From Silicimonas sp. (GTDB lineage Bacteria > Pseudomonadota > Alphaproteobacteria > Rhodobacterales > Rhodobacteraceae): a stretch of 34,111 nt of DNA. Location of the stretch: contig JAJEFO010000080.1 of NCBI GenBank assembly GCA_022820365.1, positions 1 through 34,111 of the forward strand. The letters are read 5' to 3'. A program made the position numbers and the translations under genes. The notes below the pieces were generated by a model. The model was given only the letters and a program-made list of their open reading frames with translations. It made no database searches and had not been told where the DNA came from. Shown one piece after another: positions 1 to 34,111 of the stretch. Numbering within the stretch: the stretch's first letter is position 1; each line of letters begins with the position of its first letter.

Positions 1-1518
1 GGCGTCAAGGAAGGGTTTGGCACGCCCCGGGAGTTCACGACCATTACGGTGACCGACGGGATCGCAATGGGCCACGAGGGAATGCGTTCCTCGCTCGCCT
101 CTCGCGAGGCCATTGCAGACACGGTTGAACTCACGATGCGCGGGCACTGCTACGACGCTCTCGTTGGTCTGGCTGGCTGCGACAAGTCGTTGCCAGGCAT
201 GATGATGGCAATGGTGCGGCTCAACGTGCCGTCGGTCTTCATCTATGGCGGGTCGATCATGCCGGGCCGCTTCGAGGGCCGGGACGTGACGGTGCAGGAT
301 GTCTTCGAGGCGGTTGGCCGTCACCAGGCGGGCCAGAACTCGGACGAGGAATTGCGTGCTCTCGAAAGGGTCGCCTGTCCGTCTGCAGGAGCTTGCGGCG
401 GTCAGTTCACGGCCAACACGATGGCCTGCGTGTCCGAGGCGATCGGCCTCGCGCTCCTGAACTCCTCGGGTGCGCCCGCACCTTACGAAAGTCGCGACGC
501 GTTTGCCACGGCGTCCGGTCTTGCCGTGATGAACCTCTTGGAAAGAAACATTCGCGCCCGGGACGTCGTTACCCGCAAGAGCCTCGAGAACGCGGCTCGC
601 ATCGTTGCCTGCACCGGCGGATCTACCAACGCGGGGCTGCATTTGCCGGCAATCGCCCACGAGGCCGGAATCGATTTCGACCTCGACGATGTCTGCGAGA
701 TCTTCCGCGACACGCCGTATTTCGTCGATCTGAAACCGGGTGGACAGTTCGTGGCAAAGGACTTGTACGAGGTCGGCGGCGTACCGATCGTGCTGAAGGA
801 ACTGCGCAAGGCAGGCCTGATCCATGAAGAATGCATCACCGCATCCGGCGAAGCCATTGGCGAGGCGCTCGACAGGATCGAAGGCGATGCCGACGGTCGC
901 GTGATCCATCCCGTCGAGAAAGCGATCACGAAGACGGGCGGCGTCGTGGGGCTGAAGGGCAACCTCGCCCCGGAAGGCGCGATCGTGAAGGTCGCGGGCA
1001 TGAGCGAGGAGGAACAGGTCTTCACCGGCCCTGCCCGGGTGTTCGAGTGCGAGGAGGACGCCTTCGCGGCCGTCAAGGCGCGTACCTATAAGGAAGGAGA
1101 GGTCATTGTCATACGCAACGAAGGTCCCGCAAGCGGTCCCGGAATGCGCGAGATGCTGGCTACGACCGCCGCGCTGTCAGGACAGGGAGTTGGCAAGAAG
1201 GTGGCGCTGATCACCGATGGTCGATTCTCTGGTGCGACACGGGGCTTCTGCGTTGGGCATGTCGGCCCGGAGAGCGCGCGGGGCGGACCAATCGGCAAGC
1301 TCCGGGATGGAGACATGATCACCATCGATGCGATCAAGGGTGAACTCAGCGTGGATCTGAGCGACGAGGAACTCGAGGCTCGCACCTACACGCCGCGGGA
1401 AACGATCTACACCAGTGGTGCGCTATGGAAGTATGCGCAACTCGTTGGATCGACTCGGCTTGGCGCAGTGACACATCCCGGTGCCAAGCGTGAGGCGCAT
1501 GTCTACGCCGATCTGTAG
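1..1518 (+). CDS. ilvD: Dihydroxy-acid dehydratase, 5' end missing
   Basis: IlvD dehydrates 2,3-dihydroxy-isovalerate and 2,3-dihydroxy-3-methylvalerate to the 2-oxo acids in the penultimate step of valine and isoleucine synthesis, in the cytoplasm. The frame is open from base 1, so about 505 residues are visible and roughly the first 50-70 residues of a 560-570-residue enzyme lie outside the window. Visible hallmarks are [20 protein letters not shown] near the start, GCDKSLPGM (Fe-S cysteine), [16 protein letters not shown] (second Fe-S cysteine), ACTGGSTN, and [20 protein letters not shown] near the C-terminus. The first cluster cysteine expected further upstream is off the edge. The GTG at 49 is internal and not the start, because the conserved reading continues before it. 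The gene stops at 1518 and faces the zf-CHCC gene on the other strand. Identity is near certain. Confidence 0.97.
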
Positions 1519-1647
1519 GGTCTGAAGCGGTTCCGGGACAGTTGGCAAGGCCGCGCATGGTCCCTGCCATGGAAGGATTGCAATTGAATGTTGCTTTCAC
1601 GGCAGCCAATTGTCGCGCGCCGGAACCCGGACATGATGTTCTGGCCC

Positions 1648-1839
1648 CTAGTTTATTGAAAAGACAAAGCGCTTGTCGCAATACCCGCATTCGACCCACC
1701 CGACCTGCGGGTCTATCGAAAGCCAGACTCGCGGATGGCCGAGTGCGCCTCCGCCACCGTCGCAGGCAACCCTCAATGTCGACACCGTCTCGCTCTCTGG
1801 CGGAGGCGGGACATTCAGCGGTTCAGTGTCTTTGGTCAT
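1648..1839 (-). CDS. Zinc-finger (zf-CHCC) small protein, NDUFS6-like
   Basis: A 63-residue protein with the zf-CHCC zinc-binding pattern: a Cys followed by GHPRVWL (the His), then [10 protein letters not shown] (two Cys). The family is shared between alphaproteobacteria and the mitochondrial complex I accessory subunit NDUFS6, so a link to respiratory complex I is an inference from the family. The start is the ATG at 1839, giving an MTKDTEP N-terminus, with AGAGGA about six bases upstream. The frame stays open further upstream to 1995, but the upstream part has no family-like sequence and no ribosome binding site. It converges with ilvD and has no operon partner in view. No membrane segment is present. 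Confidence 0.85.
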
Positions 1840-2103
1840 TATTCCTCTGGTCTCCTCAATACCCCTCTGAAGCGCACCGCCCGCCTCTTCGTCCATGCCA
1901 TGAGGGCGAGCCTTAGTGAAGAGACGACTGGGGAGAACGGGACCCTGTCTTCGAGTCGATCCTGCAATCCGGATGCGATTCAGTTCCTGCTCCATGACGC
2001 ATTGGCAGAGCTTGACGAACGTTGCAAGTGTTCCCCCAAGCCAGCTTTGAACGCATCAGTTGTTCGCGCGGACATGCCGACGTCGCTTTCGGGGCGCGCG
2101 CAG

Positions 2104-2520
2104 TCATTCGTCCGTGTCCAGACGGTCGCGAAACCAATGGGCCAATTCGCTCTCGGTGATGCTACCGTCGGCAGCGCCCAGCATCGTTCGGAGCGCGTCC
2201 GGCCGCTCGAAGCGGAGCCGGTAGCCGTTGTCAGCAAGGAACAGGCGCGCGGCAATCCAGGCTGTTCGCTTGTTGCCGTCCACGAATCCATGGTTCTTGA
2301 CTATGCCGTAGGCGTAGGCAGCGGCGAGGTCTGCCGCGTCGGGCTCGCCGTGGTGGACGAGGTTCATCGGTCGAACGAGAGCGCTTTCAATGCCGCCAGC
2401 ATCGCGAATGCCCTCCGAACCGCCGTGCTCGGCAAGTTGGCGGTCGTGGACGGCAAAGATGACGGCAGAATCGATCCAACGCCACTGCTTCGGTCGCGCC
2501 TTGTCGGAAGAGGCGCTCAT
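2104..2520 (-). CDS. doc: Doc (death-on-curing, Fic-fold) toxin
   Basis: A 138-residue Fic/Doc-fold protein. The signature HGFVDGNKRTA lies at residues 77-87 and matches the Doc form HxFxx(A/G)NKR. Doc of phage P1 phosphorylates elongation factor EF-Tu and stops translation; AMPylation is typical of full-length Fic proteins. Size and motif fit the death-on-curing branch, which lacks the long Fic extensions. The start ATG at 2520 overlaps the stop of the upstream antitoxin gene by four bases (ATGA), so translation is probably coupled and the toxin made in proportion to its antidote. The antitoxin partner is of AbrB type and not Phd, a combination also known elsewhere. The catalytic motif is intact, so nothing suggests the toxin is dead. 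Confidence 0.88.
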   Translation of the reverse strand: MSASSDKARPKQWRWIDSAVIFAVHDRQLAEHGGSEGIRDAGGIESALVRPMNLVHHGEPDAADLAAAYAYGIVKNHGFVDGNKRTAWIAARLFLADNGYRLRFERPDALRTMLGAADGSITESELAHWFRDRLDTDE

Positions 2521-2744
2521 CTGGCAAGCGCACGCAGCACTTCGCGGTCGTCGTGCATGATCTCCTCTGCCAAGTCCATCTGCCTCGAAAAGTCCGGATT
2601 GTAGGGGGTCAGGCGATAACCGCCGTCAGCCGATTCGGTAAGATAGAGCACGTCGCCCTTCTTGACCTTCAGGTGGGCCATGGTTTCCTTGGGCAGGATG
2701 ACTCCGGACGAGGCCCCCACCGTCGTGATTTTCAGAGTCAGCAT
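2517..2744 (-). CDS. AbrB/SpoVT-type antitoxin of the Doc pair
   Basis: A 75-residue protein beginning MLTLKITTVGASSGVILPKE, a swapped-hairpin AbrB/MazE DNA-binding domain (residues about 3-48), followed by a short acidic-basic tail (residues 50-75) that probably wraps the toxin. The frame is open upstream to 2966, but the ATG at 2744 is chosen because GAGAGG lies eight bases upstream and the homologous sequence starts there. It overlaps doc by four bases. The protein should neutralise Doc and repress its own promoter; a perfect 8-bp inverted repeat covering the likely -10 box lies 19 bases upstream. Confidence is high for domain and pairing; binding of the particular palindrome is inference. 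Confidence 0.87.
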   Translation of the reverse strand: MLTLKITTVGASSGVILPKETMAHLKVKKGDVLYLTESADGGYRLTPYNPDFSRQMDLAEEIMHDDREVLRALAR

Positions 2745-2762
2745 TCGTGTACCTCTCAGTAT

Positions 2763-2805
2763 TATATAATCGATATTATATAGTGAGGGGCGCCGCGTAT
2801 TGCAA
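2763..2805 (-). promoter_or_regulatory. Promoter and palindromic operator of the antitoxin-doc operon
   Basis: On the minus strand a -35-like TTGCAA (2800-2805) is separated by 17 bases from a -10-like TATATA (2777-2782). A perfect inverted repeat, TATATAAT-CGAT-ATTATATA (2763-2782), covers that -10 and contains a second TATAAT. The repeat sits 19 bases upstream of the antitoxin ATG, where an AbrB-type antitoxin would autorepress. The AT-rich block stands out from its GC-rich surroundings. Confidence 0.6.
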
Positions 2806-3080
2806 ACGCAATGGGCGGGCCGGTGGAATTCGATGCGGGTCGGCAAGAAAATGGTCGGTTGGATCCGTTGCACACAGACACCCGCCACGCGTCTACAACC
2901 GCCAGACAACACGGCGCGCAGCCGAACACCGATGGGAGGTCTGAACAACCTTGGCCGGAAATGCACGCAATTGGTGCACCGAATGACGGAAGCCGCTATA
3001 TCGCGGCGTGCATTTCAACGTGGCTCAGGCGCATTGGTTGCGTCCAGAAAACGTAACGTTCAGGCTGCAGCCGCAGTAGT
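2806..3080. other. Non-coding stretch between the toxin operon promoter and the HIT gene
   Basis: No reading frame here has family-like sequence or a ribosome binding site. Apart from the operon promoter at its left edge I see no repeat, tRNA or clear terminator. The 81- and 110-codon frames on the plus strand have low-complexity, arginine/threonine-rich translations typical of chance frames in GC-rich DNA. Confidence 0.5.
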
Positions 3081-3455
3081 TCAGGAATTCAGCATTGGCC
3101 CGAGGGGCCGGCCGGCAAGTATGTGCATGTGAAAGTGCGGGACTTCCTGTCCGCTGTCCGGACCTGAATTTGCGATCAACCTGTAACCGGTGCCCTGATC
3201 CGGACTCACGCCGATTTCGCGGCAGATGGATCCAAGCGTGCGCCAGAAGTCGGCGATTTCGCCATCGCTCGCCTCAGAGACGAAATGATCCGCATTCACG
3301 TACCGGCCCTTGGGGATGACGACGACGTGGTGCGGGGCCTGGGGCGCAATGTCCTTGAAGGCCAATGTATGCTCAGTTTCCTTGACCGTGGCGTTTGGAA
3401 TCTCGCCGCGGAGTATTTTCGCGAAGATGTTCTGATCGTCGTAGTCGTAGCTCAT
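3081..3455 (-). CDS. HIT family (HINT-like) nucleotide hydrolase
   Basis: A 124-residue histidine-triad protein. The family signature HFHMHILAG lies at residues 107-115, the middle part of the active site being H107, H109 and H111. The N-terminal block (NIFAKILRGEIP, then LAFKDIAPQAPHH) is typical of the HINT branch. HINT proteins hydrolyse nucleoside phosphoramidates and AMP-lysine adducts, including leaving groups from aminoacyl-AMP, in the cytoplasm. The start ATG at 3455 is preceded by GAGGA with seven bases spacing. Length matches the family. It stands alone: 336 bases separate its end from the antitoxin gene, which has its own promoter. Precise substrate cannot be read from sequence. 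Confidence 0.92.
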   Translation of the reverse strand: MSYDYDDQNIFAKILRGEIPNATVKETEHTLAFKDIAPQAPHHVVVIPKGRYVNADHFVSEASDGEIADFWRTLGSICREIGVSPDQGTGYRLIANSGPDSGQEVPHFHMHILAGRPLGPMLNS

Positions 3456-4010
3456 TGGAATCCTCGCTCAGAGTTTGCGGCCATTCGTCTAGTTGTCCCT
3501 TGCGGCCCGCCTGTCACCATTGCGGTTGCCCAACCGGCGGGCTGGGCGCGGACATGCTTGTAGATCAATTTGCCTGGATTGAGAAACCTCGAATTCCTGC
3601 CGTTGCCCGAACGAATCTTATCCCGCACGACGTCCACGCGTCCGCTGTCGGCGTGCCGATGTGTCACGATGCCGTTCCAGGGAATCGTAGTCCGCCGGGC
3701 AAGAAGCGCTGCCCAGGCGGTGCTTGGAGCTGCACAGAATCCGGGCAGGCAGGTGCGCAGGAGCATTCCGGAGCTCCGCGAATCGCCCCGACGGCAGACC
3801 GCCTTTCAACCGTTCGGTTGGAAGCCGAGGAAGAAATTGCGACCTGACTCGGCCGATTTCGTGCCCGAATTCGGGCAACAGGTGGCGGGATTCCGCGAAT
3901 TTCCGCCCTTTGGGATGTTAGGATGTTTCGCAATCGCGCCTTTCTGCTTATAGTCTCCCGTGGTCGCTGATTTCTTCAATGCGACCGACAAAGCACACAA
4001 GGGGGGGAAG
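3456..4010. other. Gene-free region upstream of ihfB with palindromes
   Basis: About 555 bases with no convincing gene; several frames stay open on both strands but their translations are arginine/proline-rich and lack domains or starts with a ribosome binding site. Two exact inverted repeats stand out: GCCCGAATTCGGGC, a 14-bp perfect palindrome at 3863-3876, and CAACCG-TT-CGGTTG at 3807-3820. Neither is followed by a T-run, so they do not look like intrinsic terminators. A possible ihfB promoter lies at 3926-3953. Confidence 0.45.
3926..3953 (+). promoter_or_regulatory. Possible ihfB promoter
   Basis: TTTCGC (3926-3931) and TTATAG (3948-3953) are spaced by 16 bases, and the -10-like box lies 57 bases upstream of the ihfB ATG. 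Both hexamers are imperfect, so this is a plausible but unproven sigma-70-type promoter. Confidence 0.3.
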
Positions 4011-4295
4011 ATGATACGGTCGGAGCTGGTGCAAAAGATTGCCGAAGAGAACCCACACCTGTACCAGCGAGATGTCGAACGTATCGTCAATACGATCTTT
4101 GATTCGATCATTGATGCAATGTCACGAGGCAACCGGGTTGAACTCAGGGGCTTCGGCGCATTTTCCGTGAAAAAGCGGGAATCCCGCATCGGACGCAATC
4201 CCCGGACCGGTGAAAGCGTCAACGTCGATGAAAAGCATGTACCGTTCTTCAAAACCGGAAAGCTGTTGAGGGATCGCCTGAACGGAAAGGCATGA
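4011..4295 (+). CDS. ihfB: Integration host factor subunit beta
   Basis: A 94-residue HU/IHF family protein. [19 protein letters not shown] at the start and [21 protein letters not shown] (shortened here) in the DNA-binding arms are diagnostic of IHF beta rather than HU. IHF is a heterodimer with IhfA that bends DNA sharply at specific sites in recombination, replication and promoter control. The start is the ATG at 4011, preceded by a GGGGGGGAAG purine run; the open frame extends to 3960 but the family begins at MIRSEL. Its stop overlaps the ATG of lapA. In many alphaproteobacteria ihfB follows rpsA; here no rpsA lies upstream, so ihfB appears to have its own promoter. Confidence 0.96.
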
Positions 4296-4639
4296 TGCGT
4301 GCCATCCGCCTCCTCTTTCTTGGAGTCCTTGCAATTGCCCTGATCACGGTCGCGCTGGCGAACCGCGATCCGCTGAGCGTGCGCTTGCTGCCTGCCGAAG
4401 TTTCGCATCTCGCCGGATTCGACTGGGAAATCACCCTGCCAACCTTCGTCGTTCTCTTTGCAGCGGGCGTGATCGGACTGGCGCTAGGTTTCCTGTGGGA
4501 ATGGTTGCGCGAGCACAAGCACCGTGCCAGGGCCGCCAGCGAACGGAGGGAGCGGCAAAGGCTTGAGGAGGAATTCAGCAAAACTCGAAGCTCCTCCGCA
4601 TCGGACGACGATGTCATCGAAATCCTTGAGGGCCGCTGA
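4292..4639 (+). CDS. lapA: LapA-domain inner membrane protein (DUF1049)
   Basis: A 115-residue protein with two hydrophobic segments, residues about 5-22 ([17 protein letters not shown]) and about 48-68 ([19 protein letters not shown]), then a charged, probably coiled C-terminal tail rich in Arg and Glu. This is the layout of the lipopolysaccharide assembly protein A domain family. In Escherichia coli LapA works with LapB/YciM to tune LPS synthesis through FtsH and LpxC; whether the alphaproteobacterial homologue does the same is not established by sequence. The start ATG at 4292 overlaps the ihfB stop (ATGA), and a second ATG follows immediately at 4295. GGAAAGG precedes the start. Position between ihfB and trpF is typical of this group. 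Confidence 0.82.
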
Positions 4640-4660
4640 ACGAGGCGTTAAACCCGCCTC

Positions 4661-5302
4661 ATGAGGTCCGGGACGCGAGTGAAGATCTGCGGGCTGTCGA
4701 CCGCGGACACCCTGTCGGCGGCGGTTGAATCCGGCGCTGCCTATGTCGGGTTCGTCTTCTTCCCACCGTCTCCGCGGAGCCTGGAGCTTTCCGTAGCACG
4801 CGCGCTGGCGCTGGACGTGCCGCCTGGCGTGGCCAAGGTTGCCTTGACAGTTGATGCCGATGACGCGTTCATCGACTCTCTCACGGAAGCGGTTCCTCTG
4901 GACATGCTGCAGCTTCACGGCTCGGAGACGCCCCAGCGTGCGCGCGAGATCCGGGACCGGGCACGCCTGCCGGTCATGAAGGCGATTGGCATTTCGGACG
5001 CGGATGACGTTGCAAGAATCGACCTGTATGAGAAGGCCGTGGACCAGATCCTGGTCGACGCCCGTCCACCCAAGGACGGCAAGCTGCCGGGCGGCAACGG
5101 GCTTCTTTTCGACTGGACCCTGATCGCGGACCGTCGCTGGACCGTTCCCTGGATGCTGGCGGGCGGTCTCACCCACGAAAACGTGGCCGAGGCGGTCGCC
5201 CTGACGGGTGCCCGGCAGGTCGACGTATCCTCGGGCGTGGAAAGCGAACCGGGCGTCAAAGACACCGATCTCGTCCGGCGGTTTCTGGATGCGGTTCCGT
5301 AG
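4661..5302 (+). CDS. trpF: Phosphoribosylanthranilate isomerase
   Basis: A 213-residue TIM-barrel enzyme that isomerises N-(5'-phosphoribosyl)anthranilate to the carboxyphenylamino-deoxyribulose phosphate in tryptophan synthesis. VKICGL at residues 7-12 carries the catalytic Cys10; the general acid Asp is D133 in ILVDARPP; the phosphate-binding loops are [10 protein letters not shown] and VDVSSGVES. The length is normal. The ATG at 4661 lies 21 bases after the lapA stop, with an inverted repeat (GAGGCG and CGCCTC) spanning the gap. It is the last gene of the ihfB-lapA-trpF run; trpB, often next, is not here, and the next gene points the other way. Confidence 0.95.
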
Positions 5303-5386
5303 TCACTGTCCCTGGAAATGACGCCCGGCAAGAACTGCTTCACGGATCCGGGGGACCTGCCTTGAACGAAGGGCCGTCTCGGTCCG

Positions 5387-7507
5387 CTATCTGCCGAAGA
5401 TGTCGTTGATTATGCCGAAGATCACGCGCTCGGCAAAGTTGCCTTGCGGCGCTCGATCCGGGGCCTGTCGCTCGGGCTCGGCGCTTGCGATGACGCCTTG
5501 ATCCGGCATTGGCAGCCTTCCGACCGGCAGGCCTTCATGGACGCCAATCATCGTTTCCTTCCAAATCTCGGCGGGCAGGCCGCCGCCGGTCACTCCGGTA
5601 AGCGGGGTGTTGTCGTCGTAGCCCATCCAGACTCCTGCGACATAGTCCGCCGTGAATCCGATGAACCATGCATCCCTTGCCGCCTGCGTGGTGCCGGTCT
5701 TGCCGGCGGCCGGACGATCGGGAAGACGCGCACGCGCACCGGTGCCGACTTCAATGACCCGGCTCATCATGTAGACGAGCTGGCGGGCAGCCGGTTCGCT
5801 GATCACGCGTTCGCTCGTGCCGCCGGCTTGTTCGAGAAGGGGCGCATCATCGCCCTTTATGCGCAGGTCAACCAAGCCGTAAGGCACTACCGACGAGCCT
5901 CCGTTCAGGATGCCCGCATAGGCGCCGGTCATGTCTAGAAGCGTCGATTCCGCTGTTCCGAGTGCCATTGCCGGTCCGATCGCAGCGCCGGCATCGATCC
6001 CGAATCCCGACGCGACGCGCACAACCGCCTCGCGACCGACGCGTTCGTACACCTTGACGGCCGGGATGTTCAGCGACTCGGCCAAGGCCTCTTCGAGCGT
6101 CACGACGCCCTTGTACTCGCGGGAGTAGTTGCCGGGGCACCACTTTCCCGAACCGCGCACGTCAAGACAGAGCGGTTCATCCCGGACTCGCATGTTCGGC
6201 CTGATGCCAAGATCCATGGCCGCGCCATAGACAAAAGGCTTGAAGGCCGACCCCGTTTGGCGCTTGGCCTGGACCGCACGGTTAAACTGGCCTGCGACGC
6301 CCTTGACCTTTCGGCCACCCACCATGGCGCGAACCGCGCCGTCGGCACTCATGACGACGACTGCAGCTTGCGCTTTCGAGCCCTCCCGAACCTTGGAGTC
6401 AAATACGAATTGCAGCGCCTTGTCTGCGGCCGCTTGAATGTCCCGATCCAGTGTTGTGCGGATCACGACGTCTTCGGTCGTGTCCCGGGTCAGGAATTGC
6501 GGGCCGAGGTCCATGACCCAGTCCGCAAAATAGCCCCCGGCGCGGGCGGCGGCCGCCGCCGACAGCCGGGCAGGGTGTTCGCGGGCTTGCGCAGCCTCAC
6601 TGGCAGAGAGGTAGCCCTGCTTCTCCATCAGCCGAATGATCGTCGCCGCGCGGTCCCTGCTGCGTTGCAGATTGGCGGTTGGTGCGTAGCGGCTGGGCGC
6701 CTTCAGAAGCCCGGCAAGCATGGCGGCCTCCGCCGGTCCCACGTGCCTGGCTGAATTCCCGAAGTATCGCTGCGCGGCAGCCTCGAATCCGCGTGTGCCG
6801 GCTCCGAGATAGGATCGGTTCAGGTAGATGGTGAGAATCTCGTCCTTGGAGTAACGGGCTTCCATCGCGAGCGCATAGATGGCCTCCCAGATCTTGCGAC
6901 CAAGCGTCGTGCGGCGGCAGTCCGCCTCGAATTCGGCCTCGGACATGCCTGTCTCGGGCTTGTAGCGCTTGCCGATGCAAAGCAGCTTTGCCGTTTGCTG
7001 GGTGATCGTCGAACCTCCGTGGCCCCGGAAGGGGCCGCGGCCTTCCTGGAGATTGATGCGAATTGCGCTGGCAATGCCCCTCGGCGAAATGCCGAAATGC
7101 CGATAGTAGCGCTTGTCCTCTGTCGCGATGACGGCATTCTTGAGATGCGGTGAGACGTTTTCCGGCGTGATCATGCCACCGAACTGTTCGCCCCGCCACG
7201 CGAAGACCGTGCCGTTGCGGTCGAGAAGCGTGACCGATCCGCGAGAGCGGGCATCCACGATTTCCGGAAGAGGCGGCAGCGTGGCCGCGTACAACAGGAC
7301 CACGCATGCAATGGCCATTGACGCAAGCAAGGAAATGCGCCAGCCAATGCTCCAAGTGATCCGCGCAAGTGTCCGCAGCAGCCAGGCAAGGGGAGCAAGA
7401 AAAAGGAGCCTGCCCAAACCCGCCTTTCCTCGCGGCTTTGCACTTGACCGCGTTGCGCGACGCCGTCCTGCCCTACGCGCCCGTCGCTTCTTGTTCGGCC
7501 CGCTCAC
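5387..7507 (-). CDS. Class A penicillin-binding protein (PBP1A family)
   Basis: A bifunctional peptidoglycan glycosyltransferase/transpeptidase of 706 residues. Residues 1-30 are a strongly basic cytoplasmic tail, residues about 58-76 form the membrane anchor, and the rest is periplasmic. The glycosyltransferase domain shows ATEDKRYYRHFG (catalytic Glu130) and GGSTITQQTAKLL (164 onward). The transpeptidase shows SAFK (Ser420, Lys423), SLN (478-480) and KTGTT (603-607). The start is a GTG at 7507, giving VSGPNKKRRARR; the frame is open 348 bases further, but that part reads as non-protein. GTG and a weak ribosome binding site make the exact start uncertain. It stands alone, convergent with trpF. 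The basic tail and single anchor match other alphaproteobacterial PBP1A-like proteins. Confidence 0.93.
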   Translation of the reverse strand: MSGPNKKRRARRAGRRRATRSSAKPRGKAGLGRLLFLAPLAWLLRTLARITWSIGWRISLLASMAIACVVLLYAATLPPLPEIVDARSRGSVTLLDRNGTVFAWRGEQFGGMITPENVSPHLKNAVIATEDKRYYRHFGISPRGIASAIRINLQEGRGPFRGHGGSTITQQTAKLLCIGKRYKPETGMSEAEFEADCRRTTLGRKIWEAIYALAMEARYSKDEILTIYLNRSYLGAGTRGFEAAAQRYFGNSARHVGPAEAAMLAGLLKAPSRYAPTANLQRSRDRAATIIRLMEKQGYLSASEAAQAREHPARLSAAAAARAGGYFADWVMDLGPQFLTRDTTEDVVIRTTLDRDIQAAADKALQFVFDSKVREGSKAQAAVVVMSADGAVRAMVGGRKVKGVAGQFNRAVQAKRQTGSAFKPFVYGAAMDLGIRPNMRVRDEPLCLDVRGSGKWCPGNYSREYKGVVTLEEALAESLNIPAVKVYERVGREAVVRVASGFGIDAGAAIGPAMALGTAESTLLDMTGAYAGILNGGSSVVPYGLVDLRIKGDDAPLLEQAGGTSERVISEPAARQLVYMMSRVIEVGTGARARLPDRPAAGKTGTTQAARDAWFIGFTADYVAGVWMGYDDNTPLTGVTGGGLPAEIWKETMIGVHEGLPVGRLPMPDQGVIASAEPERQAPDRAPQGNFAERVIFGIINDIFGR

Positions 7508-7722
7508 TGTGCTCGGTGCCCGTCTTGTTTTCTGCCTCCCTGCTAGACTACGATGTCTTGGTCCGGATGTGGAGCGGCATTCCGCAGAGGGCTGATGCGA
7601 CAAGCTGACTTGCCGATCACTGGCATGCCTGCAACTTGCAGGCCCCGCGTCGGGCGGGCCATTGTGCCAGTGGCTTTCGCCGGCATGCTTGGCTGGCAAC
7701 GGGTGCCTGAAAGGAGGGCTGA

Positions 7723-8142
7723 ATGCCGGATGTTCACAGGGGATCCTGCCTTTGCGGGCAAGTTGCCTATTTGGTGCGGGGACCGCTGCGCCCGGTCGTC
7801 GCATGCCACTGCGCACAGTGCCGCAAGACGAGCGGACATCACGTGGCGGCGACATCTGCGCCCCGAGCAGCAGTGGAGATTTCCGGCGAGCCGCGCTGGT
7901 ACGAATCCTCCCCGACCGCGCGGCGCGGGTTTTGCGGCACCTGCGGTTCGAACCTGTTTTGGGACGGTCCCGGAGAGAACCTGTCGATCTATGCGGGGAC
8001 GCTTGACTGTCCGACAGATATCGGACTGGTCGGGCACATCTATTGTGCGGACAAGGGCGACTATTACGAGATTGCCGATGGATTGCCCCAGGCGGAGGGC
8101 CGCGATCCCAAGCTTACGACGATGATCCTAAAGAAGGAGTGA
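7723..8142 (+). CDS. GFA family zinc protein
   Basis: A 139-residue protein of the glutathione-dependent formaldehyde-activating (GFA/CENP-V) fold. Zinc-ligand cysteines occur as C9xC11, CHCAQC (C28, C30, C33) and CGTC (C71, C74), the standard arrangement. The founding member was proposed to speed addition of glutathione to formaldehyde, though this activity is disputed, and most homologues have no known substrate. The ATG at 7723 follows AAAGGAGG, an excellent ribosome binding site. No formaldehyde dehydrogenase or hydrolase is nearby, so no pathway can be assigned. Its last 15 bases overlap the 3' end of the alkyltransferase gene on the opposite strand. Confidence 0.9.
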   Translation: MPDVHRGSCLCGQVAYLVRGPLRPVVACHCAQCRKTSGHHVAATSAPRAAVEISGEPRWYESSPTARRGFCGTCGSNLFWDGPGENLSIYAGTLDCPTDIGLVGHIYCADKGDYYEIADGLPQAEGRDPKLTTMILKKE

Positions 8143-8580
8143 AGCCGCACCTTCGAGCTTCAGGAGCGCGATTTTCTTCTCGATTCCGTCCGGTGCCGAG
8201 AATCCGCCTAGGCTGCCGGTTCCCGTGACCCTGTGGCAGGGAATCAGGATCGCGATGGGATTGGCGCCACAGGCCTGGCCGGCGGCCTGGGCGGAGATGC
8301 CGAGCGCTTTTGCCATTTGCCCGTAAGTTCGCGTTTCACCGTAGGGAATCTCGCACAGCGCATCGAGGAACCGAAGCTGCTTTGGCGACGCTCTGGGAGC
8401 CAGCGGGAGGTCGAACTCGGTAAGATCGCCGTCAAAGTAGAGGGCAAGCTGGCGCGCCGCTTCATGCAGCATCGGCGTGGAGTCGCCAGCATCGCCACCC
8501 CAGTCCAGGCGCGTGATCGCGCCGTTCTCGTCGGTCAGGGTCAGCGGTCCGATCGGGCTCTTGCAGGTCAGGGAGGGCAT
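8128..8580 (-). CDS. ogt: Methylated-DNA--protein-cysteine methyltransferase
   Basis: A 150-residue suicide DNA repair enzyme that takes the methyl group from O6-methylguanine onto its own cysteine. The active-site motif IPCHRV (Cys115) is followed by the usual GTGSLGGFS turn, and YGETRTYGQMA in the helix-turn-helix segment is typical. It is the short Ogt-type form, without the AdaA zinc domain. Possible starts are the ATG codons at 8592 and 8580; the latter is chosen because GGAT precedes it at suitable spacing and the homologous part begins there. It lies downstream of ileS on the same strand, and its 3' end overlaps the GFA gene by 15 bases. Confidence 0.92.
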   Translation of the reverse strand: MPSLTCKSPIGPLTLTDENGAITRLDWGGDAGDSTPMLHEAARQLALYFDGDLTEFDLPLAPRASPKQLRFLDALCEIPYGETRTYGQMAKALGISAQAAGQACGANPIAILIPCHRVTGTGSLGGFSAPDGIEKKIALLKLEGAASLLL

Positions 8581-8623
8581 TGGCCAATCCATGCACAACT
8601 GAACCGTTCAGGCGCGTCCGGGC

Positions 8624-11590
8624 TCATCCTAGCACGGCATTGCAACGGGCGCAGGTTCCGGGATGCGCATGCATTCCCACATCCGGGAGTATCTTCCAGC
8701 AGCGCTCGCATTTGCTTCCGTCGGCCTTCTCGAAGAGCACGGCGACTCCGTCCGCTCCGGGCAGTCGGAATGCCTCTGCCGGCGCGGGATCTCCCGTGAC
8801 GGAAATGGATGACGTGATGCAGACGTCTGCGAAATCCACGGTCTTCAGTGCATCGCGAACGTCCCGGTCCTCGACGCAAACGATGGGCGCGGCTTCCAGC
8901 GAGGCGCCGATCCGCTTTTCCTGGCGCTGGATTTCGAGCGCGGCCGTCACGACCCGGCGAACGTGGCGGATGCTGGCCCATTTCCGGGCAAGCGGTTCAT
9001 TGAGCCAGTCCTTAGGGGCCTCGGGCATGTCGGCGAGATGCACGGACGAGTCGTCGCCCGGGAATCTCTCAAGCCACACTTCCTCGGCCGTGAAGACGAG
9101 AATTGGAGCAAGCCAGGTCGTCAGCCTGTGGAACAGCAGGTCAAGTACGGTTCGTGCCGCCCTGCGGGTCAGCCCGTCACTGGAGTCGCAATAGAGCGCG
9201 TCCTTCCGGATGTCGAAATAGAAGGACGAAAGATCGGAGGTCGCAAATTCGAAGACGGACCGAAAGACGCCTTGGAAATCATATGCCGCATAACGCGTGC
9301 GCAGCTTGTGGTCGAGTTCCGCCATGCGATGCAGGACCCAAGCTTCGAGTTCGGGCATGTCGGCGGGCGCAACGCGTTCGTCTTCCGAGAATCCCGCAAG
9401 ATTGCCAAGCAGGAAGCGCATCGTGTTTCTGAGGCGTCGATAGCTGTCAGCGACACCTTTCAGGATTTCCGGGCCGATGCGCTGGTCACCCGTGTAGTCC
9501 GTCTGCGCAACCCAGAGGCGCAGGATGTCGGCTCCGTACTGCTTGACGACCGCGTCAGGCACGATCGTGTTGCCGAGAGACTTGGACATCTTGTTGCCTC
9601 TCTCGTCCAGCGTGAAGCCATGGGTCAGCACGCCGCGATAGGGCGCCCTGCCTTGCGTGCCGCAGCTCTGCAGCAAGGACGAGTGGAACCAGCCTCGATG
9701 CTGGTCAGTGCCTTCGAGGTATAGGTCGGCAATGCCGTCTTCCGTGCCGTCCGGACGGTCGCGAAGCGCAAAGGCGTGGGTAGAACCCGAGTCGAACCAG
9801 ACGTCGAGTATGTCGAACACCTGTTCGTAGTCCTCCGCGTTGGCGTCGTTGCCGAGAAAGCGTTCCTTTGCACCGGGCTTGTACCAGGAATCCGCGCCTT
9901 CTTTCTCGAAAGCATCTAGAATCCGGGCGTTCACGGCGTCGTTGCGCAACAGGAAGTCGGGATCGTCCGGCTTTGCGCCAATCCTGACGAAACAGGTCAG
10001 CGGCACCCCCCAAGCGCGCTGGCGCGAGAGAACCCAGTCGGGACGGGTCTCCATCATTGAATGGAGACGGTTGCGACCGGACGGTGGCGTCCAGAGAACA
10101 TTGTCGATCTCTTTCAGCGCGCGCTCGCGAATGGTATCGCCATGCTCGTCCTGCCCGTCGCCCACAGGACGGTCGATGGCCGCAAACCATTGCGGCGTGT
10201 TGCGGAAGATGAGCGGTGCTTTCGATCGCCAAGAGTGCGGATAGCTGTGAGTAAGGCGGCCGCGCGCGATCAGCGCTCCCACCTCGGCAAGCTTGTCGAT
10301 GATGCGCTTGTTCGCGTCGCCTTCCTTGCCGTTTGGCTTGATGATGACGGCCCCGCCAAAGAACGGGAGATCCTCGCGGAACGAGCCGTCTTCGAGCACG
10401 TTGTATGTCATTGGCAGGCCGTGCTTCAACCCAATCTGGTAGTCGTCGTCGCCATGAGACGGCGCGGTGTGCACGAACCCTGTGCCGGCTTCCGCCGTTA
10501 CGTGGTCGCCGTTGAGGAGCGGGACGTCAAAGTCCCACTCCCCGTTGTCGGCATGGCCCCGGAAGGGATGCGCGCAGGTGATTGCGGCAAGCTCCGCGAC
10601 ATCGACATCCATAAGACGTCGGTACATCGTTGTCTCCAGCCGTGCCTGTGAGAGCGTGGCCTCGGCCAGATCGTCGGCAATGAGATACAGGTCCCCGATT
10701 TTCGCCCAGCACTCCTCCGGGCGTCCCGTGACTTCGTAGAGCCCGTAGCTGATGTCTGGTCCGAAGCAAATGGCCCTGTTTTGCGGGATGGTCCATGGCG
10801 TCGTCGTCCAGATGACTACCTTCGCGCTCTTCAGGCGCGATGCCCGCAAGTCGCCGTCCTTGTCCGCTGTTTGCTTTGACACTGAATCGCCGACTGCGGC
10901 CGCCGCGCCGCGATCAAAGGCCACGACGGGGAACTTCACCCAGACGGTATGGCTATGGTGATCATGATACTCAACTTCCGCTTCAGCCAGCGCCGTCTTT
11001 TCGACAGGAGACCACATCACGGGCTTGGAGCCTCGGTAAAGCGTGCCGTTCATCAGAAACTTCTGGAATTCCTCGGCGATGACGCGTTCGGCGTGATGGG
11101 CCATTGTCAGGTAAGGATCGGCCCAGTTGCCGGTCACGCCGAGACGCTTGAACTCGTCCCGCTGGATGTCGATCCAGCCTTCAGCGAAGCGGCGGCACTC
11201 CTGGCGAAACTCGACCACGTCGACCGCGTCCTTGTCGCGTCCGTTCTTGCGATACTGCTCCTCGATCTTCCACTCGATCGGGAGGCCATGGCAGTCCCAG
11301 CCGGGGACATAGCGCGCGTCCTTGCCCATCATCTGCTGGGAGCGGACCACCATGTCCTTCAGGATCTTGTTCAGCGCGTGGCCGATATGCAGATGCCCGT
11401 TCGCGTAGGGCGGGCCATCGTGGAGCGTGAACTGCGCGCGACCAGGCTTGCCGCGAAGCCGGTCATAGACACCGATCCTCTCCCATCTCTCCAGCCAGCC
11501 AGGCTCGCGCCCAGGCAATCCCGCCCGCATCGGGAAATCCGTTTCGGGAAGGTGCAGTGTGTCCTTGTAGTCTGGTGTGTCGGCACACAT
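8624..11590 (-). CDS. ileS: Isoleucyl-tRNA synthetase
   Basis: A 988-residue class I aminoacyl-tRNA synthetase that charges tRNA-Ile. HIGH lies at residues 68-71 and KMSKS at 667-671. The CP1 editing domain fills roughly residues 190-410, with WTTTPWTIPQN (261-271) and AEAGTGFVHTAPSHG (367 onward) as its conserved blocks. The C-terminal zinc finger has four cysteines (C961, C964, C980, C983), the bacterial-type arrangement. The ATG at 11590 is preceded by AAGGA. The gene is divergent from hemF, across 323 bases carrying a 12-bp perfect palindrome. ogt follows 43 bases downstream on the same strand. Nothing abnormal was seen. Confidence 0.98.
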   Translation of the reverse strand: MCADTPDYKDTLHLPETDFPMRAGLPGREPGWLERWERIGVYDRLRGKPGRAQFTLHDGPPYANGHLHIGHALNKILKDMVVRSQQMMGKDARYVPGWDCHGLPIEWKIEEQYRKNGRDKDAVDVVEFRQECRRFAEGWIDIQRDEFKRLGVTGNWADPYLTMAHHAERVIAEEFQKFLMNGTLYRGSKPVMWSPVEKTALAEAEVEYHDHHSHTVWVKFPVVAFDRGAAAAVGDSVSKQTADKDGDLRASRLKSAKVVIWTTTPWTIPQNRAICFGPDISYGLYEVTGRPEECWAKIGDLYLIADDLAEATLSQARLETTMYRRLMDVDVAELAAITCAHPFRGHADNGEWDFDVPLLNGDHVTAEAGTGFVHTAPSHGDDDYQIGLKHGLPMTYNVLEDGSFREDLPFFGGAVIIKPNGKEGDANKRIIDKLAEVGALIARGRLTHSYPHSWRSKAPLIFRNTPQWFAAIDRPVGDGQDEHGDTIRERALKEIDNVLWTPPSGRNRLHSMMETRPDWVLSRQRAWGVPLTCFVRIGAKPDDPDFLLRNDAVNARILDAFEKEGADSWYKPGAKERFLGNDANAEDYEQVFDILDVWFDSGSTHAFALRDRPDGTEDGIADLYLEGTDQHRGWFHSSLLQSCGTQGRAPYRGVLTHGFTLDERGNKMSKSLGNTIVPDAVVKQYGADILRLWVAQTDYTGDQRIGPEILKGVADSYRRLRNTMRFLLGNLAGFSEDERVAPADMPELEAWVLHRMAELDHKLRTRYAAYDFQGVFRSVFEFATSDLSSFYFDIRKDALYCDSSDGLTRRAARTVLDLLFHRLTTWLAPILVFTAEEVWLERFPGDDSSVHLADMPEAPKDWLNEPLARKWASIRHVRRVVTAALEIQRQEKRIGASLEAAPIVCVEDRDVRDALKTVDFADVCITSSISVTGDPAPAEAFRLPGADGVAVLFEKADGSKCERCWKILPDVGMHAHPGTCARCNAVLG

Positions 11591-11913
11591 CGGTCAGAGT
11601 CCTTGAAGGGTGGATGTTCGGGCGAAGGAGAGTCTCGGCACGTTTTTCCCGGCGGCTCGCCTGTCAGAGCGCCGGGCACGTAATTCGAATTATGATCGCC
11701 TTGCAGGTCACGAAGCGTTCTATATTCAGCGAAGCCGATCAGGACAAGGCGGCATGAGGCGCAGATTGCACGTCCGATCATGGCTATCGACGGTCAAGAC
11801 TGGAATTTCGCGTCGGCGGCGCTGCCACTCGGGTCAAAGGTGTGGTCAAGTCGCAGGCGAGATGCTTTACCGGAAACGTGCCTGGGCCGTTCTGGCCGAG
11901 ATCGGACGAGCAG
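11591..11913. promoter_or_regulatory. Divergent intergenic region between ileS and hemF
   Basis: This 323-base gap must hold the promoters of both flanking genes. The clearest element is the 12-bp perfect palindrome TAATTCGAATTA at 11681-11692, close to a TTGCAG at 11701-11706 and the AT-rich TATATT at 11721-11726. The spacing of these last two is only 14 bases, so I do not call them a promoter pair. No ribosomal or transfer RNA gene was seen. Confidence 0.4.
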
Positions 11914-12804
11914 ATGACAGAATGCCTTGAGGAAAGGAAGTCCCGCGCCAGCTCATGGTTCAAGAGCCTGCGCGACGAGATCGTGGCCGCTTTCGAGGGC
12001 GTCGAGGACGCTCACGTAATCGGTCCGAACTCGGACAGTTTGGCCGGTCGCTTCGAGATCACCGAAACAAGGCGTGCATCGGCTGACGGGTCCGACGCGG
12101 GCGGCGGCATTATGAGCGTGATGCGCGGAGGGCGGATCTTCGAGAAGGTCGGCGTGAATGTCTCGACCGTCTACGGAACCCTCGGCGCGCGCGCGCAGGC
12201 GGCCGTGGCGGCACGCGGCGTGCCTGGAATGGACAAGGATCCGCGTTTCTGGGCATCGGGCATTTCGCTTGTTGCTCACATGCAGAACCCCCACGTGCCG
12301 TCAGTTCACATGAACACGCGCATGTTCTGGACGCCTGGCGCATGGTGGTTTGGAGGCGGGTCTGACTTGAATCCGTGCATTGAGCATGCAGAGGATACGG
12401 CTGACTTCCATGCGGTGCAGAAGGCCCATTGCGACTCGCATGGCACCGACATCCATCCGCGCCTGAAGACCTGGGCGGACAAGTATTTCTTCGTGAAGCA
12501 TCGTGGCCGCCCGAGGGGCGTCGGCGGAATTTTCTTCGACGACTGGAACACTGGGGACTGGGAGGCGGACTTCGCCTTCACCCAGGACGTTGGCCGCGCC
12601 TTTCTCGAGGCCTATTTGCCGATCGTTGAGCGTCGTCGCCTGACCGAGTGGTCAGAGCGGGAAAGGGAAATTCAGCTTCGGCATCGCGGTCTCTACGTCG
12701 AGTACAATCTCGTATACGACCGGGGCACGAAGTTCGGCTTGGAAACCGGCCATGACGCGAATGCGGTCCTAATGAGCCTTCCGCCTGTCGCGAAGTGGGA
12801 TTGA
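11914..12804 (+). CDS. hemF: Oxygen-dependent coproporphyrinogen III oxidase
   Basis: HemF uses O2 to decarboxylate two propionates of coproporphyrinogen III, giving protoporphyrinogen IX in haem synthesis. The 296-residue protein shows FGGGSDLNP (substrate-binding Asp region), the block HRGRPRGVGGIFFDDWN, and GLYVEYNLVYDRGTKFGL near the end, all diagnostic. The start is the ATG at 11914 (MTECLEERK); the frame is open from 11842 but the earlier residues do not look like the family. The ribosome binding site is weak (GACGAG). It stands alone between a divergent ileS and the Phd-VapC pair. Presence of the aerobic enzyme fits an organism living with oxygen. Confidence 0.96.
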   Translation: MTECLEERKSRASSWFKSLRDEIVAAFEGVEDAHVIGPNSDSLAGRFEITETRRASADGSDAGGGIMSVMRGGRIFEKVGVNVSTVYGTLGARAQAAVAARGVPGMDKDPRFWASGISLVAHMQNPHVPSVHMNTRMFWTPGAWWFGGGSDLNPCIEHAEDTADFHAVQKAHCDSHGTDIHPRLKTWADKYFFVKHRGRPRGVGGIFFDDWNTGDWEADFAFTQDVGRAFLEAYLPIVERRRLTEWSEREREIQLRHRGLYVEYNLVYDRGTKFGLETGHDANAVLMSLPPVAKWD

Positions 12805-13012
12805 AGCAGGCAGCAGGGCCGCGCATCACTGACCTGGTTCTTGGTCGGCTATCTCAAGTCATTTTCGCAACTTGATTCAATGTCGGGCATTCGCCGAACT
12901 TGTAGTGCCATGGCTGCAATCACATTGCGAACAACTGCCGCAGCGGCGTCCCTTTCTGGTGGTCCCGAGTCCGAGCGAATTTTCGTCATCGACATGAGTC
13001 TCATGCAGATGG

Positions 13013-13050
13013 TTGCCAGAGAATTCGAAATGTAGCAATATACCTACATT
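13013..13050 (+). promoter_or_regulatory. Promoter and operator of the phd-vapC pair
   Basis: TTGCCA (13013-13018) is followed after 18 bases by AATATA (13037-13042). The -10-like box is the centre of a perfect inverted repeat, AATGTAG-N8-CTACATT (13029-13050), whose right arm ends 14 bases before the antitoxin ATG. Such placement is expected for autorepression by a Phd/YefM-type antitoxin. Confidence 0.6.
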
Positions 13051-13064
13051 CAAGGGAGGCAGGC

Positions 13065-13319
13065 ATGACTGGCAAGACGATGTCCAGCCGCGAATTCAAC
13101 CAGGATGTAGGTCGTGCCAAGAGGGCGGCGCTACGGGGACCTGTGATCATCACGAACCGCGGGAAGCCATCTCATGTATTGATGTCGATCCAACGGTACG
13201 ACGCCCTTCGCGGCAAAAGGCGCAACCTAGTTGAGGCGTTGTCCATGCCTGGCCTCTCGGACATCGAATTCAGGCCACATCGCGCTTCGATCCAGCCGCG
13301 CAAAGTTGATCTTTCCTGA
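13065..13319 (+). CDS. Phd/YefM-type antitoxin
   Basis: An 84-residue protein with the Phd/YefM DNA-binding N-terminal half: SSREFNQDVGRAKRAA, then GPVIITNRGKPSHVLMS, the standard strand-turn-strand of the family. The C-terminal part (residues about 55-84) should bind and block the toxin. The ATG at 13065 is preceded by AGGGAGG. Its stop and the toxin ATG share one base (TGATG), so the two are translationally coupled. The likely operator is the inverted repeat at 13029-13050. Confidence 0.9.
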   Translation: MTGKTMSSREFNQDVGRAKRAALRGPVIITNRGKPSHVLMSIQRYDALRGKRRNLVEALSMPGLSDIEFRPHRASIQPRKVDLS

Positions 13320-13747
13320 TGTTCCTGCTGGACACGGATGTAGTCTCAGAGCTTCGCAAGGCTGATGATGGCCGGGCCAATGAGCATGTCGTCGCGTGGA
13401 TTTCGGAACGCGATGCCGAATCCATGCACGTTTCCGCGATCAGTTTGATGGAACTGGAAGTCGGCGTCCTGAGAATCGAGAGGCGTGACAGAATTCAAGG
13501 GAGGTTGTTTCGCAATTGGTTGGACAACCGTGTGATGCCGGAATTTGAGGGGCGGATTCTGACGATAGACTCGATGGTGGCGATTCGCTGCGCGCGCCTG
13601 CATGTTCCAGACCGGAAAAGTGAGCGAGATGCATTGATTGCGGCCACGGCGTTGGTGCACGACATGTCGGTGGTCACACGCAACAGGGCGGACTTCTTGT
13701 CGACCGGAGTTCACGTGATCGATCCATGGGAAACCGTGGTTCACTGA
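13319..13747 (+). CDS. vapC: PIN-domain ribonuclease toxin (VapC/FitB type)
   Basis: A 142-residue PIN-domain protein. The acidic metal-binding residues are present: D5 and D7 in FLLDTDVVSELRK, E45/E47 in SLMELEVGV, D104 in SERDALIAATAL, and N122/D125 in TRNRADF. The VVSELRK start and total length are closest to the FitB subgroup. VapC toxins cleave specific RNAs, often initiator tRNA or the 23S rRNA sarcin-ricin loop; the target here is unknown. It follows its Phd-type antitoxin with a one-base overlap. The catalytic residues are intact, so the toxin is probably active. Confidence 0.92.
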   Translation: MFLLDTDVVSELRKADDGRANEHVVAWISERDAESMHVSAISLMELEVGVLRIERRDRIQGRLFRNWLDNRVMPEFEGRILTIDSMVAIRCARLHVPDRKSERDALIAATALVHDMSVVTRNRADFLSTGVHVIDPWETVVH

Positions 13748-13902
13748 TGGATTCGGGAATTCAGACACACTTGCGCACAGACGATCCGGATTCCAGCCTG
13801 GGGGCCATGACCTGGATCTGACGGCTGCCATCAGCCTGGCGGGTTCTAGTATGCACATCGTCCATTGCAGGCCTACCGGTCATGATGCCAATGGATGCCG
13901 GC

Positions 13903-14667
13903 CTAGAAGATCTCCGGATCATAGCGGACGCGTTCAAGATAAAGGCCGTCGGGCGGTGCCACCGGACCGCAGGCAGCGCGATCTCTTGACTCAAGTGACA
14001 CCTTGACGTCGTCGTGGGTCCAGGCTCCGGCGCCCACTCGCTCCAGGGTCCCGATGATCGAGCGAACCTGGTTGTGCAGGAAGCTGCGAGCTCGGAAGGT
14101 CGCGCGCAATTCAAGCCCGCACGGGTAGGGACGTGTCTCGAAGCTGATCTCGTCCAGGGTCTTCATCGGGCTCTTCGCTTGACACATGGCCGAGCGGAAG
14201 GTCGTGAAATCGTGCTTGCCAACGAGATGTTCGGCCCCTTTGCGCATGGCATCCACGTCGAGCGGATGCCGCACGCGCCACGCCTTTCCGGCGTGATGCA
14301 CCAGAAGAGCGCGGCGGATCACAATTCGATAGAGATAGCGGCGTTCGGTGGCGGAATGTCGGGCATGCCATTCGCTATCGACCTGGCTGCATGCCAGGAT
14401 GGCGACCGGATTCGGTTTCAGGTGGTGGTTCAGGGCCTCGGACAGGCGAAAGGGGTCCCAGTCTCTTGCGGTGTCGCAGTGCGCGACCTGTCCCAAGGCG
14501 TGAACGCCGGCATCAGTCCGTCCCGCAGCAGCGACTGGTGGGCATTCAGGTTCGAGCTGCGAAATTGCGCGTTCGACAGCTTGCTGAACTGATGGCGCTG
14601 ATGCCTGCCGCTGCCAGCCCGAAAACGAGCGTCCGTCATATTCGATTTTCAGCGCGTATCGCGGCAT
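13903..14667 (-). CDS. truA: tRNA pseudouridine(38-40) synthase
   Basis: TruA converts uridines 38-40 of the tRNA anticodon stem-loop to pseudouridine. The 254-residue protein begins [19 protein letters not shown] and carries the catalytic Asp52 in [27 protein letters not shown] in the C-terminal half is also conserved. Length and start are those of the family. It is a single gene on the minus strand, convergent with vapC and divergent from the Gfo/Idh/MocA gene across a 250-base gap. Confidence 0.97.
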
Positions 14668-14917
14668 GGCCCGGCCTTTAGCAGGGCCGGGTCAAAATGC
14701 AACACGCGCTCACGATGCGACGGCAACCCGGAACAACGCTTGTGACGGCAGCCGAAGTCCCGCGGCGCTGCGGGCGGAATGTGATGCAAGCCGAATTTGC
14801 GTGCGATCGAGCGAACAGGCGGTGCTCTCGTTGTCTCGAGGTGAAACGATATTGACGCCGTCTCATCTTCTGTGCGGTAACTTCGCGCGCAGGACTGGCC
14901 ACGACAGGGAGAAGCTC

Positions 14918-16096
14918 ATGCCGATAGACGGAACTTCGGAAACCGGATTGCGGCGGATTCGGCTTGGCATGGTCGGAGGAGGACGCGACGCCTTTATCGG
15001 CGCCGTGCACAGGATCGCCAGCCGCATTGACGACAATTTTGAACTGGTGGCGGGCTGCTTCAGTTCCACTGCCGCGAAAAGCCAGGCATCTGGTGCAGAT
15101 CTGGGTCTCGACTCCAAACGGGTCTACGGCGACTTCCACTCGATGGCAAAGCGGGAAGCTCGCCTCAAGGACGGAGTCGAGGCGGTCGCGATCGTCACGC
15201 CGAACCACATGCACTTTCCTGTTGCGCGTGAATTCCTGAAACGCGGCATTCACGTCATTTGTGACAAGCCGCTGACATCGACGCTTCAGGACGCGAAAAA
15301 GCTGGTCAAGCTTGTCGAGAAGGCGGGTGTACACTTCATCCTGACCCACAACTATACCGGTTATCCGATGGTGCGGCAGGCACGTGCAATGGTGGAACAT
15401 GGCGAACTCGGTGAAATTCGCGTGGTGCAGGTCGAATACGTGCAAGACTGGTTGAGCGAGGATCTGGAATCAAGCGGCCAGAAACAGGCAGGCTGGCGTA
15501 CCGATCCGGCCCGGAGCGGAGCGGGCGGTTCGACCGGAGACATCGGGACCCACGCCTTCAATCTCGTTCAGTTCGTGACCAGGCTGAAGCTCGAAGCCCT
15601 CTCGGCAGATCTTCACACTTTCGTCGAAGGCCGACGTCTGGATGACAACGGGCACGTCCTTCTGCGTTTCGAAGGCGGTGCGCGCGGCATGCTCTGGTGC
15701 AGTCAGGTTGCGCCGGGCAACGAAAACGGCCTGCGCCTGAGAGTGTTCGGCACCAAGGGCGGGCTTGAATGGACGCAAGAGAATCCGAACTATCTCTGGA
15801 GCGCGCCATTGGGGGAACCCAAGCGACTGCTGAGCCGAAACGGGGACGGTACGGGCCCTGAAGCGGCGCGGGTTTCCCGCGTTCCGCCCGGCCATCCCGA
15901 GGGGTACCTGGAAGGCTTCGCGAACATCTACTCGGAGGCCGCGGTCGCTATCCGGTCTGCCGGGAGCGGCACTCCTGTTCCGCTTGGGGTGATGTATCCG
16001 GACGTTCATGACGGTCTTGCGGGCGTCGCCTTTGTCGATGCCTGCGTAAGGTCTTCAAGCCGAAACGCCGCCTGGGTGCCTATCGCTGTGCAATAA
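14918..16096 (+). CDS. Gfo/Idh/MocA family NAD(P)-dependent oxidoreductase
   Basis: A 392-residue oxidoreductase with an N-terminal Rossmann fold: LGMVGGGRDAFIGAVH (residues 17-31) binds the nucleotide, CDKP (115-118) holds the catalytic Lys117, and GGSTGDIGTHAFNL (203-216) supplies the Asp208/His212 pair. Members oxidise sugars, inositols or amino sugars, or reduce the keto forms. The substrate cannot be read from sequence. The start ATG at 14918 has AGGGAG eight bases upstream; the frame is open to 14666, but that portion is not family-like. The MVGGGRDAFIG start marks a large proteobacterial subgroup commonly found beside sugar ABC transporters and sugar epimerases, but none of these are in this window. 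Confidence 0.9.
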   Translation: MPIDGTSETGLRRIRLGMVGGGRDAFIGAVHRIASRIDDNFELVAGCFSSTAAKSQASGADLGLDSKRVYGDFHSMAKREARLKDGVEAVAIVTPNHMHFPVAREFLKRGIHVICDKPLTSTLQDAKKLVKLVEKAGVHFILTHNYTGYPMVRQARAMVEHGELGEIRVVQVEYVQDWLSEDLESSGQKQAGWRTDPARSGAGGSTGDIGTHAFNLVQFVTRLKLEALSADLHTFVEGRRLDDNGHVLLRFEGGARGMLWCSQVAPGNENGLRLRVFGTKGGLEWTQENPNYLWSAPLGEPKRLLSRNGDGTGPEAARVSRVPPGHPEGYLEGFANIYSEAAVAIRSAGSGTPVPLGVMYPDVHDGLAGVAFVDACVRSSSRNAAWVPIAVQ

Positions 16097-16427
16097 CCTT
16101 CGCGTACGACCCCGGTTCGGGAATGAACGAGGAAAGGGTTGTCGAAGGCTGCGGATCGGAGGCCCCCCGAAAGACCTCTCCACTGCCAGTCCGGGATCTT
16201 GATCGCCGTTGCACGTACCCTTGGTCTCCGTCACTTGGAAGTGTTCGCAACGGGGACAACGGGGCAAGTGACGCAGTTACGAGACGCTGCAATGGGCGGC
16301 GGAAATCTCAATTTGCAATTTTGGTTGAACGGGGTCGGTGCTGTGGACAGGGGCGACATGATCGCGTTTGGAGCCGTTGGTCTCGACGGCATGATCGCGA
16401 GCGTGACCTGAAGCGGACGAAACGACT
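16097..16427. other. Gap between convergent genes
   Basis: About 330 bases between two convergent genes. Three frames are open for 70-90 codons (16139-16411 on plus; 16055-16267 and 16231-16452 on minus). None has a recognisable domain or good ribosome binding site, and they overlap one another, so I call none. No clear bidirectional terminator was found. Confidence 0.4.
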
Positions 16428-17378
16428 TCAGAAGAAACCTACGGATTCGCATCCCACGCCAGCCATGAACTTTCTGATTGTTTGCCGCCTTGCAAGATCG
16501 AGCACTTGGATGGTGCCGTCGCCTTGGCAGGCAATGAACAGTTCGTTGCCGCGAAAGGCCATGTCCATTGGCTGGCGCCCGGTCGGAATGGCGGTCTGAG
16601 CTCCGAAATCCGCGTCGATCAGGAGTGCACAGTCTCCAGCCATGCTGGTCACCGCGAGCACATTGAAGTCCGGCGAGTAGCGCACGACCTGTGCAGGCTC
16701 TTCCAGTCCCTTCAAGGGAAAGGCTTCCGAAACCTCTCCAAGTTCCGCGTCAATCAGAAACAGCCCCGGTGCCTCGTCATCAACGGCAATGACCGTCTTG
16801 CTGTCGGCCGAGACAGCCAGCCCGGCAAGCGCATGGGGCGTCTTGATCTGACCTAGCAATTTCCGGGCCTGCAGGTCAATCACGGAGACAGAGCAATCCT
16901 CTTCGTTCTCAGTGTAGATGCGCGTCCCGTCAGGAGAAATCTCGAGCCGATGGCAATTTTGGGATCCGGCGTCAATCGTGCCAATGACCGCATTTTCGTC
17001 CGGATCGATGATTGCGACGACGCCACTGTCTTCGCAGGTAGAGTAGATCAACCCGTCCGGTCCAATGCGCATGGTGTGAGGGGCTGCAAGCGGGCGGACG
17101 TCGATGTCCGCGACATGACTTTGCGTGTGCACGTCAATCACGACGATCTGATGGCCCGGATTCGGGTTTTTCCCGTGTATGCCGTCACCGAAAATTGGCA
17201 CGTATGCGCGCGATGCATCCGGGCAAACCAGCAGTTCGTGAACGGTCTTTGCAAATCCGTCCAGGACGGTTTCGACCGTACCTGTTTCCACATTGAGAAA
17301 CAGGATTTGACACCCGAACTTGTCGACCGCGATGCATCCTTGCGTAGTCAGGGCTGCATTGTCTTTGGCATTGCACAT
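16428..17378 (-). CDS. YVTN-type beta-propeller repeat protein
   Basis: A 316-residue protein built of about seven 40-residue repeats of the form 'binding or signalling word, then a D-x-A/T-x-x-V-xx-I-D strand', for example VVVIDVHTQSHVADIDV-like units, VAIIDPDENAVIGTIDAG, and VSVIDLQARKLLGQIKT. This is the YVTN/lactonase-like beta-propeller. Related proteins include enzymes, electron carriers and binding proteins, so no function is assigned. There is no signal peptide or membrane segment from the ATG at 17378, implying a cytoplasmic protein. An upstream TTG (17438) in frame is less likely. A TTGACA box lies 74 bases upstream of the ATG. Its neighbours give no functional hint. Confidence 0.75.
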   Translation of the reverse strand: MCNAKDNAALTTQGCIAVDKFGCQILFLNVETGTVETVLDGFAKTVHELLVCPDASRAYVPIFGDGIHGKNPNPGHQIVVIDVHTQSHVADIDVRPLAAPHTMRIGPDGLIYSTCEDSGVVAIIDPDENAVIGTIDAGSQNCHRLEISPDGTRIYTENEEDCSVSVIDLQARKLLGQIKTPHALAGLAVSADSKTVIAVDDEAPGLFLIDAELGEVSEAFPLKGLEEPAQVVRYSPDFNVLAVTSMAGDCALLIDADFGAQTAIPTGRQPMDMAFRGNELFIACQGDGTIQVLDLARRQTIRKFMAGVGCESVGFF

Positions 17379-17428
17379 TGTGAGTTTTCTGCTTGTCCCA
17401 GCGGTGCTCTTGTTGGGGCTAGCGCCAT

Positions 17429-17457
17429 CAAGTTGCAATCGGTCTGGAGCTTGTCAA
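17429..17457 (-). promoter_or_regulatory. Possible promoter of the beta-propeller gene
   Basis: A consensus -35 TTGACA lies at 17452-17457 on the minus strand. At 17 bases spacing is AACTTG (17429-17434), a poor -10 match. The distance to the ATG at 17378 is about 50 bases. Confidence 0.35.
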
Positions 17458-17864
17458 GCATCCATTCGGGGCCACTGCGCCTCGTCAGGTGCAGAAACGG
17501 CTCTCGACCGGCAAGAGTGACGGAAACGGTTGGGACTCGGTCGCCACTGGCGTCCGTCCCGAGCATTTCCGTACGACGGCTGAACGCTTCCTGCAATTCC
17601 GGTTCGCGGGAGAGACCCCCTGTTTGGCGGGAGGCGGAACCAAGGATTCGATCACAGACTATCGCGCGTCCGTAGACTCGGTTTCATGTCTTTCATTCGG
17701 GAGGCTGCACCATTTCCGGGTGGTCTTCCCCATGCCATGTGGGCTTCCCCAACTTGTGTCTGTTTGGACCGGAGAGTGCCGCTTTCGGGGAGGCCGCTCA
17801 GTTTCTGTATCGAGCCTCAAGAATTCGGCAAGTCGACGCGTCCATGCCGGCCGACCCATGGCCG
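17458..17864. other. Gap between AEC transporter and beta-propeller promoter
   Basis: About 400 bases with no convincing gene. Open frames here are out-of-frame extensions over the transporter gene (minus, 17659-18522; plus, 17489-17899), or an 82-codon minus-strand frame starting with TTG at 17596 that overlaps the beta-propeller start. No repeat or terminator was recognised. Confidence 0.4.
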
Positions 17865-18794
17865 CTACGGCAACACGAGAAGCCAGAGCCAGACGGTAAA
17901 GACCGAAAGGGCCGTCCCGAACAGGACCGACGAAGCGGCAGCGCGTCTTGCCGTACCGTACATGTTCGCGAAAATGTACGTGTTTGCCCCCGGCGCCATC
18001 GTGGCGGTCAGCACAACGGAACGAAACGCGTCCCGTTCTATCTCCATCGCGGATGCAGTGCTCCAGGAGATCACGGGATGGACCAGCAGGGAAACGACGC
18101 AGATCAGGGCGATGGTCTTCAGGTCTCCTTCCGGCTTGTAGCGCACCAGGACGCCACCAAGTCCGAACAGGGCCGCAGGAAGGGCGGCACTGGACAGGAG
18201 GTCGATGGCGTCTAACAGAACGCCTGGAACGCCGATCCCGAACACGTTGACCACGAGGCCCAGGACGATGCCGATGATGAGCGCGTTGTGGAACATTGCC
18301 TTGGCGACGTGCAGGAAGGTATCCCTTGGCGACATGCCGGCACCGCGGACAACTTCCATCGCGGTGACGCCGATGAAGTAGCAGAATGGTGCGTGCAGGG
18401 CGACGATTGCGTAGTTGCCGGCGAGCGCGTCGGCCCCATAGGCGAGTTCGGTGATGGGCAGGCCAAGCAGGACCGAATTCGAGAACATGCAACAGAATCC
18501 GATCGCAACCGCATCTGGCCACGGGCGCCCAATGAGCAGGCGTCCCAGAACGAGACCGAGCAGGAATCCGGAAGCTGCGCCCGTGTAGAAACTGAAGAGC
18601 AGGGGGATGTCGAATCCCTTGTCGAGATCAATCGAGGACAGGGCGTTGAACAGGAGGCACGGGATCGCGAAGTTCTGCGTGAACTTCATCAGGGCGTCGA
18701 CCCCGCCGTCACTGAAGAAGCCCTTCCAGACCGCAAAATACCCGGCCCCTATGACCAGGAAGACGGGAACCACAACGTCCAGGAGTGCCTGCAT
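17865..18794 (-). CDS. AEC family transporter (auxin efflux carrier fold)
   Basis: A 309-residue inner membrane protein with about ten hydrophobic segments in two groups of five, separated by a polar loop near residues 155-165. The N-terminus VVVPVFLVIGAGYFAVW, the NFAIPCLLFNAL segment, the FCCMFSNSVLLGLPI segment and the TATMAPGANTYIFANMYG segment near the end are typical of AEC permeases. Bacterial members export or import small carboxylates such as malate or malonate, but the substrate is unknown here. Its ATG is three bases after the stop of the MBL gene, so it is almost certainly the last gene of the dacA-tmk-holB-tatD-MBL operon, although functionally unrelated to it. Confidence 0.9.
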   Translation of the reverse strand: MQALLDVVVPVFLVIGAGYFAVWKGFFSDGGVDALMKFTQNFAIPCLLFNALSSIDLDKGFDIPLLFSFYTGAASGFLLGLVLGRLLIGRPWPDAVAIGFCCMFSNSVLLGLPITELAYGADALAGNYAIVALHAPFCYFIGVTAMEVVRGAGMSPRDTFLHVAKAMFHNALIIGIVLGLVVNVFGIGVPGVLLDAIDLLSSAALPAALFGLGGVLVRYKPEGDLKTIALICVVSLLVHPVISWSTASAMEIERDAFRSVVLTATMAPGANTYIFANMYGTARRAAASSVLFGTALSVFTVWLWLLVLP

Positions 18795-18797
18795 CGC

Positions 18798-19595
18798 TCA
18801 GCCGGAAACGGTTAGGCGCATGCCGTCATAGGCCGGTTCGACGTTGTCCGGCGTCTCGGAGGTCAGCGTGTCGTAGTCGAGGTCGATGTGCATGTTGGTG
18901 AGAACGGCGCGTTTGGGTGCCGCGCGTTCGATCCAGCCAAGCGTGCGCTCGAGATGTGCGTGGGTCGGGTGAGGGTCGCGGCGGAGCGCATCGACAACCC
19001 AGATGTCCAGCCCGTCAAGGCGGGCCCAAGCGTCGTCACCGATTTCGGCTACGTCAGGAAGGTAGGCAAAGTCGCCAACCCTGAATCCAAGCGCGTCAAT
19101 CGAGCCGTGGCTGACGCGGATCGGTTGAAACGTGATCCCGCCGCCTTCGCCTTCGATATTCACGTCGCCCTTGATCGTGTGCATCTCGAGAATTGGCGGG
19201 TATGGCGAACCCTCAGGTTGCGTAAAGGCGTAGCCGAAGCCCGAATACAGCCTGTCCTGCGTTGGCCCATCCGCCCAAACGGGCATTCGCGAACGCCGCG
19301 CATAGACGATGGGTCGCAGGTCATCGATTCCGTGCACGTGATCCGCATGGCCGTGGGTGTAGATCACCGCATCAAGATCGCCGACATTTGCGTCCAGCAA
19401 TTGCTGGCGCAGGTCGGGAGACGTGTCGATCAGCACCGTAGTCCTGGCATTGTCTTCAACCCGCTCGACCAAAAGCGAGCACCGCCGCCGACGGTTTCTG
19501 GGATTCGCGGGATCGCAGTCGCCCCAGCGCCCCCCGATCCGAGGCACGCCGCCCGACGAACCACACCCGAGAATGGTGAAGATCAATTCTGCCAT
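18798..19595 (-). CDS. MBL-fold metal hydrolase (PhnP-like)
   Basis: A 265-residue metallo-beta-lactamase-fold hydrolase. The metal motif THGHADHVHG gives H81, H83, D85 and H86; the N-terminus ILGCGSSGGVPRIGG is characteristic of the PhnP-like phosphodiesterase branch that follows tatD in alphaproteobacteria. PhnP acts on cyclic ribose phosphates in phosphonate breakdown, but no phn genes are here, so the substrate is open. The gene overlaps the 3' end of tatD by 13 bases, and the AEC transporter follows three bases after its stop. Confidence 0.9.
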   Translation of the reverse strand: MAELIFTILGCGSSGGVPRIGGRWGDCDPANPRNRRRRCSLLVERVEDNARTTVLIDTSPDLRQQLLDANVGDLDAVIYTHGHADHVHGIDDLRPIVYARRSRMPVWADGPTQDRLYSGFGYAFTQPEGSPYPPILEMHTIKGDVNIEGEGGGITFQPIRVSHGSIDALGFRVGDFAYLPDVAEIGDDAWARLDGLDIWVVDALRRDPHPTHAHLERTLGWIERAAPKRAVLTNMHIDLDYDTLTSETPDNVEPAYDGMRLTVSG

Positions 19596-20383
19596 GCAGC
19601 TGCCTTTGCAAAGAGTCGCTCGAAGTTCTCTTCCGTTCGAGCCGCGAATTCCTCGTAATCCAGTCCGAAGACCTCGGCACCGACCCGTGCCGTGTCGGCA
19701 GCGAAAGCCGGTTCGTTCCGCTTGCCCCGATTGGGTGGCGGGGCGAGATACGGCGCGTCGGTTTCCAGCAGGATCCGGTCAATCGGCGCTGCAGCGAAAA
19801 TCTGACGGAGAGCGGAACTTCCTGGGAAGGCGGCAATTCCGGACACGGAGAGATAGAATCCGAGTTCGAGAGCTCTCTCGGCGAGCGATGGCCCGGAGGA
19901 AAAGCAGTGCATGACGCAGGAAAACGCGCCCGCCCGATGTTCCTCGGTCAGGATCCGCGCCATGTCCTCGTCTGCGTCACGGGAGTGAATGACGAGCGGA
20001 AGCCCGGTCCGGCGCGCCGCCTCGACATGAATTCGAAGGCTCTCTTGCTGCGATGCGATGCTGTCCCGCGTATAGTGGTAGTCGAGGCCGGTTTCGCCGA
20101 TGCCGACGAATTTCGGATGGGCGGACAGGGAAACCAGAGTTTCGGCGCCCACCATGGGCACTTTCGGCACTGACATCGGATGCGTGCCGGCTGCGTAGAA
20201 TACCGGCGGATGAGCCTCGGCGATAGCGCGTATCGCAGGTTCGGCGGCAATCCGCGTGCAGATTGTCACCATGCGATGAACACCTCGGTCGGCGGCGCGA
20301 GCGATGACCTTGCCAAGCTCGCCATCAAAGTCAGGAAAGTCGAGATGGCAATGGCTGTCCGTGATCCTGGCCGGCGAAGACAT
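19583..20383 (-). CDS. tatD: TatD family metal-dependent DNase
   Basis: A 266-residue TIM-barrel metallohydrolase. TDSHCHLDF near the start supplies the first two His ligands, GIGETGLDYHY the Glu, VIHSRDADEDM a further His, and LLETDAPYLAPPPNRGKRNEP the final Asp (shown in part). TatD/YcfH proteins have 3'-5' exonuclease activity and are implicated in DNA repair and degradation; they are not needed for Tat export. It starts at 20383 with GGA nearby. It sits 48 bases after holB and overlaps the MBL gene by 13 bases. In many alphaproteobacteria metG lies between holB and tatD; it is absent here. Confidence 0.95.
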   Translation of the reverse strand: MSSPARITDSHCHLDFPDFDGELGKVIARAADRGVHRMVTICTRIAAEPAIRAIAEAHPPVFYAAGTHPMSVPKVPMVGAETLVSLSAHPKFVGIGETGLDYHYTRDSIASQQESLRIHVEAARRTGLPLVIHSRDADEDMARILTEEHRAGAFSCVMHCFSSGPSLAERALELGFYLSVSGIAAFPGSSALRQIFAAAPIDRILLETDAPYLAPPPNRGKRNEPAFAADTARVGAEVFGLDYEEFAARTEENFERLFAKAAAWQN

Positions 20384-20431
20384 TGGTTCCGTATGGGTAG
20401 GTTCGTGTTGGGCGTCAACCCGGGGGAGCCG

Positions 20432-21571
20432 TCATTGGGCTCGGGAATCCGACTTCGTTGCGGTGTCAGGGGCGGCAGCCGCTTCAATCCGGAGGAATGC
20501 GTCGGTGAGCAGACTGGCCGGGTCAATGTTGACTTCCCGGCCATGTGTCAATCGGGCCGACAGTTCCTGCTGCAACTCTGCCCATGCATGTGCGCGACCG
20601 GTAATCGCGCCCAGTCGCGCAAGAGTTTCGCGTTCGCCCGGCGTCACCTCGGAATCGGGAGGCATTCCTGCGGCAGTTCGCGCGAGGCGGGCTAGTGCCC
20701 GGTCCAGCAACCTGACGGCCAGATCGAATCGTCGTTCGGCTCCGCGTGCCGATGTTTCTTCAGCGAACTTCAGCACCTTGGCCCGGTCCATGGATGGCGC
20801 GGTGGCAATCACGTCCATGACCTCGCCGTAGAGTTCCAGGCCGCCTTCGTTCATGAGCCGGACGGCCTCGCCGACCGAACCGCGGGCAAGGGCATGAAGT
20901 CTGCTGGCATTTTCCGCGGCAATGCCGACCTCGGAAAGGGCCAGATTCAATTCGGCTTCGTCCAGCTCCTGCAGCCTCAGGATGCGGCAACGCGACCGGA
21001 TCGTTGGAAGAAGCCGTGCTGGCTGGTGGCTGACCAGGATGAGAACCGTGTTTCCCGGAGGTTCTTCCAGCAGCTTGAGGAGGGCGTTTGCGGCGGACGG
21101 GTTCATGTCGTCTGCTGCATCCACGATGACGACTCGGCATCCGCCGTCCGTGGCGGTCAGGCCAAGAAACCTGTTGAGCCGCCGGATCTCGTCGACCGTG
21201 ATCCAATTCTTCAGGCGCTTGCGGTCAGGATCCCATGCACGCCGGATCAGGAGACAGCCGGGATCGGACAACGCGGCAACACGGCGGGCAACGGCGTGAT
21301 CTGCGGACATGTCAAGGTCTGTCGGAGCGGAACCGCTTCGATCAGCCTCGCTGCCCGTTCGTGCCAGCAAGAACCGTGCCATTGCCCAGGCCAAGGTCGC
21401 CTTTCCCACGCCGCGCGGTCCGGTCAGGAGCCAGGCATGATGCATTCGGTCATTGCCAAGTGACGCGAGGATCTCGGCCACGGCACCCTTGTGACCGAAC
21501 AGCCGCATGGTTTCGCGCGGATGCGGCGCACCTTCGGCGCGGTCTGCTTCGGGAGGGCTCTCGTCACTCAT
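20432..21571 (-). CDS. holB: DNA polymerase III subunit delta'
   Basis: A 379-residue AAA+ clamp-loader subunit. The Walker-A-like GPRGVGKAT (residues 51-59) and the block VVIVDAADDMNPSAANALLKLLEEPP, in particular AANALLKLLEEPP with LPTIRSRC following, are diagnostic of delta' (HolB) and separate it from DnaX, which lacks this N-terminus and carries a zinc cluster. It works with DnaX and HolA to load the sliding clamp. The ATG at 21571 overlaps the tmk stop by four bases (ATGA). A variable C-terminal tail of about 40 residues is rich in Ala and charged residues. Confidence 0.95.
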   Translation of the reverse strand: MSDESPPEADRAEGAPHPRETMRLFGHKGAVAEILASLGNDRMHHAWLLTGPRGVGKATLAWAMARFLLARTGSEADRSGSAPTDLDMSADHAVARRVAALSDPGCLLIRRAWDPDRKRLKNWITVDEIRRLNRFLGLTATDGGCRVVIVDAADDMNPSAANALLKLLEEPPGNTVLILVSHQPARLLPTIRSRCRILRLQELDEAELNLALSEVGIAAENASRLHALARGSVGEAVRLMNEGGLELYGEVMDVIATAPSMDRAKVLKFAEETSARGAERRFDLAVRLLDRALARLARTAAGMPPDSEVTPGERETLARLGAITGRAHAWAELQQELSARLTHGREVNIDPASLLTDAFLRIEAAAAPDTATKSDSRAQ

Positions 21572-22188
21572 GGGTGCGGATCCGCGATCCGGGAGATGTC
21601 ATGCGCTATGGCATCGATGTCGCGATGGCCGTCGATCAAGTGGCATCGGTCTGGATTGTCGCTTGCGAGCGTACGAAATCCGTTGCGCACGCGATCCTGG
21701 AAACCCTGTCCCATTTCCTCGAACCTGTGTTCGCCGGAATTGCGGTCCAGGCCGCGCTTGAGAGCTTCGGCTGGATCCATGTCAATTATGAATGTCAGGT
21801 CAGGATCTTTGCCGATCATCGCGTCGTGAAGCTGGTCCACGAGCGCGCGCAGTTCCGGCCGCGTCGCACCCTGATACACGCGCGTTGAATCCGCAAACCG
21901 GTCCGAGATCACCGTGGCGCCCCTTTCAAGAGCCGGGCGAATGGTCCTTTCCAGATGATCGCGCCTCGCGGCGGTGAAGAGCAGGATCTCGGTTTCCGCT
22001 GACCAGCGCTCGGGAGAGCCTTCGACCAGGAGCTGGCGTATTTCCTCTGCACCTGGCGAGCCGCCCGGCTCACGTGTCAGGACGACGTCGTGACCCTTGG
22101 AAGTCAGGCTCTTGGCAAGAAGCCCGGCTTGCGTGGACTTTCCGCACCCGTCCATGCCTTCGAGTGTGATGAGGCGTCCTGCGTTCAT
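21568..22188 (-). CDS. tmk: Thymidylate kinase
   Basis: A 206-residue kinase that phosphorylates dTMP to dTDP. The P-loop is GMDGCGKSTQ (residues 11-20), the substrate block LTREPGGSPGAEEIR, the DR(Y/F) motif SDRFADSTRVYQG, and the lid contains an arginine cluster. Length is normal. It starts at 22188, overlapping the dacA stop by four bases (ATGA), and its stop overlaps the holB start by four bases, placing three essential genes under one promoter. Confidence 0.97.
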   Translation of the reverse strand: MNAGRLITLEGMDGCGKSTQAGLLAKSLTSKGHDVVLTREPGGSPGAEEIRQLLVEGSPERWSAETEILLFTAARRDHLERTIRPALERGATVISDRFADSTRVYQGATRPELRALVDQLHDAMIGKDPDLTFIIDMDPAEALKRGLDRNSGEHRFEEMGQGFQDRVRNGFRTLASDNPDRCHLIDGHRDIDAIAHDISRIADPHP

Positions 22189-23360
22189 TCCAGGAGGCTC
22201 CGGACCTGCCCGATGGCCATGTCAATCAGCAGGGAGGACGAAGCACGTACGCGTGGGATGAAGCCGCCGCGGGTTGCTTCGCGGTCGGAGACAAGCGGGA
22301 CCCGCCTTTCCGGGATGTTCGGGAAGGAAACAACGAGCTCCGCCACCTGCGCGCCCTCGGCGACCGGTGCGTCAATCGGCGAGAGGTACTCGATGTGCAT
22401 TGTGACGCTGTCCTGTCCGACGGTCGGGAAAGGAAGGCGGATGTCGTCGCCTGCAATCGCATTGACGCTGGATTGACTCCCCACCCAGACTGGAACCTCG
22501 CCAATGACGTCACCTTTGGAGGCAAGCTTCTTGATTGTGAACTGGCGGAGTCCCCAGACTATCATCGCCTCGGCTTCGCGTCGGCGTGCTGCCGCGCTTT
22601 CGAGACCGGTGAAAGCAAAGATCAGGCGCCGCTCGGCCTGAACGGCGGATCCCACCAGGCTGTAGCCGGTTTCCTCGGTGTGTCCGGTCTTCAGACCGTC
22701 CGCGCCCAGACCTATCCCCAGAACCGGATTGCGGTTGAACCTGTTGGCAGGCGAGCGGCCGTCAAAGTCGAATTCTTCCAAGGCAAAATACTTGTAATAC
22801 TCGGGGAAGTCCGTGATCAGCAGTGCCGCGAGCTTCACCAGGTCGCGGAGGCTCATCCTGTGGCGTGGATGGGGCCAGCCGCTGGCATTGGCAAAGGTCG
22901 AGTCCTCGAGCCCGATCTCGCGTCCCCGCAGGGTCATCCGTTGAGCAAATGCCTCTTCCGTTCCGGCCAGCCCTTCAGCCACGACCACGCATGCGTCGTT
23001 GCCGGACTGGACGACTATCCCCTTGATCAGTTCCTCGGTTGTGGGTCGGTCGGTTTCATCCAGAAACATGGTTGAGCCGCCCATGTTGCGGGCCTTGGTC
23101 GAGACGGTGAAAGTCGTGTCCAGCTCGATGTGTCCTTCCCGCAGTGCTTCGAAGACCATGTAAAGCGTCATCAGCTTTGACATCGACGCAGGTGGCTTCG
23201 GCGTGTCCGCGTCTCTTTCGAAGAGCACCGTGTCGGTTTCGAAGTCGTAGACGAGCGCGGCTTTCGCGGGGGTTTCGTATACGGGTTGCGCAGAAGCGGC
23301 CGCAGCGACAAAGGCGGACATTGCGAGGACGAAAAGCAAGGCTGCAATCTGTCGAAACAT
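22185..23360 (-). CDS. dacA: D-alanyl-D-alanine carboxypeptidase (PBP5/6 family)
   Basis: A 391-residue penicillin-binding protein that trims the terminal D-Ala of peptidoglycan stem peptides. The start is the ATG at 23360 (MFRQIAALLFVL...), with GGAG at the right spacing; the first 24 residues form a Sec signal peptide ending ASA. The active-site motifs are SMSK (Ser59, Lys62), SGN (119-121) and KTG (224-226), in the S11 peptidase order. A C-terminal beta-rich domain follows from about residue 270, and an amphipathic tail at the end (LLIDMAIGQVRSLLE) likely anchors the protein to the periplasmic face of the inner membrane. It is the first gene of a run with tmk, holB, tatD, an MBL hydrolase and an AEC permease. 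Confidence 0.94.
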   Translation of the reverse strand: MFRQIAALLFVLAMSAFVAAAASAQPVYETPAKAALVYDFETDTVLFERDADTPKPPASMSKLMTLYMVFEALREGHIELDTTFTVSTKARNMGGSTMFLDETDRPTTEELIKGIVVQSGNDACVVVAEGLAGTEEAFAQRMTLRGREIGLEDSTFANASGWPHPRHRMSLRDLVKLAALLITDFPEYYKYFALEEFDFDGRSPANRFNRNPVLGIGLGADGLKTGHTEETGYSLVGSAVQAERRLIFAFTGLESAAARRREAEAMIVWGLRQFTIKKLASKGDVIGEVPVWVGSQSSVNAIAGDDIRLPFPTVGQDSVTMHIEYLSPIDAPVAEGAQVAELVVSFPNIPERRVPLVSDREATRGGFIPRVRASSSLLIDMAIGQVRSLLE

Positions 23361-23620
23361 TGTGGCAGTCTCCATTGTCGGCAATTCTGTGAGACAATCA
23401 TGGGGTTGGGTGTGTTCGAATTGGCTCACGGCAAATCCAGGTTCTTGATCATTGGCACTTGCGGCTCACTCAGTCCGAAGCACCCGTACCTGACTCTTGC
23501 CTGCATTGCCCTTTATGCTTAGCCATCATGCCTCTGCATGAAAAGGGTATTTCAGAATTCCGGGCAGAGTCGCGCAGGGGGCTTTCAGAATCGCGTACCG
23601 CCCGATACCAAACCCACGTT

Positions 23621-23710
23621 GGAGGAGTGGCAGAGTGGTCGAATGCACCGGTCTTGAAAACCGGCGTGCGTGAAAGCGTACCGTGGGTTCGAATCCCACC
23701 TCCTCCGCCA
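23621..23710 (+). tRNA. tRNA-Ser (anticodon UGA)
   Basis: A 90-base class II tRNA with all elements readable: acceptor stem GGAGGAG/CTCCTCC, D-arm region with GTGGTCGAATG, anticodon stem CCGGT/ACCGG around CTTGAAA with anticodon TGA at 23655-23657, a long variable arm, the T-arm GTGGG-TTCGAAT-CCCAC, and an encoded discriminator G plus CCA. The long variable arm and the anticodon identify serine (UCA codons and related by wobble). Confidence 0.97.
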
Positions 23711-24215
23711 CCCGTTCTCAAAAAATTGCCTCCTCAACCCATGACTCTCCTAAACTGCGGTCACTCTTGCCATCGGTCGATGAACGAAGGATGAATCGGC
23801 ACTTTATGTCCGAGCTTCGCGTTTGCGGGGCCCTCCGCAAGAAGGCACAAGCGCCTTTTCCAGCGACCAGCGGATTTCGGATCCTGCATTTGGGAACTTG
23901 CCTCTGGATGTCAGCGGTTGAACAAGTCAGTGAGCCCTTGGTAATCTCGTGGCCATGCACCAATTCCGCAATGCCTGCAATGTCTGGCATCGTGTTCACA
24001 GGATCTGTCGTCCTGCACGTCCTCGGTAAGCCTTGCATGTCCGCCCTCAAATACTGGCACGTTTCTATCGCCGCCGTCGGACGTGTGAAAGGTTCTTGGC
24101 GTGAACCCGCAATGCGAGACAATCTTGTTCCAAGATTTCACGAATTTCACTTGGCGGTCAGATTCGCTCCGCCTGTGGCATCATGAAGCGCCAGCTTGGG
24201 CGTCTAGTTGCCGTG
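23711..24215. other. Gene-poor region downstream of tRNA-Ser
   Basis: About 505 bases between tRNA-Ser and the MazF gene. Frames of 134 and 79 codons on minus (23718-24122, 23911-24150) and 167 on plus are mutually overlapping and show no domain, start signal or conserved motif. The base composition is more even than in the neighbouring genes. It may be relic sequence, but no parent gene is recognised. Confidence 0.4.
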
Positions 24216-24548
24216 TTATCCTGCCAGACCGAAAAAAAGGGCCAACAACCGATTCACGCTGACCATGGTGGTTTCGTCGATCTGACCAATCGACGGCCCG
24301 ATCCGTTCAGCCTTCACGGTCACGGGCTTGTCCAGCATGATTTGCGAGGTCACGCGCAGTCCATTGTCGGCGGACTCCTCAACTGTCAATCGGAGGAGTG
24401 GCGCGTCAACCAACGTGGATGTGACGGGAAGAATGGTCACTGAGCCTAGATCGGCAAACTGATTCGCCTGGATGATCAACGCGGGGCGCGGCTTGCCATT
24501 GTCGCCGTTCAGAGCGACTGTCACCAGTTCGCCCCGCCTCACCGCCAT
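24216..24548 (-). CDS. mazF: MazF/PemK-type endoribonuclease toxin
   Basis: A 110-residue protein with the CcdB/MazF fold: RRGELVTVALNGDNGKPRPALIIQ at the N-terminus holds the active-site GKPRPALI strand, ILPVTSTL follows, and QIMLDKPVTVKAERIG with IDETTMVSVNRLLALFFGL close the domain. MazF/PemK toxins cleave mRNA at short sequence motifs. Its ATG at 24548 is inside the 3' end of the antitoxin gene (10-base overlap), so expression is coupled. Length is normal and the active-site strand is intact. Recognition sequence unknown. Confidence 0.92.
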   Translation of the reverse strand: MAVRRGELVTVALNGDNGKPRPALIIQANQFADLGSVTILPVTSTLVDAPLLRLTVEESADNGLRVTSQIMLDKPVTVKAERIGPSIGQIDETTMVSVNRLLALFFGLAG

Positions 24549-24757
24549 TCATCCAGATCGTTCAGGGCGGAATCCATCAATGCCGCCAGATCTGCGTCAC
24601 GCCAATCCGCACAGGCAACCAGTTGCGCCTGACTGCGACACTCTGCGGCAAAACCGGGACGGCGGGTGTCGGGCACCCAGATCTGCACAGGGCGCAGCCC
24701 TGCGGCACGCATGGCGTCCCGGCGCTTCCGGACGCGTTCTGAAACAGAGATTGGCAT
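24539..24757 (-). CDS. MazE-like antitoxin (DUF3018 type)
   Basis: A 72-residue protein, MPISVSERVRKRRDAMRAAGLRP onward, with the basic helix and the IWVPDTRRPGFAAECRSQAQLVA core typical of the DUF3018 'antitoxin MazE-like' family, and an acidic tail (ADLAALMDSALNDLDEWR) that should cap the toxin. The ATG at 24757 is preceded by AAAGGAGG, a strong ribosome binding site. It overlaps mazF by 10 bases. A perfect 12-bp palindrome, GTTACATGTAAC, lies 15 bases upstream and is the likely operator. Confidence 0.88.
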   Translation of the reverse strand: MPISVSERVRKRRDAMRAAGLRPVQIWVPDTRRPGFAAECRSQAQLVACADWRDADLAALMDSALNDLDEWR

Positions 24758-24772
24758 GACTGCCTCCTTTTT

Positions 24773-24784
24773 GTTACATGTAAC
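24773..24784 (-). promoter_or_regulatory. Palindromic operator of the mazE-mazF pair
   Basis: GTTACATGTAAC, a perfect 12-bp palindrome, lies between the antitoxin ribosome binding site and the upstream sequence. Its place next to the antitoxin start suggests an autorepression site. A convincing -35/-10 pair was not identified. Confidence 0.5.
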
Positions 24785-25344
24785 TCAACGCAACTTTGAG
24801 TTTAAGCCTCCGTTTCCCTTCGCTTCACTTCCTCGATTGAATTGAATGCCGATCCGTTCGTTCGCCGCTACAGCCATGTTCACATACCGTGCCCAGACTG
24901 AGTAGCCGTGCAGATGTTGATGGCGGATTCGAGGATATGCCTGACAGAACTGGTTCGGTATGCAGAAGCAAGGGAGGAAATCGTTCAGACTTAGGACCAG
25001 TTTGTCATTGTGCGAATGGCATCTGTTGCGAAGCTCTTGAACGAACGGGTTCGCCGCAAGCTCATCTTCGCAGTTGGGGCGTGAGTGATCCTGAACGCCA
25101 CAATAGGTATCGGAGCGGCGTGAAGTCAGGAATTTGTCTATGGCGAGGGTAGTTTCCAACGTGACATTTGCCGACGCTGCCGCCTTGGCGGCGACGTGTC
25201 TGATTGCGTGTGCCGACGGCATCGCGATTCGCTGAAAATGCAGTTCGATCACACACAATGAGCAGAACGGCTCTTCAGATCCAGGCGGAGTCTCTCGACT
25301 GAGCCAAGTGCAGTTGCGTGGCGCAGGGTGGCTTGGAGCGCACT
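24785..25344. other. Gene-poor region between MazE and IorB
   Basis: About 560 bases. The longest frame, minus 24785-25258 (157 codons), has no ribosome binding site and a His/Asn/Cys-rich translation without a domain; plus 24889-25152 (87 codons) overlaps it. Base composition is visibly lower in GC than around it. Possibly decayed or imported DNA; no transposase or integrase motif was found. Confidence 0.4.
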
Positions 25345-26883
25345 CTATAACGCCTCGATGGCCCTGACGGCATCGTTGAGCGCCTCGCCCTCCTCGTCCA
25401 ACAGCGCGGCTTCACGAAGGCGTCTTGCACAGCTAGCTGCATCCGTGCGGTCTGCGACTCGATCCACCATGCCAAGAACTTTGTCGAATTTCGACAGTCC
25501 GCGTGCGTAGGTTTCTGAATAGCCTTTGATCAGCCGACCGCAGCAGAGGATTTCTGTGGCGAGTGCGGGATCTGCGTCGGCAAATCGGGCGGCGCGCGAC
25601 AGCCAACCGTCGAGATGCGCCTGTTCGACAGCGTGGCGTCGTGTTCTGCGGCGGTACCACTTCAGCCCGCCGAGCGCGTAGAGAAGAAGGAACGGCCCCA
25701 GTCGGTCCGAGCGTAGTCGCCTGCCCTTGGCGAACCAGCGGTCTATGCGGGCCATGGCGCGGGGACTCGCCGCGAATCGGGCTCCCATCCTGGCAGGCAG
25801 CAGCCCGACGATCTCTTCGGCCCGGGGATGCATGTATTCGGTCAAGTGCAGTATCTGTTGCGGTCCGGTTGCGATCTCGGCAGCAATTCGGCCATTGCGA
25901 GCGGCGCGGGTCTTGAGATCCGCCACGCGGATCACGTCGTCGTAAGCCATGGCGTTGGCAATGTACTTTGCTGCGACCTTGGTCAGCTCGTTGCCGCCGA
26001 GGCTGCCGGAGATGGCAAATGGTGCAAGGCGATCAAGATACTCCTCACCGTAATCCGCATCCATGAAGTCGACTACCTTGCGCAGCCCGGCAAATGCAAT
26101 CGGCCGTGCGGGCTCCGGCAGGTCAGCGGCGCGTCGCGTCAGGCTCTCCCACCTGTCGAGCAGACGCACGGGACCGGAGGCACCCGGCGAGGATGGCGGC
26201 CGCTCTGGTTCGCTGCTGGCCTGCACACCCTTGAGGCAGGCATGGAATCCGGCGTCGAAGGCGCGCAGGCTACTCTCAACTCCCCGCTTTCCGGACCGGA
26301 TGGCGTCCTCGAAGGCGCCCTTGTCGAAGGGCAGGCATCCCGAAGCAGCCAGGGCGCCGAACAGAGTGGCCGAAATCACGGATCCGCTTTCGACCGCCAG
26401 TTCCTCCATGTCGAAACAAATGAACCGGGCGGCTGCAACTTCGGCTGCGGCGCGTACTTCGGTCGCGTCGGCGGTCCCGTCACCAGGGGCACATTTTTCT
26501 GAGATTGCGAGATTCCTGTGGGACGATGCGATGAGTGTCGTTCTATCCGGGGTTACGAAACCGCGCGCGATCGCGCGCCCGGCCTCCATCAGTTCGGAGG
26601 CGATCAGGATGTCAACATCGCCAGAGGATGGCGCGAGCGCAAAGACCGGTTGTGCACTTCCGGTCCTGGCCATCTCGACATAGTAGATGGTCGCGCCTGT
26701 ACGCTGTGCCACGCCGGCGACCGAGGTTGCTTGGCATGCGTAGCCTTGCGCCCGGGCGAGAGCTTCGATCCATCTGGTCAAGACTCCGCCGCCCTGACCT
26801 CCCACCGCCATGATCGCGACCTTGATGACGCCGTCGGGGCTCGGTTTGGCCACCTCTGCCGGAATGGGCTGCTGCACTGTCAT
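25345..26883 (-). CDS. iorB: Indolepyruvate ferredoxin oxidoreductase beta subunit, long form
   Basis: A 512-residue protein. Residues about 20-210 are the gamma-type domain of 2-oxoacid:ferredoxin oxidoreductases, with VAIMAVGGQGGGVLTRWI at the start and YYVEMARTGS; this domain contacts CoA and the thiamine centre of IorA. Classical IorB proteins stop near 200 residues; here about 300 more follow, an alpha-helical Arg-rich region resembling the DUF6537 domain that accompanies proteobacterial indolepyruvate oxidoreductases. The start is the ATG at 26883, overlapping the iorA stop (ATGA); the longer open frame to 27069 is inside iorA. It is the last gene of the operon led by the fused kynureninase-like/cyclase gene. 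Confidence 0.88.
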   Translation of the reverse strand: MTVQQPIPAEVAKPSPDGVIKVAIMAVGGQGGGVLTRWIEALARAQGYACQATSVAGVAQRTGATIYYVEMARTGSAQPVFALAPSSGDVDILIASELMEAGRAIARGFVTPDRTTLIASSHRNLAISEKCAPGDGTADATEVRAAAEVAAARFICFDMEELAVESGSVISATLFGALAASGCLPFDKGAFEDAIRSGKRGVESSLRAFDAGFHACLKGVQASSEPERPPSSPGASGPVRLLDRWESLTRRAADLPEPARPIAFAGLRKVVDFMDADYGEEYLDRLAPFAISGSLGGNELTKVAAKYIANAMAYDDVIRVADLKTRAARNGRIAAEIATGPQQILHLTEYMHPRAEEIVGLLPARMGARFAASPRAMARIDRWFAKGRRLRSDRLGPFLLLYALGGLKWYRRRTRRHAVEQAHLDGWLSRAARFADADPALATEILCCGRLIKGYSETYARGLSKFDKVLGMVDRVADRTDAASCARRLREAALLDEEGEALNDAVRAIEAL

Positions 26884-29027
26884 TCCGCGCCTCCAAAGGA
26901 CAGCGACTGGCGTGCCCGGCGGCGTTGCAGCCAGCGTATGAGCCGCGCGGCGAGTCCCGCACGCCAATGTTCGAAACCGGTCGGGTTGTGCACGATGTCG
27001 GCGCGGTAGAAACTTGGACAGAGCACGGCGGCCTCGGCCACCTCGCCGCAGTTTCCGCAGCCGACGCATGTCTGGTCGATATGCGCCACCGGATCGTCGC
27101 GCAGCGGGTCGTCAAGCTTCTTGAGCGACAGCGACGGGCAGCCCGAGAGTCGGATGCAGGCGTGATCGCCCGTGCAGATGTCTTCATCGACGCCGAAACG
27201 AGGCACCACGACGCGCCTACCCGCGTTGACGGCCTCTTGCCGGAGCGGTTTCTCGCGGCGCTGGCGGTTCAACATGCATTCGGAGGAGGCGATTATGACC
27301 TTCGGGCCGTCATAGTCAGTGGTCAGCGCCTCGCGAAAGACCTCGCACATCCGAGGCACATCGTAGGTGCGGTCGATCTCGCGAACCCATTTCACGCCAA
27401 CACCCCGGACGGCGGCGCCGATCGGGTTGTTCGTGGCTCGGGTCGGGTTGCTGGCGCGGCTCGACGGCACGTCCTGTCCGCCTGTGGCTGCTGAATAGTA
27501 GTTGTCAACGATCACCGCGACGCTGTCGGCGCGGTTGAACACCATGTTGCCTATCGAGGAGGCGAGGCCGTTATGCCAGAACCCGCCATCGCCGATGATC
27601 GAGATCGCCCGCCGATCGCCGCCGGCGTCGAAGGCCGAATTCGATGCCGGGCCGAGGCCGTAGCCCATTGTCGAACCGCCGATTTCGAAGGGCGGGAGCG
27701 AAGCGAAAAGATGGCAACCGATGTCGCCGGTGATCTGGTGTTCACCAAGTTCCCGCTGGACGATCTTCAGTGCAGCGAAGATCGGGCGTTCGGGGCAGCC
27801 GGTGCAGAACCCGGGCGGGCGGACCGGGATCGTCGTCGAAAGGTCCGGGATTTTGGGCGCATCCCGGTTGGGTGCACGTACCTGGCCGGGCAGCAGGTCG
27901 GGGGCGGTTTCGCGAAGAAAGGCGGTCATGCCTTCATGCAGCACTTGGCCGGTGTATTCGCCGGCCATCGGCAGGACATCCTTGCCCATCAGTCGGGTTT
28001 GGACTCTTTCCCTGAAGAGCATGGAGCCAATGGATTGCTCAATGAACTCGGGCTGGCCTTCCTCGACGACCAGGAGCGCGTCCTTGCCGCGCGCAAAGTC
28101 CAGAACCTCGGTCTGCACCAATGGGTACGTGACATTCAGGACATGGAGCGGCACATCCGTTTTCCCGTAGAGGTCGGCAAGGCCCAACCGCTGCAGCGCC
28201 CTTATCACGCCGTTGTACATGCCGCCCTGAAGAACGATTCCGACCTTGCCCTGCTGGGGGCCGAAGCGCTCGTTCAACGCCTGTTTGGCAATGAAGGCCT
28301 CCGCAGCGGGCCAGCGGTTCTCGATCTTGTCTTGCTCGTGGGCGTAGGACATCGGCGGCAGTACCACGCGCCGGAAGTCCTTTCGTGGTTCTGCCAGCGC
28401 ATCGCGGACGGTCAGCGGCGGCGGGATGTTGTCAGCAGTTTCGAACTGGCCAGTGACATGGCAGGACCGAATCCGCACCATTAGCATCACAGGCGTGCTG
28501 GACGCCTCGGACAGCTCGAACCCCTGTTTTACCGCCCGCACGATCGAGGGCAGGTTCGGACGCGGGTCCAGGAGCCAGAACTGCGACTTCATCGCGAAGG
28601 CGTGGCTGCGCTCCTGCATGATCGAGGAACCTTCGCCGTAGTCCTCGCCGAGAACAATCAGCGCACCGCCGTTCACGCCAGAGGACGCGAGGTTCGCCAA
28701 GGCGTCTGACGCCACGTTTACCCCAACAGGGCCCTTGTAGGTCACGGCACCACGAATCGGGTAGTGGACTGAAGCTGCCAGCATCGCGGTTGCCGCGGCC
28801 TCGGAAGCATTGGCTTCGAACCGAACGCCGATCTCGGCGAGGAGATCCTGCGCGTCGGCCAGCACGTCCATCAGGTGAGAGATCGGCGCGCCCTGATAGC
28901 CGCCGACATAGCCCACGCCGGATTCCAGCAGCGCCTTCGTGATTGCCAGAATGCCTTCACCCGTGAAGGTTTCGCCGGCACCGAGGCGCAGGTGCTCGAC
29001 TTCTGCCTTGAACGAGCGCTCGGCCAT
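26880..29027 (-). CDS. iorA: Indolepyruvate ferredoxin oxidoreductase alpha subunit
   Basis: IorA decarboxylates aryl pyruvates such as indole-3-pyruvate through thiamine diphosphate; with IorB and CoA it gives the aryl-acetyl-CoA and reduced ferredoxin. The 715 residues hold a pyrimidine-type TPP domain (VGYVGGYQGAPISHL, 38-52), a middle domain, a PP-type TPP domain with GDGGFWHNG (479-487) and DNYYSAATGG (508-517), and a C-terminal ferredoxin-like part. The cysteine spacing there is unusual: C618-x5-C624-x5-C630-P, then C654xxC657xxC660, then C670-P. The ATG at 29027 lies six bases after the stop of the fused gene, with GGACTGA across the junction. Confidence 0.92.
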   Translation of the reverse strand: MAERSFKAEVEHLRLGAGETFTGEGILAITKALLESGVGYVGGYQGAPISHLMDVLADAQDLLAEIGVRFEANASEAAATAMLAASVHYPIRGAVTYKGPVGVNVASDALANLASSGVNGGALIVLGEDYGEGSSIMQERSHAFAMKSQFWLLDPRPNLPSIVRAVKQGFELSEASSTPVMLMVRIRSCHVTGQFETADNIPPPLTVRDALAEPRKDFRRVVLPPMSYAHEQDKIENRWPAAEAFIAKQALNERFGPQQGKVGIVLQGGMYNGVIRALQRLGLADLYGKTDVPLHVLNVTYPLVQTEVLDFARGKDALLVVEEGQPEFIEQSIGSMLFRERVQTRLMGKDVLPMAGEYTGQVLHEGMTAFLRETAPDLLPGQVRAPNRDAPKIPDLSTTIPVRPPGFCTGCPERPIFAALKIVQRELGEHQITGDIGCHLFASLPPFEIGGSTMGYGLGPASNSAFDAGGDRRAISIIGDGGFWHNGLASSIGNMVFNRADSVAVIVDNYYSAATGGQDVPSSRASNPTRATNNPIGAAVRGVGVKWVREIDRTYDVPRMCEVFREALTTDYDGPKVIIASSECMLNRQRREKPLRQEAVNAGRRVVVPRFGVDEDICTGDHACIRLSGCPSLSLKKLDDPLRDDPVAHIDQTCVGCGNCGEVAEAAVLCPSFYRADIVHNPTGFEHWRAGLAARLIRWLQRRRARQSLSFGGAE

Positions 29028-29033
29028 GCGACG

Positions 29034-31034
29034 TCAGTCCTGCGGCACGAGCGCCAGGGCGCGGATCGGTGACCCGGTGCCGTGCTCGATCTTCAGGGGC
29101 GCTGCCATCAGGATTGCACCCTTTGGCGGCAACTGGTCGAGATTCGCGAGCGACGCGAGACCGAAACAGTTGTCGCGATGCAGGAAGTTGTGCGCCGGAT
29201 AGGGGGGCGAGAACTTGCCCGCCATGCCGGCATCGGTGCCGATGCACTGGGCGCCCCACCCGACGATGCCCTTGGAAATCAGGTAGTCGATGCATTCCGT
29301 CGTCGGTCCGGGGCTGTGCGATCCGTCTTCATGGGGATCGGGGTCCTCGTTCAGGAAGAACTCTTCGTCATGGGATCGCTTGTCCCAGTCGGTGCGCATC
29401 ACCACCCACTCGCCCGGATTGATCTCTCCGTGCTCCGCCTCCCAAGCCTTGACGTGTTCGGCAGTGAGCAGAAAGTCGGGGTCTTCGGCGGCCTCCCTGG
29501 AGCAGTCGATCACGTTGACCGGCGCAACGAGGCGTTGGACGTCGAGCGAGTCGGTGTAGCCGTCCTCGAAGTCCTTGCCAGAAATCCAGTGATGCGGTGC
29601 GTCGAAATGTGTGCCGGAATGCTCGCCCAGCACCATCCAGTTCCAGGCGAAGAACGGCCCGTCGGCATCGTATTCGCTGATCTTGTGGATTTCGACCTTG
29701 GGCGTGTTCTTGGCGAAGTCCTTCGGCAGGCGCAGTATCGGCGTGTCGGGACCAAGGGTGGCGGTGCAGTCGACGATTCTCACTTGGCCGGACATCAGCA
29801 TCGCGCCGAGCTGGCCCAAAAGATCTGCGGGATTCATGTCGGCTCCTGTCTGCGGGCCTGTCGCGGCAAAGCGGGACTTGCGGCGGGTCAGCACCGCCTC
29901 GGCGATGTCGAAGACGGTGTCGATTGTCTCTGCCGCGGTCATGTTGCCCGGCGAAAGGCGGACAAGGGGTCCGCGGAAATCCACCGAATAGCCCTCGACC
30001 CCAAGCGCGCCGACCACGGCGGCAGCCTCGGGCTTGTTCGGAAAGCGCAGCATGACCGAGCCGCCGCGCCTGTCGGCCTCGCGCGGAGAATGCAGCGGCA
30101 GGTCGAGATCATCTGCACGCGCGATGATCCTGTCGACGAGACGTCGGTTCCAGGCAGCCGTTTCGGTGTGATCCTGGGTCGCGTGCCACTTGAGGGCGGG
30201 CAGCGAGGCGATCGCAGCCATCGAACCCGGGGTGCCACCATCGAAGCGGCGGATGTCTGGGGCGTATTCGAACTTGTCGATGTCCCAAGAAAACGGGTTG
30301 TTCTGCGAAAACCAGCCTCGACCGTCGGGCTCGAGTTCCAGTGCCAGCGACTTGTCGACGTAGAGGATGCCAGCGCCAGGTGTGCCGCACATCCATTTCA
30401 GGCTGGTCGAAACGACGAAATCAACCTTGGGGTTCATCGCGTCAAAGGGAATGAGCCCCGCGGCCTGGGTGATGTCGACTCCGATCATGGTGCCCATCTC
30501 CCGACCATGCGCGACCAACGGCGCCAGATCGGTCCGTGCCGAGGCGGTCGAGGTGACCCAGGTGAGGAGCGCCAGTCCGACATCTTGACTCCAGCGGGCA
30601 GCGAAGTCCTCCGCCTCGACCCAAGCCTTGCCTTCGCTCAGCGGCACCGTGTCGAGCGTGAAGCCCATTTTCGGCGCCAGGCCCGCCAGCAGGAAGTGAA
30701 TTGACGGAAAGCAGTCCGCGGCCACGAGCACACGCTTGCCGCGCAGCATTCCCTCGGGGAGCGAGCGCACCAGCTTGTGCATGCCATCGGTCACGCTCTC
30801 GCAGGTGGTTGCCGAGCCCTTGGGCACGTTTATGATGCGTCGCCAGTAGTCAATGAAGTCCTGCCGACGCAGCAGCACATAGCCCCATTGCTTGTCATTC
30901 GGCGCGGCCCAGACCTCGGCGAACTCGGCGGCGGCCTCGGCGAATTCCTGCTCCTTGCCCGGGTACATGCCAATCGAGTGGTACAGATAATACCCGGCGT
31001 GCTTGGTGTTTGTGAGCATGTTGCGGATCCGCAT
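29034..31034 (-). CDS. Fused kynureninase-like PLP enzyme and KynB/isatin-hydrolase-type cyclase
   Basis: A single 666-residue frame with two enzymes. Residues about 10-390 are an aminotransferase class V fold of kynureninase type: D187 in GVDITQAAG should bind the pyridine nitrogen, K213 in STSLKWMCGTPGAG should carry the PLP, and GRGWFSQNNPF with RRFDGGTPG are kynureninase-like blocks. Residues about 415-666 are a cyclase-family metal hydrolase with HSGTHFDAPHHW (H472, H476, D478) and IGTDAG near the end, as in formamidase KynB and isatin hydrolase. An internal ATG (29837, Met400) preceded by AGGAG sits between the domains. The start is the ATG at 31034 or 31019; neither has a strong ribosome binding site. 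It begins an operon with iorA and iorB. Substrate is inferred to be a tryptophan- or indole-derived compound; activity is not proven. Confidence 0.88.
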   Translation of the reverse strand: MRIRNMLTNTKHAGYYLYHSIGMYPGKEQEFAEAAAEFAEVWAAPNDKQWGYVLLRRQDFIDYWRRIINVPKGSATTCESVTDGMHKLVRSLPEGMLRGKRVLVAADCFPSIHFLLAGLAPKMGFTLDTVPLSEGKAWVEAEDFAARWSQDVGLALLTWVTSTASARTDLAPLVAHGREMGTMIGVDITQAAGLIPFDAMNPKVDFVVSTSLKWMCGTPGAGILYVDKSLALELEPDGRGWFSQNNPFSWDIDKFEYAPDIRRFDGGTPGSMAAIASLPALKWHATQDHTETAAWNRRLVDRIIARADDLDLPLHSPREADRRGGSVMLRFPNKPEAAAVVGALGVEGYSVDFRGPLVRLSPGNMTAAETIDTVFDIAEAVLTRRKSRFAATGPQTGADMNPADLLGQLGAMLMSGQVRIVDCTATLGPDTPILRLPKDFAKNTPKVEIHKISEYDADGPFFAWNWMVLGEHSGTHFDAPHHWISGKDFEDGYTDSLDVQRLVAPVNVIDCSREAAEDPDFLLTAEHVKAWEAEHGEINPGEWVVMRTDWDKRSHDEEFFLNEDPDPHEDGSHSPGPTTECIDYLISKGIVGWGAQCIGTDAGMAGKFSPPYPAHNFLHRDNCFGLASLANLDQLPPKGAILMAAPLKIEHGTGSPIRALALVPQD
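29835..29847 (-). promoter_or_regulatory. Internal ribosome binding site and start codon at the fusion junction
   Basis: On the minus strand AGGAG (29843-29847) is followed after five bases by ATG (29835-29837), which is Met400 of the long frame. Translation from it would give MNPADLLGQL and the complete cyclase domain (267 residues). This is a better ribosome binding site than that of the full-length gene. Confidence 0.6.
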
Positions 31035-31330
31035 GGGCGTGTTGCGGGGCAGGGTAGTCGAATGCCTGGCGGTGGTCCACGTTCGCGTTTGCGAATCTGT
31101 CCCTGCAAAACGTCTGTCCTGAAATTGTTATGGATGTTCATCTTGAGATGCAGCGCGTGTGATACATGCCATGCTCGGCAGCGTCTCGCGCTGCAGAAGG
31201 CGGCGCATCTTGAAGTCGAGGTGCCGCACATGCATGTTGCTGACATGATGACGGACAGATGCCTGCCGGGAGTGGTGTGCGTTCGCTCCGAGTGATCTGT
31301 CGTCGTGCCAGGCAATTCAGGAGTCGCCGA
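31035..31330. promoter_or_regulatory. Divergent control region between the fusion operon and the AbiEii-like pair
   Basis: The 296-base gap should carry promoters for both directions. Inverted repeats present are TTCGC-gttt-GCGAA (31083-31096), GCAGCG-TCTCG-CGCTGC (31178-31194), and the 10-bp palindrome ACATGCATGT (31228-31237). None is next to a clear -35/-10 pair. No regulator gene is adjacent. Confidence 0.35.
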
Positions 31331-31975
31331 ATGGCCTTTGACGTGGAGGCGTGCCGTCGCGAGTTCTGGCGTCTTGACCGAAGTAGCGGTGCCTGGCGGA
31401 CCGACCGTGCTCCGACACGCGAAGACATCCATGCGCGCTGGCACTGGCAGATGGAAAGGACGGTTCCTGATCCCGAAGCGTCGGACATTGGACGCCACAG
31501 CTCGTTGATGAGCGGCAAGGGGAGATGCGTTCCCCGGGATGACGTGAACCCGCTGCAGAAGCGTTTCCGGTACTCGCCGATGCCTCTCGCCTGGTTCGAG
31601 AACGGTCCTGCGAGACATGTGTTCAGGAAGCCGGATCCGGACCACCGCCTGCTGTCATCGCTTTCCGGCAAGCATCTTGCCGGTTACACGGGCCGTCCAT
31701 CGGGGGCGGAACTGTTCCGCTGGCTGACCGAAGGGACGAGAACTAGCGACGAACGGGACTGGCTTGCCGAACTGCTGCAGGACATCCGTGAAGATGACTA
31801 CCCGCAACTGCGACGCCGGGATGCACTCAGCGTCTGGCACGTCGCCCGCGCGGTCTTGGAGAGCGATGTGCGCCGCGGAGCATTGTCCTGGTGGCTGAAT
31901 CAGTTTGCAGAGAAGCCGGAAGGCTGGAAGGGCAGGGTCCCGGGCGGCGAGTCGCCGGCACGAGCTGCCGCGTGA
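31331..31975 (+). CDS. Unrecognised protein coupled to an AbiEii-like nucleotidyltransferase
   Basis: A 214-residue protein that I do not recognise. The start is the ATG at 31331 (MAFDVEACRREFWRLDR) with AGGAG eight bases upstream; the frame is open to 31259 without a start signal. It is rich in Trp (11) and Arg, has no signal peptide, membrane segment or cysteine motif, and looks mostly alpha-helical in its second half (WLAELLQDIREDDYPQLRRRDALSVWHVARAVL, in part). Its stop overlaps the GTG of the downstream nucleotidyltransferase gene (GTGA), a coupling typical of paired toxin-antitoxin genes. An antitoxin role for it is inference from position; it does not resemble AbiEi with its winged-helix start. 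Confidence 0.7.
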   Translation: MAFDVEACRREFWRLDRSSGAWRTDRAPTREDIHARWHWQMERTVPDPEASDIGRHSSLMSGKGRCVPRDDVNPLQKRFRYSPMPLAWFENGPARHVFRKPDPDHRLLSSLSGKHLAGYTGRPSGAELFRWLTEGTRTSDERDWLAELLQDIREDDYPQLRRRDALSVWHVARAVLESDVRRGALSWWLNQFAEKPEGWKGRVPGGESPARAAA

Positions 31976-32706
31976 GCGAATTCGAGATACTACCCCCGGC
32001 GGACGCGATTCTCAGGCAGATCGCGCCCGCGTTGCTCCAGGTTCTGGATCCCGGCGACATCCTGATCGGCGACGGGACCGCGCTGACCGCGAGATGGCAG
32101 CACCGCCAGAGCACAGACTTCGACCTGACGGTTGCAGCGACCGCCATTGGTCGAGAGGGTGGCCGGATTCTGGCGCTGTTGACATCGGTTTCCGTCTCGA
32201 ACATCCGGCATGGCCGCGGCTGGCTGAACGGCATGTGCGCCGACGGAGAGTTCAGCATGTCAACCACCACGCCTCTCCTGCCCGCATCGACAGAGCTGGC
32301 GGATCGCGAGACCTGCTTCGGGCTTGGTCTCGAACCTGCAGCGGAAATCCTGGCCCGCAAGCTGAAGCTCCGGTTGTATGGCAACGGTGAATTCGTCTCT
32401 CGAGACTTCTACGACATTTGCACCGCCAGCGAACGGGACCGCGACGAGCTTGAACTGGCGCTTTCGGTCCTGAGTGTCGAGATGCGGGCCGAAATCGCCC
32501 GCGAAATTGCCAGCTTGGGACCGCAGGCCGCGCGGCTCGGGCGCCCGCTGACCGGAGTCCACAGACCGTCATGGTTGGGCAATCTAGGTGAACGGGCGGC
32601 GGAGTTGATCGTGTCGCCGCATCCAGTCCCCGGGCATCGTCGAGACGTCCGCTCCATGCCGGGTGACGACGGCCGAAGGAAGCCAGATACCGAAGAGCCC
32701 AGCTAG
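31972..32706 (+). CDS. Nucleotidyl transferase, AbiEii/AbiGii toxin-like
   Basis: A 244-residue nucleotidyltransferase-fold protein. GDGTALTARWQHRQSTDFDLTV-like residues 33-54 hold the GxGT and DxD (D49, D51) signature of the DNA-polymerase-beta superfamily as seen in AbiEii. The later block EILARKLKLRLYG...SRDFYDI (K130, K132, R144, D145, D148) is also conserved in that family. AbiEii toxins of type IV toxin-antitoxin and abortive infection systems modify tRNA ends. The GTG at 31972 is chosen because it overlaps the stop of the upstream gene by four bases (GTGA); an in-frame ATG at 31891 would overlap it by 85. Residues 195-244 are a charged, probably disordered tail. Confidence 0.72.
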   Translation: MSEFEILPPADAILRQIAPALLQVLDPGDILIGDGTALTARWQHRQSTDFDLTVAATAIGREGGRILALLTSVSVSNIRHGRGWLNGMCADGEFSMSTTTPLLPASTELADRETCFGLGLEPAAEILARKLKLRLYGNGEFVSRDFYDICTASERDRDELELALSVLSVEMRAEIAREIASLGPQAARLGRPLTGVHRPSWLGNLGERAAELIVSPHPVPGHRRDVRSMPGDDGRRKPDTEEPS

Positions 32707-33010
32707 GAGGCAGAGCCCGGATCCGGCGAGGCGACATCCGTTCGACATTCCAGACCCACCGAAGCGTCCGTCTCCGCCGGACGACTGATAAGGACATTTC
32801 GAGACGTGCTTGGGGCTGCATTTGCGTGATCATGCAATCCTGACCAATTTTCGGACAGGTGATGTGATGGGTGGCATTCCATTGCTTTTGAATGCATCAC
32901 TATTGCCGGATGGACATCTTGATATCTCTCTTCACGTCTGGTTCGCAGTCCCGTCTAAATCGCACCGGGTTGCCAACAGGATTCCTGAAGGAAAGCAGCG
33001 GGACCGGGAT
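32707..33010. other. Gap before the aldo/keto reductase
   Basis: About 300 bases with no recognised gene. The aldo/keto reductase frame is open through it, and an in-frame ATG at 32867 would extend the protein by 48 residues, but those residues do not match the family. The stretch 32820-32900 is AT-rich for this window and may hold a promoter; no clear -35/-10 pair was identified. Confidence 0.4.
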
Positions 33011-34111
33011 ATGGGAGGCGATCTGGAAAACGGCGCAAGTTCGAGCAGCATGACGGAGGTCCCCAGAGTCACGGTTCGGCCCGCCTATTTCGTCTCGACG
33101 ATCATCAAGGGTGGCTGGCAGCTTGCCGGCGACCATGGCGCGGTGAATGCGGATCAGGCGATTGCCGACATGGTCCGATTTGTCGATGCCGGCGTCACCA
33201 CCTTCGATTGCGCCGACATCTATGCCGGCGTCGAGGAAAAGATCGGCCGGTTTCGCGCCGAACTCATCCGATCCCGCGGGCGGGTTGCGCTGGACAACGT
33301 CAAGATCCACACGAAATACGTGCCTGATCGGGACAGCCTGGCAAGGCTCACGTTCGATGATGTCGAAGCGGGGATAGACCGCTCGCTGCTTCGGTTGGGG
33401 CTGGATCGGCTGGATCTGGTGCAATTCCATTGGTGGGACTATGCCGTGCCGGGTCATGTCGAAGCGATGGGGCACCTCAGCGCCCTGCGCGACAAGGGCA
33501 AGATCGACCTGATCGGAGTGACCAACTTCGACGCCGAGCATCTGACGGAGTTGTGCGACACGACTGACATCGCGTCGGCCCAAGTGCAGTATTCATTGCT
33601 CGACCGCCGCGCCTCGGGAAACTTCGCCGCGCTCGCAAGAAACAGAAGGGTCAGCATTTTCGCCTACGGCGTTCTCGCTGGCGGGTTCCTGAACGATGCT
33701 TGGCTCGGCAGGCCCGATCCCGGATTCGACTTTGAGAACCGCAGCTTGGTCAAGTACCGCCTGATCATCGAGGAGTTCGGCGGCTGGGCGCTGTTTCAAG
33801 ATCTGCTGGCGTCGCTGCGCACGGTGGCCGACCGACATGGTTCAGACATCTCCGCCATCGCGCTCCGCGCCACGCTGGACAGCCCCGATGTCGCAGCGAC
33901 AATCGTTGGTGCGCGCTATGCCGACCGATTGCCTCAGACTCTCCACGCCTTCAAAGTCGAATTGACGGACCGGGATCGTAGCGAGATCGAGGCGGTCCGA
34001 GATCGGTCGACCGGTCCGCAGGGTGCGGTCTACGGGCTGGAGCGTGACGTTACGGGGCGACACGGGCTGATCATGAAATACAATCTCAACAAGGGTGACA
34101 ATCGGTTGGCC
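33011..34111 (+). CDS. Aldo/keto reductase, 3' end beyond the window
   Basis: A (beta/alpha)8 NAD(P)H-dependent oxidoreductase of the aldo/keto reductase superfamily, open to the last base (367 residues visible). The catalytic tetrad is present: D66 and Y71 in FDCADIYAG, K102 in IHTKYVP and H140 in LVQFHWW. GVTNFDAEHL, QVQYSLLDRR and the IVGARYADRL nucleotide-binding block near the C-terminus are typical. Candidate starts are the ATG at 33011 and at 33050 (Met14), with GAAGGAAAG about 15 bases before the first; an ATG at 32867 is also in frame. The fold is near complete, so only a short tail is missing. Substrate unknown; it may form a separate unit from the AbiEii-like pair. Confidence 0.92.
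   Translation, partial: MGGDLENGASSSSMTEVPRVTVRPAYFVSTIIKGGWQLAGDHGAVNADQAIADMVRFVDAGVTTFDCADIYAGVEEKIGRFRAELIRSRGRVALDNVKIHTKYVPDRDSLARLTFDDVEAGIDRSLLRLGLDRLDLVQFHWWDYAVPGHVEAMGHLSALRDKGKIDLIGVTNFDAEHLTELCDTTDIASAQVQYSLLDRRASGNFAALARNRRVSIFAYGVLAGGFLNDAWLGRPDPGFDFENRSLVKYRLIIEEFGGWALFQDLLASLRTVADRHGSDISAIALRATLDSPDVAATIVGARYADRLPQTLHAFKVELTDRDRSEIEAVRDRSTGPQGAVYGLERDVTGRHGLIMKYNLNKGDNRLA

Follow-up and report, generated by a model that had tools for sequence, protein, structure and literature searches.

A predicted isatin hydrolase fused to a kynureninase-like PLP enzyme in an operon with IorAB-type subunits in Silicimonas sp.: candidate lower part of a route for aryl amino-acid catabolism

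The analysed window is a stretch of 34,111 nt from Silicimonas sp. (assembly GCA_022820365.1, contig JAJEFO010000080.1, positions 1-34,111, forward strand). Reading of its open reading frames (ORFs) distinguished a minus-strand operon, composed in transcriptional order of the fusion gene, iorA and iorB, and a divergent gene at the contig end:

29034..31019, minus strand: fusion gene, kynureninase-like PLP lyase plus predicted isatin hydrolase (ORF 29034-31034)
26880..29027, minus strand: IorA/IadA-type alpha subunit, 715 aa (TPP_enzyme_C domain; below the TIGR03336 cut-off; identity to a Caballeronia IorA)
25345..26883, minus strand: IorB/IadB-type beta subunit, 512 aa (POR and DUF6537 domains; above the NF006179 cut-off)
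33011..34111, plus strand: aldo/keto reductase gene, cut by the contig end (Aldo_ket_red domain; ORF listed from 32810)

The preliminary description of three genes lying six bases apart or overlapping is confirmed as a single co-directional operon, with a gap of 6 nt between the fusion gene and iorA and an overlap of 4 nt between iorA and iorB. The fusion ORF encodes 666 aa, with a likely start at 31019 (the equivalent of Met6, as in its relatives), and comprises a PLP part (approximately residues 6-390) and an isatin-hydrolase part (approximately 404-665). The iorB ORF as listed (25345-27069, 574 aa) is too long at its start, and the ATG at 26883, which follows a GGAGG, yields the 512 aa product. 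Terminator-like sites were found in neither operon junction, while the four in the region do not exceed the average of 4.4 in shuffled sequence. Promoter-like patterns occur more often than expected by chance (4 versus 0.7), and as two on the operon strand lie within the fusion gene (30136) and iorA (27319), additional internal transcription starts are possible. The aldo/keto reductase shares 83 % identity over 367 aa with its counterpart at a related locus (L053). There, the gene heads a divergent operon whose other members encode a LIV-type ABC transporter, RidA and an AKR-RidA fusion. The rest of this divergent operon is carried on a second contig of the same genome (C120), which shares an exact terminal overlap of 141 nt with the window.

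A domain search of the fusion protein identified the Pfam domains Aminotran_5, KYNU_C and Cyclase. The sequence of the C-terminal half strongly supports a predicted isatin hydrolase activity, with fusion residues 404-665 aligning to residues 5-262 of the 263 residues of the Labrenzia aggregata isatin hydrolase B (PDB 4j0n; 481 bits, E 4e-143), and with further matches to the isatin hydrolase structures 5nna, 5nnb and 5nmp. Isatin hydrolases are characterised by a His/His/Asp set of ligands at the Mn site and a GLAS/GLQC motif (PMC6117287). Both the metal-site stretch and GLAS (residues 625-628 of the window protein) are shared with the L. aggregata enzyme, the HSGTHFDAPHHW, AWNW and GLAS stretches are conserved, and the metal-site residues H472, H476 and D478, together with the nearby H482, are invariant across 30 fusions. 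By contrast, the kynurenine formamidase/arylformamidase model TIGR03035 is matched at only 26.3 bits, against a cut-off of 223.05. The L. aggregata protein is a lone domain, whereas its counterpart in the window is fused to a PLP lyase and located in an operon with IorAB.

Kynureninases act on amino-acid side chains by retro-aldol chemistry, with catalytic or binding roles for a Tyr, a His, the PLP Lys, an Asp and an Arg. The PLP half of the fusion shares this fold family and retains the PLP Lys (Lys213), the Asp at the PLP ring (Asp187) and the C-terminal substrate-binding Arg (Arg359). However, it reaches only 42.5 bits against the kynureninase model TIGR01814 (cut-off 246.4), placing it far outside this family, and 53 bits against the kynureninase structure 1qz9 over residues 65-375. 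In 76 of the 77 aligned KynU-like rows, including the window, the Tyr preceding the PLP Lys is replaced by Leu and the His of the DLxH segment by Gln, the remaining row having a gap, whereas Tyr and His are both present in all nine canonical local kynureninases in the same alignment. Identical replacements occur in three Burkholderiales copies of the PLP gene, and a long branch separates the KynU-like group from the kynureninases in the tree. By its sequence, the PLP half is thus predicted to be catalytically equipped but not a kynureninase. The structure prediction of the fusion had a mean pLDDT of only 60.6, making the model unfit for fold comparison.

Of the two downstream proteins, IorA carries a TPP_enzyme_C domain and, as read off its translation, C-terminal cysteine motifs, and shares 62 % identity with the IorA encoded in a Caballeronia cluster. 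While the TPP plus POR architecture is common to these proteins and the indolepyruvate ferredoxin oxidoreductases, both subunits fall below the respective cut-offs, with IorA scoring 288 bits against TIGR03336 (cut-off 650.9) and IorB 50.7 bits against TIGR03334 (cut-off 205.8). IorB, with its POR and DUF6537 domains, instead belongs to NF006179 (635.9 bits; cut-off 348). Among 383 sampled genomes with unfused genes, the PLP gene is accompanied by a B-type isatin hydrolase in 21/24 and the B-type isatin hydrolase by this IorA in 32/32, counts which are uncorrected for shared descent. Given the low alpha subunit score and the tracking of IorA with the isatin hydrolase, IorAB probably does not act on indolepyruvate here, and the earlier label of indolepyruvate oxidoreductase is not retained. 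These associations have exceptions: one genome (G338) encodes the fusion with no IorA match, and in three (G116, G205 and G353) the PLP gene occurs with neither a B-type isatin hydrolase nor an IorA match.

Genes at the loci of relatives were called with a codon-usage caller. The PLP and isatin-hydrolase halves lie on one strand in 55 of the 76 fetched relatives. Cultured carriers of the fusion include Aestuariivita boseongensis, Planktotalea and Tabrizicola. Downstream sequence of 1.5 kb or more is available for 52 fused loci, the window included, and in ten of them IorA is encoded on the same strand within 1.5 kb 3' of the fusion. An additional locus outside this count (L104), where the contig ends within the fusion, also carries IorA behind it. 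The arrangement is found mostly in near relatives, with L075 and L104 more distant, and exceeds chance. The possibility raised beforehand, that the two parts are never adjacent in homologous operons, does not hold, as they adjoin in 9/51 other loci. However, the 42/52 fusions with sufficient sequence but no adjacent IorAB count against the route proposed below. In plasmid records of Rhodobacterales and Burkholderiales, these proteins are named only 'aminotransferase class V-fold PLP-dependent enzyme' and 'cyclase family protein'. The PLP genes in Paraburkholderia have M20, MFS and cupin genes as neighbours, and neither isatin hydrolase nor IorAB was found in the annotated stretches around them, for which the gene table is incomplete.

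Genes which may act on the product of the module occur in some relatives. A CoA-ester monooxygenase of the PRK08255 family is encoded near it in four Rhodobacter MAG records, in genome G303 and on a Caballeronia plasmid. This family, which includes 2-aminobenzoyl-CoA monooxygenases, was searched with the model NF006101, named salicylyl-CoA 5-hydroxylase; given this name, the substrate at these loci is only presumed. It scored above the cut-off in only five of the ten other genomes with the fusion-IorAB arrangement and had no match in the window genome. The earlier statement that an anthranilate-degrading enzyme is lacking is thus true of the window, but does not extend to all relatives. A 4HBT thioesterase gene is furthermore located between the fusion and IorA at L075, and a thioesterase gene follows IorB in the Caballeronia cluster. 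Together, the monooxygenase and thioesterase genes favour an acyl-CoA product of IorAB.

The operon may form the lower part of a catabolic route for an aryl amino acid through isatin, with a dioxindolylalanine-type compound as the most likely substrate, a reading that is about evenly balanced between right and wrong. In the initial and most tentative step, the PLP half would act by retro-aldol chemistry on an amino acid whose alanine side chain is attached to an oxidised indole ring, cleaving its C-beta/C-gamma bond to yield isatin and alanine. The likeliest such substrate is 3-hydroxy-2-oxindolyl-alanine (dioxindolylalanine), an oxidised tryptophan. The fused isatin hydrolase, the step with strong sequence support, would then open isatin to isatinate (2-aminophenylglyoxylate), and the fusion would pass the reactive isatin straight to the hydrolase half. 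On the basis of linkage, IorAB is proposed to be an isatinate oxidoreductase which would use TPP, CoA and an Fe-S acceptor to decarboxylate isatinate oxidatively to anthraniloyl-CoA, and in some relatives this product may be passed to the PRK08255-type monooxygenase or a thioesterase. An enzyme encoded outside the window would carry out the oxygenation ahead of the PLP step; alternatively, the oxidised amino acid may be imported. The earlier suggestion of an undescribed aryl substrate subjected to side chain cleavage, ring opening and conversion to an acyl-CoA remains the best-fitting reading, although the PLP reaction likely precedes rather than follows ring opening. The more specific version, an undescribed tryptophan or oxidised-tryptophan route in which a MarE-like, P450 or other oxygenase supplies dioxindolylalanine to a new subfamily of PLP lyases, and isatin plus alanine, isatinate and anthraniloyl-CoA follow, is plausible but somewhat more likely to be wrong than right. 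A PLP-lyase route from dioxindolylalanine to isatin was not found in the open-licence literature among the titles and abstract openings of the matches listed, and the sole open-licence match for bacterial catabolism of oxindolylalanine was a rabbit gut metabolome study.

The suggestion that the cluster may represent a new metabolic system must be narrowed. The iad auxin-degradation loci of Variovorax and Bradyrhizobium already pair the IorA/IorB homologues IadA and IadB with a route in which isatin and isatinic acid have been detected (PMC9613470; PMC12633357), so the IorAB and isatin-related half of the system is not new in kind. In these loci a CoA ligase, thiolase and dehydrogenase remove the side chain of indole-3-acetate (PMC12633357), a role that in the operon of the window would fall to a PLP enzyme instead. 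Against the proposed IorAB step, anthranilate is formed from the iadC-K2 region in Variovorax according to a paper in which iadA and iadB are unmentioned (PMC12633357). The proposed reactions provide a concrete candidate function for a PLP/cyclase family with only generic annotation and a testable role for the IorAB which marks the iad loci. If correct, these bacteria would use oxidised tryptophan without kynurenine, adding another aerobic branch to the kynurenine and indole/indolepyruvate routes, and the iad-type IorAB would gain its missing function.

Three other readings were considered. The ordinary kynurenine pathway, with a formamidase and a kynureninase converting formylkynurenine to anthranilate and IorAB as a passenger, accords with the broad families of both halves, and the window genome has neither a separate kynureninase nor a TDO match at the thresholds used. 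It is nevertheless very improbable, being ruled out as the main reading by the family scores, the lost signature residues and a true kynureninase above the cut-off in 17/20 carrier genomes, in agreement with the preliminary description; the strong isatin hydrolase match and the association of IorA with this enzyme also argue against it. TDO itself scores above the cut-off in 12/20 carriers, with a match at 1e-10 in 19/20.

Alternatively, the operon could be a variant of the iad auxin system, with isatin derived from indole-3-acetate or a conjugate, the hydrolase and IorAB equivalent to IadI and IadAB, respectively, and a PLP half that processes an amino-acid conjugate or catalyses a side reaction. 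The usual target of the kynureninase fold is, however, an amino-acid side chain, the PLP gene is found with the isatin hydrolase in most of the unfused genomes that carry it, and the genes read near the operon in the window, at L053 and on C120 include none for a Rieske monooxygenase (IadCDE), a CoA ligase (IadF) or a thiolase (IadG). The variant thus appears quite unlikely, even though M20 amidohydrolases neighbour the module in some contexts and, by published descriptions, the iad loci share a kynurenine-formamidase/isatin-hydrolase-type gene along with the IorA/IorB homologues. This gene product, IadI, carries a kynurenine formamidase annotation, and its step comes late in the pathway, downstream of C8H7NO2 (PMC12633357). 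As this is the formula of dioxindole, the IadI substrate may not be isatin itself. An aryl amino acid that is not derived from tryptophan, with another ortho-amino or ring-modified substrate degraded through isatin-like and arylglyoxylate intermediates, is also unlikely. It would suit the wide variation in the transporters (LIV-type, polar amino-acid, TRAP and peptide-type) and partner genes (P450 and GS-like, bicupin and M20, AKR and RidA) near the fusions, but not the close isatin hydrolase match or the TDO-superfamily neighbour in two genomes. NaaA/NaaB constitute a nitroanthranilate-type system, and an interpretation of the neighbouring M20 and bicupin genes as such a system was dropped, with M20 matching dipeptidases and desuccinylases and the one PDB match of the cupin named 'Hypothetical protein'.

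For the oxidised-tryptophan reading, candidate oxygenases are encoded at some loci. Full-length orthologues of a TDO-superfamily gene, which had no match in the window genome, occur in 2/390 genomes of two genera (G303 and G205), directly adjoining the PLP gene in one and lying 2.3 kb away in the other. In G303 this divergent gene is the only TDO match, while G205 is among the genomes above with neither B-type isatin hydrolase nor IorA. The encoded proteins carry an SLKGR loop where nine local TDOs have GTGGT, and the 2-oxindole-forming TDO-superfamily monooxygenase MarE has SLGGR (PMC11904535). As they resemble ordinary TDO (93.6 bits) more than MarE (51 bits) overall, this MarE-like loop is only suggestive. 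That the window genome yielded no TDO, TDO-like or PRK08255 match also weighs against the proposed route. Among the oxygenase genes at other fusion loci, P450s are found in 8/56 and a Rieske gene in 1/56.

The window is one entire contig of a 4.7 Mb genome (98 % complete), and carries the following genes:

29034-31034, minus strand, fusion open reading frame of 666 aa, with the start in relatives at the equivalent of Met6
26880-29027, minus strand, IorA, 6 bases after the fusion gene
likely start ATG 26883, minus strand, IorB, overlapping IorA by 4 bases
upstream of the fusion, plus strand, divergent aldo/keto reductase (AKR), truncated at the contig end

The three-gene head-to-tail operon proposed in the preliminary description is borne out by the single strand, the 6-base gap and the 4-base overlap. 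No terminator-like sites occur between the three genes; promoter-like patterns exceed chance expectation, and two on the operon strand fall within genes. The remainder of the divergent operon, encoding a LIV-type ABC transporter, RidA, a 144-aa START-like protein and an AKR-RidA fusion, sits on another contig of this genome (contig C120 of G000), whose end has an exact 141-nt overlap with that of the window, and an intact copy of the entire layout is present in the related locus L053. In the latter, the fusion and AKR genes are just ~140 bp apart, so that the AbiEii-like nucleotidyltransferase gene (31891-32706, plus strand) and short upstream ORF separating them in the window (region 31544-32706) have the appearance of a toxin-antitoxin-type element that inserted into the promoter region shared by the two genes. 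Downstream of iorB lies a MazF/PemK-like gene (24216-24548, minus strand), with a same-cluster protein of similar size encoded after iorB in L053 (16489-16815). At the right end of C120 (L180), ~2 kb past the AKR-RidA operon, a CrtO-like flavoprotein is encoded, sharing 26 % identity with the CrtO-like protein of clusters elsewhere.

The hydrolase half of the fusion matches the Labrenzia isatin hydrolase B over almost its full length (481 bits), followed by other solved isatin hydrolases, fails the kynurenine formamidase cut-off (26.3 vs 223 bits), and has metal-site residues that are invariant across thirty fusions. It is strongly predicted to be an isatin hydrolase, converting isatin to isatinate. 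The PLP half scores 42.5 bits against the kynureninase model (cut-off 246.4) and 54 bits against 1qz9. In an alignment of forty-nine fused rows (the window among them), twenty-eight unfused rows, a few of which are fusions severed by contig ends, and nine canonical kynureninases, the KynU-like (window-type) rows retain the lysine and ring aspartate of the PLP site as well as the C-terminal arginine. The tyrosine before the lysine and the histidine of the DLxH motif, present in 9/9 canonical rows, are replaced by leucine and glutamine, respectively, in 76/77 KynU-like rows, with a gap in the remaining row, and three Burkholderiales copies share the KynU-like residue type. A tree built from 77 KynU-like and nine canonical tips, after removal of truncated rows, has a long branch between the two groups, with the KynU-like node labelled just 0.24 after re-rooting. 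The fused genes group in a single clade, within which five unfused members are nested, the exception being L024, a long ORF outside this clade and a possible gene-call artefact. Among twenty carrier genomes, picked for having a fused or separate PLP gene, seventeen encode a kynureninase above cut-off and twelve a tryptophan dioxygenase (TDO) above cut-off; TDO matches at 1e-10 occur in nineteen, that of G303 being a divergent TDO-like gene alone. The same profile search found no kynureninase over cut-off and no TDO match in G000. Given the low score, altered residues, tree split and co-resident true kynureninases, the PLP half is, judging from its sequence, an enzyme distinct from kynureninase. 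Structure prediction for the fusion was of poor quality.

Matches at E 1e-30 or better occur in 56/390 genomes of the order, seven of which carry the fusion, and in many of the others the halves are separate genes, frequently in one cluster. In the genome contigs (genome_contigs) 480 stretches encode a relative, the best 80 of which yielded 76 loci. Among these best-scoring relatives and the window, both halves are on one strand in 56/77 loci; at least 1.5 kb of downstream sequence is available in 52 of the 56, with IorA next in 10/52 (window counted), and the same order occurs in L104, where the fusion is severed by the contig end. The three-gene adjacency is mostly restricted to one clade. 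Fused carriers among the best relatives are mostly Rhodobacteraceae or alphaproteobacteria, with one Granulosicoccaceae MAG, and the nearest are Silicimonas and Boseongicola MAGs (94-97 % identity). IorA is encoded somewhere in 6/7 fused genomes (missing in G338), and five of the seven additionally encode a separate isatin hydrolase. Removal of the fused genomes left 383 for co-occurrence statistics, which ignore shared descent. With at most three candidates per genome scored in one search and two in the other, so that misses are possible, a separate PLP gene is accompanied by a B-type isatin hydrolase (60 % identity or more to the fused domain) in 21/24 genomes (Fisher p 1e-23) and by IorA in 21/24 (p 4e-17), and neither accompanies it in G116, G205 and G353. 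The B-type isatin hydrolase is accompanied by IorA in 32/32 genomes (p 2e-32), with IorA present in 54/383 overall.

A three-step chain may be proposed, being the one that would employ all three operon genes. The PLP half would cleave dioxindolylalanine (3-hydroxy-2-oxindolyl-alanine) in a retro-aldol reaction to isatin and alanine, the fused hydrolase would yield isatinate, and IorAB would convert this aryl keto acid to anthraniloyl-CoA. Kynureninases are capable of retro-aldol chemistry on gamma-hydroxy substrates. The first step is suggested by the logic of the fusion, by the changes in the active site and by TDO-like, P450 and Rieske oxygenase neighbours, the second, strongly, by homology to isatin hydrolase, and the third by the co-occurrence and by PRK08255-family and thioesterase neighbours. 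The typical unfused cluster encodes isatin hydrolase, two CrtO-like flavoproteins, MarR, IorA, IorB and a peptide-type ABC transporter, with the PLP gene farther off. In four Rhodobacter MAG records (L114, L115, L117 and L120, L117 matching the contig of L038 in name and length) it abuts a gene of the PRK08255 family (salicylyl-CoA 5-hydroxylase), which presumably covers 2-aminobenzoyl-CoA monooxygenases. Also abutting are benzoate-CoA-ligase-like, acyl-CoA-dehydrogenase-like, enoyl-CoA-hydratase, 3-hydroxyacyl-CoA-dehydrogenase-like and thiolase genes, the family assignments coming from scans of L038 and L114 and several of the scores being below cut-off. PRK08255 is over cut-off in 16/20 carrier genomes and in 9/15 genomes of a second set, the nine including 5/10 other genomes with the fusion-IorAB arrangement, and no match was found for G000 in either set. 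A 4HBT thioesterase gene sits between the fusion and IorA in L075. On a Caballeronia plasmid, 20 kb encompass the PLP gene, a LIV-type transporter, IorA, IorB, a thioesterase, a PRK08255-family gene, a cupin, MarR and a cyclase, with the PLP gene, cyclase, IorA and IorB sharing 45-62 % identity with their window counterparts. Two Paraburkholderia plasmids carry the PLP gene with M20 peptidase, MFS transporter and cupin genes, homologous to those flanking the fusions of L033, L036 and L037; isatin hydrolase or IorAB are not annotated within the 31-kb stretches around this PLP gene.

If IorAB were an isatinate oxidoreductase, it would fill a gap in the Variovorax auxin route. In the accessible part of the Variovorax study, the steps from C8H7NO3 (the isatinate formula) to anthranilate are unassigned to an enzyme, and the IorA and IorB homologues iadA and iadB go unmentioned (PMC12633357). 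The same study reports, however, that anthranilate was formed from the iadC-K2 region, and it places IadI downstream of C8H7NO2, a formula that fits dioxindole and not isatin (PMC12633357).

For the operon's substrate, G303 offers a pointer to tryptophan. Here, ~25 kb encode an AKR, the PLP gene, a directly adjoining TDO-superfamily gene, a peptide transporter, an M20 dipeptidase-like protein, IorB, IorA, MarR and isatin hydrolase, with a PRK08255-family gene 5 kb farther along. Full-length orthologues of this TDO-like protein (248 aa) are encoded in 2/390 genomes, G303 and G205 (84 % identical), and none was found in G000; in G205 the gene lies 2.3 kb from the PLP gene, with two genes intervening, but this genome lacks a B-type isatin hydrolase and IorA. 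Both copies contain SLKGR, compared to GTGGT in the nine canonical TDOs of these genomes. The TDO-superfamily enzyme MarE forms 2-oxindole from a tryptophan derivative and has the loop SLGGR, compared to GTGGS in human TDO (PMC11904535). While the TDO-like protein resembles MarE in this loop, its overall score is nearer to ordinary TDO than to MarE, and the loop is thus a pointer rather than proof. A P450 like that of L032 occurs in 8/56 fusion loci and a Rieske oxygenase in 1/56. Immediately upstream of the fusions of L032, L034 and L035 are P450 (TxtE/SolI-like), glutamine-synthetase-like, ferredoxin and inositol-phosphatase-like genes, the first two recurring as a pair in 8/56 fusion loci. 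Two more divergent TDO-superfamily proteins, with the GTGGT loop kept, are encoded in G124 (L136:2462-3247 and L142:523-1341), the former lying one gene away from a kynureninase gene, one of two in this genome.
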